Below are positions 1 through 64,000 of a stretch of DNA of 64,000 nucleotides, in pieces. The position numbers and the translations under genes are program-made. This DNA is from Acidovorax radicis N35. GTDB taxonomy: Bacteria > Pseudomonadota > Gammaproteobacteria > Burkholderiales > Burkholderiaceae_C. The stretch's first letter is position 1, and the number at the start of each line of letters is the position of its first letter. Under the pieces are notes generated by a model that worked only from the letters and a program-made list of their open reading frames with translations, was not told the origin of the DNA and made no database searches. The stretch lies in assembly GCF_000204195.1 (NCBI RefSeq), contig NZ_AFBG01000019.1:806001-870000 (forward strand), given 5' to 3'.

Positions 1-1372
1 GGTATTCGATCTGCACCATCACCGGGCCCCGGTCGTGCGCCACGGGCTCGGCCAGCAGGGGCTCGGGCCAGTGGTTGGACGGCTGCAGGTCGGCCTCGCC
101 GGTGGGCAGTTTCACGCGGTGAAAGATGAGCGACGCCATCACCAGCCCGGCCGCGCCCATCAGCAGCGTGACCGGCAGGCCGGCCTGCCCCGCGATGAGG
201 CCCCAGCCCAGGCTGCCCGCGGCCATCGCGCCGTTGAAGACCATGAGGTAGATGGCCAGGCCGCGGCCGCGCACCCAGTTGGGCAGCACGGCCTGGGCCA
301 CGCCGTTGAGGGTGGTCAGCGCGATGATCCAGCCCAGGCCCAGCACCAGCATCAGCGCCACGGCGGCCCACTGGGGCGGGGCCACGGTCAGCACGCCCAT
401 GACGGCAGCGGTGAGCAGCGAGGCCAGCAGCACCAGGCCGTCGGTGTCGAGACGTTTGCGCAAACGGGGCAGCAGCACGGCGCCCAGGATGGCGCCCGCG
501 CCCACGGCGCCCAGCATCACACCGTAAAAGCCTGCCGAGCCGCCCAGCATGCGGCGCGCCACCAGCGGCAGCAGCGCCCAGACGGAGCTGGCGAACAGGA
601 AGAACACGGCCGCGCGCAGCAGCACCACATGCAGCTCACGGCTGGCGCGGGCGTAGCGCACGCCGGCGCGGAAGGCGCCGAAGAACTGCTCGTTCAAACC
701 CGACGCCTCGGCCTTCGGGCGCTTCCACCACAGCAGCGCGGCGATCACGAACACATAGCTCAGCACGTCCAGGCCGTAGGCCATGGCCGCGCCGAAGCTG
801 GCCAGCAGCAGGCCGCCCGCCGCAGGGCCGATGGCGCGTGCGATGTTGATGCCCAGCGAGTTGAGCGCCACGGCGCTCTTGAGCTCGCTGCGCGGCACCA
901 GCTCGGGCACGATGGACTGCCAGGTAGGGCCCATGAGCGCAGCGCCGATGCCGCCCACGAAGGTCAGCGCCACCAGCCACTCCACCGTCAGCGTGTGGGT
1001 GTTGGCCAGTATGAGCAGCGTGCCGCTGACGGCCGCGAGCAGCACCTGCACGCCGATGAGGAAACGGCGGCGGTCCAGGATGTCCGACAGCACGCCTGCT
1101 GGGATGGCGAGCAGAAAGACGGGCAGCGTGGCGGCGGTCTGGATCAGCGCGACCGCGGTGGGGCTGGACGAGAGCTCGGTCACCATCCAGGCGCTGGCGA
1201 CGTCGCGCATGAAGCTGCCGATGTTGCCCAGCACGGTGGCGGCCCACAGCACCGCGAAGACGGGAATGGCCAGCGGCGCGAAGCTGCCGGAAGCCACCGG
1301 AACAGCCGATGCCGGCGCCGGCGCTGCAGCAGCGGGGGTGTGGTGGTGATGATCGTGTTGGTTATCCGGCAT
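1..1372 (-). CDS. MFS transporter, EntS/MFS_3-like exporter (partial, 3' end beyond window)
   Basis: This is an inner-membrane major facilitator that probably exports a small molecule. Reading leftward from ATG at 1372, the protein begins with a His-rich, Ala/Pro-rich cytoplasmic leader (MPDNQHDHHHH) and then shows repeated hydrophobic helices. The loop SDILDRRRFLIG after the second helix is the typical MFS D-x-x-x-R-R motif. About 457 codons are visible. The last residues visible at the window edge (PVMVQIEY) follow the final helices and could be the first strand of the soluble C-terminal domain some members carry; that is inference. Its start overlaps the DoxX stop by 11 bp, so it is the last gene seen of the leftward pirin-amidohydrolase operon. 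The substrate cannot be told from sequence. Confidence 0.85.
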   Translation of the reverse strand, partial: MPDNQHDHHHHTPAAAAPAPASAVPVASGSFAPLAIPVFAVLWAATVLGNIGSFMRDVASAWMVTELSSSPTAVALIQTAATLPVFLLAIPAGVLSDILDRRRFLIGVQVLLAAVSGTLLILANTHTLTVEWLVALTFVGGIGAALMGPTWQSIVPELVPRSELKSAVALNSLGINIARAIGPAAGGLLLASFGAAMAYGLDVLSYVFVIAALLWWKRPKAEASGLNEQFFGAFRAGVRYARASRELHVVLLRAAVFFLFASSVWALLPLVARRMLGGSAGFYGVMLGAVGAGAILGAVLLPRLRKRLDTDGLVLLASLLTAAVMGVLTVAPPQWAAVALMLVLGLGWIIALTTLNGVAQAVLPNWVRGRGLAIYLMVFNGAMAAGSLGWGLIAGQAGLPVTLLMGAAGLVMASLIFHRVKLPTGEADLQPSNHWPEPLLAEPVAHDRGPVMVQIEY

Positions 1373-1778
1373 GGTGGCCTCCGAGGTCGTGCCAGGCGAC
1401 GAGCAGCATGCCGCCCACCAGGCCCCAATGTTCAAAGAATGCGTTGGCGCTGCGCTGCCGATCGGCGGGCGGCGCGGCCCAGAAGCGGTCTGCCAGCAAG
1501 GCGGCAAACACGGTGAAGCCCGCCAGGGCCAGCGCCCCCAGCCAGCGGTACCAGCCCGACAGGATGAGCGCCGAAGCCCCGAGCTGCAGCACCAGCGTGG
1601 CAGCAGCGATGGGCGCGGCGGGCGCCAGGCCGAGCGAACGCACCTCGGCCACGGCCCCGGCAAAGTCACGGGCCTTGCCGATGCCGCCCTGCAGGTACGC
1701 GGCGCACAGGCACAGCAGCGCCAGCGTCTGCACCCAGGGCGCGGTGGCGGCGGTTTGCAATGTGTGCTGCACCGTCAC
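1362..1778 (-). CDS. DoxX family membrane protein
   Basis: Small integral membrane protein of about 138 residues with four hydrophobic segments, including LALLCLCAAYLQGGIGKARD near the N-terminus, which resembles the DoxX pattern of a first helix ending in a G-x-x-K motif. I place the start at GTG 1778, because GTGA there overlaps the stop of the upstream amidohydrolase by 4 bp; a TTG at 1811 in the same frame is the alternative. The stop overlaps the MFS start. DoxX proteins are associated with redox-linked membrane complexes, but the role here is unknown; the tight overlaps show it is co-translated with its neighbours. Confidence 0.75.
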   Translation of the reverse strand: MTVQHTLQTAATAPWVQTLALLCLCAAYLQGGIGKARDFAGAVAEVRSLGLAPAAPIAAATLVLQLGASALILSGWYRWLGALALAGFTVFAALLADRFWAAPPADRQRSANAFFEHWGLVGGMLLVAWHDLGGHHAG

Positions 1779-3676
1779 ACCGCCCAGCAGGCGCAGCCGA
1801 GCGCACCCCAAAAGCCCTGCAGGTCAGACACGGGGAGCTTGCTGCTCCAGGCCGTGGCATGGGCGTGGCCGTGCAGGTTGCAGTCGCTGGCACAGCCGCA
1901 GTTCGCCGCCGCATTGCGCAGCACGGCCTGCAGGGGCGCGCCGTCCGGCCCTCCCGGGGCGCCCCAGGCGCCGTAGCCGCCGAAGGTGCGCACGGGCGAC
2001 CAGTCGGGCATGGCGGGCGGCGGGGCCGCGTCGTCGAAGCGCGCAAAGTCGCCCACGCCATAGACCACCTTGCCGCCCACCACGGTGAGCAGGGCGGTGG
2101 TGTCGGCGATGTCGGACTCGGGGCAGGCGAAGAAGTCGCGGTCGGGCACGACGAGGTCGGCCAGCTGGCCCGCCTCGATGCGGCCCTTCTTGCCCTGCTC
2201 GTTGCTGAACCAGGTGACGTTCTCGGTCCACATGCGCAGGGCCTGGTCGCGGGTGAGGCAGTTGCGCTGCGGCGTGAGCTGCAGGCCACCCACCGTCTTG
2301 CCGGTGACGAGCCAGGACAGCGACACCCAGGGGTTGTAGCTGGCGACGCGGGTGGCGTCGGTGCCGGCGGACACGTTGACGCCTTTCTCCAGCATGCGCT
2401 TGACCGGGGGCGTGGCCTCGGCCGCCGCAGCGCCGTAGCGCTCCACGAAGTATTCACCCTGGTAGGCCATGCGGTGCTGCACGGCCACCCCGCCGCCCAG
2501 GGCGGCGATGCGGTCGATGGACTTTTCCGAGATGGTTTCGGCGTGGTCGAAGAACCAGTTCAGGCCGGCCAGCGGCGTGTCCTGGTTGACCTTTTCAAAC
2601 ACGTTGAGCGCGCTCTCGATGGTCTCGTCGTAGGTGGCGTGCATGCGCCAGGGCCAGCGGTTCTGCGCCAGGATGCGCACCACCTCTTCCAGCTCGCCTT
2701 CCATGCCGGGCGCGAGCTCGGGCTGGGGCTGGCGGAAGTCCTCGAAGTCGGCGGCGGAGAACACCAGCATCTCGCCCGCGCCGTTGTGGCGAAAGTAGTC
2801 CGTACCCTGCTTGTACTGCGAGGTGGCCGTCCAGTTCAGGAAGTCTTCCTTCTCGTGCTGCGGCTTTTGCGTGAACAGGTTGTAGGCCAGGCGGATGGTG
2901 AGCTGGTCGGCATCGGCCAGCTCCTGGATCACGTCGTAGTCATCCGGATAGTTCTGCATGCCGCCGCCCGCGTCGATGGCGCCGGTCACGCCCAGGCGGT
3001 TGAGTTCGCGCATGAAGTGGCGCGTGGAGTTGACCTGGTAGTCGTGCGGCAGCTTGGGGCCCTTGGCCAGCGTGGCATACAGGATGGCCGCATTGGGCTT
3101 GGCCAGCAGCAGGCCCGTGGGGTTGCCCGCGCTGTCGCGCACGATCTCGCCGCCGGGCGGCGCGGGCGTGTCCTTGCCGTAGCCCACGGCGCGCAGCGCG
3201 GCGCCGTTGAGCAGCGCGCGGTCGTACAAATGCAGGATGAACACGGGCGTGTCCGGCGCCACGGCGTTCAGCTCGGCCAGCGTGGGCAGGCGCTTTTCCG
3301 CAAACTGGTGCTCGGTGAAGCCGCCCACCACGCGCACCCACTGCGGCGCGGGCGTCACCGCCACCTGGGCTTTGAGCATGGCCATGGCGTCGGCCAGGCT
3401 GCGCACCCCGTCCCACCGCAGCTCCATGTTGAAGTTGAGGCCGCCGCGGATGATGTGCAGGTGGTTGTCGATGAGCCCCGGCAGCACGCTGCGCCCGCCC
3501 AGGTCGATGACCCGCGTACCCGCACCGGCCAGCGCCATCACTTCGCGGTCGTCACCTACCTTGGTAAAGCGCCCTTGCGCAATGGCGACCGCACTGGCCG
3601 TGGGGTTGGCGCGGTCCAGCGTGGTGAAGCGCCCGTTGCGCAGGATGAGGCCGGGAGTGGTGGCAGGTTGTGTCAT
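1775..3676 (-). CDS. Amidohydrolase family protein (YtcJ-like, amidohydrolase_3)
   Basis: Metal-dependent amidohydrolase of about 633 residues. Visible hallmarks are the N-terminal beta-sandwich entry (LILRNGRFTTLD), the first metal-site strand GLIDNHLHIIRGG near residue 70, DHAET in the middle, the AGTDAT strand about residue 450, and the C-terminal return to the beta-sandwich (IEAGQLADLVVPDRDFF). ATG 3676 is chosen because the family fold begins directly after it, although the frame is open further upstream. The last 50 residues form an unusual Cys/His-rich tail (NCGCASDCNLHGHAHA, and GCAC close to the stop). The substrate is unknown. It lies between the isochorismatase-like gene and DoxX in one leftward operon, so it probably acts on the same compound as its neighbours. 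Confidence 0.88.
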   Translation of the reverse strand: MTQPATTPGLILRNGRFTTLDRANPTASAVAIAQGRFTKVGDDREVMALAGAGTRVIDLGGRSVLPGLIDNHLHIIRGGLNFNMELRWDGVRSLADAMAMLKAQVAVTPAPQWVRVVGGFTEHQFAEKRLPTLAELNAVAPDTPVFILHLYDRALLNGAALRAVGYGKDTPAPPGGEIVRDSAGNPTGLLLAKPNAAILYATLAKGPKLPHDYQVNSTRHFMRELNRLGVTGAIDAGGGMQNYPDDYDVIQELADADQLTIRLAYNLFTQKPQHEKEDFLNWTATSQYKQGTDYFRHNGAGEMLVFSAADFEDFRQPQPELAPGMEGELEEVVRILAQNRWPWRMHATYDETIESALNVFEKVNQDTPLAGLNWFFDHAETISEKSIDRIAALGGGVAVQHRMAYQGEYFVERYGAAAAEATPPVKRMLEKGVNVSAGTDATRVASYNPWVSLSWLVTGKTVGGLQLTPQRNCLTRDQALRMWTENVTWFSNEQGKKGRIEAGQLADLVVPDRDFFACPESDIADTTALLTVVGGKVVYGVGDFARFDDAAPPPAMPDWSPVRTFGGYGAWGAPGGPDGAPLQAVLRNAAANCGCASDCNLHGHAHATAWSSKLPVSDLQGFWGALGCACWAV

Positions 3677-3768
3677 GGTCTTCGGACTTCGAAATTTCAG
3701 CAATGGCAGAACGCAAAGAGTGCACCAGATTTCGTAGCGAGCGGGCCGAGGTCGCACCGAGGACCGCA

Positions 3769-3786
3769 GCCGTACTTGCGTACGGC
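3769..3786. repeat. Short palindromic hairpin with flanking direct repeats
   Basis: GCCGTAC-TTGC-GTACGGC forms a perfect 7-bp stem with a 4-nt loop. It is flanked on both sides by the direct repeat GAGGACCGCAG (3759-3769 and 3787-3797). It lies in the 162-bp gap between the isochorismatase-like and amidohydrolase genes. There is no T-run on either side, so it is more likely a dispersed repeat or mRNA-processing hairpin than a Rho-independent terminator. Confidence 0.5.
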
Positions 3787-3838
3787 GAGGACCGCAGGTG
3801 TGAGATCGGCCAGCGCAGTAGAAAGATGGTGTGCTCTT

Positions 3839-4531
3839 TTAGCCCTCATGGGCGTTGAACATGGTTTTGGCGTAGGTGATGCCCAGGCCATAGCCGCCGC
3901 CGAACTTCTTGGCGATGCCCGTCGTCATGTCGTACGTCTCGCCCCGCGCCCAGTCGCGCTGCAGCTCCAGCAGGTACTGCAGGGCCGTGATGGGGCGCGC
4001 GCCGGCCTGCACCATGCGCTCCATGGCGCGGTTGTGGGCTTCGGCCGAGATGTCGCCGCTGGCGTCGGCGATCACATACACCTCGAAGCCCTGGTCCAGC
4101 GCCGACAGCGCCGGGCCCACGATGCACACGCTGGTCCACAGGCCGGCCAGCACGATGCGCGGTTTGCCGATGGCGTTGACCCGGGCGATCACGGCCTCGT
4201 CCTCCCAGGTGTTCATGGAGGTGCGGTCCAGCAGCGCCTGGCCGGGAAACGGCGCGGTCACTTCCTCGAACATGGGGCCGCTGAAGCTCTTTTCGGCCAC
4301 GGTGGTGAGGATGGTGTCCACGCCAAACCCTGCAGCCGCGCTGGCCACCAGGCCGGCGTTGGAGCGCAGCGTGATCGCGTCGATGGAGTGCGTGGCAAAG
4401 GCCATCTGCGACTGGAAGTCGATCATGACCAGGGTGTGGTCGTCGGCGTTCAGCAGCGTGGCGCCGGGCTTGGCGTAGGCGACGGGACGGGCGGCGGTGG
4501 TGCTGGCAGTCGTGGTGCTGGCGTGGGTCAT
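3839..4531 (-). CDS. Isochorismatase-like cysteine hydrolase (YcaC-type)
   Basis: Cytoplasmic alpha/beta hydrolase of 230 residues in the isochorismatase superfamily. The strand LVMIDFQ places the catalytic Asp at residue 38, and GLWTSVCIVGPAL places the nucleophilic Cys at residue 136. The spacing and motifs such as NTWEDE and LQRDWARG follow the YcaC subgroup rather than true isochorismatases, so the reaction is uncertain. ATG 4531 has a good ribosome site (GGGAG, 7 nt upstream). It sits second in the leftward operon behind the pirin gene; a 162-bp spacer with a hairpin separates it from the amidohydrolase. Confidence 0.85.
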   Translation of the reverse strand: MTHASTTTASTTAARPVAYAKPGATLLNADDHTLVMIDFQSQMAFATHSIDAITLRSNAGLVASAAAGFGVDTILTTVAEKSFSGPMFEEVTAPFPGQALLDRTSMNTWEDEAVIARVNAIGKPRIVLAGLWTSVCIVGPALSALDQGFEVYVIADASGDISAEAHNRAMERMVQAGARPITALQYLLELQRDWARGETYDMTTGIAKKFGGGYGLGITYAKTMFNAHEG

Positions 4532-4666
4532 GGTGAGCTCCCTGGAAATTGAAGATGAAGTAGGTGAAGAAGAACAAACAAAAACGAGTCAAGGCAATGC
4601 GGCGGGCCGGGGTGCAGGGGATGGGCGGCATCGCCCACCCACCCGCGCCTCAGGGCGCCCATTCGC

Positions 4667-5395
4667 TCAGTGCGGCATCGTGGGCAGTTCGTTCGGCCGC
4701 AGGTCGAACACCAGCACCTCGGCGCCTTCGCCGTGGGCAAAGCGCAGGGCCCCGGCGTCGCGGATGCGGGCGCCGTCGCCTTCGGACAGCCGCTCGCCGT
4801 TCACCTCCAGGCTGCCGCGGGCCACGTGCACATACACGTTGCGGCCCGGGCCCACGTCCAGATCGGCCGCTTCTTCGCTGCCGTCGAACAAGCCGGCATA
4901 GACCCGGGCGTCCTGGTGCACGGCCAGCGATCCGTCAGCCCCTTCGGGCGAAATGATCTGGCGCAGACGGCCGCGCTTGTCGGCCTCGCTGAAGTGCACC
5001 TGCTGGTAGCGGGGTGCGGCGCCACGGGCACCGGGCACGATCCAGATCTGCAGGAAGTGCACGGGCTCTTCGCCCGAGTGGTTGAACTCGCTGTGGCGCA
5101 CGCCGGTGCCGGCGCTCATCATCTGCACGTCGCCGGGGCGGATGACCGAGCCGGTGCCCATGGAGTCCTTGTGCTCCAGCGCGCCTTCCAGCACGTACGA
5201 GAAGATTTCCATGTCGCGGTGCGGGTGGGTGCCGAAGCCCTTGCCCGGGGCCACGCGGTCGTCGTTGATGACCAGCAGGTCGGAAAAGCCTTGCTGGTTG
5301 GCGTCGTGGTAGTGGCCGAACGAGAAGGTGTGGCGCGAATGGAGCCAGCCGTGGTTGGCGTTGCCGCGGTGTTGGGCTTTGCGGATATCGAGCAT
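4667..5395 (-). CDS. Pirin family protein (YhaK / quercetin 2,3-dioxygenase-like)
   Basis: Bicupin of 242 residues. The four metal ligands expected for the active YhaK/pirin cupin are visible: His57 and His59 in GTHPHRDME, and His101 and Glu103 in GVRHSEF. Length and motif order match bacterial pirins, some of which show quercetinase activity in vitro. ATG 5395 follows a strong ribosome site (AAAGGAAG). It is the first gene of the leftward operon and diverges from the LysR gene across a 185-bp interval that contains two overlapping palindromes, so its expression is probably controlled by that regulator. The physiological substrate is unknown. Confidence 0.9.
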   Translation of the reverse strand: MLDIRKAQHRGNANHGWLHSRHTFSFGHYHDANQQGFSDLLVINDDRVAPGKGFGTHPHRDMEIFSYVLEGALEHKDSMGTGSVIRPGDVQMMSAGTGVRHSEFNHSGEEPVHFLQIWIVPGARGAAPRYQQVHFSEADKRGRLRQIISPEGADGSLAVHQDARVYAGLFDGSEEAADLDVGPGRNVYVHVARGSLEVNGERLSEGDGARIRDAGALRFAHGEGAEVLVFDLRPNELPTMPH

Positions 5396-5538
5396 GGTGT
5401 CTTCCTTTCAATGTCTGTCGATGAATTTCACACTGGGCGTCCGGTTTGAAATCTTCCGGATTTCATTGGGCTTCAGTGCTGCGATGGATGAAGTATCCGG
5501 CGCATGGCAGGGCATCAGGTTGAAAGGTTTGGCGTTCA

Positions 5539-5566
5539 ATCATCGATAATTTCGATGATCGAAATT
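5539..5566. promoter_or_regulatory. Two overlapping perfect palindromes, probable LysR operator
   Basis: ATCATCGA-TAATT-TCGATGAT (5539-5559) and AATTTCGA-TGA-TCGAAATT (5548-5566) are perfect inverted repeats with 8-bp arms, sharing an arm and centred 8 bp apart. They lie 15 bp upstream of the LysR start codon and about 145 bp upstream of the divergent pirin gene. LysR-type regulators often bind dyads in the divergent interval and repress their own gene, so this is the best operator candidate; that assignment is inference. Confidence 0.6.
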
Positions 5567-5580
5567 CCGCTCCTTTTGCC

Positions 5581-6483
5581 ATGCTGAAACTCTCCCTCGA
5601 AGCCATCGAACTGGTGGATGCGATTGCCCGCTATGGCTCGTTCGCGGGCGCCTCGGAGCGGCTGCACAAGGTGCCGTCCACCATCTCCTATGCCGTGGGC
5701 AAGCTTGAGGAGCAACTGGGCCTGGCCCTGTTCACCCGCAACGGCCCGCGCGTGACGCTCACGCCCGCGGGGCACGAGCTGCTCAAGGAGGGCCGCTGGC
5801 TGCTGGCCTCGGCCCGGCAGCTCGAATCGCGCCTGCGGCAGATCGCCACGGGGTTCGAGTCCGAGCTGCGGCTGGTGCACGACTCGCTGATACCCACCAG
5901 TGCGTTCAATGACGACATCGCGGCCTTTGAAGGCCTGAACTGCGGCACGCGCCTGCGCATCGGCTGCGAGGCACTGACGGGCACCTGGGAGGCGCTGCGC
6001 GACGGGCGCGCCGACATCATCGTGGCGGCGGGCGAAGGCCCCGCTGGCGGCGGCTACAAGGCCGTGGCGGTGGGCAGCCTGGACTTCGTGTTCTGCGTGA
6101 CCGCGTCGCACCCGCTGGCGCGCCTGGGCCGGCCGCTCACGCGCAGCGACCTGCTGGAGCACACGGCCGTGGTGGTGGGTGACGGAGCGCGCACCCTGTC
6201 GGACCGCACGGTGGGCCTGCTGTCGGGCCAGCGGCGCATCACCGTGCCGTCGATGCAGGCCAAGATCGCCTGCCAGGCCGCCGGGCTGGGCCACGGCTTC
6301 GTGCCGCGCGCCTGCGTGCGGGTGGAGCTGGAAAACGGCATCCTGGTGGAGGTGCCGGTGGAGGAGCCCCGCGCTGATGAGACCTTCTGGCTGGCCTGGA
6401 AGCCCGAGCACCGGGGCGAGGCGCTCAAGTGGTGGTGCGAGCGGCTGGCACGGCCGCTGCTGCCGGGAATCTTGCCTTACTAG
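5581..6483 (+). CDS. LysR family transcriptional regulator
   Basis: Regulator of 300 residues. The N-terminal winged helix-turn-helix (about residues 4-62) has the LysR signature GSFAGASERLHKVPSTISYAV followed by LEEQLGLALFTRNGPRVTLTPAG. The rest is the periplasmic-binding-like effector domain (about 90-295). There is no clear ribosome site before ATG 5581, but the HTH requires this start. It is divergent from the pirin operon, and its own promoter region contains two overlapping palindromes, so it probably controls both itself and that operon. The effector is unknown. Confidence 0.92.
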   Translation: MLKLSLEAIELVDAIARYGSFAGASERLHKVPSTISYAVGKLEEQLGLALFTRNGPRVTLTPAGHELLKEGRWLLASARQLESRLRQIATGFESELRLVHDSLIPTSAFNDDIAAFEGLNCGTRLRIGCEALTGTWEALRDGRADIIVAAGEGPAGGGYKAVAVGSLDFVFCVTASHPLARLGRPLTRSDLLEHTAVVVGDGARTLSDRTVGLLSGQRRITVPSMQAKIACQAAGLGHGFVPRACVRVELENGILVEVPVEEPRADETFWLAWKPEHRGEALKWWCERLARPLLPGILPY

Positions 6484-6510
6484 AGGACTCGGCGGAAGCC
6501 GACACTACAC

Positions 6511-6561
6511 TTTTGATAGCATTTTGCGCTTGCCAGACAAGCGGCAGGCAGCTTTTTTATC
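6511..6561. repeat. Comamonadaceae-type palindromic repeat, copy 1 (terminator-like)
   Basis: CGCTTG-CCAGA-CAAGCG (6527-6543) with AT-rich arms (TTTTGATAG before, GCTTTTTTATC after). On the + strand the hairpin is followed by six T residues, so it could terminate the LysR transcript. It sits between the convergent LysR and alpha/beta hydrolase genes. The same architecture occurs at seven other places in the window. Confidence 0.8.
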
Positions 6562-6575
6562 TTAAAAGATCAGAC

Positions 6576-7646
6576 TCAGCGCCATTGCTGCGCGAAGAAC
6601 TGCACCACCTGCGCCTCCAGCACCGTGTGGTAGGCCACGCGGTCAAAGCCCGCGGGGTTGGCGGCGGCGTCGCCTGCGTCGGACGGCAGGCTCTGGCTGG
6701 GCTGGGCCATGAAGGCGAAGTGGCCGGCGCCCGGCACGGTGGCCGCCTGCGCCGTGGCCAGATTGGCGGCCACCAGCCCGCCGTGGTACTTGCCCGTGAG
6801 CACGGCGTCCTGCTCTGCCACGCGCAGCAGCACCGGCACGGTCACGACGTTGAGGCTCTCGGGGGTGAACACCACGGCCATGGGCGCGAGGGCCACGACG
6901 GCGCGGATGCGCGGGTCGGGCACGGAGACCAGGGCGCCATCCGGCACCAGGTTGGCGGGTGTTGCAGTGTTGGCAGCGGCCGGCTGCAGCGCCTTGGGGC
7001 CCTGGGCCAGGCCGCAGAAGCCGGGGTCGTCCTGCACGCTGCGGCAGTGCTGGGCGGCGCGGGCGGGCTCGGCCTGGGCGCCGGCCAGGGCCAGCACGGT
7101 GTAGCCGCCGGCCGAATGGCCCAGTGCGCCGATGCGGCCGGCCGGAATGCGGGGGCCCCACTCGGGGCTGGCCAGCAGCGCGTCGAGCACGCGGCTCACC
7201 TGGCGGGGGCGCTCGCCGAAGTAGCGGCTCGAGGTGATCATGGAGCGGTCCTGCCAGTTGTCACCCGGGTGGCGCACGGCGGCCACCAGGTAGCCCTCCG
7301 CCGCCAGGCGCGTGGCCAGGTTGTGGTGGGCGAGTTCATTGCCGCCCGTGCCGTGCGACACCAGGATCAGCCCCTTGAGCGGCTCGGCAGACACCGGTGC
7401 GCCCAGGCCGACCACCGGGCGCCAGGGGCCCAGCTGCACCACGCCCGCGCTGCGCACGGTGGGGTAGAACAGCGCGACGTTGATCGGCTCGTCGCCTGGC
7501 ACGACCAGGGTGCGCAGGCCGGCGTGCTGGGCCGATGCGGGGCCTGCCAATGCGGCCAGCGCCACGAACGCGGTGGCCGCCACGGGCCGGACGTGCCGCG
7601 CTGCCCACCGCAGGGCGAGGGAAAGAAGAGTAAGGAGGAGGATCAC
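6576..7646 (-). CDS. Alpha/beta hydrolase, exported (dienelactone hydrolase-like)
   Basis: Protein of 356 residues with an N-terminal hydrophobic signal sequence ending near ALAGPASAQ (about residue 40), so it is probably periplasmic. The nucleophile elbow GALGHSAGGYT gives a catalytic Ser, an upstream LILVSHGTGG strand supplies the oxyanion region, and the late PGAGHFAF segment carries the likely catalytic His. This pattern fits the platelet-activating-factor acetylhydrolase / dienelactone hydrolase group of esterases. It is convergent with the LysR gene and separated from the next leftward gene by about 260 bp with no recognised signal, so it may be monocistronic. The substrate is unknown. 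Confidence 0.85.
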   Translation of the reverse strand: MILLLTLLSLALRWAARHVRPVAATAFVALAALAGPASAQHAGLRTLVVPGDEPINVALFYPTVRSAGVVQLGPWRPVVGLGAPVSAEPLKGLILVSHGTGGNELAHHNLATRLAAEGYLVAAVRHPGDNWQDRSMITSSRYFGERPRQVSRVLDALLASPEWGPRIPAGRIGALGHSAGGYTVLALAGAQAEPARAAQHCRSVQDDPGFCGLAQGPKALQPAAANTATPANLVPDGALVSVPDPRIRAVVALAPMAVVFTPESLNVVTVPVLLRVAEQDAVLTGKYHGGLVAANLATAQAATVPGAGHFAFMAQPSQSLPSDAGDAAANPAGFDRVAYHTVLEAQVVQFFAQQWR

Positions 7647-7905
7647 GGTGCGCCTTTCGTCTTGGAGTGCCAGGGGCCGCGAACGTGGAGTGACGGTCGG
7701 TGCGGCATGGCGGCACTGTAGGCACCGCGGGCCGGCAGGGACAGCGGCATGCGACGAAATGCAAGGGCGTGGCGTGAAACGGCAGGCGACGGGCGCGAGC
7801 CGTTCGCTGACGAGCGCTAGGTTGACGGGTTGTTGCCCGTCTGGTGGTTAGGAGGCCGGGCGGCCAGCTCGCTGTCGCGCGCCAGGCCAGCCCGGCCCGT
7901 GGGCG

Positions 7906-8586
7906 TCAACCCAGCGCTTTGAGCAGCGCCTGCGCCGCCGGCTCGGACGACGCCGGGTTCTGCCCGGTGATGAGCAGCCCGTCGGTGACCACGTGCGGCT
8001 GCCAGTCGGCCTGCTTGGTGTACAGGCCGCCGTGCGACATGAGCATGTTCTCCACCAGGAAGGGCACGACGTCCGTCAGGCCCGCAGCGGCCTCCTCGCC
8101 ATTGGTGAAGCCCGTCACGTTCTTGCCGCGCACCAGGGGCGTGCCATCTGCCGCCTTGACGCCGCGCAGCACGCCGGGCGCGTGGCACACGGCCGCCAGG
8201 GGCTTGCCAGCGGCCAGGGTGGCCTCGATGAGGGCGATGGACAGCGTGTCGTACGCCAGGTCCCACAGCGGGCCGTGGCCGCCGGGGTAGAACACGGCGT
8301 CGAACTGGGCCGCGTTCACTTCGGACAGCTTCAGGGTGCTGGCCAGGTGCGCCTGGGCGGCGGGATCGCCCTTGAAGCGGCGCGTGGCATCGGTCTGCGC
8401 ATCGGGCGCATCGCTCTTGGGGTCCAGCGGGGGCTGGCCGCCCTGGGGCGATGCCAGGGTCACCTCGGCCCCCGCATCCTTGAACACGTAGTACGGGGCG
8501 GCAAACTCTTCGAGCCAGAAGCCGGTTTTCTTGCCGGTGTCGCCCAACTCGCTGTGGGACGTGAGAACCATGAGGATGTGGGCCAT
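7906..8586 (-). CDS. DJ-1/PfpI family protein (class I glutamine amidotransferase-like)
   Basis: Protein of 226 residues. The nucleophile elbow AAVCHAPGVL places the reactive Cys at residue 134, followed by the usual His. The opening ILMVLTSHSELGDTGKKTGFWLEE resembles Hsp31/YajL-type members that act as glyoxalase III or protein/nucleotide deglycase, so detoxification of reactive carbonyls is plausible. ATG 8586 has a good ribosome site (AAAGGGA). It follows the iron-type alcohol dehydrogenase on the same strand after 99 bp; both could handle aldehydes, which supports joint transcription. This functional link is inference. Confidence 0.87.
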   Translation of the reverse strand: MAHILMVLTSHSELGDTGKKTGFWLEEFAAPYYVFKDAGAEVTLASPQGGQPPLDPKSDAPDAQTDATRRFKGDPAAQAHLASTLKLSEVNAAQFDAVFYPGGHGPLWDLAYDTLSIALIEATLAAGKPLAAVCHAPGVLRGVKAADGTPLVRGKNVTGFTNGEEAAAGLTDVVPFLVENMLMSHGGLYTKQADWQPHVVTDGLLITGQNPASSEPAAQALLKALG

Positions 8587-8685
8587 AGCGATCCCTTTCT
8601 GGGGGTGAGGTAAAACGTAAAGCCGCCCACCGTACCCGCAATCCGCGCAAATGCGTCCTGGTGCGGCGCAGGTTGCGGCGTTGGC

Positions 8686-9849
8686 TTACAGCGCCGCTTC
8701 GAGAATGCGCCGGCTGACGGCGGGCGTGATCTCGCGCTGCTCGCCCAGCGTGACCATGCCGTGCGCCTCCAGCTGCGCCACCACGGCGCCCACGGTATCG
8801 GCGCCCAGGCCGTAGCCCGACAGGCGGGTGGCGATGCCCATGCTTTCAAAGAAGCCGCGCGTGCGGTCGATGGCGGCGGTGATGCGCTCGTCGTCGGTGC
8901 CGGTGGTGATGCCCCACACGCGCTCGCCGTACTGCAGCAGCTTGGCGCGCTTGGCACCCCGGCGCTCGTGCAGCAGCGCGGGCAGCACGATGGCCAGCGT
9001 GCGCGCATGGTCGATGCCGTGCAGCGCGGTCAGCTCGTGGCCGATCATGTGCGTGGCCCAGTCCTGCGGCACGCCCGCGCCGATCAGGCCGTTGAGCGCC
9101 ATGGTGGCCGCCCACATGAGGTTGGCGCGGTCGTCGTACACGGGCTCGGGGGCGGCCAGCAGGCGCGGGCCGATCTCGATCAGCGTCTGCAGGATGCCTT
9201 CGGCAAAGCGGTCCTGCACGGGCGCGTTGACCGGGTAGGTGAGGTACTGCTCCACCGTGTGCACGAAGGCATCGACCACGCCATTGGCCAGCTGCTGGGG
9301 CGGCAGGGTGTAGGTCTTGGTGGGGTCAAGCACCGAGAACACGGGGTAGGTGTGGTTGCTGCCGAAAGCCAGCTTCGCGCCTTTGGCGCGGTGCGTGATG
9401 ACGCCGCCGTTGTTCATCTCGGAGCCCGTGGCGGGCAGCGTGAGCACGGCGCCGAAGGGCAGCGCAGCGGTGACGTTGCGGCCGTGCTTTTCCAGAATGG
9501 CCCAGGGGTCGCCGCCTTCGAACTTGACGGCCGCGGCGATGAACTTCACTGCATCGATCACCGAGCCGCCGCCCACCGCAAGCAGGAAGTCGAACCCGCC
9601 GCCCTTGATCTGCGCGACGGCCTTCATCGAGGTTTCGTAGCTGGGGTTGGGTTCGATGCCGCTGAAGGTGGCGTGCTGGCGGCTGGCCAGCGCCGTGCGC
9701 ACCTCGGCCAGCGTGCCGGTCTTCTCGGCACTGGCGCCGCCCACGAGGATGAGCACCTTGGCGGCGGCGGGCACGAGCTTGTCGAGGTCGGCGATGCGGC
9801 CCTGGCCGAAGGCGATGTGGGTGGGGTTGTGGAAGTCGAAGTTCAGCAT
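8686..9849 (-). CDS. Iron-containing alcohol dehydrogenase (YqhD-like)
   Basis: Group III alcohol dehydrogenase of 387 residues that reduces aldehydes with NAD(P)H. The nucleotide-binding motif LLAVGGGSVIDAVKF is near residue 95; the metal ligands lie in NGVVDAFVHTVEQ and in GHELTALHGIDHARTLA. The NFDFHNPTHIAFGQG start is characteristic of the YqhD/butanol dehydrogenase branch. ATG 9849 follows AAGGATCCCC and is preferred over an in-frame start 30 bp upstream. It is probably first in a two-gene unit with the DJ-1-like gene. The physiological aldehyde is unknown. Confidence 0.9.
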   Translation of the reverse strand: MLNFDFHNPTHIAFGQGRIADLDKLVPAAAKVLILVGGASAEKTGTLAEVRTALASRQHATFSGIEPNPSYETSMKAVAQIKGGGFDFLLAVGGGSVIDAVKFIAAAVKFEGGDPWAILEKHGRNVTAALPFGAVLTLPATGSEMNNGGVITHRAKGAKLAFGSNHTYPVFSVLDPTKTYTLPPQQLANGVVDAFVHTVEQYLTYPVNAPVQDRFAEGILQTLIEIGPRLLAAPEPVYDDRANLMWAATMALNGLIGAGVPQDWATHMIGHELTALHGIDHARTLAIVLPALLHERRGAKRAKLLQYGERVWGITTGTDDERITAAIDRTRGFFESMGIATRLSGYGLGADTVGAVVAQLEAHGMVTLGEQREITPAVSRRILEAAL

Positions 9850-10163
9850 GGGGATCCTTGATGGTGGAAGCGAGACCAATGGGTCATTGGCAGGCGCCGG
9901 TCAACCTGCAACGCAGGCGGCGCTGACGCCCGTGGTCCGAAAAGACAAAACGGCCCGGGCATGGAGGCGATGCGCGCAGCATCTGCAACGCCACACGCTC
10001 TGCACGCCACGGCTCCGTAGACACCCTCGGCGGCCAGGTTGGCCCTGAGATTGTGTCGCGATTGCGCCGGCCGCCGGTCGCCTTGGCAACAGAGCCCGTG
10101 CTGGCGTGCAGGGCAACGGTCGCCACCCCAAGCGTTCTAAGCTCGGGGAGGTTAAACGACGCC
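9850..10163. other. Gene-free stretch
   Basis: I see no supported gene, RNA or known repeat in these 314 bases between the alcohol dehydrogenase and the small membrane protein. Frames are open here only because of high GC and their products have no recognisable pattern. It should hold the promoter of the dehydrogenase, but no convincing -35/-10 pair stands out. Confidence 0.5.
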
Positions 10164-10514
10164 CTAACGCGCCAACACCAGCATCGCAAACCCGCCCAGC
10201 ACCAAAGCCGCAATCCCCGCAAGGGCCGTGATGCCAACGACCAGTGCCTTGACCGCCCAGCGCCAGCGGCCCGGCCCGGCCACCGGTATCGACCGCAAGC
10301 CCCACAGGAGCAGCACCACCGCAACACACAAAGTGCCCAACGCAATGGCAAAGGCCGACCCGATGCAGGTCATGCCAAAGGTGCCACAACCCGCCGCATG
10401 CCCAAAGCCGCTGAGTGCGGCTGCCGCCGCCCCCAGGCCCACCAGCAGGACCGCTAGGCCGGCCCCAATGGGAGCCGGTACAGAAGACGCAGACCGGGAA
10501 TGATTCGGCTCCAT
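10164..10514 (-). CDS. Hypothetical small membrane protein
   Basis: Predicted protein of 116 residues with three hydrophobic segments: about residues 16-35, 47-72 and 86-113. Two Cys lie in the loop between the first two (GCGTFGMTC). I do not recognise the family. It starts 3 bp after the stop of the upstream leftward gene, so the two are probably co-transcribed. The membrane pattern and clean fit to its neighbour support it as real. Confidence 0.55.
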   Translation of the reverse strand: MEPNHSRSASSVPAPIGAGLAVLLVGLGAAAAALSGFGHAAGCGTFGMTCIGSAFAIALGTLCVAVVLLLWGLRSIPVAGPGRWRWAVKALVVGITALAGIAALVLGGFAMLVLAR

Positions 10515-10517
10515 CGG

Positions 10518-10847
10518 TCAACCCAGGGCCGGCTGCCACGGCAGTGTGGCGTCAGTCAACGCCATCTGCCAGAGGTCGGCATAGACCGGGAACGCCTGCA
10601 TGCGGGTTTCGTCGGACTCAAGCTCCACTGCCTCATCAGTCAGCGCCCGCACGCTCCAGTCGGCAAACGCTGCGTACCGCCGCCTCTGCATGTCGATCAG
10701 CACCGAATGCAATGCGCTGGTGGTGCAGGCCACGTACTGCCCGTTGGGGCTGACGAAAAAATAGCGGACCTCGGCTGGCACGAGGGCGGCCATGGGCAGG
10801 GCGCGATGCAATACGTCGGCCCATTCGGGGGCTGTGGGAGTGGACAT
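10518..10847 (-). CDS. Hypothetical protein
   Basis: Soluble protein of about 109 residues starting at ATG 10847 (MSTPTAPEWADVLHRALPMA). No domain is recognised. The composition is balanced, with aromatic and charged residues spread evenly (VRYFFVSPNGQYVACTTSALHS) as in a real folded protein rather than a GC-driven shadow. The ribosome site is weak. It precedes the three-helix membrane protein by 3 bp and is probably its operon partner. Confidence 0.55.
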   Translation of the reverse strand: MSTPTAPEWADVLHRALPMAALVPAEVRYFFVSPNGQYVACTTSALHSVLIDMQRRRYAAFADWSVRALTDEAVELESDETRMQAFPVYADLWQMALTDATLPWQPALG

Positions 10848-11023
10848 CGGGGAAAGCTTTGGTGGGCGCGGGTGAAGAAATGCCGCACCGCGGACGCATC
10901 CGCGTTGGGGCACTGTACCCCGGCGCCCGAAGATCGAGGCCGTGGCCTGCTCAAACGCCAAGGCAGTCTGCGTGCGGAGCCAGTGGCAGGGTTCTCGTGC
11001 CCACAACACCCATCCGTTTTAGC

Positions 11024-11053
11024 TTGCCACAAATACTGTATTTACATACAGTA
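11024..11053 (+). promoter_or_regulatory. LexA-like box overlapping a sigma-70-type promoter
   Basis: TACTGTAT-TTAC-ATACAGTA (11034-11053) is a perfect 8+8 inverted repeat that matches the gamma/betaproteobacterial LexA site CTGT-N8-ACAG and its extended TACTG...CAGTA form. TTGCCA (11024-11029) and TACAGT (11047-11052), 17 bp apart, form a plausible -35/-10 pair, so the box covers the spacer and -10 as expected for repression. The VOC start codon is 51 bp downstream. SOS control is inference. Confidence 0.65.
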
Positions 11054-11104
11054 TCTACATGTATGCAAAACGCGTGCAGAACAACCCAGAGAGCAAATCT
11101 CCCC

Positions 11105-11518
11105 ATGATTGACCACATGACTTTCCGCGTGACCGACATCGGCCGCGCCAAGGCTTTCTACAGTGCAGCCCTTGCGCCCCTCGGCTACAGCCTGTGTTTT
11201 GAGGGCAACTACGGCTCGAACATGCTGGGCTTCGCCTACCCCGATGCGTCCGAGCCCGATGGCAAAAAGGCCGATGTGTGGTTCATCGACGGACCGTCGC
11301 CGTACGGTGGCCCACCGGCCACCACGGGCTGCCACCTGGCGTGGAAGGCAGCAAACCGTGCACAGGTGGATGCCTTTTACGCCGCAGCCATCGCCGCTGG
11401 CGGCAAGGGCAATGGCGCCCCCGGCCTGCGGACCGACTACCACGAGCACTACTACGGCGCCTTCGTCATCGACCCCGAGGGCAACAACGTGGAAGCGGTG
11501 TGCCATCTGCCAGAGTAG
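11105..11518 (+). CDS. VOC family protein (glyoxalase/bleomycin-resistance/dioxygenase fold)
   Basis: Small protein of 137 residues with the paired beta-alpha-beta-beta-beta module of the vicinal-oxygen-chelate superfamily. It begins MIDHMTFRVTDIGRAKAFYS, with a potential metal His at residue 4, and ends DYHEHYYGAFVIDPEGNNVEAV, with a potential metal Glu. Members include glyoxalases, fosfomycin- and bleomycin-resistance proteins and many of unknown activity; this one resembles the uncharacterised lactoylglutathione-lyase-like group. ATG 11105 is chosen because it begins the fold and lies just after the probable promoter. That promoter is overlapped by a LexA-like box, which suggests DNA-damage induction. 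Confidence 0.88.
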   Translation: MIDHMTFRVTDIGRAKAFYSAALAPLGYSLCFEGNYGSNMLGFAYPDASEPDGKKADVWFIDGPSPYGGPPATTGCHLAWKAANRAQVDAFYAAAIAAGGKGNGAPGLRTDYHEHYYGAFVIDPEGNNVEAVCHLPE

Positions 11519-11713
11519 GCGGCCTTTTTGCGCTTGGAACGGCGCGGCAAGTACCTGGGCGTACCCCGCGGAACTGGCTTTTCCGCTCACTGGGAACGAG
11601 CCCTTGGGCTGAAGCCTGCAACCGCAGTCTGCCGCGCAGGCATGGACAGATAGAAGATCCCTCGTTTGGAGCGAGCACCGAGTGGCGCGGCGCTCACACC
11701 GGGCATGAATGCA

Positions 11714-12694
11714 TCAGTCCAGCTTCACGCCCGCCGTCTTGATGATTTCGCCCCAACGTTTGGACTCCGCCCGCGCCATCGCACGGAACTGCTCCGGCGT
11801 GCCGGGCAGGGCTTCCATGCCGAAGTCGTTCATGCGCTTGACCACGGCGGGGTTGAGCAGGGCCTTGTTCAGGTCGGCATTCAAACGCGCGGTGATGGCC
11901 GCGGGCAGGCCGGCGGGCGCCAGGATGCCCTGGAAGGCAAACACCTCCGAGTTGGGCACGCCGGCTTCGGCCAGCGTGGGCACGTCGGGCAATGCGGCCA
12001 CGCGCTTGGCCGAGCCGATGGCCAGGGCGCGCACCTTGCCGGAGGTGATCACGGGCAGGCCGGCGGCCAGGTCCAGGAACATGCAGGGCACCTGCCCGCC
12101 CATCACGTCCTGCAGCGCAGGCGCCGCGCCCCGGTAGGGGATGTGCGTGAGGAAGGTCTTGGTGCGGTTCTTGAACATCTCCATCGCCAGGTGGTGCGGC
12201 GAGCCGTTGCCGGGCGATGCGTAGTTGAGCTTGCCGGGGTTGGCGCGCGCGTAGGCCAGGAATTCCTTGACCGTCTTGGCTTCGAACGCGGGGTTGACCA
12301 CCAGCGCCAGCGGAAAGCGGCTGATGCCGCCCACGTAGGTGAAGTCTTTCTCGGGGTTGAACGGCAGCTTGGTGAACAGGTGCTCGTTGAAGGCCAGCAC
12401 GGCGTTGTCGGCCGACATGAAGGTGTTGCCGTCGGGCTTGGCGGTGGCCACCATCTGCGCACCGATGTTGGTGGAAGCACCGGGGCGGTTGTCCACAATG
12501 ATCTGCTGGCCCAGTGTCTGGCGCATGGCCTCGGCCACGGTGCGCGCCAGCACGTCGGTGCCGCCGCCGGCCGGGTACGGCACGACCCAGCGCAGGGGTT
12601 GATCAGGCCAGGCGGCCTGCTGCGCAGCGGCCCAGGGGGCGGCGGAAGTGGCGCCTGCGGCGGCCAGGGCGGACAAGAGCGTTCTGCGTTGCAT
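11714..12694 (-). CDS. Tripartite tricarboxylate transporter substrate-binding protein (Bug family)
   Basis: Periplasmic binding protein of 326 residues. It has a twin-arginine-less signal peptide (MQRRTLLSALAAAGATSAAPWAAAQ), then the Bug hallmark PLRWVVPYPAGGGTDVLAR and the conserved IIVDNRPGASTNIGAQ. Bug proteins bind carboxylated organic compounds; most betaproteobacterial genomes hold many copies without the matching TctAB membrane genes, and none is visible here. It lies downstream of the FAH-family hydrolase on the same strand, 312 bp away, in the IclR-controlled neighbourhood, so its ligand may be the hydrolase substrate or a precursor. Confidence 0.92.
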   Translation of the reverse strand: MQRRTLLSALAAAGATSAAPWAAAQQAAWPDQPLRWVVPYPAGGGTDVLARTVAEAMRQTLGQQIIVDNRPGASTNIGAQMVATAKPDGNTFMSADNAVLAFNEHLFTKLPFNPEKDFTYVGGISRFPLALVVNPAFEAKTVKEFLAYARANPGKLNYASPGNGSPHHLAMEMFKNRTKTFLTHIPYRGAAPALQDVMGGQVPCMFLDLAAGLPVITSGKVRALAIGSAKRVAALPDVPTLAEAGVPNSEVFAFQGILAPAGLPAAITARLNADLNKALLNPAVVKRMNDFGMEALPGTPEQFRAMARAESKRWGEIIKTAGVKLD

Positions 12695-12713
12695 GGGGTT
12701 GTCTCCTTGTGAT

Positions 12714-12772
12714 TACTATTAATTTGATAGCTTCTAGCGCTTGACTATCAAGCGGTAGAGGCCGTTTTTATG
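12714..12772. repeat. Comamonadaceae-type palindromic repeat, copy 2
   Basis: CGCTTG-ACTAT-CAAGCG (12738-12754) with the usual AT-rich arms (ATTTGATAG before, CCGTTTTTATG after). It lies upstream of the Bug-protein gene. On the + strand it is followed by a T5 run. Confidence 0.75.
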
Positions 12773-12833
12773 GGTATTTTGCACCTGCTGCGGGAGCCTG
12801 GGGGCTGAACACGGTGCTCCATCGCTCGGCCCC

Positions 12834-12859
12834 GGCTTCGACAGGCTCAGCCCGAACGG
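12834..12859. repeat. CTTCGACAGGCTCAGCCCGA dispersed element, copy A
   Basis: A 26-bp element starting GGCTTCGACAGGCTCAG and ending CCCGAACGG. Two further close copies occur at 54271-54295 and 54313-54338. The element contains the inverted pair GGCT...AGCC. It is a known type of short intergenic repeat in proteobacteria; its function is not established. Confidence 0.7.
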
Positions 12860-12968
12860 GTGAGGGGTGGGCTGGCAGGCGCGACCTGTAGAACGAGCGG
12901 TGCGCGGGGCCCGCCCTGCCAGACAAGGCCGCTGCACATGCGCCCGCTACCAGCAGCCACTGGCTGCG

Positions 12969-13003
12969 GCGACGGTTGCAGTTGCAGTTGCAGTGGCCGT
13001 CGC
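12969..13003. repeat. Hairpin with TTGCAG tandem repeat in the loop
   Basis: GCGACGG (12969-12975) pairs perfectly with CCGTCGC (12997-13003), enclosing three tandem copies of TTGCAG (12976-12993). It lies 3 bp beyond the stop of the FAH-family gene on the minus strand, so it may shape the 3' end of that transcript. There is no T-run. Confidence 0.5.
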
Positions 13004-13006
13004 GGC

Positions 13007-14020
13007 TCAGGCTTCAGGCGCTGCAATCGTCTGATCGATGGCGCCGAAGATGCTCGCGCCGTCCTTGCCCTTGACCTCGATGCGGATGGTGTCGCCAAAC
13101 TTCATGAACTCCGTGCTGGGCTTGCCGTCCTGGATGGTCTCGATGCAGCGCTTTTCGGCGATGCAGCTGTAGCCCTTGGGCCATTCGGTGCGGCCGTTGG
13201 CGTCGGTGACGCCCTTGTTGCTCACGGTGCCGCTGCCGATGATGGAGCCGGCGCGCAGGTTGCGCGTCTTGGCGACGTGGGCAATCAGCTGGCCGAAGTG
13301 GAAGGTCATCTCGGGGCCGGCGTCGCACATGCCGACCTTGCGGCCGTTCCAGGTGGATTGCACGGTAAGGTTCACACGGCCGTGGTCCCAGGCGTCGCCC
13401 AGCTCGTCCAACGTCACGGCCACGGGGCCAAAGGCGGTGGCGGGCTTGCTCTGGAAGAAGCCGAAGCCCTTGGCCAGCTCGGCCGGGATCAGGTTGCGCA
13501 GGCTCACGTCGTTGGCAATCATCACCAGGCGAATGCCGTCCAGCGCCTGGTCGGCGTTGGTGCCCATCTTCACGTCGCCGGTGATGACGGCGATCTCGGC
13601 CTCGAAGTCGATGCCCATGGCTTCGCTCGGGACCACCACGTCGTCGCGCGGGCCGATGAAGTCGTCGCTGCCGCCCTGGTACATCAGGGGGTCGGTGTAG
13701 AAGCTCTCGGGCACCTCGGAGTTGCGCGCTTTTCGCACCAGTTCGACGTGGTTGATGTAGGCCGAGCCGTCAGCCCACTGGTAAGCGCGCGGCAGCGGTG
13801 CCATGCACTGGGCGGGGTCGAAGGGGAAGGCGTGGCGCGCGCGGCCGCTGTTGAGCTGGTCGTACAGGTCCTGCAGCTGGGGCGAGAGGAAGCCCCAGTC
13901 GTCCAGCACCTGCTGCAGCTTGCTGGCAATGCCGGTCGCATAATGGGCCGTGCCCAGGTCGCGGGAGACGACAACCAGTTGGCCGTCGCGCGAGCCGTCT
14001 TTGTAGGTAGCGAGTTTCAT
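13007..14020 (-). CDS. Fumarylacetoacetate hydrolase family protein
   Basis: Cytoplasmic FAH-superfamily enzyme of 337 residues, cleaving or hydrating C-C bonds of beta-keto acids. The metal-site region is visible as GIDFEAEIAVITGDV (acidic ligands near residues 137-139). Downstream are the typical VSLRNLIPAEL and the GSIIGSGTVSNKGV strand of the active-site lid. The 70-residue N-terminal extension matches the longer fumarylacetoacetase-like branch found with Bug proteins in Burkholderiales. It diverges from an IclR regulator, the usual partner for small aromatic or keto-acid catabolic genes. The exact substrate cannot be assigned. Confidence 0.88.
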   Translation of the reverse strand: MKLATYKDGSRDGQLVVVSRDLGTAHYATGIASKLQQVLDDWGFLSPQLQDLYDQLNSGRARHAFPFDPAQCMAPLPRAYQWADGSAYINHVELVRKARNSEVPESFYTDPLMYQGGSDDFIGPRDDVVVPSEAMGIDFEAEIAVITGDVKMGTNADQALDGIRLVMIANDVSLRNLIPAELAKGFGFFQSKPATAFGPVAVTLDELGDAWDHGRVNLTVQSTWNGRKVGMCDAGPEMTFHFGQLIAHVAKTRNLRAGSIIGSGTVSNKGVTDANGRTEWPKGYSCIAEKRCIETIQDGKPSTEFMKFGDTIRIEVKGKDGASIFGAIDQTIAAPEA

Positions 14021-14123
14021 GGTGGCAGGACCTTTGTCTCAAGGGGTTGAAAGTCTTCACCCAACACGAATTACGCTTGGGTAAATTGATTTAACTAAAC
14101 AAAACTCGCAAATTTTAGTGCAC

Positions 14124-14906
14124 ATGGACAAAGAACGTGCAGGAATTCAATCGGTCGAGGTGGGTTTTGCCCTGCTGGAGGGGCTGACACGCTCGCGCGG
14201 GCCACTGATGCTCAAGGATGTGGCGGCCTCGGCCGGCATGAGCGCGGCCAAGGCGCACCGGTATCTGGTGAGCTTTCAGCGCCTGGGCCTGGTCACGCAG
14301 GACCCGCGCAACGCGCGATACGACCTGGGCCCCGCCGCCCTCAAGCTGGGGCTGGCCTCGCTGGCCCGGCTCGATGCCGTGCGCCTGGCGCGCGAGCGCA
14401 TGCCCGAGCTCATGGAAAGCATCGGCCACACCTTGGCGTTGGCCGTGTGGGGCAACCACGGCCCGACCATCGTGCACTGGGAGGAATCGCCCCAGGCCGT
14501 CACGGCCAACCTGCGGCTGGGCGACGTGATGCCGCTGTTGTCGTCGGCCACCGGCCGCTGCTTTGCGGCGCACATGGCGCCTGATGTGGTGGCCCCGCTG
14601 CTCAAGGACGAGTTGGCCCGCGCCGTGAAGATGCGGCGCACCGATCTGCCCTCCACCATGACCGAGGTGAACGCCCTGCTGGCCGAGGTGCGCACGCGCG
14701 GTGCCGCCCGCGTGGTCGACACCCTGCTGCCAGGCATCGTGGCGTTCTGCGCGCCCGTGTTCGATTCGGACGGGCACCTGGAGCTGGGCATCACCACGCT
14801 GGGCTCCATCGCCACCTTCGACCCCGAGTGGGGCGGCGCCATTGACGTGCCGCTGCGCGCGGCTGCCGCCCAGCTCTCCAGTGATCTGGGCGCAGGCAGC
14901 GCCTGA
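14124..14906 (+). CDS. IclR family transcriptional regulator
   Basis: Regulator of about 260 residues: an N-terminal winged HTH (about residues 10-70, with LKDVAASAGMSAAKAHRYL as helix-turn-helix) and a C-terminal IclR effector domain (about 80-255; note PLLSSATGRCFAAHM and the late GIVAFCAPVFDSDG). ATG 14124 is chosen; GTG two codons upstream is possible and neither has a ribosome site. It is divergent from the FAH-family gene across about 100 AT-rich bases, which probably hold the operator, and is likely to control the hydrolase and the Bug-protein gene. Confidence 0.9.
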   Translation: MDKERAGIQSVEVGFALLEGLTRSRGPLMLKDVAASAGMSAAKAHRYLVSFQRLGLVTQDPRNARYDLGPAALKLGLASLARLDAVRLARERMPELMESIGHTLALAVWGNHGPTIVHWEESPQAVTANLRLGDVMPLLSSATGRCFAAHMAPDVVAPLLKDELARAVKMRRTDLPSTMTEVNALLAEVRTRGAARVVDTLLPGIVAFCAPVFDSDGHLELGITTLGSIATFDPEWGGAIDVPLRAAAAQLSSDLGAGSA

Positions 14907-14934
14907 CACCCGCCACCGTACAGCGATCGACTGG

Positions 14935-16089
14935 ATGCCACGGCAGGCCCTGGTTCTCATCACCGCCTTGGTATTGGCCTTGCACTGGCTGGTGCTGCAC
15001 GGCGTGCCCCTGGCCTGGGACAGCCCTCAGCAGCCGATGGCGGGCCGCGTCTTCAGCACGCGCAGCGTGGCAGCCGCGCCACCCGCTCCAGCCCCCGTTG
15101 CGGCCCCAACAGCCGCGCCCACCCCGCCTGCGGCCATAGCGGCCAAGCCCGTGGTGCGCAGAAGACAGGCGCCACCCGCCTCCTCCCCGGCTGCAGCAGA
15201 TCCGACGGTTGCGGCGCCCGAGGCCTCTGTGCAGGTGGCAGGTGCAGAGGCCAGCGCAAACTCCACCGCCGCGGCGCCAGCACCAGACATTGCCACGCCA
15301 AGCGCAGCCGCCCCAGCATCAGCCCCCCAGGCCGAGGCGCCAGAATCAGGGGCTTCGGCACCGTCTGCAGAAGAAACCACTGCCGCCGGGATCGACATCG
15401 CGCCCCCTGGCTCTGGCACAGGCCGCACTGCAGGCGCCCCACCGCCCCCCGTACGGATTCCGGCCCCCACCCGGCTGGTGTTCGACGTGAGCGGGCAGGC
15501 CAAGAAGTTCGCCTACAACGCCCGTGCCGAGCTGCTCTGGCAACACGACGGCAGCCGCTACGAAGCGCGCCAGGAGGTCAGCGCCTTCCTGGTGGGCAGC
15601 CGTACGCAGCGCAGCGTGGGCGCCATCACGGCCCAGGGCCTGCTGCCTGAGAAGTTCTCCGACAAGTCCCGCAGCGAGCAGGCTGCACATTTCGACCATG
15701 CCAAGGGCCGGGTGACCTTCAGCGCCAACACGCCCGAGGCCGCCGTGGGCCCTGGCGCGCAGGACCGGCTGAGCCTGTTTATCCAGCTGGGCGCCATGCT
15801 GGCCGCCGACCCCGTCCGTTTTGTGCCCGGCACCCAGGTCACCATCACCACCGTGAGCGCCCGCACCGCCGACCGCTGGACCTTCACCGTCGAAGGCCCT
15901 GAAACGCTGGACCTGCCTGCAGGCCCCACCCCCGCCCTGAAGCTGCTGCGCCTGCCCCGCAAGGACTACGACCAGAAGGCCGAGCTGTGGGTGGCGCCCA
16001 GCCTCAACTACCTGCCCGTGCGCATCAAGCTGACCCAGGCCAACAGCGACTTTGCGGACCTGCTACTGCGCAGCAGTGGCGCACCTTGA
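14935..16089 (+). CDS. DUF3108 domain-containing protein
   Basis: Protein of 384 residues. An N-terminal hydrophobic segment (QALVLITALVLALHWLVLHG) should anchor or export it. Residues about 45-175 are a low-complexity Pro/Ala-rich linker of the kind that spans the periplasm. The C-terminal 200 residues form the DUF3108 beta-rich domain (RLVFDVSGQAKKFAYNARAEL through AELWVAPSLNYLPVRIKLTQ). DUF3108 proteins are periplasmic and of unknown function, possibly binding lipophilic or envelope components. It starts 28 bp after the IclR gene. ATG 14935 is preferred since the frame further upstream runs through the IclR gene. Confidence 0.85.
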   Translation: MPRQALVLITALVLALHWLVLHGVPLAWDSPQQPMAGRVFSTRSVAAAPPAPAPVAAPTAAPTPPAAIAAKPVVRRRQAPPASSPAAADPTVAAPEASVQVAGAEASANSTAAAPAPDIATPSAAAPASAPQAEAPESGASAPSAEETTAAGIDIAPPGSGTGRTAGAPPPPVRIPAPTRLVFDVSGQAKKFAYNARAELLWQHDGSRYEARQEVSAFLVGSRTQRSVGAITAQGLLPEKFSDKSRSEQAAHFDHAKGRVTFSANTPEAAVGPGAQDRLSLFIQLGAMLAADPVRFVPGTQVTITTVSARTADRWTFTVEGPETLDLPAGPTPALKLLRLPRKDYDQKAELWVAPSLNYLPVRIKLTQANSDFADLLLRSSGAP

Positions 16090-16421
16090 GGCTTGGTCGG
16101 GGCGAGGCCGACTGAAGCTGGGCTCCGCGAGAGAGAAGGCGGCAGAGCGGACGGCTGCGACACACCCTCCTGCAGCAAAGTGTTGCGCCCGAACGCCACC
16201 CGAGCCCCGGAGCGGTAAAAAACCCGCACGAACCCGGTCGCATCACTTTTTCATGAAATACTGGAACGCAGCAGAGAACCAAGCCCAGAGCGGGCTTCCC
16301 CTGATAACCGATACGTAGGACAAGGCGTTACGACCTTGCCAGCGTTTCCTGGAAGCTGCCTTGGGCCTTGAACTCTGCGAACCCGCTGTCATCTGACATC
16401 TATATCGACAAGGGGAACACG
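16090..16421. other. Gene-free stretch
   Basis: These 332 bases between the DUF3108 and DUF3567 genes show no supported gene. There are weak dyads (CAAGG...CCTTG near 16321; GTCGG...CCGAC near 16096) but no clear terminator or promoter. A small open frame at 16052-16318 lacks a ribosome site and has shadow-like composition. Confidence 0.5.
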
Positions 16422-16721
16422 ATGCACATGCTCTACGACTCAGAATCCTTCGTGGTGGTCCACATGCTGCCCGACGCCGTGGAGAAAAAGAGCACCCAGG
16501 CGCTCAACGACACCGCCCCCGCAGTTCCCCAGCTCGCACGCCATGGCTTTGAAATCGTGGACAAGCGTTCGGGCAAGGAGGTGTACCTGGACGGTTCCTG
16601 GGCCGAGATGTTCCAGGAGCAGATCCTGGCTTGGCAGCGCGACACCCCCACGCAAGAAGAAGTGGAAGACGCCTTGGACCGTTATGCGGGCCTGGCGCAG
16701 AACCCTGTGGTCGTGCACTGA
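16422..16721 (+). CDS. DUF3567 family protein
   Basis: Protein of 99 residues that I recognise as the small betaproteobacterial DUF3567 family from MHMLYDSESFVVVHMLPD, RHGFEIVDKRSGKEVYLDG and the C-terminal TPTQEEVEDALDRYAGLAQ. It is soluble and probably cytoplasmic; the function is unknown. ATG 16422 follows the ribosome site AAGGGGAA. It stands alone between two long spacers and is convergent with the glycosyltransferase gene. Confidence 0.88.
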   Translation: MHMLYDSESFVVVHMLPDAVEKKSTQALNDTAPAVPQLARHGFEIVDKRSGKEVYLDGSWAEMFQEQILAWQRDTPTQEEVEDALDRYAGLAQNPVVVH

Positions 16722-16769
16722 TCCACCTGCGCTTCAGCTGTTTCTGCCGCGACGGTAGCGGCACACCCG

Positions 16770-16786
16770 GAGGCCCTTCGGGCCTC
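16770..16786. terminator. Possible hairpin between convergent genes
   Basis: GAGGCCC-TTC-GGGCCTC is a perfect 7-bp stem in the 110-bp space between the convergent DUF3567 and glycosyltransferase genes. There is no T-run on either strand, so Rho-independent termination is doubtful. Confidence 0.35.
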
Positions 16787-16831
16787 GCCAAAACCCGGGG
16801 CCGGGAGAGCATGCCCTCCCCGCCTCCGGCT

Positions 16832-19261
16832 CTATACATCGATCACTTCGGGCGCCAGGCCCTGCATGTACCGCCCATGCATCGCGACATAGGCTGCCTC
16901 GATGTCGCGCGCAAACTGACGGGTGTTGAACAGTGGGGACTGGGCTTTTTCCGCTTGGAGTTTGTCGTGCAGCGCTTTCAGGCGCGCAGGATCCCGCGCG
17001 AGTGAGATCGCCAGAGCTTCATACTCTGCGGCGCTGTGGGTCACGAGTTCCGGCAGGCCCACGGCATGCAGCAGGCTCGCCGCCACACGCGCCGCAAACG
17101 ATTCTCCCAGCTGCGTAAGCACCGGTAGACCCGCCCACAAGGCATCACTGGCCGTGGTGTGGGCGTTGTAGGGCAAGGTATCCAGAAACAGGTCGGCCAG
17201 CCGGTGGCGCGCCAGGTGCTGATCCAGAGGCAGGCGCTGTGCAAACACCAGCCTCTCAGGAGCCACGCCGCGCGCCTGCGCCTCACGCCGCAGGCTGCCC
17301 TCCACAGCAGGGTTATCTGCCAAAAGCCAGAGAACGCTGTCCGGAACCGCCTGCAGGATGCGCATCCAGCTGTCAAAGACCTGTGGAAGGATCTTCTGGT
17401 TGTTGTTGAAACAGCAGAACACGCGCCCTGTCGCAGGCAACCGTGCCTCCTCTCTGGTGAAGACCCGATCACTGATTGCGCGCTGCGAGTCATTGACTTG
17501 GTAGCTGTGCGGCAGGTAGGCGAGTTTTTCGGTGAAATGGATCTGCGCCTGGGCTGGGACGACCACCTTGTCGGCAATCACGTAGTCCATATAGTTCGCA
17601 CCGGTCGTCCCCGGGTAGCCCAGATAACCGGCCTGGACGGGTGCGCAGCGGTGGGCAAAAATGCCAAATCGGCAGCCCGTCGTGAAACCCATCAGGTCAA
17701 TGGCGATGTCAATGCCCAGCTCCCGCGACAAGCGGGCGATATCGATCTCGCTGCGCTCGCGCACGTCGATGAAATGGTCGAAACCTGCGACCAGACGCGC
17801 GCGCATGGCATCCGTCGCGGGAGGTCCAAACGAAAACGCAAACCACTCGAAGCGTTCACGGTCATGGACTTCGAAAAGCTGCGCTATCAGATACGAAGTG
17901 GGGTGGCCGTGGAAATCCGCAGAGTAGTAACCGACCCGGATCTTGCCTCCGCCAGCACGCGCAAGGATGGTGCCCAGGACGGTGGACTCTGGGAAATCCT
18001 GCTGCACGGAAGCTTGTGCCGCCTGCTTGTGCAGCTCGGGCGAGTCGAACAGCGAAAGAGCGATGAAGGGCTTCACACCCAGCTCACCGGCCCGGATACT
18101 CTGCTCACATTGCGCCATATCGTCCGCCAGGTGCCTCCAATCACCGGTCTTGAGCCGACTGCTCGCAAGATACCCCAGCAGATACTTGGCATCTGGCTTG
18201 AGGCGATACACCGCCATGTAGTCGGCCACGGCATCCTCATGCCGGTTGAACCGGATGTGCAAATTTGCGCGGTTGTAGTACAGGTCCGGCCTTTCAGGCG
18301 CCAACCGGATCGCCTGGTCGTAGGCGGCCAGTGCTTCGGCATACCGCCCCGCTTCTAGCAATGAAAGGGCCAGAAACGACAGGATCTCCACATCTTGCGG
18401 GCTCAGCTGCGCAGCCTTCTGAAAAGCCGTCACGGCATTCGACAATTGGAAAAGGCTGCGCTGCGCGAGCCCCAGGTTCTTGTGTGCCTGGACCAGTTTT
18501 TCATTGCCCTGAATGGCGGCCTCGAAGTGCGCAATGGCCTGCGTCCACTGCTCCCTTTGCGCCAGGATCGCGCCCTTGCCGTTGTGGGCTTCCGCATGCT
18601 GCGGCCGCAGAGCGATGACCCGGTCAAAGCACTTCAAAGCCTCGTCCTGACGGCCTGCGTCGGCATGCAGCATGCCCATGTTCTGACACGCATCCACGTC
18701 GTCGCTGTCCAGGGCAAAGGCCTGCTCATAACATTTCAGCGCCTCTTCCAACCGGTCGAGCTGGCGCAAGGCATTGCCCTTGTTGTTGAACGCGGCCGCC
18801 AGACGGGGCTGGAGGGCAATCGCCTGGTCGTAGCTCGCAACGGCATCCAGGGGCCGCGACAGCTCTTTCAGGGTGATCCCCCGGTTGACATAGGCCTCGG
18901 CGAAACCAGGGCGCAGGCTGATGGCCCGCTCAAAGTGCGCCAGTGCTTCGTCATGGCGCTTCAAAGCACCCAAGGCAAGCCCGCGATTGACATGGGGAGC
19001 CGCATCCTCTGGCACCAGCTTGATGGACTGGCCGATCAGATCCACCGCCATTTGCAGATGGCCCGCCTGGTACGCCAGCACACCTTGCATGTGCAGGGCG
19101 CCAACGTTTTTCGGATCATTCTTCAAAATGGTGTTGTAGAGCTGGTTGGCCTGCGCAAGGCTTCCCTGCTGGTGCGCTTGCATGGCCTGCTCCAGCCACG
19201 CGGCCAGCTGGGCTTTCGTTGCTTGGGGAGGGCGTACGCCGAAGTTGTAGTGAATGCTCAT
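16832..19261 (-). CDS. TPR repeat O-linked glycosyltransferase, SPINDLY/OGT type (GT41)
   Basis: Protein of 809 residues. The N-terminal half (about 10-390) is a run of roughly ten TPR units with the usual spacing (for example NRGLALGALKRHDEALAHFERAI). The C-terminal half is the bifurcated GT41 catalytic region: KIRVGYYSADFHGHPTSYLIAQLFEVHDR, DLMGFTTGCRFGIFAHRCAPVQ, GYPGTTGANYMDYVIAD, VFCCFNNNQKILP and DTLPYNAHTTASDALWAGLPVLT. Such enzymes transfer a sugar from a nucleotide sugar to Ser/Thr of proteins in the cytoplasm. ATG 19261 begins the domain-like sequence; the frame is open upstream. The acceptor and donor are unknown, but Ugd and Uxs genes lie 1.3 kb upstream on the same strand. Confidence 0.9.
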   Translation of the reverse strand: MSIHYNFGVRPPQATKAQLAAWLEQAMQAHQQGSLAQANQLYNTILKNDPKNVGALHMQGVLAYQAGHLQMAVDLIGQSIKLVPEDAAPHVNRGLALGALKRHDEALAHFERAISLRPGFAEAYVNRGITLKELSRPLDAVASYDQAIALQPRLAAAFNNKGNALRQLDRLEEALKCYEQAFALDSDDVDACQNMGMLHADAGRQDEALKCFDRVIALRPQHAEAHNGKGAILAQREQWTQAIAHFEAAIQGNEKLVQAHKNLGLAQRSLFQLSNAVTAFQKAAQLSPQDVEILSFLALSLLEAGRYAEALAAYDQAIRLAPERPDLYYNRANLHIRFNRHEDAVADYMAVYRLKPDAKYLLGYLASSRLKTGDWRHLADDMAQCEQSIRAGELGVKPFIALSLFDSPELHKQAAQASVQQDFPESTVLGTILARAGGGKIRVGYYSADFHGHPTSYLIAQLFEVHDRERFEWFAFSFGPPATDAMRARLVAGFDHFIDVRERSEIDIARLSRELGIDIAIDLMGFTTGCRFGIFAHRCAPVQAGYLGYPGTTGANYMDYVIADKVVVPAQAQIHFTEKLAYLPHSYQVNDSQRAISDRVFTREEARLPATGRVFCCFNNNQKILPQVFDSWMRILQAVPDSVLWLLADNPAVEGSLRREAQARGVAPERLVFAQRLPLDQHLARHRLADLFLDTLPYNAHTTASDALWAGLPVLTQLGESFAARVAASLLHAVGLPELVTHSAAEYEALAISLARDPARLKALHDKLQAEKAQSPLFNTRQFARDIEAAYVAMHGRYMQGLAPEVIDV

Positions 19262-19358
19262 GGTCGGGGATGTGCAACGGATGGGAACGCTCACAGACCG
19301 TCGCCAGGACAATCCATCAGCGTCGACAGAGGTGGGATTGTGACGCGCCCGCAACCGG

Positions 19359-20450
19359 TCAGGCCACGGGGGCAGGATAGATGCACCGGTAGAGCGGGCC
19401 GACCAGTATCAGCACGGCCATCAGTCGACACACCTGAAACGCAGTGACCACCGGCACGCCCAGCTGCAGCACCTTGGCGGTGATGGCCATCTCGGTGATG
19501 CCTCCTGGCGAGGTACCCAGCAGCAACGTGACCCACGGCAACCCGGTGGCCCAGGCCAGCAGTACCGCAAACAGTGCACACGCCCCCATCAGCACCACAG
19601 TGCCCGCAGACACAGACACGAGCCAGCGCGGCGCCGTGTGCAGGAAATCTGCGCGAAACCGGACGCCCAGGCTTACGCCGATCACCAGTTGCGCTGCATT
19701 CACCATCGGCTGCGGCACGGCGGACAAGGTGATGCCCGCCATGGTGAGCCCCATGGACACCAGCATGGCCCCCATGAACCAGGGGTTGGCCCGGTCCAGC
19801 CGGTCCATCAACAAAGCCCCAGCCCCCGTCAGCAGCGCCATCAGCGCCAGCCCGGGCCAGCTCACCACGCGGGCCATCGGCGGCAGCATGTCCAGCCCCT
19901 GCAAGCCACTCCACTGCAGGGCAAACGGGATCGTCAAGGTGACGATCAGCAAGCGCAGGCTGTGGCTGGCCGCAACCAGGTCCGTCCGGGCGTTTTCACG
20001 CTCGGACAGCAATGTCATTTCAGATGCCGCACCAATAGCCCCGGAAAAATAGCTCGTGGCACGCAGCATGGGTGCAGGTACACCATGCATACGCGGTGCA
20101 TGCACACGGTACAACCAGGCCCCGAACAGCCAGCCCAGGAACAACGCCCACATGACACCCAGCGCAATGGCCCACCAGAGCCCCCCAATCAGCACGACCA
20201 CCTGCGGGGTGAAATACAAACCCAGCGCCGCACCAATGGCCCATTGCCCCGCATTGCGCAGCGGCCCCCAGCTGTGCGTAGGGCCACCCGCCATCGACAC
20301 GATGGACGTGGCCAGCAACGGACCGATCATCCACGGCAAGGGCGTGTGCAGCGCGACACAGCCCCCGGCGGCAACCAGGGCGAGAAGAAGGGTGAAAAGG
20401 ACGCGAAGCAGAAAATTCACAGGCATGGGTTTGGGATGCTTACGGAGCAC
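19359..20450 (-). CDS. AbrB family membrane protein (PF05145-type, AbrB duplication)
   Basis: Integral membrane protein of 363 residues with about ten hydrophobic segments. The two halves each carry the duplicated motif: LHTPLPWMIGPLLATSIVS near the N-terminus and the later ATGLPWVTLLLGTSPGGITEM, the latter typical of this family. Family members are labelled AbrB or putative ammonia monooxygenase; neither name reflects a proven activity, and transport or regulation are both possible. GTG 20450 is chosen because GGGAGG stands 9 nt upstream; an ATG 24 bp inside is the alternative. It lies between the glycosyltransferase and uxs on the same strand with no obvious functional link. Confidence 0.82.
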   Translation of the reverse strand: MLRKHPKPMPVNFLLRVLFTLLLALVAAGGCVALHTPLPWMIGPLLATSIVSMAGGPTHSWGPLRNAGQWAIGAALGLYFTPQVVVLIGGLWWAIALGVMWALFLGWLFGAWLYRVHAPRMHGVPAPMLRATSYFSGAIGAASEMTLLSERENARTDLVAASHSLRLLIVTLTIPFALQWSGLQGLDMLPPMARVVSWPGLALMALLTGAGALLMDRLDRANPWFMGAMLVSMGLTMAGITLSAVPQPMVNAAQLVIGVSLGVRFRADFLHTAPRWLVSVSAGTVVLMGACALFAVLLAWATGLPWVTLLLGTSPGGITEMAITAKVLQLGVPVVTAFQVCRLMAVLILVGPLYRCIYPAPVA

Positions 20451-20603
20451 AAGGCGGCGCCTCCCACGGGGACCATACCCTCACTTGGACTCAAACCACC
20501 CGAGGAAAATGGAACGGGGGGCATCGTGGAATGCCACCGCAAACTCCGAGAGCCAGATCCCACAACACTCCATGCCACCCGGTGCCCATCGCGCCTTTTC
20601 AAC

Positions 20604-21554
20604 TCAACCAGTGCCCTCTGCCCTGAAATAGGCAATGGTCTTGCGCAAACCGGCGTCAAGATCAATGCGGGGCTCCCAGCCACCCAGCAGCTGCCGCGCC
20701 AGCGCGATGTCGGGCTGGCGCTGACGGGGGTCATCTCCCGGCAGGGTATGGTGGCTGATCCGGGCAGAGGACCCAGTCTGCGCGAGAACCTTTTGCGCCA
20801 GCTCCAGGATGGTGAACTCATCCGGATTGCCCAGGTTGATGGGGCCCGCCACTTCGTCGGGCGTGGCCATCGTGCGCACCAGGGCTTCCACCAGGTCGTC
20901 TACATAGCAAAAACTGCGGGTCTGCGCCCCTGCACCATACACCGTCAGGTCCGCGCCGCTGAGAGCCTGGACGATGAAGTTGGAAACAACCCGGCCATCG
21001 TCGGGGCGCATGCGGGGGCCATAGGTATTGAACAGCCGCACCACCTTCGTGCGCACACCATGTTGGCGCCGGTAGTCGAAAAACAGGGTCTCTGCACAGC
21101 GCTTGCCCTCGTCGTAGCAGGCACGCACCCCGATGGGGTTGACGTTGCCCCAGTAGGACTCCGGCTGCGGATGCACGCTGGGGTCGCCATACACCTCGCT
21201 GGTGGAAGCCTGCAGAATAAAGGCCCCGCACTTACGGGCCAGCTCCAGCAGGTTCATCGCACCGATCACGCTGGTGCGCAGGGTCCGCAGTGGATCGGCC
21301 TGGTAATGCACGGGTGATGCAGGGCAGGCGAGGTTGTAGATTTCATCCACCTCGACATCCAGCGGCTGGGTGACATCATGGCGAAGCAAGCGAAAGCCCG
21401 GCAAAGCCTGGAAGTGGGCGATGTTTTTTTCCAAGCCCGTCGAAAAGTCATCCATGCACCACACCGCATGGCCATCGCCCAGCAGGCGCTCGCACAGATG
21501 GGAGCCAAGGAAGCCTGCGCCCCCAGTGACCAGGATTTTCTTCGCCGTCGTCAT
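20604..21554 (-). CDS. uxs: UDP-glucuronate decarboxylase (UDP-xylose synthase)
   Basis: Short-chain dehydrogenase/reductase of 316 residues that oxidises and decarboxylates UDP-glucuronate to UDP-xylose. It shows the NAD motif [12 protein letters not shown] at the N-terminus, STSEVYGDP supplying the Ser/Thr and Glu, and YDEGKRCAE supplying the catalytic Tyr and Lys. The segment [13 protein letters not shown] and the [14 protein letters not shown] loop are characteristic of Uxs rather than general epimerases. Its start overlaps the stop of ugd by 4 bp, so the two enzymes are translationally coupled and act in sequence. UDP-xylose can serve glycan or protein glycosylation. Confidence 0.93.
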
Positions 21555-22951
21555 GGTGTGGTGGATCCCGGTGCCTCCAACGCGTTACGGCCCACGGTCA
21601 GATAGTCGAAACCCAGGGCTCGCATGGAACGTGGTTCGTAAAGATTTCGCCCGTCCACGATCAGCGGGTGCCGCAGGGCCGCCCGCAGGGCATCGAAGTT
21701 GGGACTGCGGAAAACCTGCCATTCGGTCACGATCAGCAAGGCGTCTGCGTCGCGCGCTGCCTCCATAGGGCCCTGGGCATAGCAGATACGCTCCAGCAGG
21801 CGAGGCCTGTCGCGCAGGTCGTCCTCCAGACAGCGGCGAGCCTCCTGCATGGCTACCGGATCGAATACCTGAAGCACGGCCCCACGCTCCAGCAATTCGC
21901 GCACCAGCACCCGGCTGGGAGCCTCACGCATGTCATCGGTATTGGGCTTGAAGGCCAGACCCCACAAGGCAAGCCGGCGGCCGGAGAGATCCGGTCCGAG
22001 CCGTTGTACGAGTTTGTCCACCAGCAGCCGCTTTTGGCCATCGTTGACGTGTGCCACCGCTGCAAGCAACTGCAGCGGCAGCCCCACGTCATTTCCCATC
22101 CGCTGCAACGCGGTCACATCCTTGGGGAAACAGCTGCCGCCGTAGCCCACGCCCGGGTAAAGAAAGCTGTCCCCAATGCGGGGGTCGGCGCCAATGCCCA
22201 CCCGCACTGGTTCGATGTCCACACCCAGGCGGTCGGCCAGATTTGCCATTTCATTCATGAAGCTGATGCGCGTTGCGAGCATGGCGTTGGCGGCGTACTT
22301 CGTGAACTCGGCGCTGCGACGGTCCATGCAGATGACACGATCATGCCCATGCCCAAATGGCCGATACAACGCACGCATGAGATCACCGGCACGCTGCTCT
22401 TCGGGCGCGTCGCCCAACCCAACGATGATGCGGTCAGGCCGCATGAAATCTTCGATCGCACTGCCCTCCTTGAGGAACTCGGGATTGGAGACCACGGCAA
22501 AACCAGGCGCTGGCTCGGCCCCAGGCCAGCGCTCGGCCAACACGGAGGCCACCACATCGCACACCGCCTCGCCCGAGCCCACAGGCACCGTGGACTTGTT
22601 GACGATCACCTTGAAACTGGTCATGTGGGTGGCAATGGCACGCGCCACTTCAAACACGTGGCGCAGATCCGCGCTGCCATCTCCTGCGGCGGGCGTGCCC
22701 ACCGCGATGAATTGCATATCCCCGTGGGCCACACCGCGCGCCATATCGATGGAAAACGCCAGACGCCCTGCGCGGGCATTGCTGACGACCAGCTCTCGCA
22801 AGCCGGGTTCATAGATCGGCACCTCTCCGCGCTGCAGCGCGGAGATCTTGTCCGCATCCGTGTCGATGCACAGGACATCATTGCCGAGTTCTGCAAGGCA
22901 CACACCGGTGACGAGCCCTACATAACCGGTTCCGAACAGGGTGAGGTTCAT
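21551..22951 (-). CDS. ugd: UDP-glucose 6-dehydrogenase
   Basis: Enzyme of 466 residues that converts UDP-glucose to UDP-glucuronate with two NAD+. The N-terminal Rossmann motif is [19 protein letters not shown]. The nucleophilic Cys is in [16 protein letters not shown], and the C-terminal UDP-binding domain is present through [20 protein letters not shown] and [10 protein letters not shown]. Length matches bacterial Ugd. It is the first gene of the ugd-uxs pair, with a 377-bp gene-free region upstream that should hold the promoter. Confidence 0.95.
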
Positions 22952-23328
22952 GAAAATCGAAAAAATCTGAAATTACCGGGCATTGCACGCACCGTCGTAG
23001 CGCAAGGCGGCACAAAGGTTCACACCCAGGGCGCATCGGCGGCGACCCTTGGCTCAGCACTCGTACATTGTGGGGTACATCGACCCAATATGTCGCAGAA
23101 AGAGCTGTGTGCCATACAGCAGAGGGGACACCAACTCTGTAGCAAATCCCGCAAATGGGGCTTATTTCTGCATGTCAGCCAAAGCAATGATTTCGATACT
23201 GCAGCGGACCAAAACTCGGCCACAGTAGCGGGCCGGAAAAGAGCACACGGAGCAAAAAATGGCGCAACCACAACGCATGGCGCCCATGCCAACGCTTCCT
23301 AGACCGCATCACAATGCGGCGGCCGAGT
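22952..23328. other. Gene-free stretch upstream of ugd
   Basis: These 377 bases are more AT-rich than the neighbouring genes. They lie between the ugd start and the end of the hemerythrin-like gene. I see no supported gene and no convincing terminator; this is presumably where the ugd-uxs promoter lies. An open minus-strand frame at 23020-23292 has no family pattern or ribosome site. Confidence 0.5.
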
Positions 23329-23895
23329 CTAACCGTCTTGATGGGCACCACGCCGCACCGCCATCTCCCGCCCCACCCGATCCAGCGCTGCGAAATCCAG
23401 CAGGCACAACGCTGCAGGATAAGCTTGGTGTTCCTCGTGGCGAATATGGTCCGCATAACGCTCCGCGAACCTATCAAGAAGCACGCTGTGTCCATCCGTG
23501 AACGCTTGGATCTGGCCTTCGGCCAGATCTATCAACGGAGCTCGCGCGGCAGCCCAGTCAGCCACCATTTCCACATGGTCCTGCTGCAACCTTTGCACGA
23601 GCGTCTGGACCTCAGGCTTAGCCTGAGCGAGCAACAGCGGAAACACATGGAGCTCCTCGTCCTCATGGTGCAAGGGCGCTGCAATGTCAAAGTACCGCAG
23701 CACATCGCGTGCGGCCTGGCGCGCGCTCTCGTCAGCACCTTGCTGGCGGACATGCTCACGCAGGCGGCCCAGAAGTGCCAGTGTGCGCTGCACGCGTTCG
23801 TGGCAGGCTTCCAGCATGGCAAAGGGCTCTTCGAACCCTACTGCGGGCGCGCTGAAGCCAGGAATGTGGCGAGCGGGTGCAGGAGAGGACGCCAT
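23329..23895 (-). CDS. Hemerythrin domain-containing protein
   Basis: Four-helix-bundle protein of 188 residues. The candidate di-iron ligands are spread as expected for the HHE domain: His32 in EACHERVQRTL, the cluster PLHHEDEELHVFPLL in helix 2, QQDHVEMVADW in helix 3 and HIRHEEHQAYPAAL in helix 4. Hemerythrin-like proteins of this type bind O2 or NO or take part in repair of iron-sulfur centres. It is the last of five leftward genes behind nrdJ, 7 bp after the unknown gene at 23903, which suggests a role in oxygen or nitric-oxide stress during anaerobic growth. Confidence 0.88.
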   Translation of the reverse strand: MASSPAPARHIPGFSAPAVGFEEPFAMLEACHERVQRTLALLGRLREHVRQQGADESARQAARDVLRYFDIAAPLHHEDEELHVFPLLLAQAKPEVQTLVQRLQQDHVEMVADWAAARAPLIDLAEGQIQAFTDGHSVLLDRFAERYADHIRHEEHQAYPAALCLLDFAALDRVGREMAVRRGAHQDG

Positions 23896-23902
23896 CCTCG
23901 CC

Positions 23903-24316
23903 TCACCCAAAACGCACGGGCTGGCCCTGGCGGTCGAAGGGAATGTAGGCACCATGCGCGCCGCCCTTGATCGCATCCACCATGCGCTGCAAAGGCGCCT
24001 CGGCATCGGCGCTGGTGGGCGCCTTGTTGAGCGTGCCCGACATCGCGGCTGCAAACACCATGGCCCAGTCGTGGCCAGGGGCAGTGAACTGGCGCGCCTC
24101 TCCTACCAGTGCGTCGAATGATGGCAGTTCCTGCGGCGTTTTGTCCACGCACATCAGCGGCACCAGGGCACCGCCTTGCCCGGCTTCAAAGCGCGCGCGC
24201 TGTGCGGGGGTGGCGTCGTCGGGGAGTTCAACGGCAGCAAACACAAACAAGAGACGCTGAGGTTCGGGTTGCATGCGGGCTGCCTGCAACAGATCGTCGA
24301 AGCTGGAAATGTTCAT
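23903..24316 (-). CDS. Conserved hypothetical protein of the nrdJ cluster
   Basis: Soluble protein of 137 residues starting MNISSFDDLLQAARMQPEPQRLLFVFA. I recall similar Burkholderiales proteins carrying the database label ribonucleotide reductase subunit alpha, but nothing in this sequence resembles a reductase domain; that label probably reflects its place near nrdJ. Visible features are a conserved-looking acidic/aromatic pattern (GHDWAMVFAAAMSGTLN) and the ending KGGAHGAYIPFDRQGQPVRFG. It sits 7 bp ahead of the hemerythrin gene and 48 bp after the nitroreductase gene. The function is unknown. Confidence 0.75.
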   Translation of the reverse strand: MNISSFDDLLQAARMQPEPQRLLFVFAAVELPDDATPAQRARFEAGQGGALVPLMCVDKTPQELPSFDALVGEARQFTAPGHDWAMVFAAAMSGTLNKAPTSADAEAPLQRMVDAIKGGAHGAYIPFDRQGQPVRFG

Positions 24317-24364
24317 AAAAATCTTGATGAAATAAAAAATGCTGTCGGGTTCTTTCTGGCTTGC

Positions 24365-25036
24365 TCAGAAACCAGGCACCACGCCCTGCTGCGCGTCCAG
24401 CGTGCTCACATAACTATCTGCAACGGGCCGCGCCCGCACGGTCTTGCGCGATTGCACGGTACCGATGCTGATAAAACACAGCGCCTGCTCCCAGGCTGCC
24501 AGCTGGAACAAGCCGCGCAATCCAGCTGATTTGAGCGCTTTTCCACTCGTAAGGGCGGATCCATAGCCCTGCGCAGTGGCCATCAGCAGCATGTTCTGCA
24601 CGGCACAGCCTGCTGACACCAGGCGTTCGGACAGGTCGATGGCGGGGTCCCCGCATTGGCCGTCGACCACCACCAGCATGAGCACCGGGGCTCGGTAGGC
24701 TTTTTCGCGGGCCTGCTCGGCCTGCTCTGGTGTGGCGGCTGGATCGCGCTCACGAAGAGCCCGAGCAAACACGTCTGCCAGCGCTGGCCGCGCCGCGTCG
24801 GACACCAGCACAAAACGCCAGGGCGTCAATTGGCCATGGTCGGGGGCATGGGCCGCAGCGCCAAGAATCTGGGCCAGCTCCCCCCCTCTAGGCCCTGGGG
24901 CGGCCAAGCGTTTGGGCAGGATGGTCTGGCGCGACTGGATCAGCGCAGCAGCCATCGCGGCAGTGTCGTCTGAGGTGGTCGCCGCAGCGGGCATGCGCCG
25001 TTGTGCATGCTTCAAAGGCCAGGGAATGACAGCCAT
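24365..25036 (-). CDS. Nitroreductase family protein (YdjA-like)
   Basis: FMN-dependent oxidoreductase of 223 residues. The sequence QSRQTILPKRLAAPGPRGGEL followed by GAAAHAPDHGQLTPWRFVLVSD is the YdjA/TdsD-like variant of the nitroreductase FMN site, and SAGCAVQNMLLMATAQGYGSAL is the helix at the dimer interface. Start ATG 25036 follows AAGGA with 8-nt spacing. It lies 24 bp behind nnrS in the nrdJ-nnrS operon. The natural electron acceptor is unknown. Confidence 0.88.
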   Translation of the reverse strand: MAVIPWPLKHAQRRMPAAATTSDDTAAMAAALIQSRQTILPKRLAAPGPRGGELAQILGAAAHAPDHGQLTPWRFVLVSDAARPALADVFARALRERDPAATPEQAEQAREKAYRAPVLMLVVVDGQCGDPAIDLSERLVSAGCAVQNMLLMATAQGYGSALTSGKALKSAGLRGLFQLAAWEQALCFISIGTVQSRKTVRARPVADSYVSTLDAQQGVVPGF

Positions 25037-25060
25037 CGCAGATCCTTGAAAGAGCCGCCG

Positions 25061-26392
25061 TCAGCCCGGGCGACCGTCAGCCCGCAGGCAGCCGTACCAC
25101 CTGCCAAGCCGGACACCCCACACGCCCATGGTGGCGGCCCACAGGCATGCCGCCAGCGGCAAAAGCGACACCCACGCAACGCCAAATACCCCCGGCACCG
25201 CCGCGGCAATGCGCAGTACCGTGGCCACCTGCAGGATCCAGAACAGCGTCCATGCCGTGCGGTCTGCCACCAGCGCACGGCCACTGTGTCCACAGGACAC
25301 TCGCGTCACCATGGCCAGCATCAGCGATGCCAGGCAGCCCATGGTCAACGCGTGCAGTGCTCCCAGGCCCAGCGCTCCCATGCCAAAGCCCCAGGCCAGC
25401 CACGGTGACAGCCCGCCAAGAAGAAAAGCCAGGCCGAGCCATAGAAAACCAATGTGCAGCATCGCGAGCAGCCTGTTCTTGAGGCTTTGCACCAGGCCCC
25501 AGACACAGGCCAGCCAGACCAGCACGCCACCCACGGCCAATTGCAGCGTGCCGTATACCAGCCCCCAAACCGTCCCTGCAGCACCGGCAGGCAATCCGGC
25601 CCATTCCAACCATGCAGCCAGCACCTGCAGCAGGGCCGCTGCCAGCATCAACCACAGCACCCAGAAAGGCCTCCACGCCTTCACCATGGGCATGGCGCTG
25701 GAGGTGAAAAACGGAATCATGCGATGCGCCACCGTCACATACACCACGACAACAAATCCCCACAGACCGGTGAATACCCAGACACGCGCGAGCGCATGGG
25801 TCCCCACCGCCAGACTCAGCCACAGCCCTGCAAGACTGACGCAGCCCAGCGTGCAAGCCCAGGCGATGGTGCGAGCATGCAACTGGTCCTCGGACTGGCT
25901 TTTTCGCACACGCCCCCAGAACTGCACGGTCATCCAGACGAGGCCCACCACCGCCACCGCCAGCCCGCCCAGCGCCACACCCACCCACAGGTGCGCGCCT
26001 GCCAGCCACAGCAACCACCCCACCGCCTGCGCCACCAGGGGTGTGCGAAGCGCCTGCACGGGCAAAGGCTCCACCCCAAGCCATTTGGGGCCTGCCGTGA
26101 ACAAGAAGCCCGAAAAGAACAGTGGAATAAATCCGAACGCCATCACGGTCGAGTGCACCAGCGTGGGAGACACCGCGTAATAGAGCCCCCACCCACCGGT
26201 AGACCGCGCCACCTGCACCAATGCCCACCACCCCCCCGACGCCACCAGCACCACCATGGCCAGGAAGAACCCCAACCGGTGCGGCGCCAGCATCAGATAG
26301 CGCCAACGCCAGTGACTGTCCAACGACGCCAGCACTTCGGGCGAAGGTTTTCCCGACGCGGTACGCAGTGGGATGACAGGACGAGACGTCAC
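25061..26392 (-). CDS. nnrS: NnrS family protein
   Basis: Integral membrane protein of 443 residues with about twelve hydrophobic segments. It begins with a soluble stretch then LMLAPHRLGFFLAMVVLVASG, and contains the family-typical HSTVMAFGFIPLFFSGFLFTAGP and VAHRMIPFFTSS segments. NnrS is a haem- and copper-containing protein induced with denitrification genes and linked to nitric-oxide tolerance. Start GTG 26392 overlaps the nrdJ stop as GTGA, giving 4-bp translational coupling to the B12-dependent reductase, which is unusual. The gene lies a few kilobases from the nar operon. Confidence 0.9.
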   Translation of the reverse strand: MTSRPVIPLRTASGKPSPEVLASLDSHWRWRYLMLAPHRLGFFLAMVVLVASGGWWALVQVARSTGGWGLYYAVSPTLVHSTVMAFGFIPLFFSGFLFTAGPKWLGVEPLPVQALRTPLVAQAVGWLLWLAGAHLWVGVALGGLAVAVVGLVWMTVQFWGRVRKSQSEDQLHARTIAWACTLGCVSLAGLWLSLAVGTHALARVWVFTGLWGFVVVVYVTVAHRMIPFFTSSAMPMVKAWRPFWVLWLMLAAALLQVLAAWLEWAGLPAGAAGTVWGLVYGTLQLAVGGVLVWLACVWGLVQSLKNRLLAMLHIGFLWLGLAFLLGGLSPWLAWGFGMGALGLGALHALTMGCLASLMLAMVTRVSCGHSGRALVADRTAWTLFWILQVATVLRIAAAVPGVFGVAWVSLLPLAACLWAATMGVWGVRLGRWYGCLRADGRPG

Positions 26393-28833
26393 CCGCAGGT
26401 CCCCAGGTGCCCACACTGCGTGCAATAGTCGCAACCATCCTTGCGGATCACTGCATGGGCGCCACATTCGCTGCACTTCTTGCCCGCCATGGCCTGCGGG
26501 ACCGCCAGAGGCGCGGGCGCGGGCTCATCCAGCGGCAGTTGCTGTTGCACCGGGTCCGCCACGCGGCGCGCCAGGATGTTCTGGATGGCATAGGCCATGG
26601 CCGCCACTTCGGAGTCATGCCACATGGGCACCAGCGTGCCGTCGTCCTTGCGGTGGGTGCCCAGGCGCACGGGCCCACGGTCCCAGGCCACTTTGCGCAT
26701 GTCGGAGAGCGCCCGCTCCAGGAAGCCGCCGCGCGCCGCCAGCGACAACATGCGCATGCTGGACGTGATCCACTGCTGCGACTCGCCGCTCTGACCTACA
26801 GGCATGAAGAACTCGATGGCCCGGTCCACCGTGCCATTGCCAACCCCCGTGGGGACCGGCAAGAACGAGACGATAAGGTACAGCGTCTTGTGGCCTTCCT
26901 GCGTCCAGTATTCGAGCTTTTCGGCCACCGCCGAGAGGCCGCCTTGCGGGCGGCTTTCGATCACGGTACGCATGGGGTCCACCGGAGGTGCGGGGGGTAC
27001 TACAGGTGCTGCAACGGCTGCGGGTTCAGGCGCTGCATGGGTTTCCAGCACCGATCCCAGGATGGCATTGGGCCTGTAGGTGGCCAGGCCCTTGAGCTTG
27101 GCGCGCCAGGCCTGCAGGTACAGGTCCTTGAAACCTTCGTAGGGATAGTCGGCGGGGATGTTCACCGTCTTTGAAATGGCCGTGTCCACAAAGGGCTGCA
27201 CAGCTTCCATCATGGCGATGTGGCCTTCGGCGGGCATGGCGAGGGCCGAGACGAAATAGTCCGGCAAAGCACCCACGTCACCGCCCAGTTCGCGGTAGAG
27301 CCGCCAGGCGTGGTCTTCGACGGCGTATTCCGAGGTAGTGCCGTCGGATTCACGCTTCTTGCGCTTGTACATCCACGAAAACGGCGGCTCGATGCCGTTG
27401 GAGGCGTTGTCGGCAAAAGCCAGGCTCACCGTGCCCGTAGGGGCGATGGAGAGCAAGTGGCTGTTGCGGATACCGTGCTGGCGGATGGCCGCCTTGAGCG
27501 AGTCGGGCAGGCGGTTGGCAAACGTGCCCTCTGACAGATAAGGCTCGGCCTGGAACTTGGGGAACACCCCTTTCTCGCGCGCCAGGTCCACCGACGCGGC
27601 ATAGGCAGCATCGCGCATGCACTCGGCAATGCGTGCCGCCATGGTGCGCCCTTCGGGCAGGTCATAGCGCAGGCACAGCATGGCCAACGTGTTGCCCATG
27701 CCGGTAAAGCCCACACCAATGCGGCGCTTGGCCATGGCCTCGTCGCGCTGCTGCGGCAGCGGCCAATAGGTCACATCGAGCACGTTGTCCAGCGCTCGCA
27801 CCTGCAGCGCCACGGCTTTGGTGAAGTCATCGAAATCAAACGCAGCCACGCCCCCGAAACCGAAGGGGTGGCGCACAAAGCGGGTCAGGATGATAGGGCC
27901 CAGGTCACAACACCCGTAGGACGGCAATGGCTGCTCGCCACAGGGGTTGGTCGCCGCGATGTCTTCGCAATAGTGCAGGTTGTTGTCTTCGTTGATGCGG
28001 CCCAGAAACAGGATGCCAGGCTCGGCGAAGTCGTAGGCCGACTTCATGATCGTGTCCCACAGCTCGCGCGCGGGCACGGTGGCGTAGACCCACAGGCCAT
28101 CGGCACGCTGGCGAGCGCCCAGGGCCAGCAAAGCGGCACCCGGTTTCGCCTTGTGCACCAACTCCCACTGCGCGTTGTTCTGCACGGCGTGGATGAACGC
28201 ATCCGACACGCCCACCGATACGTTGAAATTGTTCCAGCGGCCCGGCGTGCGCTTGGCGGTGATGAACTCGTGCACATCGGGATGGTCAATGCGCAGCACA
28301 CCCATCTGAGCCCCCCGGCGCGCGCCTGCGCTCTCCACGGTCGAGCACGACTGGTCGAACACATTCATGTAGCTGCACGGCCCCGACGCCATGGAGGCCG
28401 TGGCCTTCACTTGCGCGCCCTTGGGCCGGATGCGGGAGAAATCGTAGCCCACGCCGCCCCCACGGCGCATGGTTTCTGCAGCCTCGCGCAGGGCTTCGTA
28501 GATGCCTGGAAAACCCTCGTCGTCCACCCCCTGGATGCAGTCGCCCACGGGCTGTACAAAACAGTTGATCAGCGTGGCCTGGATGTCGGTGCCTGCCGCG
28601 CTCATGATCCGGCCCGCTCCGATGGCGCCCGCCTTCAGGTTGGCGAGGAACAGGACTTCGTATTTGTCGCGCAGCTCCGGCGCCTCCACCGAGGCCAGGG
28701 CCCGCGCCACACGCTGGTAAAGCTCGTCTGCGGTGGTTTCCCCGGGTTTGAGGTATTTCTCACGCAACACATCCAGGCTGATGGGCTGCAATGAAGAGGT
28801 GGGCTTGAGGGGGGGCTGTGGTTCGCGTTTCAT
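26389..28833 (-). CDS. nrdJ: Adenosylcobalamin-dependent ribonucleoside-diphosphate reductase (class II)
   Basis: Class II ribonucleotide reductase of about 814 residues; it makes deoxyribonucleotides with or without oxygen, using coenzyme B12 instead of a second subunit. Active-site motifs are visible: NCFVQP (first redox Cys), NPCGEQPLPSYG (Glu and radical Cys), SIAPTGTVSLAFADNASNG, and RGGGVGYDFSRIRPKG. The C-terminus holds a four-Cys zinc-ribbon-like tail (CSECG...CDYCTQCG) that likely relays electrons. ATG 28833 is chosen; GTG 28857 in frame is possible. I see no cobalamin riboswitch in the 96-bp upstream gap. The stop overlaps the nnrS start. Confidence 0.95.
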   Translation of the reverse strand: MKREPQPPLKPTSSLQPISLDVLREKYLKPGETTADELYQRVARALASVEAPELRDKYEVLFLANLKAGAIGAGRIMSAAGTDIQATLINCFVQPVGDCIQGVDDEGFPGIYEALREAAETMRRGGGVGYDFSRIRPKGAQVKATASMASGPCSYMNVFDQSCSTVESAGARRGAQMGVLRIDHPDVHEFITAKRTPGRWNNFNVSVGVSDAFIHAVQNNAQWELVHKAKPGAALLALGARQRADGLWVYATVPARELWDTIMKSAYDFAEPGILFLGRINEDNNLHYCEDIAATNPCGEQPLPSYGCCDLGPIILTRFVRHPFGFGGVAAFDFDDFTKAVALQVRALDNVLDVTYWPLPQQRDEAMAKRRIGVGFTGMGNTLAMLCLRYDLPEGRTMAARIAECMRDAAYAASVDLAREKGVFPKFQAEPYLSEGTFANRLPDSLKAAIRQHGIRNSHLLSIAPTGTVSLAFADNASNGIEPPFSWMYKRKKRESDGTTSEYAVEDHAWRLYRELGGDVGALPDYFVSALAMPAEGHIAMMEAVQPFVDTAISKTVNIPADYPYEGFKDLYLQAWRAKLKGLATYRPNAILGSVLETHAAPEPAAVAAPVVPPAPPVDPMRTVIESRPQGGLSAVAEKLEYWTQEGHKTLYLIVSFLPVPTGVGNGTVDRAIEFFMPVGQSGESQQWITSSMRMLSLAARGGFLERALSDMRKVAWDRGPVRLGTHRKDDGTLVPMWHDSEVAAMAYAIQNILARRVADPVQQQLPLDEPAPAPLAVPQAMAGKKCSECGAHAVIRKDGCDYCTQCGHLGTCG

Positions 28834-28929
28834 GGGGGCCGATGATTTGGGTTTCACGCCAGTGAGGTCTTGCGTTCCATCAAGAGAGCCTCATTCCTCA
28901 AGCATATGCCGCGAGAATGCCGGACAAGG

Positions 28930-29610
28930 TCAAAGCTCGTCCAGAAGAACTTGCCCATCATGCTCCACGTAGGGGTGGTAGGGACCAGTGCCGCTGTTGT
29001 CCGCCCGCGAGGCCGGCACAAAGCCGCCCGTCTTGACATCAAACACATGGACTTCTCCTTCCTCGATCACATAGTGCCAGCCATGCAGGCTGATCTGCCC
29101 TGACTGCACACGGCTACGCACCATGGGGTACTCCATGAGCCGCTCCAGCTGCAGCACCACAGCGCGTTGCTCGGTGCGGCGCAGCACCTCAGGTCCGGGC
29201 TGCATGGGCAACAAGGCCTCTCGCCCCAGGTCCAGCCAGCGGTTCAGGTTGGGCGCTTCGGGCGAAACCTCACCATACATCGCCTTGATAGCCCCACAGT
29301 GACTGTGGCCGCACACCACAATGCGGCGCACCTGCAGGTTGAGCACCGCAAACTCGATGGCCGCCGTGGTGCCATGGTGGCCGTGAGATCCGTCATACGG
29401 CGGGATGAACGCACCCACGTTGCGCACCAAGAACAGCTCCCCCGGGCCCGCACCGGTCAGCAGGTAGGGCACCAGGCGCGAGTCGGAACAGCCGATGAAC
29501 AGGGTGGTCGGGTGCTGCCCTTCGTCCACCAGCGCCTGGAACTGCTCGCGGTACAGGGGAAAGGCGTCGTTATGGAAACGGCGCAGGCGATCAAGCAGCT
29601 CGTCGGGCAT
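28930..29610 (-). CDS. Beta-class carbonic anhydrase
   Basis: Zinc enzyme of 226 residues interconverting CO2 and bicarbonate. Zinc ligands are Cys41 in FIGCSDSRLVP, with its catalytic Asp43-Arg45 pair, and His102 and Cys105 in VVCGHSHCGAIKAM. Length fits the plant-type/CynT branch. ATG 29610 is preferred to a TTG 27 bp upstream. It begins 27 bp after the PpiC gene at the end of the nar cluster, so it may be the last gene of that transcript; nrdJ follows 96 bp later. Confidence 0.93.
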   Translation of the reverse strand: MPDELLDRLRRFHNDAFPLYREQFQALVDEGQHPTTLFIGCSDSRLVPYLLTGAGPGELFLVRNVGAFIPPYDGSHGHHGTTAAIEFAVLNLQVRRIVVCGHSHCGAIKAMYGEVSPEAPNLNRWLDLGREALLPMQPGPEVLRRTEQRAVVLQLERLMEYPMVRSRVQSGQISLHGWHYVIEEGEVHVFDVKTGGFVPASRADNSGTGPYHPYVEHDGQVLLDEL

Positions 29611-29637
29611 GGGGCAATCGGTTGAAGCGTGGTGCAA

Positions 29638-30576
29638 CTACTGTACAAGCGGGGAGTCGGCCGCGTCCAGCGCCACGCCTTCCACCACGGCAGCGCCCGC
29701 CAGCAATTGCAGGTACTGGCGCAGCGCATTCACCCAGGCCTGCTGGCGCAACGTGAGCGCAATGGCCTGGCGCACTTCTTCAAACGAAGGCTGCTGCCCG
29801 GGGTCGCGCGCCACCACCTCCACCACATGCAGGCCAAACCGGCTGTGCACCAGGCGTGCCAACACACCGATCTCCGCGCTGCCAAACACCTCGCGGGCGA
29901 ACTCAGGCGCACAGTCGGCGCGGGTCAGCCAGCCCAGGTCGCCGCCTTGCTGGCCGCTGGGGCAGTTGGACCACTGCGCTGCCGCTTCGGCAAACTTTGC
30001 GCCACCATCGTCCGCACAGCGCAGGTCAATCAGCATGGCTTCGGCACGCAGGCGCAGCTGCTTGACGTCCACGCCGGGCGTCACGGCAAACAGCACGTGG
30101 CGCAGCTGGGCCCGCTCACCATGGGCGTGTGCCGCAGGGTGGGCGTCGTGGTAGCGGCGGCAGGCTTCTTCCGACGGGTCGGGGATGGGCAGCTCGCGCT
30201 CCAGCAGTTGCTCGATGGCATTCGAGGCCTTGGTGCTGATGGCACCTTCGACACCCGGCACATCGTCCTGTGCCAGAAAGCCGCCTTGCTGGGCTGCCTG
30301 TCGCAGCAGCTCGGTGCAGGCACGCTGGCGCAAGGCTTCATCATCCAGCCACTCGGCCGTTGAATTCAATGCCACGCCGTTGATGCGCGCCACCGGGGCC
30401 TGCCCCATGGGCTGAGGGGTTGCCATGGCGGGCGTGTCTGCCATGGCCGTCGCTCCTACCGTGGCGGAGAGCGCCTCGTAGGCGGCCGTTTGCTCGGGGG
30501 AAAGCGTGCTTTGGGGGGCGCTCTGGCTGGTTGCGCTGGTGCCGCAACCGCAGCTACCGGTTCCACATCCGCTCAT
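29638..30576 (-). CDS. Parvulin-type peptidylprolyl isomerase (PpiC/NifM-like) of the nar cluster
   Basis: Protein of 312 residues. The central parvulin domain (about 145-265) shows RAQLRHVLFAVTP, NCPSGQQGGDLGWLTRADCAPEFAREVF and SRFGLHVVEVVARDPGQ, the conserved rotamase strands. The N-terminus is a Cys-rich tail (MSGCGTGSCGCGTSA) with no signal peptide, so it acts in the cytoplasm. It begins 25 bp after narI with a good ribosome site (AAGGAG) and is probably co-transcribed. NifM matures nitrogenase iron protein, so a maturation role for nitrate reductase is a reasonable guess, not shown. Confidence 0.88.
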   Translation of the reverse strand: MSGCGTGSCGCGTSATSQSAPQSTLSPEQTAAYEALSATVGATAMADTPAMATPQPMGQAPVARINGVALNSTAEWLDDEALRQRACTELLRQAAQQGGFLAQDDVPGVEGAISTKASNAIEQLLERELPIPDPSEEACRRYHDAHPAAHAHGERAQLRHVLFAVTPGVDVKQLRLRAEAMLIDLRCADDGGAKFAEAAAQWSNCPSGQQGGDLGWLTRADCAPEFAREVFGSAEIGVLARLVHSRFGLHVVEVVARDPGQQPSFEEVRQAIALTLRQQAWVNALRQYLQLLAGAAVVEGVALDAADSPLVQ

Positions 30577-30601
30577 GGTGTGCTCCTTGGGTGGTATGAA
30601 T

Positions 30602-31336
30602 TCAAACGCCACGGCGGTCTTGCGACTGCATATGGCCGGGTGGCAGATTCAGGCGGCGCGCACGCACTACCTGATAGGGGCGCAGCACATAGGCCAGCGT
30701 GCCAAAGCCGCTCCACACATGCACCAGGCGGGTGAACGGGAAGATCAGGAAGATGCTCATGCCCAGGAACATGTGCGTCTTGAAGATCCAACCCGCACCG
30801 GCCAGCAGATCGACCGCACCACTGCGGAAAGTGACGATGCGTTGCCCCCACTCAGCCAGGCGCATCATCATGGAGCCGTCCAGATGTTGTGCCGACAGCG
30901 GGATGGTGGCCAGGCCCAGCGCCAGTTGTACCCACAGGAGCACCAGGATCAGGATGTCGCTGGTCTTGGAGGTGGCGCGGATGCGCGCATCCGACAGGCG
31001 GCGGTGCAGCAGGAGGGACAGGCCCACGAAGCCCATCAGGCCTGCAATCCCCCCCGACACCATGGCCATGAGCTGCTTGGCGCCGGCGCCGATAAAGTGC
31101 TCATACAAGAAGTGCGGCGTAAGCATGCCCACGGTATGGCCGAAGAACAGGAACAACACGCCCACATGGAACAGGTTGCTGCCCCAGCGCAAGCTGCCGG
31201 TGCGCAGCAGCTGGGAGGAATCGCTTTTCCAGGTGTACTGGTCGCGGTCAAACCGCGCCCAGCTGCCAATGAAAAAGACAGCGAGGCAAATATAGGGATA
31301 GATGCCAAACAACAGGGTGTCAAGCCAGGTGGTCAT
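30602..31336 (-). CDS. narI: Respiratory nitrate reductase gamma subunit
   Basis: Cytochrome b subunit of 244 residues with five hydrophobic segments; it takes electrons from quinol and passes them to NarH. Haem ligands are visible as His57 and His67 in SNLFHVGVLFLFFGHTVGM and as the pair in KTHMFLGMSIFLIFPFTRLVHVW. Its ATG overlaps the narJ stop by 4 bp (ATGA). Length is close to the E. coli subunit. It anchors NarGH on the cytoplasmic face. Confidence 0.96.
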   Translation of the reverse strand: MTTWLDTLLFGIYPYICLAVFFIGSWARFDRDQYTWKSDSSQLLRTGSLRWGSNLFHVGVLFLFFGHTVGMLTPHFLYEHFIGAGAKQLMAMVSGGIAGLMGFVGLSLLLHRRLSDARIRATSKTSDILILVLLWVQLALGLATIPLSAQHLDGSMMMRLAEWGQRIVTFRSGAVDLLAGAGWIFKTHMFLGMSIFLIFPFTRLVHVWSGFGTLAYVLRPYQVVRARRLNLPPGHMQSQDRRGV

Positions 31337-32034
31337 ACGGAGACTCCTTCTGGTGCCCGCTCGGCGCGGGGGGTACGAACAAAATGCAGAGGTTGTGGCT
31401 GGTCCGGCTTGGACTGGCCCTGGGTGCTGCAACCGCCAAACGCCTCGGGCTCGGCCCAGACCTCGTCCATCGGCGGCTCGGGGGTCAGCGCTACCGACTG
31501 CACGCGCTGGCCCGACACTTCGAGCACCGCAGCAATCACGCTGGCATAGGGGCTGTTGCGCGCCACCAGCGCACTGAACAGCGCGTTCAGGATGTGGGCC
31601 ATCTCGCCCAAGAACTCCTTGGCCACTTCCACAGGCTGGGTGGAGGCGAACTCCAGCACCACCGGCAGGTGGTCGGGCAGTTCGTCGGCTTCGAACTTCA
31701 GGCCTGCTTTGTCGTAGGTCTGCAGCAGGTCGATAAGCGCCGGGCCCCGGTCGCGCGAGTCGCCGTGCACATGCTCGAACAGATGCAGCGAGGTCTGACG
31801 GCCCCGGTCGAAGTTGTCCACATAGCGGGCCTCGGCTTCGAGCGGGTCGAGTGCAGCCAGGTGCTCGCACACAGCCTTCAGTTCATTCATGCGATCGGCC
31901 GTAAGGGCCTGCTCTGCCTGCAGGGCGTCGATGAGCTGCGGCATCACGCTGCGCAGTTGCGCATCGGGGTAGCTCAGCAGGTAGCCCAGGGCGCGCAGGG
32001 TCAGGCGCACGGAGGTCGGGTTCTTTTTGAACAT
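31333..32034 (-). CDS. narJ: Nitrate reductase molybdenum cofactor assembly chaperone
   Basis: Cytoplasmic all-helical chaperone of 233 residues in the TorD/NarJ family, needed to insert the molybdenum cofactor into NarG. Recognisable elements are RLTLRALGYLLSYPDAQLR near the start and YVDNFDRGRQTSLHLFEHVHGDSRDRG, the signature around residues 90-115. ATG 32034 follows AAAGGAA. It overlaps narI by 4 bp and starts 21 bp after narH. Confidence 0.95.
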   Translation of the reverse strand: MFKKNPTSVRLTLRALGYLLSYPDAQLRSVMPQLIDALQAEQALTADRMNELKAVCEHLAALDPLEAEARYVDNFDRGRQTSLHLFEHVHGDSRDRGPALIDLLQTYDKAGLKFEADELPDHLPVVLEFASTQPVEVAKEFLGEMAHILNALFSALVARNSPYASVIAAVLEVSGQRVQSVALTPEPPMDEVWAEPEAFGGCSTQGQSKPDQPQPLHFVRTPRAERAPEGVSV

Positions 32035-32055
32035 GGTGATTCCTTTGCCTGTGCT

Positions 32056-33579
32056 TCAGACCGTGGCTTTGATCGGGATCGTGCGGGGCTTCTTGCCGCC
32101 GAACATGCTGGTCTCGGTGGCGCCATCGGAACAGCCGTTGCCAAACGAGAAGCCGCAACCACCCCGAATGTCGAACGCGTTTTCGGCATATTCGCGGTGG
32201 GCCGATGGGATGACAAAGCGGTCCTCGTAGTTGGCAATCGCCATCACGTGGTACATCTCCTCGACCTCGGCCATCGACAGGCCCGCCTGCTTGAGCACAC
32301 CCAGGTTCTGGCGCTGCTCCACATGCTTGTCGCGCTGGTAGGTGCGCATGGCCAGCATGCGCTCGAGCGCCCGCACCACGGGCCCGGTGTCGCCGGCGGT
32401 CAGCAGGTTCGCCAGGTACTGCACGGGGATGCGCAGCTGCGACACATCCGGGATGTCGCCATTCACACCCACATGGCCCGCGTTGGCTGCGGCCGTGATG
32501 GGCGAGAGCGGAGGCACATACCAGACCATAGGCAGCGTGCGGTACTCGGGGTGCAGCGGCAGGGCCACCTTCCATTGCACGGCCATCTTGTAGACCGGGC
32601 TGTTGCGGGCGGCATCCATCCAGCTGTCCGGGATGCCGTCGATGCGCGCCTGGCGGATCACATCGGGGTCGTTCGGGTCCAGGAAGATGTCGAGCTGCGC
32701 CTGGTACAGGTCGCGGTCGCGTTCCACGCTGGCGGCTTCCTGGATGCGGTCTGCGTCGTACAGCAACACGCCGAGATACCGGATACGGCCCACGCAGGTT
32801 TCCGAGCACACGGTGGGCTGGCCCGCCTCGATGCGCGGGTAGCAGAAGATGCACTTCTCGGCCTTGCCCGATTGCCAGTTGTAGTAGATCTTCTTGTAGG
32901 GGCAGCCGCTGACGCACATGCGCCAGCCACGGCACTTGTCCTGGTCGATCAGCACGATGCCGTCTTCCTCGCGCTTGTAGATCGAGCCCGAGGGGCACGA
33001 TGCCACGCACGCCGGGTTCAGGCAGTGCTCGCACAGGCGCGGCAGGTACATCATGAAGGTGTTCTCGAACTGCCCGTAGATGTCCTTTTGCACATCGTCG
33101 AAGTTCTTGTCCTTGCTGCGCTTGCTGAACTCGCCGCCCAGGATTTCTTCCCAGTTCGGGCCCCACTCGATCTTCTCCATGCGCTTGCCGGTGATCAGGC
33201 TGCGCGGGCGGGCCGTGGGTGCGGCCTTGCTCTCAGGCGCGGACTGCAGGTGGTCGTAGTCGAACGTGAAAGGTTCGTAGTAGTCGTCGATCTGCGGCAG
33301 GTTGGGGTTGGCGAAGATGCGCATGAGCAGCTTCCACTTGCCGCCCTGGCGGGGGGCGATGGAGCCGTCCGGGTTGCGCACCCAGCCGCCGTTCCACTTG
33401 TCCTGGTTTTCCCATTCCTTGGGGTAGCCGATGCCGGGCTTGGTCTCGACGTTGTTGAACCAGGCGTATTCCACGCCCGGGCGGCTGGTCCAGACGTTTT
33501 TGCAGGTGACGGAACAGGTGTGGCAACCGATGCACTTGTCCAGGTTCAGCACCATGCCGATTTGTGCGCGAATTTTCAT
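32056..33579 (-). CDS. narH: Respiratory nitrate reductase beta subunit
   Basis: Iron-sulfur subunit of 507 residues. The Cys clusters are all visible: CIGCHTCSVTCKNVW at the N-terminus, CEHCLNPACVASCPSGSI, CRGWRMCVSGCPYKKI (where Trp replaces a Cys, as in the [3Fe-4S] centre of NarH) and CIFCYPRIEAGQPTVCSETC. ATG 33579 follows AAGGAG. It transfers electrons from NarI to NarG. It starts 23 bp after the narG stop. Confidence 0.97.
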   Translation of the reverse strand: MKIRAQIGMVLNLDKCIGCHTCSVTCKNVWTSRPGVEYAWFNNVETKPGIGYPKEWENQDKWNGGWVRNPDGSIAPRQGGKWKLLMRIFANPNLPQIDDYYEPFTFDYDHLQSAPESKAAPTARPRSLITGKRMEKIEWGPNWEEILGGEFSKRSKDKNFDDVQKDIYGQFENTFMMYLPRLCEHCLNPACVASCPSGSIYKREEDGIVLIDQDKCRGWRMCVSGCPYKKIYYNWQSGKAEKCIFCYPRIEAGQPTVCSETCVGRIRYLGVLLYDADRIQEAASVERDRDLYQAQLDIFLDPNDPDVIRQARIDGIPDSWMDAARNSPVYKMAVQWKVALPLHPEYRTLPMVWYVPPLSPITAAANAGHVGVNGDIPDVSQLRIPVQYLANLLTAGDTGPVVRALERMLAMRTYQRDKHVEQRQNLGVLKQAGLSMAEVEEMYHVMAIANYEDRFVIPSAHREYAENAFDIRGGCGFSFGNGCSDGATETSMFGGKKPRTIPIKATV

Positions 33580-33602
33580 CGTGTTTCTCCTTGTCTTCGG
33601 CT

Positions 33603-36600
33603 TCAGGCGCGGGCAGCCGTGCTGGACACGGGCTCGTCGTCGAGCCAGTCCACGCGGTCCATCTTGCGCACCAACACGAACTCGTCGCGGTTGGTACCAA
33701 TGGTTCCGTAGTAGTTGAAGCCGTAGCTCAACTGCGCATAGCCGCCGATCATGTGGGTGGGCTTGAGCACGATGCGCGTGACCGAGTTGTGGATGCCCCC
33801 GCGCGTGCCGGTGATCTCGGAACCAGGGGTGTTGATGATCTTCTCTTGCGAGTGGTACATCATCACCATGCCCGGGTTCACACGCTGGCTCACCACGGCA
33901 CGGGCTGCGATCGCGCCGTTGGCGTTGAAGAGTTCGACCCAGTCGTTGTCCACGATGCCGGCGCTCTTGGCGTCGTCTTCGCTCAGCCACACCACCGAGC
34001 CACCGCGATTGAGCGTGAGCATCATCAGGTTGTCGCTGTACGTGCTGTGGATGCCCCACTTCTGGTGCGGCGTGATGAAATTCAGCGCGATCTCGCGGTT
34101 GCCATTGGGCTTCTTGCCTTCCACCTCTTCCAGCGTCTTCAAGTGCACGGGTGGGCGGTAGCTCACGAAGCCTTCACCAAAGTCACGCATCCACGGGTGG
34201 TCCTGGTAGAACTGCTGGCGGCCCGTGAGGGTGCGCCATGGGATGTACTCGTGCACGTTGGTGTAGCCGGCGTTGTAGCTGACCTTTTCGCTTTCCAGGC
34301 CCGACCAGGTGGGTGAGCTGATGATCTTGCGTGGCTGCGCCTGGATGTCGCGGAAGCGGATCTTTTCGTCCTCGCGGTGCAGCGCCAGGTGCACGTGGTC
34401 GCGCCCGGTCTGCTTGCCCAGAGCCTCCCAGGCCTTGCAGGCCACGTGGCCGTTGGTCTCAGGCGCCAGCATCATCACCACTTCGGTGGCATCGATGTCG
34501 GTGACGATGCGGGGCATGCCCTGCGTCACGCCCTCTTCCTTCACGCGGCCGTTCAGGTCACCGAGCTGGCCCACTTCGGTCTGCGTGTTCCAGCCAATGC
34601 CTTTGCCGCCGTTGCCCGCCTTGTCCATCAGCGGGCCCAGGGCCGTGAAGCGCTTGTAGAGGTTGGGGTAGTCGCGCTCGACCACGGTGACCTGCGGCGC
34701 GGTCTTGCCGGGGATGAGTTCACACTCGCCCTTCTTCCAGTCGCGCACGCCATATGGCTGGGCCATTTCACCGGGGGTGTCGTGCATGATGGGCGTGAGC
34801 ACCACGTCCTTCTCGACGCCAAGGTGGCCCACGCTGACCTCGCTCACGGCCTTGGCGAAACCCTTGTAGATCTCCCAGTCGCTCTTGGCCTGCCAGGCAG
34901 GGTCCACCGCCGTGGACAGCGGATGGATGAAGGGGTGCATGTCACTGGTGTTGAGATCGTTCTTCTCATACCAGGTGGCCGTGGGCAACACGATGTCGGA
35001 GTACAGGCAGGTGGTGCTCATGCGGAAGTCGAGCGTGACCAGCAGGTCCAGCTTGCCCTCGGGCGCATTGGCGTGCCACTGCACTTCCTCGGGCTTGGCT
35101 TCGTCCTTGCCCAAGTCTTTGCCCTGCACGCCGTGGGTGGTGCCCAGCAGGTGCTTGAGGAAGTATTCGTGCCCCTTGCCCGACGAGCCCAGGATGTTGG
35201 AGCGCCACACGAACATGTTGCGCGGCCAGTTGGCAGGGTGGTCCGGGTCTTCGCAGCTCATCGTGAGGCTGCCGTCCTTGAGCGACTGCACCACGTAGTC
35301 CTTGGCATCCATGCCCTTGGCAGCGGCATCCTTGGCCACCTGCATCGGGTTGGTCTTGAGCTGGGGGGCCGATGGCAGCCAGCCCATGCGCTCGGCACGC
35401 ACGTTGTAGTCGATCTGCGCGCCGTGGTAGGCGCGCTGGTCGGCCAGGGGCGACAGAATCTCTTCCATGCCCAGCTTTTCATAGCGCCACTGGTCGGTGT
35501 GGGCATAGAAGAAGCTCGTGCTGTTCATCTGGCGCGGTGGGCGGATCCAGTCCAGCGCAAAGGCCAGCGCCGTCCAGCCGGTCTGGGGGCGCAGCTTTTC
35601 CTGGCCCACATAGTGCGCCCAGCCGCCGCCGCTCTGGCCGATACAGCCGCACAGCATCAGCATGTTGATGATGCCGCGGTAGTTCATGTCACTGTGGTAC
35701 CAGTGGTTCATCGCCGCGCCGATGATCACCATGGACTTGCCATGGGTCTTGTGCGCGTTGTCGGCGAACTGGCGGGCTACGGTGATGATCTGCTCGCGCG
35801 GCACACCGGTGATTTTTTCTTGCCATGCGGGCGTGAAGGGGCGGTCAGCGTCGTAGCTGCCACCGGGTTCTTCGCCCGGCAGGCCGCGGTCGATGCCATA
35901 GCTGCCGGCCAACAGGTCGAACACGGTGGCCACCATCACGCGGCCCTGGGCTTCGTGGCCTTCCAGTTCCAGGTGGGTGACGGGTACGCGGCGCACCATC
36001 ACGTCACCGCCTTGTTCATTGGCCGTGAAGTTGGGCGTGGCTACACCACCAAAGTACGGGAAGCCCACATCAGCCACATCGTGCGCCTGCTCGCCGTCTT
36101 CAATCACCGAGAGCTTGAGCTTGACGGTGTTGCCGGTGCGTGCTTCTTTGTTTTCCAGGTTCCACAGACCCTGGTCGGGGCGGCCGTCCGCCCCCCAGCG
36201 AAATCCGATGGAACCATTGGGCAGCGTGACCTGGCCCAGTTCGTCGTAGCCCACGGTCTTCCAGTCGGGGTTGTTCGACTGGTCGAGCTTGTTCGGAAAG
36301 TCGCTGGCGCGCACATAGCGGTCGGGCACCATCACCGTGCGGCCATCGGGCAGCTTCTTTTCCTTGAGCACCACCAGGAGCGGCAGGTCGGTGTAGCGGC
36401 GCGCGTAGTCGTCAAAGTACGCGCTGCGGCCCTTGCCGCCGTCCTTGAAGTAGAACTCGTTCAGGATCACATGGCCCATGGCCATGGCCACGGCGGCGTC
36501 CGTCCCCTGCTTGGGGTGCATCCACAAATCGCCCAGCTTGGCGACTTCGGAATAGTCGGGCGTGATGGACACGACCTTAGTGCCCTTGTAGCGCACCTCG

Positions 36601-37406
36601 GTCAAAAAGTGCGCATCGGGCGTGCGCGTCTGGGGCACGTTGGAACCCCAGGCAATGATGTACGAGCTGTTGTACCAGTCGGCCGACTCGGGCACGTCGG
36701 TCTGCTCACCCCAAACTTGCGGACTGCTCGGGGGCAGGTCGCAGTACCAGTCGTAAAAGCTCATGCACACGCCGCCGATCAGGCTGAGATAGCGGCTGCC
36801 CGCGGCGTACGAAATCATCGACATCGCCGGGATGGGCGAGAAGCCGATGATGCGGTCCGGCCCGTGCTTCTTGATGGTGTACACGTTGGCCGCAGCGATC
36901 ATCTGGTTCACTTCTTCCCAGGTGCTGCGCACGAAGCCGCCCAGGCCCCGTTGCTTTTGCCATTCGCGTTTGGAGGCATCGTTCTCGACGATGCTGGCCC
37001 AGGCGTCCACCGGGCTCTTGGCGAGGGCAATGGCGGCGCGCCAATGCTTGAGCAGGCGGCCACGCACCATGGGGTACTTCACGCGGTTGGCGCTGTACAG
37101 GTACCAGCTGTAGCTGGCGCCACGCGCACAGCCACGGGGCTCGTGGTTGGGCAGGTCGGGGCGGGTGCGGGGGTAGTCGGTCTGCTGGGTTTCCCAGGTG
37201 ACGATGCCGCCCTTGACGTAGATCTTCCAGCTGCAGCTGCCCGTGCAGTTCACGCCGTGCGTGCTGCGCACGATCTTGTCGTGCGCCCAGCGGTCGCGGT
37301 AGGCGTCTTCCCAGGTGCGGTCTTCACCGTTGGTTTCGCCGTGGCCTTGGGAAAAGGTCTCGCGGGGCTGCGAGAAGTACGAAAGGCGATCGAGGAAATG
37401 GCTCAT
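33603..37406 (-). CDS. narG: Respiratory nitrate reductase alpha subunit
   Basis: Catalytic molybdenum subunit of 1267 residues reducing nitrate to nitrite on the cytoplasmic side. The FS0 cluster ligands appear as one His and three Cys in STHGVNCTGSCSWKIYVKGG and later EPRGCARGASY. The probable molybdenum Asp ligand is in ESADWYNSSYIIAWGSN. Full length matches NarG of other proteobacteria with no internal stop. ATG 37406 follows AAGGAG. It stands third in the narK1-narK2-narGHJI operon. Confidence 0.98.
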   Translation of the reverse strand: MSHFLDRLSYFSQPRETFSQGHGETNGEDRTWEDAYRDRWAHDKIVRSTHGVNCTGSCSWKIYVKGGIVTWETQQTDYPRTRPDLPNHEPRGCARGASYSWYLYSANRVKYPMVRGRLLKHWRAAIALAKSPVDAWASIVENDASKREWQKQRGLGGFVRSTWEEVNQMIAAANVYTIKKHGPDRIIGFSPIPAMSMISYAAGSRYLSLIGGVCMSFYDWYCDLPPSSPQVWGEQTDVPESADWYNSSYIIAWGSNVPQTRTPDAHFLTEVRYKGTKVVSITPDYSEVAKLGDLWMHPKQGTDAAVAMAMGHVILNEFYFKDGGKGRSAYFDDYARRYTDLPLLVVLKEKKLPDGRTVMVPDRYVRASDFPNKLDQSNNPDWKTVGYDELGQVTLPNGSIGFRWGADGRPDQGLWNLENKEARTGNTVKLKLSVIEDGEQAHDVADVGFPYFGGVATPNFTANEQGGDVMVRRVPVTHLELEGHEAQGRVMVATVFDLLAGSYGIDRGLPGEEPGGSYDADRPFTPAWQEKITGVPREQIITVARQFADNAHKTHGKSMVIIGAAMNHWYHSDMNYRGIINMLMLCGCIGQSGGGWAHYVGQEKLRPQTGWTALAFALDWIRPPRQMNSTSFFYAHTDQWRYEKLGMEEILSPLADQRAYHGAQIDYNVRAERMGWLPSAPQLKTNPMQVAKDAAAKGMDAKDYVVQSLKDGSLTMSCEDPDHPANWPRNMFVWRSNILGSSGKGHEYFLKHLLGTTHGVQGKDLGKDEAKPEEVQWHANAPEGKLDLLVTLDFRMSTTCLYSDIVLPTATWYEKNDLNTSDMHPFIHPLSTAVDPAWQAKSDWEIYKGFAKAVSEVSVGHLGVEKDVVLTPIMHDTPGEMAQPYGVRDWKKGECELIPGKTAPQVTVVERDYPNLYKRFTALGPLMDKAGNGGKGIGWNTQTEVGQLGDLNGRVKEEGVTQGMPRIVTDIDATEVVMMLAPETNGHVACKAWEALGKQTGRDHVHLALHREDEKIRFRDIQAQPRKIISSPTWSGLESEKVSYNAGYTNVHEYIPWRTLTGRQQFYQDHPWMRDFGEGFVSYRPPVHLKTLEEVEGKKPNGNREIALNFITPHQKWGIHSTYSDNLMMLTLNRGGSVVWLSEDDAKSAGIVDNDWVELFNANGAIAARAVVSQRVNPGMVMMYHSQEKIINTPGSEITGTRGGIHNSVTRIVLKPTHMIGGYAQLSYGFNYYGTIGTNRDEFVLVRKMDRVDWLDDEPVSSTAARA

Positions 37407-37440
37407 CGGGGGCTCCTTTTTCTGTTCTGTCCAGGGGTGA

Positions 37441-38850
37441 TCAGCAAGGCATCTCGGCGTGCTTGCGTGCGTAGTACCACCAGGTGATCACGATGCAAAC
37501 GAGATAGAAAGCGAAAAATGTCCACAGCGCCGCATGGGGGCTGCCAGTCAGGGCAATCGAGCTGCCATAGCTTTTGGGGATGAAGAACCCGCCATAGGCG
37601 GCCATGGCGGCTGTGAAGCCCAGCGTGGCAGCGCCCAGCGTGTTGCCTTCCTTGTTGGCCTGGGCCACGGCAGCGGTGTTGCGGGGGTCCACACCGCGCA
37701 TGGCTTCGGTCAGGAAAATCACGGGGATCATGCGGAAGGTGGAGCCGTTGCCGATGCCGGTGGTGAGGAACAGCACCAGGAAGCACACAAAGAAGCCTGC
37801 AAACTGGCCTTCGTTACCCGCCGAGGGCAGGAAGAACGTGACGCCCACCACCGCCATGGCCATGACGATGAAGTTCCACAGCGTGACGCGCGCACCGCCG
37901 AGCTTGTCGGCCATCCAGCCGCCAAACGGGCGGATCACCGCGCCCACCAGCGGGCCCAGCCAGGCGTAGGCCAGGGGGTTCACGCCAGGGAACTGGCTCT
38001 TGATGAGGAGCGGGAATCCTGCGGCATAGCCGATGAAGGAGCCGAAGGTGCCGAGGTACAGCACGCACATCAGCCAGTTGTGCTTGCGCTTGAAGATGGC
38101 GGCCTGGGCGGCGAACGAGGCGCGCGCGTCGGCGATGTCGTTCATGCCGAACCAGGCGGCCAGCGCCGTCAGCGCAATCCATGGCACCCAGATGAAGGCG
38201 GCGTTCTGCGTCCACACCTGCACGGTCTGGCCGTTCTTCACAATGGTCTGACCTTCGCCGCCAAAGATGCCGAAGATGCCGGCCGTGACCACCAGCGGGC
38301 TCAGGAACTGCACCACCGACACGCCCAGGTTGCCCAGGCCCGCGTTCACGCCCAGCGCCGAGCCCTTGCGCTCCTTCGGAAAGAAGAAGCTGATGTTGGC
38401 CATGCTGGAGCTGAAGTTGCCGCCGCCCAGGCCGCACAGCAGCGCCAGGATGAGCATGGTGGGGTACGCGGTGGTGTTGTCCTGCACCGCAAAGCCGATG
38501 CCAATCGCAGGGATCAGCAGCGAGGCGGTGGAGATCGCCGTCCAGCGGCGCCCACCCACGAGCGGCACCATGAACGAGTAGAAGATGCGCAGCGTGGCGC
38601 CCGAAAGCGCGGGCGCTGCCGCCAGCCAGAACAGCTGGTTGGTCGAATACTTGAAGCCCAGGCCTGGCAGGCTCACGGCGACCACGCTCCAGACCTGCCA
38701 GATGGCAAAGGCCAGGAACAGCGCGGGCACCGAGATCCACAGGTTGAGCTTGGCGACGGCTTCGCCTTCGCGCTCCCAGAAGGACTTGTCCTCCGGGGTC
38801 CAGAGGGTGAGCAGGCGCCCCTGGCGCCCGCTGTTGGTGGTGGCAGACAT
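37441..38850 (-). CDS. narK2: Nitrate/nitrite transporter, NarK2-type
   Basis: Inner-membrane MFS protein of 469 residues with about twelve helices, of the type II NarK branch (nitrate/nitrite exchange). Nitrate-signature-like segments are GLGGGNFSSSMANISFFFPKE in helix 5 and GIGNGSTFRMIPVIF in the second half. Conserved Arg residues expected to bind the anion are present in these regions. ATG 38850 follows AAGGAA. It is located between narK1 and narG with short spacers (20 and 34 bp). Confidence 0.93.
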   Translation of the reverse strand: MSATTNSGRQGRLLTLWTPEDKSFWEREGEAVAKLNLWISVPALFLAFAIWQVWSVVAVSLPGLGFKYSTNQLFWLAAAPALSGATLRIFYSFMVPLVGGRRWTAISTASLLIPAIGIGFAVQDNTTAYPTMLILALLCGLGGGNFSSSMANISFFFPKERKGSALGVNAGLGNLGVSVVQFLSPLVVTAGIFGIFGGEGQTIVKNGQTVQVWTQNAAFIWVPWIALTALAAWFGMNDIADARASFAAQAAIFKRKHNWLMCVLYLGTFGSFIGYAAGFPLLIKSQFPGVNPLAYAWLGPLVGAVIRPFGGWMADKLGGARVTLWNFIVMAMAVVGVTFFLPSAGNEGQFAGFFVCFLVLFLTTGIGNGSTFRMIPVIFLTEAMRGVDPRNTAAVAQANKEGNTLGAATLGFTAAMAAYGGFFIPKSYGSSIALTGSPHAALWTFFAFYLVCIVITWWYYARKHAEMPC

Positions 38851-38870
38851 GGTGAGGTTTCCTTGAAAAA

Positions 38871-40163
38871 TCAGCGGGTGGCAGGCTGTGCGACAGCGCC
38901 CTGCGAGCCCATGAGACGGGTGTTGCGCACTTCGGTGAAGTACATCCAGATGAGCGAGACCCACACCACGCCATACATCAACATGAAGGCGCTGGAGCGG
39001 ATGCCGGTGAGGTCCATGAGCGCACCAAACAGGATGGGCAGGATGAAGCCGCCGAGGCCACCGGCCAGGCCCACGATGCCGCTGATGGCGCCGATGTTGT
39101 GGGGGTAGTCATCGCTGATGTACTTGAAGACACTGGCCTTGCCGAAGGCCCACGAAATGCCCAGCAGGAACATCAGGCCGGTGAACGCGTAGACGTTGAG
39201 ACCCAGGTGGAAGGTCTTGGGGCCGTTGACGGTGAGGATGGTGAAATCGGTCTGTGGGTAGCTCAGCAGGAACAGGCAGATCCAGCTCACCCACATCACC
39301 CACCAGGTCACGCTGTGGGCGCCGTACTTGTCGCTCAGCATGCCGCCGATGGCGCGCAGCACACCGCCCGGCAGCGAGAAGCAGGCCGCCAGCAAAGCCG
39401 CCACGCGGATGTCGAGGCCAAACTCGCCCACGTAGTACTGCACCATCCACAGCGACAGCGCCACGTAGCCGCCGAACACGATGCTGTAGTACTGGCAGTA
39501 CTTGAGCACCTTGGGGTCCTTGAGCGCCTTGAGCTGGTCGGTGAACTTGACGCTGCTGGGCACCAGGTGGGCCGGGTCGCTGTAGCTGAAGAGCCAGAAC
39601 AGCACCACGGTGCCCAGCATGATGGCCGCATACACCTGCGGCACCATGGTCCAGCCAAAGGCCACCAGCAGCACCGGAGCCACGAACTTGTTCACGGCTG
39701 CGCCCGAATTGCCCGCGCCATACACCCCCATGGCCGTGCCCTGGCGGTGCTTCGGAAACCAGCGCGCCACATAGGGCGTACCCACCGAAAACGAGCCACC
39801 TGCCAGGCCCACAAACAGGCCGATGGTGAGAAAGTGCCAGTATTCCGTGGCGTAGCCCATCATCCAGATGGCAGGCACGGTGGTGGCCATCACCGCAGTC
39901 ATCACGATGCGGCCACCGAAGCGGTCGGTCCAGATGCCGAGCGGCACCCGCACCAGCGAGCCCGTGAGCACGGGCATGGACATGAGCAGCCCGAACTGCG
40001 TGGAGTTCAGGTTGAGCATCTTCTTGATGGGAATGCCGATGACGCCGAACATCATCCAGACCATGAAGCAGACGGTGAATGCGAAGGTGCTGACGATGAG
40101 CACCGACCAGGCCTGGCGGGTGCGCTGTGGGCTGTCGCCCGGGGGCAAAATGGTGTGTGCCAT
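38871..40163 (-). CDS. narK1: Nitrate/H+ symporter, NarK1-type
   Basis: Inner-membrane MFS protein of 430 residues with about twelve helices, of the shorter type I NarK branch (proton-coupled nitrate uptake that starts respiration). Typical segments are VRVPLGIWTDRFGGRIVM between helices 2 and 3, GLAGGSFSVGTPYVARWFPK, and GLAGGLGGFILPILFGALMD late in the protein. ATG 40163 follows GAGGAA. It is the first gene of the narK1K2GHJI operon. The upstream 388 bp separate it from narL. Confidence 0.93.
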   Translation of the reverse strand: MAHTILPPGDSPQRTRQAWSVLIVSTFAFTVCFMVWMMFGVIGIPIKKMLNLNSTQFGLLMSMPVLTGSLVRVPLGIWTDRFGGRIVMTAVMATTVPAIWMMGYATEYWHFLTIGLFVGLAGGSFSVGTPYVARWFPKHRQGTAMGVYGAGNSGAAVNKFVAPVLLVAFGWTMVPQVYAAIMLGTVVLFWLFSYSDPAHLVPSSVKFTDQLKALKDPKVLKYCQYYSIVFGGYVALSLWMVQYYVGEFGLDIRVAALLAACFSLPGGVLRAIGGMLSDKYGAHSVTWWVMWVSWICLFLLSYPQTDFTILTVNGPKTFHLGLNVYAFTGLMFLLGISWAFGKASVFKYISDDYPHNIGAISGIVGLAGGLGGFILPILFGALMDLTGIRSSAFMLMYGVVWVSLIWMYFTEVRNTRLMGSQGAVAQPATR

Positions 40164-40551
40164 TGCGCGGTTCCTCTTCTCTTTGCGTATGGCGGTATCG
40201 TCCCGCTTTGGGCACGCACTGCCTATCCTTCGCAAGGACACCTGGGGCGCGGCAGAAGGACTAGTCCGGGCCTACGCCACCGCGCCGGCCCATCGTCCGA
40301 AAGAACTATGGATGGATGACCAGGCAGGCGCGCGCAGCGGCGGGCCGGTTCGAGAGAGGAAATGCAGGGGAGGGACAGAGCACCAAGGCCCGCGGGCGCA
40401 ACGCTGCAGCGGCGACGGGCTCCGCACCGAAAAAATTCAGCAAAAAATGCCGCCAGCGCTTGATAGGAAAGCGCAAATAACTATTGAAAATATAGCAAAC
40501 ACCACGCACAGGCGACTGCACGGCCGTGCGCGCAGCGAATCCGCTATTCGG
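40164..40551. other. Gene-free stretch, presumed nar operon promoter region
   Basis: These 388 bases between narK1 and narL hold no supported gene. They contain palindromic repeat copy 3 at 40440-40496. I searched by eye for an FNR-type dyad (TTGAY-N4-RTCAA) and for NarL heptamer pairs and found none convincing, which is odd for a nar operon; control could be through another site or through readthrough from narXL. Confidence 0.55.
40440..40496 (-). repeat. Comamonadaceae-type palindromic repeat, copy 3 (terminator-like after narL)
   Basis: On the minus strand GCGCTT-TCCTATC-AAGCGC is followed by a T6 run 8 bp later, so it may terminate the narXL transcript. AT-rich arm sequences (TATAG, ATTGAAAATATAGC) match the other copies. 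Confidence 0.7.
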
Positions 40552-41331
40552 CTACTCCACGCGCTGGCGGTCTGAGGCGTAGACCGCCGCCTGCACGCGC
40601 GAGCTCAGGCCCAGCTTGCGCAGGATGTGCTGCACATGGATCTTGACGGTGGTCTCGGCGATGTCGAGCGTGCGCGCGATTTCCTTGTTGCTGGCACCCC
40701 GCGCGATCTCGCGCAGCACGTCTTCCTCGCGCGGCGACAGGGGCGCAGCGCCATGGGCGGCCTCGGGCGGCTGCGCGGTCGCGGCAGGCGCTGCGGGCGC
40801 GGCAGACGTATTGGGCGCAATGAGCGCAGCCGCCTCGGCAACACCTTGCGACTGGAACGCTGCGACCAGCTTGCCCATGAGTTCGGGGCTCACCACCGGT
40901 TCGCCACGGGCCGCGCGGCGGATGGCCTGGGCCAGCAGGTCGCCGTCGATGGTCTTGAGCAAATAGCCCTGCGCGCCATTGCGCAGCGCGGCGGCCAGGT
41001 CCTGCCCGTCTTCGCTCACGGTGAGCATGAGCACGCGCGACGCAGGCGACACCTCGCGCAGGCCCCGGATGGCGTCCACGCCCATCACGCCGGGCAGGTG
41101 GTTGTCCAGCAGGATCACCTGGGGCTGCAGCTGGGGCGCCAGGCGCAGCGCCTCGGCAGCGTCACCCGCCTCGCCCACCACCTGCAGGCCCGCGTCCTGC
41201 CCCAGCAGCGCGATCAGCCCCCGGCGGAACAGCGTATGGTCGTCCACCACCAGCAGCGTCACCGGCGGTGGCGCCGGGACGTGGGGGACCACACCAGCAG
41301 GTGTTGCGAAAGGGATGGTGGAGGTCGTCAT
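40552..41331 (-). CDS. narL: Nitrate/nitrite response regulator, NarL
   Basis: Two-component response regulator of 259 residues. The receiver domain (about 22-140) has the acidic pair in LLVVDDHTLFRRGL and the phospho-acceptor Asp76 in VILLDNHLPG. The output domain is a LuxR/NarL-type HTH (about 190-255; LSPREEDVLREIARGASNKEIA). A long Ala-rich linker joins them. Its ATG overlaps the narX stop by 4 bp (ATGA). It should activate the adjacent narK1K2GHJI operon. Confidence 0.94.
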   Translation of the reverse strand: MTTSTIPFATPAGVVPHVPAPPPVTLLVVDDHTLFRRGLIALLGQDAGLQVVGEAGDAAEALRLAPQLQPQVILLDNHLPGVMGVDAIRGLREVSPASRVLMLTVSEDGQDLAAALRNGAQGYLLKTIDGDLLAQAIRRAARGEPVVSPELMGKLVAAFQSQGVAEAAALIAPNTSAAPAAPAATAQPPEAAHGAAPLSPREEDVLREIARGASNKEIARTLDIAETTVKIHVQHILRKLGLSSRVQAAVYASDRQRVE

Positions 41332-43316
41332 GGAGTGAGTGTTGCCACCCGGCCGTCGGCCAAGGCGGGATGGAATTCGCCGCCAGAAGCGGTGCCCTGG
41401 TCGATGGGCTCCGCAGCAGGACGCGGCGCAGGCTGTGCAGGCAGGGTGGTGGCGGAAGTCACGGTGGGCAGTTCGATGCACACGCGCGTGCCCTGGCCCG
41501 GGGTGGATTCGACCTGCAGGACGGCACCCACGCGGTGGGCCCGCTCCCGCATGATGCCCAGGCCCACATGCAGCGAATCGGGCGGCACCGTAGCCACGTC
41601 AAAGCCCTTTCCGTTGTCCTGCACCTCAAAGCGCCAGCGCGGATGCCGGTGCACCAGCAGGTCCACCCGCGTGGCGCCCGAATGCTTGCGCACGTTCGAC
41701 AGTGCTTCCTGAACCATGTGCAGCACCTGAATCTGCAGGTCTGGCGCCAGCGGCAGGCCATGGCCCACCATGCCGAGCGTGGTGGCCATGCCGGTCTGGT
41801 GCTCGAACTTGGACAGCGTGGCCCGCAGGGCGGATTCAATGTCTTCCTCGCTGGTGCGGGTGCGAAAGTGCACCAGCAGCTCGCGCACGTCCGCATAACA
41901 CTCGCGCACGCCCACATCCAGCTCGCCCATGCTGCGGTCGCGTTTGGCTTCGTCGCCACGGTTCACGGCGTCGCGCAACAGCTGCGTCTGGATCTTGAGG
42001 AAGGCCAGCGACTGGGCGATGGAGTCGTGCAGCTCGCGCGCCAGCATGCTCCGCTCTTCGGCCACGGCGGCTTCGCGCTCCAGGGCATTGGCGCGCAGGC
42101 CTTCCATGGCGCTGGCCAGGTGGCGCGTCATGGCTTCGAGCAGGTCGCGCAGCTCGTCGGTCAGCTCGACGGGTGATCGGAAGAACAGGTCCACCTCGCC
42201 CAACAGGCGCTGCTGCATCTGTACGGGGATGGTCACCATGGTTTCAAAACCCGCTTCGCGGCAGTGGGGCAGCGCGACGTGGGTGGACGGCGTGATGGGG
42301 ATGACCCGCGTGCGCGCCTGGGCCTGGGGCTGGCCGCACAGGCAACTGCCGGTGTGCAGGCAGTGCTCGCCCTCGGCCATGGAGCGCGGCAGGCCGTCTG
42401 CGGCCAGCAGCACATAACGTTCGTTGGCCTCGTTGGACCAGCGCACGGCGGCCGCATCGGCCCCGGCCACACGGCGGATCTGCTGCACGAAGCCCTGGGC
42501 CAGAAGCTCCAGGCTGCTGGCGGTGGAGGCCAGCGCACTCACCTCGTACAGTGCGGCCAGGCGCTGGTTCTGCACGGCGATGCTGGCCGTCTTTTCGCGC
42601 ACCTTGTGCTCCAGATCGTCGTGCGATGCCTGCAACGCGTGTGCCATGAGATTGAAGCCCGCCGACAGCTGGCCGAACTCGTCATCGGTATCGACCGGCA
42701 GGCGCGTGCCCAGTTCGCCCTGGCGCAGCCTGGCCTGGGCCTGCTGCAAGCGTGCCACGGGGTTGATGACCAGCAGGTAGCTCACGGCCATGAAGGTCAC
42801 GGCGGCCACGATGGCCAGCGCCATCATGAACAGCTGGAACAGGTGCAAGGCCGCCGTCCAGCCTGCGATCTGGATTTCGATGGCATCGACAAACCCATCC
42901 ACCTGCTGCACAAACGCATCGGCCTGCGCCAGTGTCTGCGCACGGTCGGGTGGCAGCGTGGCCACCCAGCCGCTGCGCGCTTGCGCCCATTGGGTGCGAA
43001 TGGCCTCAAAACGCGTGCGGGTCTCGTCGCTCCAGGGCACGAACAGCGGGCGCGACGGATCACCCGTGCGCAGCAGATCCAGGCTCGCGTCGAACAGGCG
43101 GGCGCGCTCCTGCACCGCCTCGGCCGGTTCGGTCTGCAGCACCAGCACCATGCGCAGCATGTTCATGCGCAGGCGCCCCGCCTCGTTGACGGCGGCAGCC
43201 CCGCCTTCAAGCTTCCAGGTCACCCACAGCGTGAGGCTGATCGAGGCCAGCGCCACCAGCAAAAAGCCCGCGCCCATGGCCAGCAGTTTGGTGGTCAGTG
43301 TGGGCTTGGTGCGCAT
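41328..43316 (-). CDS. narX: Nitrate/nitrite sensor histidine kinase, NarX
   Basis: Membrane kinase of 662 residues. The first helix (about 10-32) is followed by a nitrate-sensing P-box (NEAGRLRMNMLRMV), a periplasmic four-helix region, a second helix (about 160-180), a HAMP domain and a GAF-like central domain with Cys319, 325, 327 and 352. The HisKA_3 phospho-acceptor is His430 in ARELHDSIAQS, then the ATPase domain (VQEALSNVRKHSGA, NGKGFD). ATG 43316 is preferred to GTG 43334. A perfect FNR-type palindrome is centred about 43 bp upstream. Confidence 0.94.
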   Translation of the reverse strand: MRTKPTLTTKLLAMGAGFLLVALASISLTLWVTWKLEGGAAAVNEAGRLRMNMLRMVLVLQTEPAEAVQERARLFDASLDLLRTGDPSRPLFVPWSDETRTRFEAIRTQWAQARSGWVATLPPDRAQTLAQADAFVQQVDGFVDAIEIQIAGWTAALHLFQLFMMALAIVAAVTFMAVSYLLVINPVARLQQAQARLRQGELGTRLPVDTDDEFGQLSAGFNLMAHALQASHDDLEHKVREKTASIAVQNQRLAALYEVSALASTASSLELLAQGFVQQIRRVAGADAAAVRWSNEANERYVLLAADGLPRSMAEGEHCLHTGSCLCGQPQAQARTRVIPITPSTHVALPHCREAGFETMVTIPVQMQQRLLGEVDLFFRSPVELTDELRDLLEAMTRHLASAMEGLRANALEREAAVAEERSMLARELHDSIAQSLAFLKIQTQLLRDAVNRGDEAKRDRSMGELDVGVRECYADVRELLVHFRTRTSEEDIESALRATLSKFEHQTGMATTLGMVGHGLPLAPDLQIQVLHMVQEALSNVRKHSGATRVDLLVHRHPRWRFEVQDNGKGFDVATVPPDSLHVGLGIMRERAHRVGAVLQVESTPGQGTRVCIELPTVTSATTLPAQPAPRPAAEPIDQGTASGGEFHPALADGRVATLTP

Positions 43317-43351
43317 GCAGGGCAGTTTAGGCACCCAGCTTGCGCCGACTC

Positions 43352-43365
43352 TTGACCTAGGTCAA
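43352..43365. promoter_or_regulatory. FNR/DNR-type palindrome between narX and the ChaN-like gene
   Basis: TTGACCT-AGGTCAA is a perfect 14-bp palindrome that fits the CRP/FNR family spacing TTGAY-N4-RTCAA. It lies 35 bp upstream of the narX start and 24 bp upstream of the divergent lipoprotein start, so it could act on either. Assignment to an oxygen- or NO-responsive regulator is inference. Confidence 0.6.
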
Positions 43366-43389
43366 GACTGGCCCGCGTAGCATGGCGCC

Positions 43390-44256
43390 ATGCAACGACC
43401 CACACGCTCCCCCCTGCGGACCTGGCTGGCACTCGGCGGCACCCTGATGGCGCTGGCGGGCTGCGCGGGAGCCCCGCCCCCCGGCACCCTGGCCGCCACC
43501 CAGCCTGCCCCCCCATGGCCCGACCGCCTGCAGGCCCTGCTCCCCGCCGATGTGCTGCTGCTCGGCGAGCAGCACGATGCCCCCGACCACCAGCGCCTGC
43601 AGCGCGAAGCCGTGCTGTGGCTGGCGGCCCGGGGCCAGCTTGCCGCCGTGGTCCTGGAAATGGCCGAGAGCGGGCACCACACCCGGGCGCTGGCGCGCGA
43701 CGCCACCGAAGCCCAGGCCCAGGCCGCACTGCAGTGGAACGATGCCGCCTGGCCATGGAAGGCCTATGGCCCCGTGGTCATGGCGGCCGTGGCCGCCGGT
43801 GTGCCGGTGCTGGGTGGCAACCTGCCCCGCGCCCAGATGCGCGCCGCGATGGGCGAAACCGCCTGGGACCAGCACCTGCCGGCCCCCGCACTGGCGTTGC
43901 AGCACCAGGCGCTGCGCGACGGCCACTGCGGCCTGCTGCCGGAATCGCAAATCCCGCCCATGGCCCGCATCCAGATCGCCCGCGACGCGCGCATGGCCCA
44001 GACCGCCCAGGAGGCGCTTCGCCCCGGGCAGACGGTGCTGCTGGTGGCCGGGGGCGGCCATGTGCTGCGTGGCCTGGGCGTGCCCACCCACTGGCCTGCC
44101 AATCTGGTATCAAAAGTGGCCTTGGCGCAAGCAGGACAAGCGCCAAAAGCTATCAAAAATGATGCAGATACGGTGATCAACACCCCCGCCCTGCCCCCGC
44201 GCGATGCCTGTGCAGAGCTGCGCGCAAAATGGCGCCCGGCGTCCTCAGCGCCTTGA
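43390..44256 (+). CDS. ChaN family lipoprotein
   Basis: Protein of 288 residues with a lipoprotein signal peptide ending in the lipobox LAGC (Cys near residue 25), so it is an envelope lipoprotein. The ChaN domain shows DVLLLGEQHDAPDHQRLQRE, VLEMAESGHHTRAL and GQTVLLVAGGGHVLRGLGVP. The ChaN structure is linked to haem or iron handling in some bacteria. Residues about 240-257 (KVALAQAGQAPKAIKND) are encoded by a copy of the intergenic palindromic repeat read in frame. It is divergent from narX across an FNR-type palindrome. Confidence 0.85.
   Translation: MQRPTRSPLRTWLALGGTLMALAGCAGAPPPGTLAATQPAPPWPDRLQALLPADVLLLGEQHDAPDHQRLQREAVLWLAARGQLAAVVLEMAESGHHTRALARDATEAQAQAALQWNDAAWPWKAYGPVVMAAVAAGVPVLGGNLPRAQMRAAMGETAWDQHLPAPALALQHQALRDGHCGLLPESQIPPMARIQIARDARMAQTAQEALRPGQTVLLVAGGGHVLRGLGVPTHWPANLVSKVALAQAGQAPKAIKNDADTVINTPALPPRDACAELRAKWRPASSAP
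44108..44160. repeat. Palindromic repeat, copy 4, inside the ChaN-like coding sequence
   Basis: TTGGCGC and GCGCCAA arms with the flanks GGTATCAAAA and AGCTATCAAAAATGAT match the intergenic copies. It keeps the reading frame open and encodes the C-terminal segment after the conserved domain. Confidence 0.75.
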
Positions 44257-44262
44257 GGTGAT

Positions 44263-46575
44263 CTATGGGACTGCTGGCAGCGGCTGCGCCCGCAGCAGCG
44301 CCGCGAAGTCATCGGCGGGCACGGGGCGGCTGCACAGGTAGCCCTGGTACGAATCACAGCCCCGCTCGCGCAGGAAGGCCAGCTGGCCGTCGGTCTCCAC
44401 CCCTTCGGCCAGCACCGACAGCCCCATGCTGTGCCCCATCGCGATGATGGCGGCACTGATGGCCATGTCGTCCTCGCTTTGCGGAATGTCGCGGATGAAG
44501 CCCTGGTCGATCTTGAGCACGTCGATCGGAAACCGCTTGAGCTGCGCCAGCGACGAGTACCCCGTGCCAAAGTCATCCACCGCAATGCGCAAGCCCAGGG
44601 CGCGCAGGCGCATCAGCACCTGGCGCGCCTCCTCGGTGCGCTCGGCCAGGGCGGTTTCGGTGATCTCCAGCTCCAGCAGCTCGGGCGGGAAGCCCGAATC
44701 GGCCAGTGCGCCCGACGCGCAACCCGCCAGGTCCGTCAGGTGGAACTGGCGCGGCGACACATTCACCGCCAGCGTGAGGTCCGGCAGGCCCGCCAGGCGC
44801 CACTGCTGGCCCTGGCGGCAGACCTCGCGCAGCACCCATTCGCCCAGCGGGCCGATCACGCCCGAGGTTTCGGCCACCGGGATGAAGCGCGCGGGCGAGA
44901 TCAGGCCCTCGTGGGGGTCGTTCCAGCGCACCAGCGCCTCGGCGCCCTGGATGCGGCCTGTGGCAATGTCCACCTGCGGCTGGTAGTACATCTGCAGGTG
45001 GCCCTGCGCCAGTGCCAGGCGCAGGCGTGACTCCAGTGCCAGCCGCTCACGCGCGGCCTGGGTCATGGCCTCATGGAAGAAGCACCACGCGCCCCGGCCC
45101 CGCGCCTTGGCGCCGTACACGGCCGCGTGGGCGCCCTGCAGCAGCAGCTCGGTGGTACCCGCATGTTCAGGAAACATGCAGATGCCCACGCTCACCCCCG
45201 CCACCACCTCGAAACCGTCGGGCGAACGCCAGGGCTCGGCCACGGCCGTGATCAGGTGCCGCGCCACGGCAGCAGCGCCGTCGGAATGGCGCAGGTGGCG
45301 CGCCACCACGGCCAGCTCGTCCCCGGCCAGCCGCCCCATCACGTCACCCGGCCGCAGGGCCGACTGCACCTGCCGCGCAATGTGCTTGAGCACCTCGTCG
45401 CCCGTGGCATGGCCGTAGCTGTCGTTCACATCCTTGAAACGGTCGAGGTTGAGCAGCAGCACCGCAAGGTGCTCGCCACTGGCGCGCGCCGACTGCACGG
45501 CCTGCTCCAGCTGGTGCCCGAACCAGGCGCGGTTGGACAGCCCCGTGAGCGCATCGTTGTGGGCCAGGAACTCCAGCCGCTGCTGCTGCACTTTTTCTTC
45601 GGAGATGTCCGTGAACATGCACACGTAGTGCGTGATCTGGCCCGCAGGGTCGCGCACGGCCGACAGGGACATGTGCTCCGGAAAAATCTCCCCGTTCTTG
45701 CGGCGGTTCCAGATCTCGCCCTGCCAGTGGCCCGTCTGGCGCAGCGTGCCCCACATGGCCTCGTAAAACGCCTTGTCGTGCCGGCCCGACTTGAAGACAC
45801 GCGGCGTCTGGCCCAGCAACTCGTCCTCGGTGTAGCCCAGCAGGCGCGTCACCGCGGCGTTGGCCGACAGGATGCGGCTTTGCGCGTCGGTCACCACCAC
45901 GCCCTCGATGGTGTTGTCCACCACCGTGGCGGCCAGGCGCTGGCGGGCCTCGCTGTGCTTCAGCGCGGCGCGTGCGGCCTTGATCTCGTCCAGGTCCTGC
46001 ACCACGCAGACCAGGTGGGCGGGCTCGGCGTCCGACTCGGGCACCAGCGTCACGGTGCACAGCACCGCCACCTTGCGGCCATCGCCCGGCCGCAGGCAGT
46101 CACGCTCGACCACGTAGTGGTCGATCTCGCCCGCCAGCAGGCGCGACAGCTGTGCCGCCGCCCAGTCGCGATCGACCGCCAGCATCACGTCGCGAAAGTT
46201 CAGGGTGCACACCCGCGCCAGGGATGCGCCCAGCAGGTCACACAAGCGTGCGTTGGCCCACAGGAAGCGCCCGTCCGGTGCTACCCGCGCAAACCCGGCC
46301 GGCGCATGGCGCACCACCTGCGACAGCTCCCGCGCCACGGCCCAGCGCACCTTTTCGGCACGGCGCATGCGCCGCAGCATCCACCAGGCGAGCACGCTGG
46401 TCAGCAGCACATAGCCCCAGCCCTTCCACGTCTGCCAATGCGTGAGCTGTGCGGGGTCGGTCACCCAGTGCGCCAGCAGCGCGTCGCCCGCAAACACCCA
46501 GGCCACCCCGAGCACCAGGTACAGCAGCATCCCCCGCCAGGGGGCAAAACGCGGGGCCTCGCCCGGATTGACCAT
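44263..46575 (-). CDS. PAS-GGDEF-EAL protein, probable cyclic-di-GMP phosphodiesterase
   Basis: Membrane-linked signalling protein of 770 residues: two N-terminal helices (about 12-70), two PAS domains (about 85-200 and 215-335), a GGDEF domain (about 345-500) and an EAL domain (about 515-765). The GGDEF signature is degenerate (LAGDELAVV), so cyclase activity is doubtful. The EAL core looks intact: GAEALVRWND, NVSPRQF, EITETAL, DDFGTGYSSLAQLKR, KIDQGFI and EGVETDGQ, so it probably degrades cyclic-di-GMP. ATG 46575 is chosen as the one just ahead of the first helix. It is convergent with the ChaN-like gene and divergent from purU. Confidence 0.9.
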   Translation of the reverse strand: MVNPGEAPRFAPWRGMLLYLVLGVAWVFAGDALLAHWVTDPAQLTHWQTWKGWGYVLLTSVLAWWMLRRMRRAEKVRWAVARELSQVVRHAPAGFARVAPDGRFLWANARLCDLLGASLARVCTLNFRDVMLAVDRDWAAAQLSRLLAGEIDHYVVERDCLRPGDGRKVAVLCTVTLVPESDAEPAHLVCVVQDLDEIKAARAALKHSEARQRLAATVVDNTIEGVVVTDAQSRILSANAAVTRLLGYTEDELLGQTPRVFKSGRHDKAFYEAMWGTLRQTGHWQGEIWNRRKNGEIFPEHMSLSAVRDPAGQITHYVCMFTDISEEKVQQQRLEFLAHNDALTGLSNRAWFGHQLEQAVQSARASGEHLAVLLLNLDRFKDVNDSYGHATGDEVLKHIARQVQSALRPGDVMGRLAGDELAVVARHLRHSDGAAAVARHLITAVAEPWRSPDGFEVVAGVSVGICMFPEHAGTTELLLQGAHAAVYGAKARGRGAWCFFHEAMTQAARERLALESRLRLALAQGHLQMYYQPQVDIATGRIQGAEALVRWNDPHEGLISPARFIPVAETSGVIGPLGEWVLREVCRQGQQWRLAGLPDLTLAVNVSPRQFHLTDLAGCASGALADSGFPPELLELEITETALAERTEEARQVLMRLRALGLRIAVDDFGTGYSSLAQLKRFPIDVLKIDQGFIRDIPQSEDDMAISAAIIAMGHSMGLSVLAEGVETDGQLAFLRERGCDSYQGYLCSRPVPADDFAALLRAQPLPAVP

Positions 46576-46662
46576 CGATTTCCCCCATTCCCGTAGACCG
46601 AAGGTTCGACCTCGAAGGGGTCGTCCACACAGCCCCAGCCATGCTGCGACAATTGGGCAGCT

Positions 46663-47511
46663 ATGACCAACGCCTACATCCTTACCCTGTCTTGCCCCGA
46701 CCGCCTGGGGCTGGTGCATGCCGTCTCGGGCTTTCTGCTGGAGCACAGCGGCAACATCGAAGAAGCCGCGCAATACAACGACCACGACACCGGGCTGTTC
46801 TTCATGCGGGTGCAGTTTGCCTGCGACCAGCACGACCACGCCACGCTCAAGGCCCGCCTGGCCAGCTTTGCAGAGCCGCACAAAATGCACTGGAGCCTGC
46901 AAGCCACGGCCACGCCCATGAAGACGGTGCTCATGGTCAGCAAGGAAGGCCACTGCCTGAACGACCTGCTGTTCCGCTGGAAGAGTGGCCTGCTGCCCAT
47001 CGACATCCGCGCCATCATCAGCAACCACCGCGACTTCTACCAACTGGCGGCTAGCTACAACGTGCCGTTTCACCACATCCCGGTCACCGCGGCCACCAAA
47101 GCCCAGGCCGAGGCAAAGCAGTTCGAGATTATCGAGGCCGAAGGTGCCGAACTGGTAGTGCTGGCCCGCTACATGCAGGTGCTTTCGCTTGACCTATGTC
47201 AAAAGTTGGCCGGACGGGCCATCAACATCCACCACAGCTTCCTGCCCAGCTTCAAGGGCGCCAAGCCTTACTACCAGGCCCATGACCGGGGCGTGAAGCT
47301 GATCGGCGCCACGGCCCACTACGTGACGGCCGACCTGGACGAAGGCCCGATCATCGAGCAGGACGTGGCCCGCGCCGACCACACCGACACGGTGGAAGAC
47401 CTGACCGCCCGCGGCCGCGACACCGAAAGCCAGGTGCTGGCCCGCGCCGTGAAGTGGCACAGCGAGCACCGCGTGCTGCTCAACGGCCACAAGACCGTCA
47501 TCTTCCGCTAG
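46663..47511 (+). CDS. purU: Formyltetrahydrofolate deformylase
   Basis: Enzyme of 282 residues that hydrolyses 10-formyl-THF to THF and formate, balancing one-carbon pools. The N-terminal ACT domain (about 3-80) starts YILTLSCPDRLGLVHAVSGFL. The formyl-transferase-like domain (about 87-282) has MVSKEGHCLNDLLFRWKSG, the catalytic INIHHSFLPSFKGAKPYYQA and ATAHYVTADLDEGPIIEQD. ATG 46663 begins the ACT strand. It is divergent from the GGDEF-EAL gene and 13 bp ahead of the LysR gene. Confidence 0.96.
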   Translation: MTNAYILTLSCPDRLGLVHAVSGFLLEHSGNIEEAAQYNDHDTGLFFMRVQFACDQHDHATLKARLASFAEPHKMHWSLQATATPMKTVLMVSKEGHCLNDLLFRWKSGLLPIDIRAIISNHRDFYQLAASYNVPFHHIPVTAATKAQAEAKQFEIIEAEGAELVVLARYMQVLSLDLCQKLAGRAINIHHSFLPSFKGAKPYYQAHDRGVKLIGATAHYVTADLDEGPIIEQDVARADHTDTVEDLTARGRDTESQVLARAVKWHSEHRVLLNGHKTVIFR

Positions 47512-47524
47512 TCCGTTCTGCCCC

Positions 47525-48430
47525 ATGGCCACGGCAGCACCGTCCTCCTTCCTCAGCAGCGCGGCGCGGCGCATTCCGCCGATCCAGTGCCTGCTGACGT
47601 TTGAAGCCCTGGCCCGCCTGCGCAGCGTGACGCAGACCGCCGAGGAGCTGTGCGTGACACCCAGCGCGGTGAGCCACCGCGTCAAGCAGCTCGAACAGAT
47701 CCTGGGCGTGCGGCTGTTTGGCCGCGCCGATTTTTCGCTGACCACCGAGGGCAGCGCCTACCTGGCCCACGTGCGCGAAGGGCTGGGCGCGCTGCAGCGG
47801 TTTCCGGGTGCGGCATCGGCGCCGGGGCGGCGGCGGCTCAAGCTGGCCGTCACGCCCACGTTTGCGCGCACCATCCTGATCCCGCGCCTGCGCCAGTTCA
47901 CCGAGGCCTACCCCGAGATCGACCTGGCCCTGCAGGTATCCATCCCGCTCCTGGACGTGGTGGCCGAGGATGCCGACCTGATGGTGCGCTTTGGCCCCGG
48001 CCACTATGCCGACGTGGAGCATGTGGAGCTGGCCCGTGACGTAGTCACCCCCCTGGCCTCGCCCGCTTTCGTGCGCGAACACGGCCCGTTCGACCGGCCG
48101 GAAGATCTCGAAGGTGTGGCGCTGCTGCGCAGCCCGCTGGAGCCCTGGCGCACCTGGTTTGCCGCCACGGGCCTGGACTGGGCCGAGCCCAGCGAGGGCT
48201 CGCAGTTCAACGACATCGGCCTGATGTGCGACGGTGCCGCCGCCGGTATGGGCGTGGCGCTGGTGCGCCTCAAGCTCGGCGCACCCTGGCTGGAGAACGG
48301 CACGCTGGTGCGCCTGTTTGCCACCGACACCGCCAGCCCCCACGCGCACTACCTGTGCTGGCGCACCGGCACCATGGACCGCTGGGAGTGCGCGGCGTTT
48401 GCCGAGTGGCTGCGCAAAACCATGGCCTGA
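47525..48430 (+). CDS. LysR family transcriptional regulator (GcvA-like)
   Basis: Regulator of 301 residues. The HTH region (about 18-78) contains LRSVTQTAEELCVTPSAVSHRVKQLEQILGVRLFGR, the GcvA-type pattern. The effector domain follows (LKLAVTPTFARTILIPRLRQF onward). It starts 13 bp after purU, so the two are probably one transcript. GcvA controls glycine cleavage in E. coli and PurU is also a one-carbon enzyme, so a link to one-carbon metabolism is conceivable, but GcvA-like proteins are many and mostly have other targets. Confidence 0.9.
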   Translation: MATAAPSSFLSSAARRIPPIQCLLTFEALARLRSVTQTAEELCVTPSAVSHRVKQLEQILGVRLFGRADFSLTTEGSAYLAHVREGLGALQRFPGAASAPGRRRLKLAVTPTFARTILIPRLRQFTEAYPEIDLALQVSIPLLDVVAEDADLMVRFGPGHYADVEHVELARDVVTPLASPAFVREHGPFDRPEDLEGVALLRSPLEPWRTWFAATGLDWAEPSEGSQFNDIGLMCDGAAAGMGVALVRLKLGAPWLENGTLVRLFATDTASPHAHYLCWRTGTMDRWECAAFAEWLRKTMA

Positions 48431-48445
48431 GCACCCATTTATTGG

Positions 48446-48501
48446 TGATTTTGACCGCCAGCGCTTGTCCACAAAGCGCCGCAAGCTATAAATTCAATAG
48501 C
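48446..48501. repeat. Comamonadaceae-type palindromic repeat, copy 5
   Basis: CAGCGCTTG-TCCA-CAAAGCG with the flanks GATTTTGACC and GCAAGCTATAAATTCAATAGC. It lies between the LysR gene and the helicase gene. Confidence 0.75.
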
Positions 48502-48633
48502 ATTCCTGAAGTATCTAGCCTTCACCTGTGGCGCTCAGGACTCCAGATTCCCACAGCCCGCCTGCCGCAGCCACCGGGCACGCGCCTTTCACATCTCGCC
48601 TGTCTCTTGACCCCTTCACCCCCTCACCACGCC

Positions 48634-50643
48634 GTGCCGCAAGACGACCACTTCAAGAAGAGATACCCCACGCTGGAGCAGAACGCGGTGCTCAATGCCA
48701 CGGCGCGCGCGGTGCTGGTCAACGCGCTGGCCGGCACGGGCAAGACCACCACCCTGGCCATCAAGGCTGCGGACCTGATCCGCACCCAGGGGGCGAGCCG
48801 CATCCTGATGCTGGCGTATTCGGAGGCCGGGCTGGCGGCCATTGCGCAGCGCCTGGAAAAGTTCGTTCCCACCATTCCCCGCCAGGTGCAGATCATGACC
48901 GTGGAGCAGCTGTGCGCCACCGTGCTCAAGGAACAGGGCGACCCCCTGGTGCGCGTGGCCGAGCCCCTGCACAAGAGCCTGCTCGTGCGCCAGGCCCACG
49001 CCGCGCTGCTGCAGGACGACGCGCTGGACGGCTCGCCCGAAGTCGGCGACTTCCGCTCGCGCGACCTGGACGTGCAGGCCTTCATCGACTTTGAAGCCCA
49101 GGCCAAGCAACGGCTGCTGCTGCGCGCCATCGACCAGTCGGAGCTGGGCGCCGGGCCCTACTGCCGCGAGCACCAGCTCGACTACGGGCTCTACCAGCTC
49201 TTGGTCAAGTACGAGCGCCTGCGCAGGGGGCTGAACAACGAGCCGCAGTTTTACGCACCCGGCGACTGCACCTATGAAATCGCCACACAGCTCGGCGAAC
49301 TGGATTTCGGCGATGCCTTTGCGCCGCTGCAGGGGCGCTTTGATGCGGTGTTATTCGACGAACTGCAGGACCTGGACGAGGCCGCCATGATGGTGCTGCG
49401 GACGCTGGTGCAGGGCGGCAACGGTCTTTTTGTCGGCGCGGGAGATTTCAACCAGCACATCCTGCCCGGCGCGTTCTCCGTCTTTGGCGACAGCCTTGCC
49501 CGCATCCGGCAAGAGCTGCCCGCAGACACGCAGGTCGTCGCCCTCAACACCACCTACCGTTTCGGCAACGCCATCTGCCAGGGGCTCAACCCCTTGTTCG
49601 GCGTGGAGTTTTCGGCGCACTACCCCACCAAGCCTGCCGCGTTTGAGCGGCGCAGCTACACCGACGACGAGGATTGCGCCCGGCAACTGCTGGCGATCCA
49701 CGACGCCGTGCTGCACCAGCCGCCCCCACTGTCGCAGTCGTCCCAGTCGCCCACCAGCCCCACGGCACCGTGCCTGAACGTGGTGCTGCGGTCGCCGGAA
49801 GACTCGATCCTGCTCGAATGGATGTTTGCCCATGAAGGCGTGCACTACACCTGCAAAGGCATGAAACGCTTCTACCAGCGCCGCGAGATCGCGCTGGTGC
49901 TCGCCATCATGGGGGCCATGCAGGGCTGCGGCGACGGGGTGCGGCTCACGCAAGGCATTCTGAGCAGCGCGATGGACGGCCTGCTGCGCTACGTGCGGCG
50001 CGGCAGCCAGCCCGACCAGGATGTGCTGGCCAATGGCGCTTTCGACATGCAAGCGCTGGTGGAAGACTCCCCCGCCGAAGTGGACACCCGCGTCGTGGCC
50101 GCAGAACTCATCGGCAAGCGGGACCTGATGCGCCGGTTTCTGGTGCGCGCCAGCTTCAACCCCCAGGCCCCGGTGGCTTCGCCCCTGTGCGAACAATTGC
50201 TGGCCTTGCCCCCCGAGGCCTGTGCGGACGCCGGGCAACTGTGCGGGCACCCACTGGTGCTTCAGCTCTTTGCGCAGGCGCCCATCAGCCCGGACGAGCT
50301 GCGCTATTGCACAGACAGCCTCGGCGCACTGGCCCGCATCTGCGCCGGGTTGTCGGTGGACGAATTCCTGGGCCGGCTGGCGCTCATGGTGCAGGCCAGC
50401 ATCCAGCAGCACACGCAGCAGGAAGCATCGAGCCTGCAACTGCTGACGGTGGAGCGCTGCAAAGGGCATGAATACGACTATGTGGCCGTACCCCTGGTCG
50501 AGCGCGGGCGCTTTCCGCGCAGTGCCGCCCGACAAGACGCCTACCGTGAGCGCAACATGCTCTATGTCGCCATGACGCGGGCCAGCAAACGCCTGTGGCT
50601 TCTGGAAGGCAGCCAACGCCCGGTCAGCCCCGGGCCTGTTTGA
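48634..50643 (+). CDS. UvrD/Rep-like superfamily 1 DNA helicase
   Basis: Helicase of about 669 residues. The motifs are in order and intact: Q-motif region LEQNAVLNATARA, Walker A NALAGTGKTTTLAIKAA, Walker B VLFDELQDLDEAAM, motif III GAGDFNQHI, motif IV VALNTTYRFGN, motif V VERCKGHEYDYVAVPLVE and motif VI ERNMLYVAMTRASKRLWLL. It therefore should translocate 3'-5' on DNA using ATP. It differs from the housekeeping UvrD and Rep in its shorter 1B/2B insertions. There is no ATG before Walker A, so GTG 48634 is proposed; it lacks a clear ribosome site. It stands alone between two repeat copies; its role is unknown. Confidence 0.87.
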   Translation: MPQDDHFKKRYPTLEQNAVLNATARAVLVNALAGTGKTTTLAIKAADLIRTQGASRILMLAYSEAGLAAIAQRLEKFVPTIPRQVQIMTVEQLCATVLKEQGDPLVRVAEPLHKSLLVRQAHAALLQDDALDGSPEVGDFRSRDLDVQAFIDFEAQAKQRLLLRAIDQSELGAGPYCREHQLDYGLYQLLVKYERLRRGLNNEPQFYAPGDCTYEIATQLGELDFGDAFAPLQGRFDAVLFDELQDLDEAAMMVLRTLVQGGNGLFVGAGDFNQHILPGAFSVFGDSLARIRQELPADTQVVALNTTYRFGNAICQGLNPLFGVEFSAHYPTKPAAFERRSYTDDEDCARQLLAIHDAVLHQPPPLSQSSQSPTSPTAPCLNVVLRSPEDSILLEWMFAHEGVHYTCKGMKRFYQRREIALVLAIMGAMQGCGDGVRLTQGILSSAMDGLLRYVRRGSQPDQDVLANGAFDMQALVEDSPAEVDTRVVAAELIGKRDLMRRFLVRASFNPQAPVASPLCEQLLALPPEACADAGQLCGHPLVLQLFAQAPISPDELRYCTDSLGALARICAGLSVDEFLGRLALMVQASIQQHTQQEASSLQLLTVERCKGHEYDYVAVPLVERGRFPRSAARQDAYRERNMLYVAMTRASKRLWLLEGSQRPVSPGPV

Positions 50644-50667
50644 GGGGGCTGCGGGCTCTGCTCACAA

Positions 50668-50739
50668 CAAAATTTCGAGTCAAATTGGCCTTCAGCGCTT
50701 TATTCACAAGCGCAAGAAGCTATATAAATCATAGCAAAC
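50668..50739. repeat. Comamonadaceae-type palindromic repeat, copy 6
   Basis: CAGCGCTT-TATTCA-CAAGCGC with the AT-rich flanks AAAATTTCGAGTCAAATTGG and AAGCTATATAAATCATAGC. It lies between the helicase and the FAD oxidase gene. Confidence 0.75.
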
Positions 50740-50818
50740 AGCCACATCCAGGCCATTTCACAGACTGCTGCAAGAAAACTCACGCTCCCGCACGCAGCCT
50801 TCCTCTACAGTGGCAGCC

Positions 50819-52318
50819 ATGAACACTGCCGCCCAACCCACCACAGCCCTGTCCGAACGCGCCGCACGCCAGGCCGAGGTTGTCCAGGCCCTGGGGCGTG
50901 TGCTGCCCGCACACGCGCTGCTCTGGCACACCGAAGACACCACGCCCTACGAATGCGACGGCCTCACCGCCTACCGCCAGCGCCCATTGGTGGTGTGCCT
51001 GCCTGAAACCTACGATGAAGTGCAGGCCGTGTTGCAGGTCTGCCACCGGCTGCAGGTGCCGGTGGTGGCTCGCGGCGCGGGCACGGGCCTGTCGGGCGGC
51101 GCCATGCCCCACGCCCTGGGCGTGACGATGTCACTGGCCAAGTTCAACCGCATCCTCGACCTGAACCCCGAAAGCCGCACGGCCGTGGTGCAGTGTGGCG
51201 TGCGCAACCTGGCGATCAGCGAGGCGGCGGCACCCTACAACCTCTACTACGCCCCCGACCCCAGCAGCCAGATCGCCTGCACCATCGGCGGCAACGTGGC
51301 CGAGAACTCGGGCGGCGTGCATTGCCTGAAGTACGGCCTGACGGTGCACAACGTGCTCAAGGTGAAGGGTTTCACGGTGGAAGGCGAGCCCGTCGAATTC
51401 GGCAGCGAGGCACTCGACGCCCCCGGCTACGACCTGCTGGCCGCCGTGATCGGCAGCGAAGGCATGCTGGCCGTGACCACCGAAGTGACGGTCAAGCTCA
51501 TCCCCAAGCCCCAGCTGGCGCGCTGCATCATGGCCAGCTTCGACGACGTGCGCAAAGCGGGCGACGCCGTGGCCGCCGTCATCGCGGCCGGCATCATCCC
51601 CGCAGGCCTGGAGATGATGGACAAGCCCATGACCGCCGCCGTCGAAGACTTTGTGCACGCAGGCTACGACCTGACTGCGGAAGCCATCCTGCTGTGCGAG
51701 AGCGACGGCACACCCGAAGAGGTAGAGGAAGAAATTGGCCGCATGAGCGACGTGCTGCGCGCCGCCGGCGCCACCGCCATCTCCGTCAGCAACGACGAGG
51801 CCGAGCGCCTGCGCTTTTGGAGCGGCCGCAAAAACGCCTTCCCCGCCAGCGGTCGCATCAGCCCCGATTACATGTGCATGGACTCGACCATCCCGCGCAA
51901 GCGCCTGGCCGACATCCTGCTGGCCATTCAGGAGATGGAAAAGAAATACCAGCTGCGCTGCGCCAACGTGTTCCACGCCGGCGACGGCAACCTGCATCCG
52001 CTGATCCTGTTCGACGCGAACGATGCCGACCAACTGCACCGCTGCGAACTGTTCGGCGCGGAGATTCTGGAGACCAGCGTGGCGATGGGCGGCACGGTGA
52101 CGGGCGAGCATGGCGTGGGCGTGGAGAAGCTCAACAGCATGTGCGTGCAGTTTTCTGCGGAGGAGAACGCGCAGATGTTTGGGCTCAAACACGCATTTGA
52201 CCCGGCGGGGTTGTTGAACCCGGGGAAGGTGATTCCTACGCTGAACCGGTGTGCGGAGTACGGGAAGATGCTGGTGCGCGGGGGGGCGATCAAGCATCCG
52301 GATTTGCCGAGGTTTTGA
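50819..52318 (+). CDS. glcD: FAD-linked oxidase, glycolate oxidase subunit GlcD-like
   Basis: Flavoprotein of 499 residues of the GlcD/D-lactate dehydrogenase type, oxidising a 2-hydroxy acid such as glycolate. The N-terminal FAD domain shows VPVVARGAGTGLSGGAMPHALG and CTIGGNVAENSGGVHCLKYG. The C-terminal domain shows the metal and substrate site NVFHAGDGNLHPLI and TVTGEHGVGVEKLN. ATG 50819 is preferred; a GTG 9 bp upstream is in frame. The partner genes glcE and glcF do not follow: a foreign-looking gene starts 62 bp after the stop, so the complex partners must be elsewhere. Confidence 0.92.
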   Translation: MNTAAQPTTALSERAARQAEVVQALGRVLPAHALLWHTEDTTPYECDGLTAYRQRPLVVCLPETYDEVQAVLQVCHRLQVPVVARGAGTGLSGGAMPHALGVTMSLAKFNRILDLNPESRTAVVQCGVRNLAISEAAAPYNLYYAPDPSSQIACTIGGNVAENSGGVHCLKYGLTVHNVLKVKGFTVEGEPVEFGSEALDAPGYDLLAAVIGSEGMLAVTTEVTVKLIPKPQLARCIMASFDDVRKAGDAVAAVIAAGIIPAGLEMMDKPMTAAVEDFVHAGYDLTAEAILLCESDGTPEEVEEEIGRMSDVLRAAGATAISVSNDEAERLRFWSGRKNAFPASGRISPDYMCMDSTIPRKRLADILLAIQEMEKKYQLRCANVFHAGDGNLHPLILFDANDADQLHRCELFGAEILETSVAMGGTVTGEHGVGVEKLNSMCVQFSAEENAQMFGLKHAFDPAGLLNPGKVIPTLNRCAEYGKMLVRGGAIKHPDLPRF

Positions 52319-52380
52319 GTAATGTAGCCCTCGGCAAATTCAGAAGAGGTCAGTGGCCAAAATATCTAAGGAAAATCAGC

Positions 52381-53310
52381 GTGAAGAAATCTGAAAAACT
52401 GACGAGAGATGATATTTTTGGGAAAGCCGCCTTTGACATTGAGCATGCACTTAGCATGTATGCACTCAGTTTTTGCACAATCCCCGCTGCGGGTCTCTAC
52501 GACAAAGAGGCGCTAGCACAGTATGCGAGTGTCCTTGACACCTGCCACATATACATGATCGGCTACACCCCAAGGATTGACTTTGTCGGGGCCGAACAGA
52601 AGGATCGAAATCTTCTGCTGTCGTTCAAGGTTCTCTTGGAAAATCATGTGGTCGAGTACGTACTGCCTGAAGGCGCCTCGCTCGGGACTGAAGGCGATCT
52701 CTTCTACGTCGGCGACAGCTCCGGAAAGAGGTTCTGGCCAAACGAAATGGACATGCAGACTAGGCTAGCCGCCACAGGCGCAGTCAAGTTCGAGGTTAAG
52801 TATGTTGGGCAGGCCTACGGACAAGGCGGATCCAGAAATGCCATAGATCGCCTCCTCAAGCACGAGACGCTTCAGAAAATTGCCTTGAAGACAGCGCCAG
52901 ACGGCTATCAAATCACCTTGCTTCTGTTGGCGATTGAACCAAACAATCAGCTAGTAACCGTGATCAATCCTCGAGCGAAGAACAAGGATGAAAGCGGAAC
53001 GAGAATTCGACAAGGGCTGGACAAACTCTTTAATACGACGGAGGAAGAACGTATCTCGCTCTACGAGGCCGCCCTGATCAGATACTTCTACCCCGACTTC
53101 AACAAAGAGTTCAAAGACAGCTTTCCGTCAACTAACTTGAAGATCCTACGGGACTGTTACGAGAAAGACTTCTCCGCTGTAGTGGCGGAAATTTGCATCG
53201 ATGGCCTGCCTTTCCGACTGTGGTCTAACGCTGTCGGACCTAAGCTGTATCACATCGCCAAACACGACCTGCACAAGAGTGAAGAACGTAGGATGTTCTT
53301 CGGTCTATAG
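52381..53310 (+). CDS. Uncharacterised protein with GIY-YIG-like motifs, probably acquired
   Basis: Protein of about 309 residues that I do not recognise as a named family. The middle and C-terminal regions resemble a divergent GIY-YIG nuclease: FEVKYVGQAYGQGG, then SRNAIDRLLKHETL with candidate Arg and His, and later YEAALIRYFYPDFNKEFK, which fits the conserved Glu followed by Pro and Asn. The upstream strand HIYMIGYTPR may also belong to the fold. GTG 52381 is proposed because AAGGA lies 8 nt upstream. Its base composition is clearly more AT-rich than its neighbours and it uses codons rare in this genome (AGA, ATA, TTA). This suggests horizontal transfer. Confidence 0.65.
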   Translation: MKKSEKLTRDDIFGKAAFDIEHALSMYALSFCTIPAAGLYDKEALAQYASVLDTCHIYMIGYTPRIDFVGAEQKDRNLLLSFKVLLENHVVEYVLPEGASLGTEGDLFYVGDSSGKRFWPNEMDMQTRLAATGAVKFEVKYVGQAYGQGGSRNAIDRLLKHETLQKIALKTAPDGYQITLLLLAIEPNNQLVTVINPRAKNKDESGTRIRQGLDKLFNTTEEERISLYEAALIRYFYPDFNKEFKDSFPSTNLKILRDCYEKDFSAVVAEICIDGLPFRLWSNAVGPKLYHIAKHDLHKSEERRMFFGL

Positions 53311-53356
53311 GTTCTAGCGACTTGGCGTTGCGTGCCAGTTAAATCCAACGTTGAGC
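53303..53356 (+). other. attC-like sequence after the foreign gene (speculative)
   Basis: GCCAGTTAA-ATCCAAC-GTTGAGC (53334-53356) has the order of the 3' half of an integron attC: L' arm, short spacer and GTTRRRY core. GACTTGGC (53319-53326) can pair with GCCAGT leaving one extra T, as in L''. The expected 5' core RYYYAAC is poor (GTCTATA at 53303, covering the stop codon). The total of 54 bp is slightly short for attC. Confidence 0.3.
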
Positions 53357-53451
53357 GTCCGCCTTCTCTAGCTGTAACTGGCTGGCCTCTGGCCGGTAGC
53401 TGCAGTAGGACCGCCGATAATCCGAAGCACCATCGTCTTCCATTTCGCACC

Positions 53452-53886
53452 ATGCTCAGCGACGCTCCCTCCACCCTCCTCCAATCCGGCAACGCCCTCG
53501 TCGCGCAGGCACAGGCCGTAGCCACGCAGGACTTTGCCGCAGCGCGGGCGTTGTGGCGGCAGGCGGGTGTGTTGTTTCAACGGGCGCACGAAGCCGACCC
53601 CACGCTGCACTCGGCTGCGTTTCGCTTGGGTCAAGCGTGGGTGGCCGAGGCCCATGCGCTGCAGAAAGAAGGATCAGAGAATGCGACCGCCATGTGGCGG
53701 CAGGCGGCGCTGCAGTGTGAGTTGGCCTTTGCGCTTGACCCGCACCACGCGGTGACGGCCATGCACATCGCCAGTTGCTATGCGTGGGCGCAAGACGCCG
53801 AGGCCAAGCAGGCCTGGGCGCAGATTGCGCAGCACCTGCAGGAAGAGCACGCGGCGAACATGGCGGCGGACCAGGCGGCACGCTAG
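53452..53886 (+). CDS. Hypothetical protein, TPR-like helices
   Basis: Protein of 144 residues starting MLSDAPSTLLQSGNALVAQAQ at ATG 53452. It is Ala/Gln-rich and predicted all-helical, with repeats resembling TPR units (ARALWRQAGVLFQRAHEADPTLHSAAFRLGQAWV, then QCELAFALDPHHAVTAMHIASCY). No known family is recognised. The GC content matches the chromosome, unlike the gene upstream. The function is unknown. Confidence 0.6.
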   Translation: MLSDAPSTLLQSGNALVAQAQAVATQDFAAARALWRQAGVLFQRAHEADPTLHSAAFRLGQAWVAEAHALQKEGSENATAMWRQAALQCELAFALDPHHAVTAMHIASCYAWAQDAEAKQAWAQIAQHLQEEHAANMAADQAAR

Positions 53887-54145
53887 CTGACGCACCTCGC
53901 GCGCGGCCGAGCAACGCGATGGCCCGAATGGCTGTTCGGTTTTTGGCTGTTCGGCTCCCCCCCCTGCTGGCTGCGCCTGCGGCGGGGCTGTTGTGGGGTG
54001 AGCATGGGCGTCGGAGCGCCCATGCTTCGTGAACTGACTCGCCGTGGTTGTCCGAGCGGCGCGCGCAGCGCAAAGCGAGTTCCACGGCGCACCCCGCAAC
54101 CGCCCCGACGCAGGTTTGCCCCGTAGCGAAGCGCAGGGGTCGCAG

Positions 54146-54222
54146 ACTGGGGGTCGCCTTTCTTTTGGGTACTTTTCTTTGGCGAAGCAAAGAACAAGTA
54201 CCTCGCCCGCCGGGGCGAGTCC
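54146..54222. repeat. Dispersed hairpin element with GTACTTTTCTTTG stem
   Basis: GTACTTTTCTTTG (54169-54181) pairs with CAAAGAACAAGTAC (54188-54201) with one bulged base; flanks are GGGGTCGCCTTTCTTTTGG and CTCGCCCGCCGGGGCGAG, itself a second small hairpin. I recognise it from memory as an element common between genes in Comamonadaceae. The location between convergent genes fits a role in 3' ends of transcripts. Confidence 0.7.
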
Positions 54223-54270
54223 CGGCTTCCGCACTCAACACCAGCATGCTTTTCTAACCAGCACGCCCAG

Positions 54271-54295
54271 GTTTCGACAAGCTCAGCCCGAACGG
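54271..54295. repeat. CTTCGACAGGCTCAGCCCGA element, copy B
   Basis: GTTTCGACAAGCTCAG followed by CCCGAACGG; differs from copy A (12834) at a few bases. It lies 17 bp before copy C. Confidence 0.7.
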
Positions 54296-54312
54296 TTGGG
54301 GTGGAGCGCCCT

Positions 54313-54338
54313 GGCTTCGACAGGCGCAGCCCGAACGG
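54313..54338. repeat. CTTCGACAGGCTCAGCCCGA element, copy C
   Basis: GGCTTCGACAGGCGCAG followed by CCCGAACGG; one base different from copy A in this stretch. It ends 4 bp from the stop of the DUF445 gene. Confidence 0.7.
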
Positions 54339-54342
54339 GTGG

Positions 54343-55638
54343 TCAACTGCCCACCACCGCACGCCCAATCTCCCCCGCATGCGACACCACAAACAGCACC
54401 AACCCAATCAACCCACCCACCACCGTCCCATTGATCCGGATGTACTGCAGGTCCTTGCCAATGTTCAGCTCAATCAGCTGCGTCATCTCCTCGGTATCCC
54501 ACCGCCGCACCGTCTCCTCAATGTGCTGCGCAATGAACGCCGACACATCCGGCGCCAGGTCCTCCACCCAACGTTCCAGCCGATCATTGAACGACTGCCT
54601 GAGCGCCGCATCCCCCGCCAGAGACTCCCCCAGCCACAACCCCAACTTGCCCACCTGCCGCGCAAGCACCGAATCGGCATCGGCCAGGTCGCGCTGCAAC
54701 GCACCTCGCAGGTCCAGCCACAAGGTCTGCACATAGCCGCCCACAGTGGCGTCGGTCTGCAACCAGGTGCGGATCTCCTCGCCCTTGCGCGCCCATTCCG
54801 GATCGCAGCGCAGGCGCTCGATGAAGCGCTGCACCGCCGCATCAAACTGCGCGCGCAAGGCATGCTGCGGGTTGCCGGCGACGTCGGCCATCACGCTCTC
54901 CAGAGCGCGTGCCAGCAGGGCCGAGCCCTTGTCGCCCAGCCAGTCGCTGGGCAACAGCTTTTCGGTGCGCGGGTGGTCCTTCTTGAGCCACAGCACGATG
55001 CTATGGGCCACCCAGGCGCGGGTTTCCTCGTTGTGCAGCAATTCGATGAGTTTCTCCAGCACGTCGTCCAGCAGCGCCTGGTGGCGGCCGTTGTGCGTGA
55101 GGGTGTCGAGCACCGCCGCCAGGGCGCGCGACATGTCCACCTGCCCGATCAGCGTGCGCGCGGCCTTCTGGATAAAGCGCTCCACCTGCGCATCCTGCAC
55201 CGTCTCCAGCGCGGCCGATGCCAGGCGCGTGGCCTGGTGCCCCAGCAGCGCGGCGTTGCCGGGCGCCGTCAACCACTGCGCCAGCCGCTCGGCGGGGTCG
55301 TGCCGGCGGATCAGCGCGACCAGCGAGGGCACATCGAGAAACTTGTCGCGCACAAATGTGGCCAGGTTGCGGCCAATGCGCGCCTGGTTGCGCGCGATGA
55401 CCGCGGTGTGCGGAATGGGCAAACCCAGCGGGCGGCGGAACAGCGCCACCACCGCGAACCAATCCGCCAGCGCGCCCACCATGGCGGCCTCGGCCACGGC
55501 TTTCACGCCGTTGAGCCACAGGCCGCGCTCCACCACGCTAGTGGCAATGAACACGGCTGTGACCAGCAGCAACAACCCCAGCGCCTGCCGCTTGGCACGC
55601 CGCAAGGCGAGGGTTGCGCTGTCAGCTTCGGCGCTCAT
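54343..55638 (-). CDS. DUF445 domain-containing membrane protein
   Basis: Protein of 431 residues of the DUF445 (YjiN-like) family. An N-terminal hydrophobic segment (ALGLLLLVTAVFIATSVVE) and a short C-terminal one (INGTVVGGLIGLVLFVVSHAGEIG) bracket a long soluble helical region. Family patterns include GALADWFAVVALFRRPLGLPIPHTAVIARNQARIG near residue 60 and the ending LQYIRINGTVVGGLIGL. The function is unknown. ATG 55638 has a weak ribosome site. It starts 33 bp after the aminotransferase gene on the same strand. Confidence 0.9.
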   Translation of the reverse strand: MSAEADSATLALRRAKRQALGLLLLVTAVFIATSVVERGLWLNGVKAVAEAAMVGALADWFAVVALFRRPLGLPIPHTAVIARNQARIGRNLATFVRDKFLDVPSLVALIRRHDPAERLAQWLTAPGNAALLGHQATRLASAALETVQDAQVERFIQKAARTLIGQVDMSRALAAVLDTLTHNGRHQALLDDVLEKLIELLHNEETRAWVAHSIVLWLKKDHPRTEKLLPSDWLGDKGSALLARALESVMADVAGNPQHALRAQFDAAVQRFIERLRCDPEWARKGEEIRTWLQTDATVGGYVQTLWLDLRGALQRDLADADSVLARQVGKLGLWLGESLAGDAALRQSFNDRLERWVEDLAPDVSAFIAQHIEETVRRWDTEEMTQLIELNIGKDLQYIRINGTVVGGLIGLVLFVVSHAGEIGRAVVGS

Positions 55639-55671
55639 CAGGCCTGACCCGCCGACTTCGACGGCAGGCCG

Positions 55672-56811
55672 TCAGGCAGCCGCCGCAATCTGGTCCAGCG
55701 CCTTCGACAGATGGCCCACGCTGCGGTCCACGTTGTGCCACTTCTCGAGGCCAAAAAGCCCGATGCGGAAGGTCTTGAACTCGGGCCCTTCGTCGCACTG
55801 CAGCGGCACGCCCGCAGCGGTCTGCAAACCCACTTCCAGAAACTTCTTGCCGTTCTGGATGCCGGGGTCGGTGGTGTAGCTCACCACCACGCCAGGGGCC
55901 TTGAAGCCCTCGGCGGCCACGCTGGGGAAGCCACGCGATTCGAGCAGTGCGCGCACCTTGGCGCCCAGCTCGATCTGCTCGTCGCGCACCTTGGCAAAGC
56001 CATAGGCGCGCGTCTCGGCCATCACTTCGGACAGGCGCACCAGCGCGTCGGTGGGCATGGTGGTGTGGTACGCGTGCTGGCCCTTTTCATAGCCCTCGGC
56101 GATCTGCATCCACTTCTTGAGGTCGCACGAGAAACTGCTGCTCGTGGTGCCGTCGATGGCCTGTCGCGCGCGCTCACTCAGCATCACCATGGCGCAGCAG
56201 GGCGAGCCGCTCCAGCCCTTTTGCGGCGCGCTGATGAGCACATCCACGCCGGTGGCCTGCATGTCCACCCACATGGCGCCGGACGCCACGCAGTCCAGCA
56301 CGAACAGCGCGCCCACCTCGTGGGCCGCAGCCGTCACGGTGCGGATGTAGTCGTCGGACAGGATGATGCCGCTGGCCGTCTCCACATGGGGGGCGAACAC
56401 CACCTTGGGCTTCTCGGCGCGGATGGTGGCTGCGACTTCGTCGGCCGGGCATGGCGCCCAGGGCGCCTGCGGGCCGCTGCCCTGCGGGCGCGCCTTGCAC
56501 ACCACCGAGCCGCCGCCCAGGCCCTTGTCGGCGTCGAAGATCTGCGTCCAGCGGTAGCTGAACCAGCCGTTTCGCACGATGAGCACCTTTTCCTTGTTGG
56601 CGAACTGGCGGGCCACGGCCTCCATGCCGAAGGTGCCGCTGCCGGGCACCAGCACGGCGGTGTGGGCGTGGTAGACCTCTTTCAGCGTGCCCAGAATGTC
56701 CTGCACCACGCCGGTGAAGCGCTTGGACATGTGGTTGAGCGCGCGGTCGGTGTAGACCACCGAAAATTCGAGCAGGCCATCGGGGTCGATATCGGGCAAA
56801 AGGCCGGGCAT
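55672..56811 (-). CDS. Class V aminotransferase (alanine-glyoxylate / serine-pyruvate type)
   Basis: Fold-type I PLP enzyme of 379 residues. The PLP Lys is Lys198 in SAPQKGWSGSPC; the cofactor Asp is in LFVLDCVASGAMWVDM, and the phosphate-binding region is PGSGTFGMEAVARQF. The pattern matches the alanine-glyoxylate or serine-pyruvate branch (note MPTDALVRLSEVMAE). ATG 56811 follows GGAGAG. It lies 39 bp downstream of the fused carboxylase gene on the same strand. The amino donor and acceptor cannot be told from sequence. Confidence 0.88.
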   Translation of the reverse strand: MPGLLPDIDPDGLLEFSVVYTDRALNHMSKRFTGVVQDILGTLKEVYHAHTAVLVPGSGTFGMEAVARQFANKEKVLIVRNGWFSYRWTQIFDADKGLGGGSVVCKARPQGSGPQAPWAPCPADEVAATIRAEKPKVVFAPHVETASGIILSDDYIRTVTAAAHEVGALFVLDCVASGAMWVDMQATGVDVLISAPQKGWSGSPCCAMVMLSERARQAIDGTTSSSFSCDLKKWMQIAEGYEKGQHAYHTTMPTDALVRLSEVMAETRAYGFAKVRDEQIELGAKVRALLESRGFPSVAAEGFKAPGVVVSYTTDPGIQNGKKFLEVGLQTAAGVPLQCDEGPEFKTFRIGLFGLEKWHNVDRSVGHLSKALDQIAAAA

Positions 56812-56850
56812 GGGCAATCTCTCCGTTGAACAAATCAGCGGGTCAGCTTA

Positions 56851-59800
56851 TCACCACGTGTCCACGAAACGGTGCCCCAGCTGCGCCACCTGCGCCGATG
56901 CCAACCCGCGCGCCAGCCACGCCCGCGTGTCAGCCGGGTCGATCACCGCGTCGATCTCCAGCGTGGCGGCCATGTGCATCGCCTCGCCATTGGCGTAGGA
57001 CTTGGCCAGCAGCTTGGCAAACAGCGCATCGCGCTCGGCGCCTTCGGGCAGCGCCTCCAGCTCCTTGCGAAAGCCCAGGCGCACTGCGCCTTCGAGCCCC
57101 ATGGCGCCGAACTCTCCTGTGGGCCAGGCGACAGTGAACACGGGCGCATGGAAGCCCCCGGCCGTCATGCCCATGGCACCCAGGCCGTAGCCCTTGCGCA
57201 GCACCACGCTGAAGGTGGGTACACGCAGGCTGGCGGCGGTGACGAACAGGCGGCTCACGTGGCGCACCTGGGCCGTGGCTTCGACCTCGGGGCCGACCAT
57301 GAATCCGGGTGTGTCCACCAGGCTCACGATGGGCAGGCCATGTGCATTGCACAGCTGCATGAAGCGCGCGCCCTTGTCGGCCGCATCGGCGTCAATGGCG
57401 CCGCCCAGGTGCTGCGGGTTGTTGGCCAGCAGGCCCACGGGGCGGCCTTCGATGCGCGCGAGTGCGGTGTGGATGCCGGCACCGAAGCCGGTGCGCAGCA
57501 GCAGCAGGCTGCCCTCGTCGACCAGGCCCGCCATCGCCGTGCGGGTGTCGTACACGCGCAGGCGGTTCTCTGGCACCACGGCGCGCAGCAGGCGCTGGTC
57601 GGGTGCAGACCACTGCGATGTGCGGCCCTGGAAGAACGACAGGTAGTGGCGCGCAGCCTGCACCGCCCCGGCTTCGTCGTCCACCAGCACGTCGATCACG
57701 CCATTGGCATGCTGCACGCGGCTGGGGCCGATCTGCTCGGGCTTGAAGACGCCCAGTCCGCCGCCTTCGATCATGGCCGGGCCGCCCATGCCGATGTTGC
57801 TGCCGCGCGTGGCGATGATCACATCGCTGCAGCCCAGCAGCGCCGCGTTGCCCGCAAAGCACCGCCCCGCCGCGATGCCGATCACCGGCACCTGGCCCGA
57901 CAGTGCGGCGTAGCTGGCAAACGTGTGCACGTGCAGGCCTGCCACGATGGGCATGTCGGTATCGCCCGGGCGTCCACCGCCGCCTTCGGCAAACAGCACC
58001 ACCGGGAGCTTCTGCGCCAGCGCGATGCCGAGCATACGGTCGGTCTTGGCGTGGTTGCGCGCGCCCTGGGTGCCAGCCAGCACGGTGGCGTCGTACGACA
58101 TGACCACGGCGCGGGACTTCTCGTCGCCAAACAGTGCGCCATTGATGCCGCCAATGCCCGTGACCATGCCATCGGCGGGCGTGTTGGCAATCAGGTCCTC
58201 CTTGCTGCGGCGGCGCGCCTGCGCGGCGATGGCGAGGGCGCCATATTCGATGAAGCTGCCGTCGTCGCACAGGTCGGCAATGTTCTCGCGCGCGGAGCGG
58301 CCACCTTGCGCGTGGCGCTTGGCCATGGCGTCGGGGCGCGCCGCGTCGAGCGTGAAGGCGTGGCGGTCGATCACGCGTTGCAGGTCGGCGCGGATGTGGT
58401 GCGGGTCATGTGCCATACCGCCCTGCACTTCGACATCGGCCGCCTCATCCACCGCGTCCAGCACCAGCAGCGGCTGCCCCTGCGCGATGTAGCCACCGGC
58501 CACGGCCAGCAGCGCGCCGACGCGGCCCGCGTGTGGGGCCAGCAGCACATGCTCCATCTTCATGGCTTCGAGCACGGCCAGCTCGGCGCCGGCAGCGACC
58601 ACGTCGCCCTCGGCCACGCTGAGCTGCACCAGGCGGGCGGGCATGGGGGCCAGCACGGCGCCTTCGGGTGCAGGCATTGAGAAATTTGAGTCTTTTTGGC
58701 CGCTAGCGCTTGATGGATAAGCGCTAGCAGCTATGTTTTTTGAAGCATTTAGCAATTCAGGCAACACGGATTCCAGCCAGCGTGTGTGCACCTGCTGGCT
58801 CTCCATCTCAGGCCGTGTTGCCAGCGCCTGCAGCAGCGCGAGGTTGGTGGCCACACCGTCGATGCGGCACTCGGCCAGCGCGCGCTGCGAGCGGCGCAGC
58901 GCATCGGCAAAACGCGGGCTGCGCGTGTGCACGATGAGCTTGGCCAGCAGCGTGTCGTAGTGCGGTGACGGCGCGGCGCCCGCTGCGCCATGGGTGTCCA
59001 CACGCACGCCGGGGCCTGTGGGCAGGTCAAAGCGCTTCAGCGTGCCGCTGCCGGGCGTGGCGCCGCCCTGCGCATCCAGCGTCTCGGCGTTGATGCGCCA
59101 CTGCACCGCAAAGCCCAACACGGCAGGCGGTGCGGCAGGGTCGAGGCCGATGTCTTGCAACGTGCGGCCCGCGGCCAGCGCGATCTGCGCCTGCACCAGG
59201 TCCACGCCGGTGACCTCTTCGGTGATGGTGTGCTCCACCTGCAGGCGCGGGTTGCATTCGATGAAGACAAACGGCAGGTCGCTCGACGCCAAGTCCACCA
59301 GAAACTCGAAGGTGCCCAGGCCTTCGTACTGCACCGCCCGCGCCATGGACAGTGCGGCGGTGGTGATGCGCTCGCGCAGCGCTGCGGGCAGCGAAGGGCT
59401 GGGCGCGATCTCCACCACCTTCTGAAAGCGCCGCTGCAGCGTGCATTCGCGCTCGCCCAGCGCGATCACTTCGCGTCCGTCGCCCAGCACCTGCACCTCG
59501 ATATGGCGGGCGTTGCCCATCAGGCGCTCCACGTACACGCCGTCCACACCAAAGGCGGCCTGCGCCTCGCTGCGGCAGCGCGCGTAGGCAGCGGGCAAGT
59601 CATCGGCCGACGCCACCGCACGCATGCCCCGCCCGCCGCCGCCACCGATGGCCTTGATCACGATGCCTGCATGGGCGTGCTGCCCAAAGAAGGCCTGCGC
59701 CTCCTGCAGCGTCACCGCCGCCTGCGTGCCAGGCATGAGCGGCACGCTCTGCTGCTGCGCCAGCGCACGGGCCTGCGCCTTGTCGCCGAACAGCGCGAGC

Positions 59801-60138
59801 TGCGCAGGCGTGGGGCCGATGAAGCGCAGCCCCGCCTCGGCGCACGCGCGGGCAAAGTCGGCACGCTCGCTCAAGAAGCCGTAGCCCGGGTGCACGGCAT
59901 CGCAGCCCTGCGCCTGGGCAATGGTGATGAGGCGTGCGCCGTCCAGGTACGCCGCCGGGCCGGTGGCGCCCAGTGCCACGGCCGCACTGGCTGCGTGCAC
60001 ATGGGGGCTGGCGGCGTCATCGTCGGCATACACGGCCACGCTGGCAATGCCCAGGTCGTGCAGGGCGCGCACAGTGCGCAGTGCGATTTCGCCCCGGTTG
60101 GCAACCAGCACTTTGGTGAACAGAACAGAAGATGGCAT
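56851..60138 (-). CDS. Single-chain biotin-dependent acyl-CoA carboxylase (BC-BCCP-CT fusion)
   Basis: Protein of 1095 residues combining three functions. Biotin carboxylase occupies about 1-460 (KVLVANRGEIALRTVRA at the start, the glycine-rich AIGGGGGRGMRAV loop and ECNPRLQVEHTITEEVTG). The biotin carrier domain is about 490-565, with biotinylated Lys527 in LEAMKMEHVLL. Carboxyltransferase is about 575-1095 (GGRSARENIADL, FAEGGGGRPGDTD, VDTPGFMVGPEVE). It should carboxylate an acyl-CoA (acetyl-, propionyl- or a longer substrate; not decidable). Residues about 465-486 of the linker are encoded by an in-frame palindromic repeat copy. It follows an acyl-CoA ligase gene, which suggests activation then carboxylation of an acid. 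Confidence 0.92.
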   Translation of the reverse strand: MPSSVLFTKVLVANRGEIALRTVRALHDLGIASVAVYADDDAASPHVHAASAAVALGATGPAAYLDGARLITIAQAQGCDAVHPGYGFLSERADFARACAEAGLRFIGPTPAQLALFGDKAQARALAQQQSVPLMPGTQAAVTLQEAQAFFGQHAHAGIVIKAIGGGGGRGMRAVASADDLPAAYARCRSEAQAAFGVDGVYVERLMGNARHIEVQVLGDGREVIALGERECTLQRRFQKVVEIAPSPSLPAALRERITTAALSMARAVQYEGLGTFEFLVDLASSDLPFVFIECNPRLQVEHTITEEVTGVDLVQAQIALAAGRTLQDIGLDPAAPPAVLGFAVQWRINAETLDAQGGATPGSGTLKRFDLPTGPGVRVDTHGAAGAAPSPHYDTLLAKLIVHTRSPRFADALRRSQRALAECRIDGVATNLALLQALATRPEMESQQVHTRWLESVLPELLNASKNIAASAYPSSASGQKDSNFSMPAPEGAVLAPMPARLVQLSVAEGDVVAAGAELAVLEAMKMEHVLLAPHAGRVGALLAVAGGYIAQGQPLLVLDAVDEAADVEVQGGMAHDPHHIRADLQRVIDRHAFTLDAARPDAMAKRHAQGGRSARENIADLCDDGSFIEYGALAIAAQARRRSKEDLIANTPADGMVTGIGGINGALFGDEKSRAVVMSYDATVLAGTQGARNHAKTDRMLGIALAQKLPVVLFAEGGGGRPGDTDMPIVAGLHVHTFASYAALSGQVPVIGIAAGRCFAGNAALLGCSDVIIATRGSNIGMGGPAMIEGGGLGVFKPEQIGPSRVQHANGVIDVLVDDEAGAVQAARHYLSFFQGRTSQWSAPDQRLLRAVVPENRLRVYDTRTAMAGLVDEGSLLLLRTGFGAGIHTALARIEGRPVGLLANNPQHLGGAIDADAADKGARFMQLCNAHGLPIVSLVDTPGFMVGPEVEATAQVRHVSRLFVTAASLRVPTFSVVLRKGYGLGAMGMTAGGFHAPVFTVAWPTGEFGAMGLEGAVRLGFRKELEALPEGAERDALFAKLLAKSYANGEAMHMAATLEIDAVIDPADTRAWLARGLASAQVAQLGHRFVDTW
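58681..58746. repeat. Palindromic repeat, copy 7, inside the carboxylase gene
   Basis: GCTAGCGCTT-GATGGAT-AAGCGCTAGC (58702-58728) is a perfect 10-bp stem with a 7-nt loop, flanked by AAATTTGAGTCTTTTTGG and AGCTATGTTTTTTGAAG. It is the best-preserved copy of the family in the window and is read in frame as part of the linker between biotin carboxylase and biotin carrier domains. Confidence 0.85.
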
Positions 60139-60144
60139 GGGGCA

Positions 60145-60203
60145 GTCGCTATATTTTGTATAGCTGCCAGCGCATATTCATCAGGCGCAAACAGCCAATT
60201 TCT
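60145..60203. repeat. Comamonadaceae-type palindromic repeat, copy 8 (degenerate)
   Basis: TATAGCTGCCAGCGCATATTC followed by TCAGGCGCAAACAGCCAATTT keeps the arms and AT-rich flanks but the stem is imperfect. It lies in the 72-bp space between the ligase and the carboxylase gene. Confidence 0.6.
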
Positions 60204-60210
60204 CACTCAA

Positions 60211-61821
60211 TCAAGCAATATCCCGAAGCAGGCGGCGCAGCACTTTGCCAGCGCCAGTGGCGGGCAGTGCGTCGATGAAACGCACCTCGCGCGGGGCTTT
60301 GTAGGGGGCCATGTTCTCGCGACACCAGGCCACCAGGCCGGCGGCGTCCAACTCCTGGCCGGGCTTCTTGACGATGAAGGCGCGCACCACCTCGCCCTTT
60401 TCTGCATCGGGCACGCCAATCACAGCGGCCTGGGCCACGGCGGGGTGTTTGATGAGCAAGGTCTCGACCTCTTCGGGGAACACGCTGTAGCCCGAAACCT
60501 TGATCATTTCCTTGAAACGGCCGATGAAGGTGACATAGCCATCCGCATCGATCTTGCCCATGTCGCCGGTGTAGACCCAGCCGTCACGCAGGGTCTTGGC
60601 CGTGGCGTCGGGCTTGTTCCAGTAGCCCTTGAAGTTGCCGGGGCCGTGGATGGTGATCTCGCCCACATCGCCAACGGCCAGCGGTGTGCCGGTGTCGGGG
60701 TCGACGATGCGCAGGGTGTTACCCGGCACGGGCTTGCCCTGGGTGCCCCAGCGAATGGCGTCCACCGGCATGGCGGTATCCACCGTGTGGGTTTCCGACA
60801 GGCCATAGGCCGCCTCGTGCGCAATGCAGTTCGGCGCGAACTGCTGCCACTGCTGCGCCAGCGCCTCGGTGAAGGTGATGCCAAAGCTCGTGACCGGGTT
60901 GCGGCGCAGCGCGCTCCAGTCCATGTCGCGTGCGCCTGGCACCTGCATGAGCGCGCCGTTCATGGGCGCGATGCTGTACCACCAGGTCACGCGGTGGCGC
61001 TCCAGAGCCTGGGCCACGCCCAGTGGGTCAAAACGGTACAGCAGCACGGCGGTGGCGCCGGTGTAGACCGGCAGGTTCACGCCCATCACCATGCCGGCGA
61101 TGTGGTACAGCGGCGCCACGGCCAGCAGCGTTTCGTGCGGCGTCATGCCGTTGCAGTCGGCCGAGGCAGCGGTCTTGAACGTGGCATTGCCATAGCTCAG
61201 CATCGCGCCCTTCGGTAACCCGGTGGTGCCCGAGGTGTAGGTCATCAGCGAGACGTCGTCCATCGACAGCGCCACGGGCGTGGGCATCGCGCCTGTGCGG
61301 GTGGCGGCCAGGAAGTCTTCGCAGCCCGCAGGCACCGGCGCCATGGCGGCGCGCATGGCCAGCAGCTCGGCGGGTACGTCGATGCTGGGCGCGCCCTCGG
61401 GCAGCAGCTCGGCATAGCGCACCACAAACACCTGCTGCAGCGCGGTCTTCGCGCGCACCTTGTCCACCACGGGCAGCAGCACATCGGCCGCGACGATCAC
61501 GCGCGCCTGCAGGTCGGTGAGCTGGTACTCCAGCTCATGCTCCTTGTTCAGCGGCCCGCAAGGACAGACGATGGCGCCGATCTTCTGGATGCCGTAGTGC
61601 GCCATCACGTACTGCGGGCAGTTGTTCATGAACAGCGCCACGGGCTCGCCCTTGGCCACACCCAGCGCCTGCAGGCGCGCGGCAAATGCATCACTGGCCG
61701 CATCAAGCTGCGCCCACGTGAGGGGCTGGCCGTACCAGAGGTAGGCGATGCGGTCGGGCGTTTCGCGCGCGTGGCGGCGCAGGTGTTCGTGCAGCGGCAG
61801 CTGCGGTGCGGCAGAAGGCAT
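60211..61821 (-). CDS. Acyl-CoA synthetase (AMP-forming ligase)
   Basis: ANL-superfamily ligase of 536 residues that activates a carboxylic acid to its CoA thioester via an acyl-adenylate. The P-loop is YTSGTTGLPKGAMLSYGN near residue 200; A5 is AAYGLSETHTVD, and A7-A8 is DGWVYTGDMGKIDADGYVTFIGRFKEMIKVSGYSV. The catalytic Lys is in ALPATGAGKVLRRLL at the C-terminus. The pattern fits medium/long-chain or carnitine/crotonobetaine-type ligases; the acid is unknown. ATG 61821 is chosen because the frame upstream has no family pattern. It is the first gene of the leftward operon and diverges from a TetR regulator. Confidence 0.91.
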   Translation of the reverse strand: MPSAAPQLPLHEHLRRHARETPDRIAYLWYGQPLTWAQLDAASDAFAARLQALGVAKGEPVALFMNNCPQYVMAHYGIQKIGAIVCPCGPLNKEHELEYQLTDLQARVIVAADVLLPVVDKVRAKTALQQVFVVRYAELLPEGAPSIDVPAELLAMRAAMAPVPAGCEDFLAATRTGAMPTPVALSMDDVSLMTYTSGTTGLPKGAMLSYGNATFKTAASADCNGMTPHETLLAVAPLYHIAGMVMGVNLPVYTGATAVLLYRFDPLGVAQALERHRVTWWYSIAPMNGALMQVPGARDMDWSALRRNPVTSFGITFTEALAQQWQQFAPNCIAHEAAYGLSETHTVDTAMPVDAIRWGTQGKPVPGNTLRIVDPDTGTPLAVGDVGEITIHGPGNFKGYWNKPDATAKTLRDGWVYTGDMGKIDADGYVTFIGRFKEMIKVSGYSVFPEEVETLLIKHPAVAQAAVIGVPDAEKGEVVRAFIVKKPGQELDAAGLVAWCRENMAPYKAPREVRFIDALPATGAGKVLRRLLRDIA

Positions 61822-61915
61822 GGCGTTGTCTCCGAGGTGTCTGGAATCGCTGGTTCTTGGCGGCCACTCAGGGTTTTCTCTGGGTGGCCGCACCCGCCAG
61901 CGTCTTGCCAATATA

Positions 61916-61948
61916 TACCGCTCGGTAGAACAATGCTACCCATGGGTA
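61916..61948. promoter_or_regulatory. Paired TetR-type operators, 21 bp apart
   Basis: TACCGCTCGGTA (61916-61927) and TACCCATGGGTA (61937-61948) are two 12-bp palindromes of the same TACC...GGTA form whose centres are exactly 21 bp (two helical turns) apart. They lie in the divergent interval, 28 bp before the TetR start and 94 bp before the ligase start. A TTGCCA hexamer (61905-61910) just upstream could be the -35 of the TetR promoter. A dimer pair or cooperative binding is expected; this is inference. Confidence 0.6.
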
Positions 61949-61976
61949 TAAATCAAACGTCGCGCAAAGGACACCG

Positions 61977-62627
61977 ATGAACCAGCAGCCCCCCGTGCAG
62001 GCCAGCGGCCGCCAGAAGGCCGCCACGGCCGGGTCGGACGAGAAGCGTGAACGCATCCTGCGCGCAGCCGAGGCGCTGTTCGATGCGCAGGGCTACGCCA
62101 ACACCACCATCGAGCAGATCGTGCAGCAGCTGGGCGTGACCAAGCCCTTTGTGTACTACTACTTCCGCAACAAGCAGGAGATCTTCGAGACGCTGTCGTG
62201 GGCGCCTGCCGTGGCGTGTTTCACTGCGATGGACTTTGCGGCGGACGATGACCGGCCTGCGCATGTGAAGGTGACGGAGGGCATCGAGCGGCTGATTCGC
62301 GCGACGCTGGCGCACCACCCGTCGGCGTTCTTCCCGTACCGCGAGCCGCAGGTCTACCGGCCCGAGTACCTGGCGGCGCAAAAGCATCTGGCGAACCACT
62401 TCTACGACCAGTTGTGCGCGCTGCTCGAACAGGGCCGCGACGACGGCATGTTCGAGTTCAACGACACCAAGATCACCGCGCTGGCCGCGTGCAGCCTGCC
62501 CGGCTTTCTCTACAACTGGTACCGGCCCGACGGCCGCCTGTCGCAGGACGAGGTGGCGCAGGAGCTGGCACAACTGGCTTGGCGCGTGCTGGGCCTGCGG
62601 CGCACCCGCAAGCGGGACACCGCATAG
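61977..62627 (+). CDS. TetR family transcriptional regulator
   Basis: Repressor-type regulator of 216 residues. The N-terminal HTH (about residues 22-70) reads RERILRAAEALFDAQGYANTTIEQIVQQLGVTKPFVYYYFRNKQEIF, the classic TetR pattern. The C-terminal helical region (about 75-210) should bind an acyl-CoA or related ligand, as in many regulators beside acyl-CoA ligases. ATG 61977 follows AAAGGA. It is divergent from the ligase-carboxylase operon and 73 bp ahead of the ABC binding-protein gene; it probably controls both sides. Confidence 0.93.
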   Translation: MNQQPPVQASGRQKAATAGSDEKRERILRAAEALFDAQGYANTTIEQIVQQLGVTKPFVYYYFRNKQEIFETLSWAPAVACFTAMDFAADDDRPAHVKVTEGIERLIRATLAHHPSAFFPYREPQVYRPEYLAAQKHLANHFYDQLCALLEQGRDDGMFEFNDTKITALAACSLPGFLYNWYRPDGRLSQDEVAQELAQLAWRVLGLRRTRKRDTA

Positions 62628-62700
62628 CACCCCACGCCCCTCTGCGGCGGCGCCCCATCAGACCAAGACAAGCCTTACAACGACAGGAGACAAAGACACC

Positions 62701-63951
62701 ATGAATACCGCCTTCCTCACCACCCCACTGGCCGCCGCGGCAGCCTTGCTCATCGGCACGGCCGTCAGCGCGCAGGAGACCTTCAAGGTCGCCTACATCG
62801 ACCCGCTGTCCGGCCCGTTCGCCAACGTGGGCGAGCTGATGCTCACGCACACGCAGTACGCCATCGAGGACATCAACGCCAAGGGTGGCGTGCTCAAGGG
62901 CATGAAGCTGCAGCTGCTGCAGTTCGACAGCAAGCTCTCGGCGCAGGAGAGCCAGAGCGCGCTGCAGGCCGCCATCGACCAGGGCGCCAAGGCCATCGTG
63001 ACCGGCGGCTCGGGCTCATCGGTGGTCACGGCGCTGGTGCAGGCCGCAGCGCGCCACAACCAGCGCAACCCGGGCAAGGAGATCCTGGTGCTGAACCACT
63101 CGTCCATCGACCCCGAGCTGACGGGCAAGGCGTGCAACTTCTGGCACTTCCAGTTTGAAGCCAACACGGCCATGAAGATGAAGGCCATTGCCAACTACAT
63201 CAAGAAGCAGCCGGACATCAAGAAGGTGTATCTGCTGAACCAGGACTACGCGCACGGCAAGCAGTGGGCGCACTACGGCCGCGAAATGGTGGGTCTGGCG
63301 CGGCCCGACATCCAGTTCGTGGGCGAGGCGCTGCACCCCATCGGCCGCGTGAAGGACTTTGCGCCCTACCTCGCCAAGGTCAAGAGCAGCGAGGCCGACT
63401 CGGTCATCACCGGCAACTGGGGGCAGGACATGACGCTGCTGCTCAAGGCTGCGGGCGATGCGGGCTACAACCTGCGCTACTTCAATCACAGCGCGGGCTC
63501 CATTCCTGGCACGGTGCTGGCGGTGTCGCAGGCCAAACAGGGCCAGCTGACCTGGGTGGCCGAATGGCACCCGGGCCAGGCCGATACGCCCAAAGTGGAT
63601 GCGCTGGCCAAGGCCTACAAGGCCAAGACGACCAAGGACTTCCTTGCACCACGCATCGAGATGACGCCACGCTTTCTGGCGGCGGCCATCAACAAGGCCC
63701 AGTCCACGGACCCGGTGAAGGTGGCACGCGCGCTGGAAGAGCTGACCATCGACTCGGTGGTGGGCCCCGTGCGCATGCGCGGCGAGGACCACCAGCTGCT
63801 GCTGCCGCAGGTGGTCAACACCATCGCGCCGGTGGACGGCAAGACGGTCAAGGCCGGTTGGGAAGGCACGAACTACGGCTTTCGCACCGATGCGGCCTAC
63901 ACCGGCAATGAGCTGGCGCAAGGCACCGACTGCAAGATGAACCGGCCCTGA
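62701..63951 (+). CDS. Branched-chain amino acid-type ABC transporter substrate-binding protein (LivK-like)
   Basis: Periplasmic binding protein of 416 residues. A signal peptide (MNTAFLTTPLAAAAALLIGTAVSAQE) is followed by the type I fold: FKVAYIDPLSGPFANVGELMLTHTQYAIEDINAKGG, then IVTGGSGSSVVTAL and VYLLNQDYAHGKQWAHYGREM. LivK-like proteins in Burkholderiales often bind aromatic or aliphatic carboxylates rather than amino acids. Its position behind the TetR regulator and across from an acyl-CoA ligase suggests it binds the acid that the ligase activates. The permease and ATPase genes, if present, lie beyond the right edge. Confidence 0.93.
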   Translation: MNTAFLTTPLAAAAALLIGTAVSAQETFKVAYIDPLSGPFANVGELMLTHTQYAIEDINAKGGVLKGMKLQLLQFDSKLSAQESQSALQAAIDQGAKAIVTGGSGSSVVTALVQAAARHNQRNPGKEILVLNHSSIDPELTGKACNFWHFQFEANTAMKMKAIANYIKKQPDIKKVYLLNQDYAHGKQWAHYGREMVGLARPDIQFVGEALHPIGRVKDFAPYLAKVKSSEADSVITGNWGQDMTLLLKAAGDAGYNLRYFNHSAGSIPGTVLAVSQAKQGQLTWVAEWHPGQADTPKVDALAKAYKAKTTKDFLAPRIEMTPRFLAAAINKAQSTDPVKVARALEELTIDSVVGPVRMRGEDHQLLLPQVVNTIAPVDGKTVKAGWEGTNYGFRTDAAYTGNELAQGTDCKMNRP

Positions 63952-64000
63952 CGCCGCGGCTTGGGAAGGGGCCGTAACCCCACAGCGGCAGCCGCCACGG

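Follow-up and report, generated by a model that had tools for sequence, protein, structure and literature searches.

How does a palindromic repeat of a family found mostly between genes come to be read as protein inside a carboxylase, and what has happened to it since it settled there? We examined these questions in a 64,000-nucleotide stretch of DNA from Acidovorax radicis N35, referred to below as the window, which lies on contig C12 of a 5.53-Mb genome (G000, the own genome), and in further genomes of the same genus and taxonomic family. The reading that we favor, with a probability of about 0.6, is that the repeat belongs to a REP-like family under concerted evolution, protein-coding copies included, in which copies would be overwritten from one another.

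A palindromic repeat is translated in the carboxylase linker

The host gene encodes a protein of 1095 residues, whose closest solved structure is that of the long-chain acyl-CoA carboxylase 4rcn. The repeat lies between the Biotin_carb_C (residues 346-456) and Biotin_lipoyl (residues 495-560) domains and is translated in frame as ASKNIAASAYPSSASGQKDSNF. In the sense of the mRNA, it runs from a CT dinucleotide through an AT-rich spacer and an ATAG tag to a 13-pair stem with a 7-nt loop, followed by CAAAAAGACTCAAATTT. The gene and the parts of the repeat are located as follows.

56851-60138, minus strand: host gene, fused biotin carboxylase, biotin carrier and carboxyltransferase (open reading frame and Pfam domains)
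58681-58751, minus strand: repeat element as modelled, 71 positions (covariance-model match G000:C12:864681-864751; weight-matrix score 104.0)
58744-58745, minus strand: conserved CT, 11 and 10 nt upstream of the tag
58731-58734, minus strand: ATAG tag, its G being the first base of the left arm
58719-58731, minus strand: left arm of the 13-pair stem (predicted fold)
58699-58711, minus strand: right arm of the 13-pair stem (predicted fold)
58696-58734, minus strand: 39-nt core, ATAGCT...GGCCAA, used for the cross-locus tests; the part that varies between genomes is core positions +5 to +38

An earlier note on this DNA had described the repeat as the best-preserved member of a palindromic family, lying in frame in the linker between the biotin carboxylase and carrier domains, with a 10-bp perfect stem and a strong hairpin in the coding mRNA. 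Our analysis confirmed this description. The 10-bp stem, GCTAGCGCTT/AAGCGCTAGC, has one exact match in the window and one with three mismatches, against an expectation of 0.00 from 100 shuffles. The predicted fold of the mRNA is a 13-pair hairpin of -24.3 kcal/mol, and none of 200 shuffled sequences was as stable. The carboxylase copy had the top score among the 150 candidates scored with a covariance model, which itself includes this copy, and the highest score of the eight copies in the window with a weight matrix, which omits it, although the copies used to build that matrix had been retrieved by their similarity to it. As to the extent of the repeat, the 10-bp stem is real, but the conserved unit is not the stem alone and measures ~66-71 bp. 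A search of Rfam with window positions 58550-58900 returned two matches, both below the gathering score and outside the element, and membership of a known RNA family was rejected.

The repeat belongs to a dispersed, mostly intergenic family

A similarity search of the own genome with a 101-bp piece of the carboxylase gene found at least 43 matches (the best 40 of 296 candidates were scored), and a covariance-model search found at least 150 (the best 150 of 3634 candidates were scored), the weakest of them at 4.2e-8. A weight-matrix scan of 464 kb that had not been picked for the repeat revealed 57 copies, or about 120 per Mb: 8 are in the window and the other 49 in a 400-kb part of contig C13. 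With the same matrix, no copies were found in three simulated 400-kb sequences or in the reversed sequence of C13. The seven copies in the window besides that of the carboxylase, all intergenic, are listed here.

60143-60213, plus strand: copy on the 5' side of the carboxylase gene, matrix score 58.8
50670-50740, minus strand: matrix score 87.8
48436-48506, minus strand: matrix score 56.1
44100-44170, minus strand: diverged copy, matrix score 30.9
40431-40501, minus strand: matrix score 72.3
12710-12780, plus strand: matrix score 85.9
6499-6569, plus strand: diverged copy, matrix score 29.5

Judged by our own coding score, 45 of the 57 census copies are intergenic (17 between convergent, 23 between codirectional and 5 between divergent genes), 6 are intragenic, and 6 are unclear. 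We also inspected 79 further copies from the own genome together with their flanks; in this set, which was picked by score and is biased toward well-kept copies, none of the 45 copies assigned as intergenic lay between divergent genes. The bases kept in nearly all copies are CT, TAG, and GCG: in the census, C at -11 and T at -10 occur at frequencies of 0.93 and 0.95, G at +3 is present in 57/57, and GCG is conserved in both arms. The tag reads (A/G)TAG in 51 of the 57 copies (ATAG in 48 and GTAG in 3), bases that the search matrix itself favors. Dispersed copies from four genomes, sampled by best score, form on average 10.5 to 11.3 of the 13 pairs.

A second short repeat, built around CTTCGACAGGCTCAGCCCGAACGG, has three copies in the window (12829-12862, 54265-54298, and 54308-54341). 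Sequence similar to it adjoins some copies of the element, for example, L083 and L088.

Copies are translated in several unrelated genes

Among 80 copies of the own genome (the 79 just mentioned and that of the carboxylase), eight sense copies and one antisense copy have coding sequence on both sides, as assigned by our own codon score rather than by annotation. The capture is therefore one of several. The seven sense copies beyond the carboxylase, each in frame, lie in the following genes.

L066: ThiL (Pfam family; the name ThiL is from a PDB match)
L067: patatin-like protein (Pfam)
L073: acyl-CoA dehydrogenase (Pfam)
L087: UvrD-like helicase (Pfam)
L094: FemAB-like protein (Pfam)
L101: SrkA/YihE-like kinase (Pfam family; the name YihE is from a PDB match, SrkA being another name for it)
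L286: a protein that presumably resembles DnaE2

The antisense copy, L312 (G000:C13:895120-897180), lies in a gene whose product presumably resembles the RNA helicase HrpA; it is translated, and an altered loop removes the stop codon of the consensus. Two other sense copies, L084 and L099, touch only an N terminus, and five antisense copies (L075, L289, L293, L303, and L310) have coding sequence on one side only. The census scan added five intragenic copies on C13 that are more diverged and are read in other frames, so a single-frame rule is limited to consensus-like copies. The proposal that the element has exactly one open frame was thus rejected: it holds for the consensus of the own genome, whereas the diverged C13 copies and the antisense copy L312 are read otherwise.

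In L100 (G000:C28:1610-3670), the copy forms what appears to be the signal-peptide-like N terminus of a polysaccharide deacetylase, AHFAICFVAVSAFVSSASAQKD. The copy in L099 is likewise at the N-terminal end, here of an ABC-type auxiliary lipoprotein.

The protein sites are old and shared across the genus

We compared four of the host genes, those of the carboxylase, the acyl-CoA dehydrogenase, ThiL, and SrkA, across the genus. For each gene, 30 orthologues were fetched, being the best matches among the 42 to 45 genomes that have one (35 in one search), and 20 more regions were added. In all four genes, the element occupies the same codon position in most of the fetched orthologues, and on this ground, the alignments indicate that the four captures are old. 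At the position of the element, 28 of the 30 dehydrogenases align, with gaps in G016 and G020, and ThiL and SrkA align in 30/30, the SrkA sequences of G008 and G012 being strongly altered. The carboxylase linker measures 123 nt in 22 of 30 orthologues (range, 111-141 nt); most of these linkers carry altered versions of the element, and only G000, G009, and G011 retain a perfect stem. Of 27 carboxylase loci from other genera, 20 had linkers that could be parsed; these were 105-156 nt long, whether or not an element could be seen, and remnants were recognized by eye in at least five loci (L039, L040, L042, L043, and L044). Alignments with PDB homologues gave only a small net insertion.

The family itself was matched in 43 of 46 genomes of the genus at 1e-4. 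The exceptions were G001, G008, and G013, which had no match, and the family was nearly absent from G016, G020, and G044 (two, one, and one matches, respectively, all weak). In the taxonomic family, 36 of 200 genomes and 28 of 141 genera had matches at 1e-6, in a scan that used a model trained on one genome, 25 scored candidates per genome, and strict filters.

Where a genome had zero to two matches, the slots that we examined contained relics of the element or lacked it; the carboxylase of G008 (L339) is outside this set. Readable relics were found in the ThiL slots of G008 (LIAESAYETC) and G001 (LMAESARETS). In G013, G016, and G044, the linker of the carboxylase contains no visible element and is 2-4 codons shorter, and the slots of G044 are shorter than those of the own genome by 6 codons in ThiL, 7 in the dehydrogenase, and 10 in SrkA. 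In none of the slots examined did we see a clean empty site. In view of these small differences in length, either local loop sequence gave way to the element or the relics shrank later.

G020 nearly lacks the family, and its carboxylase (L342) has a linker that consists of a long stretch of Glu-Pro and Ala-Pro repeats.

The earlier note had pictured one repeat that added about 22 residues and had predicted a clean gap of 20-25 residues in orthologues. Such a gap was not borne out by the linker lengths or by the slots of G044, the picture is too narrow, and a simple insertion of 22 residues was rejected, as linker and slot lengths disagree with it. That a dispersed, mostly intergenic repeat has become protein sequence in a linker is supported. 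The earlier interpretation is therefore partly supported, being right in kind and wrong in scale and dynamics.

Coding copies in unrelated genes share genome-specific variants

In the four unrelated genes, variants specific to a genome are confined to the 34-nt stem-loop, and the flanks remain gene-specific. Unrelated genes of G021 thus encode RANNTWTSG, QANDSWTSA, and RANNTGTSG, and those of G022 encode AYLSRGNG, AYLSRGEG, and AYAERGEG. The slots of G018 and G019 contain GCGGT where those of the own genome contain GCGCT; in G018, GCGGT is present in all four coding copies and in 17 of 20 sampled dispersed copies.

Permutation showed that copies at different loci are more alike within a genome than expected. 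In 24 genomes, this held for all six locus pairs (8, 0, 3, 0, 0, and 0 of 10000 permutations reached the observed value). In a set thinned to 14 genomes, copies of one genome shared 237 derived bases, compared with 125.7 on permutation (sd, 10.3; maximum of 500, 160), and per locus pair the observed number was reached in 12, 1, 56, 0, 1, and 0 of 10000 permutations. When both copies carried a derived base, it was the same base with a frequency of 0.655 within genomes and 0.499 on permutation (sd, 0.032; maximum of 1000, 0.616), a conditioning that discounts overall divergence, which is greater at all loci in some genomes. Frame-shift controls of this measure gave 0.326, 0.259, 0.202, and 0.246 within and 0.250, 0.218, 0.215, and 0.241 between genomes; they were flat save for shift -6, the first of these pairs, which showed some excess.

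Position by position in 24 genomes, genome identity explained 16 of the 34 positions of the core. In the flanks, it did so for 1 of 17 varying positions on the left and 2 of 24 on the right, and these flanks were explained by locus. The test used no clade labels assigned by eye; relatedness was handled only by the thinning to 14 genomes, where genome identity explained 13 core, 1 left-flank, and 0 right-flank positions. When each locus was left out in turn, the own genome of the copy was in first place in 20 of the 56 cases of the thinned set and in the top three in 31 (mean rank, 3.66; chance, 7.5); with all 24 genomes, close relatives kept, it ranked first in 22 of 96 and among the top three in 48 of 96.

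We also compared coding copies with dispersed copies, sampling 14 of the latter from G005, 20 from G018, 23 from G022, and only 3 from G021. Coding copies fitted the variants of the dispersed copies of their own genome (its dialect) best in 15 of 16 cases (G000, 4; G005, 4; G022, 4; and G018, 3 of 4), the cases of G000 being favored in that its reference copies had been retrieved with the carboxylase copy as query. The samples of G005, G018, and G022 were drawn from the top matches of a model that had been trained on the own genome, a bias that should weaken the dialects. With nine further genomes grouped by eye, the count was 44 of 47, a figure that is partly circular, so that the 15 of 16 is the cleaner part. 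Three copies fitted another dialect best: that of SrkA in G018 and those of the dehydrogenase in G009 and G011. The grouping by eye preceded the gene tree and partly disagrees with it, in that the tree places G031 with G017 and G027.

The element variants of G031 look nearer to those of G022 and G028, as though dialects and tree were not in strict agreement.

GCGGT disrupts the stem, and in 114 coding copies, 8.9 of the 13 pairs are retained on average, which argues that pairing is not the main thing kept. The two arms covary slightly (21, 175, 75, and 10 of 2000 arm shuffles reached the observed value), and selection on base pairing was rejected as the explanation.

Proposed overwriting between copies and its rivals

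According to the favored reading, a REP-like element would long ago have entered loops and linkers that tolerate it in several proteins, in most cases in the open frame of the consensus, and other copies in that genome would since have overwritten its stem-loop again and again. The route may have been non-allelic gene conversion or the annealing of single-stranded repeat DNA at replication forks, and a TnpA-REP-type nuclease possibly takes part. Because overwriting preserves length, coding copies would keep their frame and yet track the current dialect of the genome; once the family is lost, the slots would drift, shrink, and gain GC. The 34-nt extent of the genome-specific stretch, with sharp edges at the stem-loop and the loop included, fits copying better than it fits a factor that reads a few bases. 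Against this stand the facts that no overwriting event was seen directly and that a 34-nt tract is short for ordinary RecA recombination. The more specific proposal that overwriting is active, keeping hundreds of stem-loops alike and rewriting the loops of unrelated enzymes together, perhaps via annealing at replication forks, we regard as tentative, possible rather than probable.

Each coding copy could instead have been inserted once and then changed alone, which is the earlier view made older. The age of the slots, common to the genus, and the merely decayed look of some copies agree with this, but unrelated genes of one genome share derived bases and the coding copies of a genome fit its own dispersed copies, and given the tests of shared derived bases, independent decay is improbable and strongly disfavored. 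The protein sites might also be hot spots that lost the element precisely and re-received copies in the current dialect. In-frame, protein-coding palindromic elements are known from Rickettsia and Wolbachia (PMC2229807, PMC10969869). The same codon is used in four genes with gene-specific flanks kept, which would demand many precise re-entries, and genomes without the family have relics or shorter loops rather than a clean empty site; we give this explanation very little credence.

A further possibility is that a trans-acting factor, be it a protein that binds DNA or RNA or an uptake receptor as in Neisseria, prefers the motif and that the sites follow this preference as it changes, without copying between them, each mutating or being replaced by alleles of the same site. 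DNA uptake sequences are short single motifs of 10-12 bp. Like the element, those of the Neisseriaceae are repeated motifs with lineage- or species-specific dialects that also occur in genes and sometimes as dyads (PMC3630211). The retention of a few bases (CT, TAG, and GCG) in nearly all copies would also suit such a drive. However, the genome-specific part of the element is a continuous stretch of 34 nt that includes the loop and not a few recognized bases. Outside the elements, most half-sites are not enriched relative to one simulated sequence (ATAGCTGC, 7 versus 7; GCTAGCGC, 7 versus 17), with TAGCGCTT (15 versus 7) and AAGCGCTAG (3 versus 1) being higher. A binding-site drive is thus unlikely, though it deserves some weight, and a short uptake motif is mostly unsupported by these counts.

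Relation to known repeats

GTAG-tagged REPs are short palindromes with a one-sided tetranucleotide that occur by the hundred, for the most part between genes and seldom between divergent ones, and REP elements have been reported inside open reading frames, including UvrD/Rep helicase and DnaE2 genes (PMC3733652). For the TnpA-REP system of E. coli, another report gives CT as the cleavage dinucleotide and GTAG as crucial for cleavage (PMC8266576). The element shares with REPs and REPINs the stem-loop, the high copy number, and a mostly intergenic placement with few copies between divergent genes and some within genes. Its CT, its (A/G)TAG, and its stem-loop are similar to the substrate that TnpA-REP nucleases act on. 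It differs in its tag, which is seldom GTAG, and in a unit of ~66-71 bp with AT-rich borders, and no gene-plus-repeat arrangement (REPtron) for the element was found at the Y1_Tnp regions examined. Because of the differing tag and the lack of a REPtron at these regions, we call the element REP-like and do not file it as a REP.

The palindromic elements (RPEs) of Rickettsia and Wolbachia, 105-150 bp long in the reports cited above, are likewise translated in frame within unrelated conserved proteins. Compared by description only, the element has a shorter core (39 nt) and is far more often intergenic (45/57). BRE is a dispersed repeat of Bordetella and the Comamonadaceae with some copies that are wholly coding; Bordetella BREs are 75-91 bp long, have an average GC content of 69%, are often in tandem, and number at most 29 per genome (PMC3110155). 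The element is likewise dispersed with some coding copies and is set apart, by description and not by alignment, by its AT-rich borders and far greater frequency.

Since REPs in open reading frames and the palindromes of Rickettsia and Wolbachia are in print, the capture of a repeat in genes is as such already known. In searches of an open-access library, we found no description of the element or of concerted change in coding copies, and it is this change that is worth following. Active overwriting, if true, would mean that genes for non-homologous proteins evolve in concert by way of a 34-nt repeat that they contain. Selection or chance is usually invoked when unrelated proteins change in parallel at set positions; copying of an embedded repeat would explain such change, with a bearing on how these residues are interpreted in phylogenies and enzyme studies. 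The coding copies also offer a test of how a REP-like family remains uniform in a single genome: as each has fixed borders and a frame, every overwriting event should appear as a bounded tract between strains.

Y1_Tnp genes and the family

Genes of the Y1_Tnp (RAYT) type were found in 43 of the 46 genomes of the genus, including all six without or nearly without the family. They were missing from three genomes that bear it (G030, G034, and G041), whose assemblies are 82-90% complete. None of ~19 Y1_Tnp loci examined was flanked by good copies of the element, weak adjacent matches being present only in G018 and G019. As these genes occur in genomes with and without the family and are unflanked by good copies, the link to a TnpA-REP nuclease is a lead only, and a RAYT-type gene as the cause of presence or absence of the family was rejected for want of correlation. 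In G046, of the same genus, there were 37 Y1_Tnp matches, many with identical scores, and this set looks like a recently spread element of the IS200/IS605 type.
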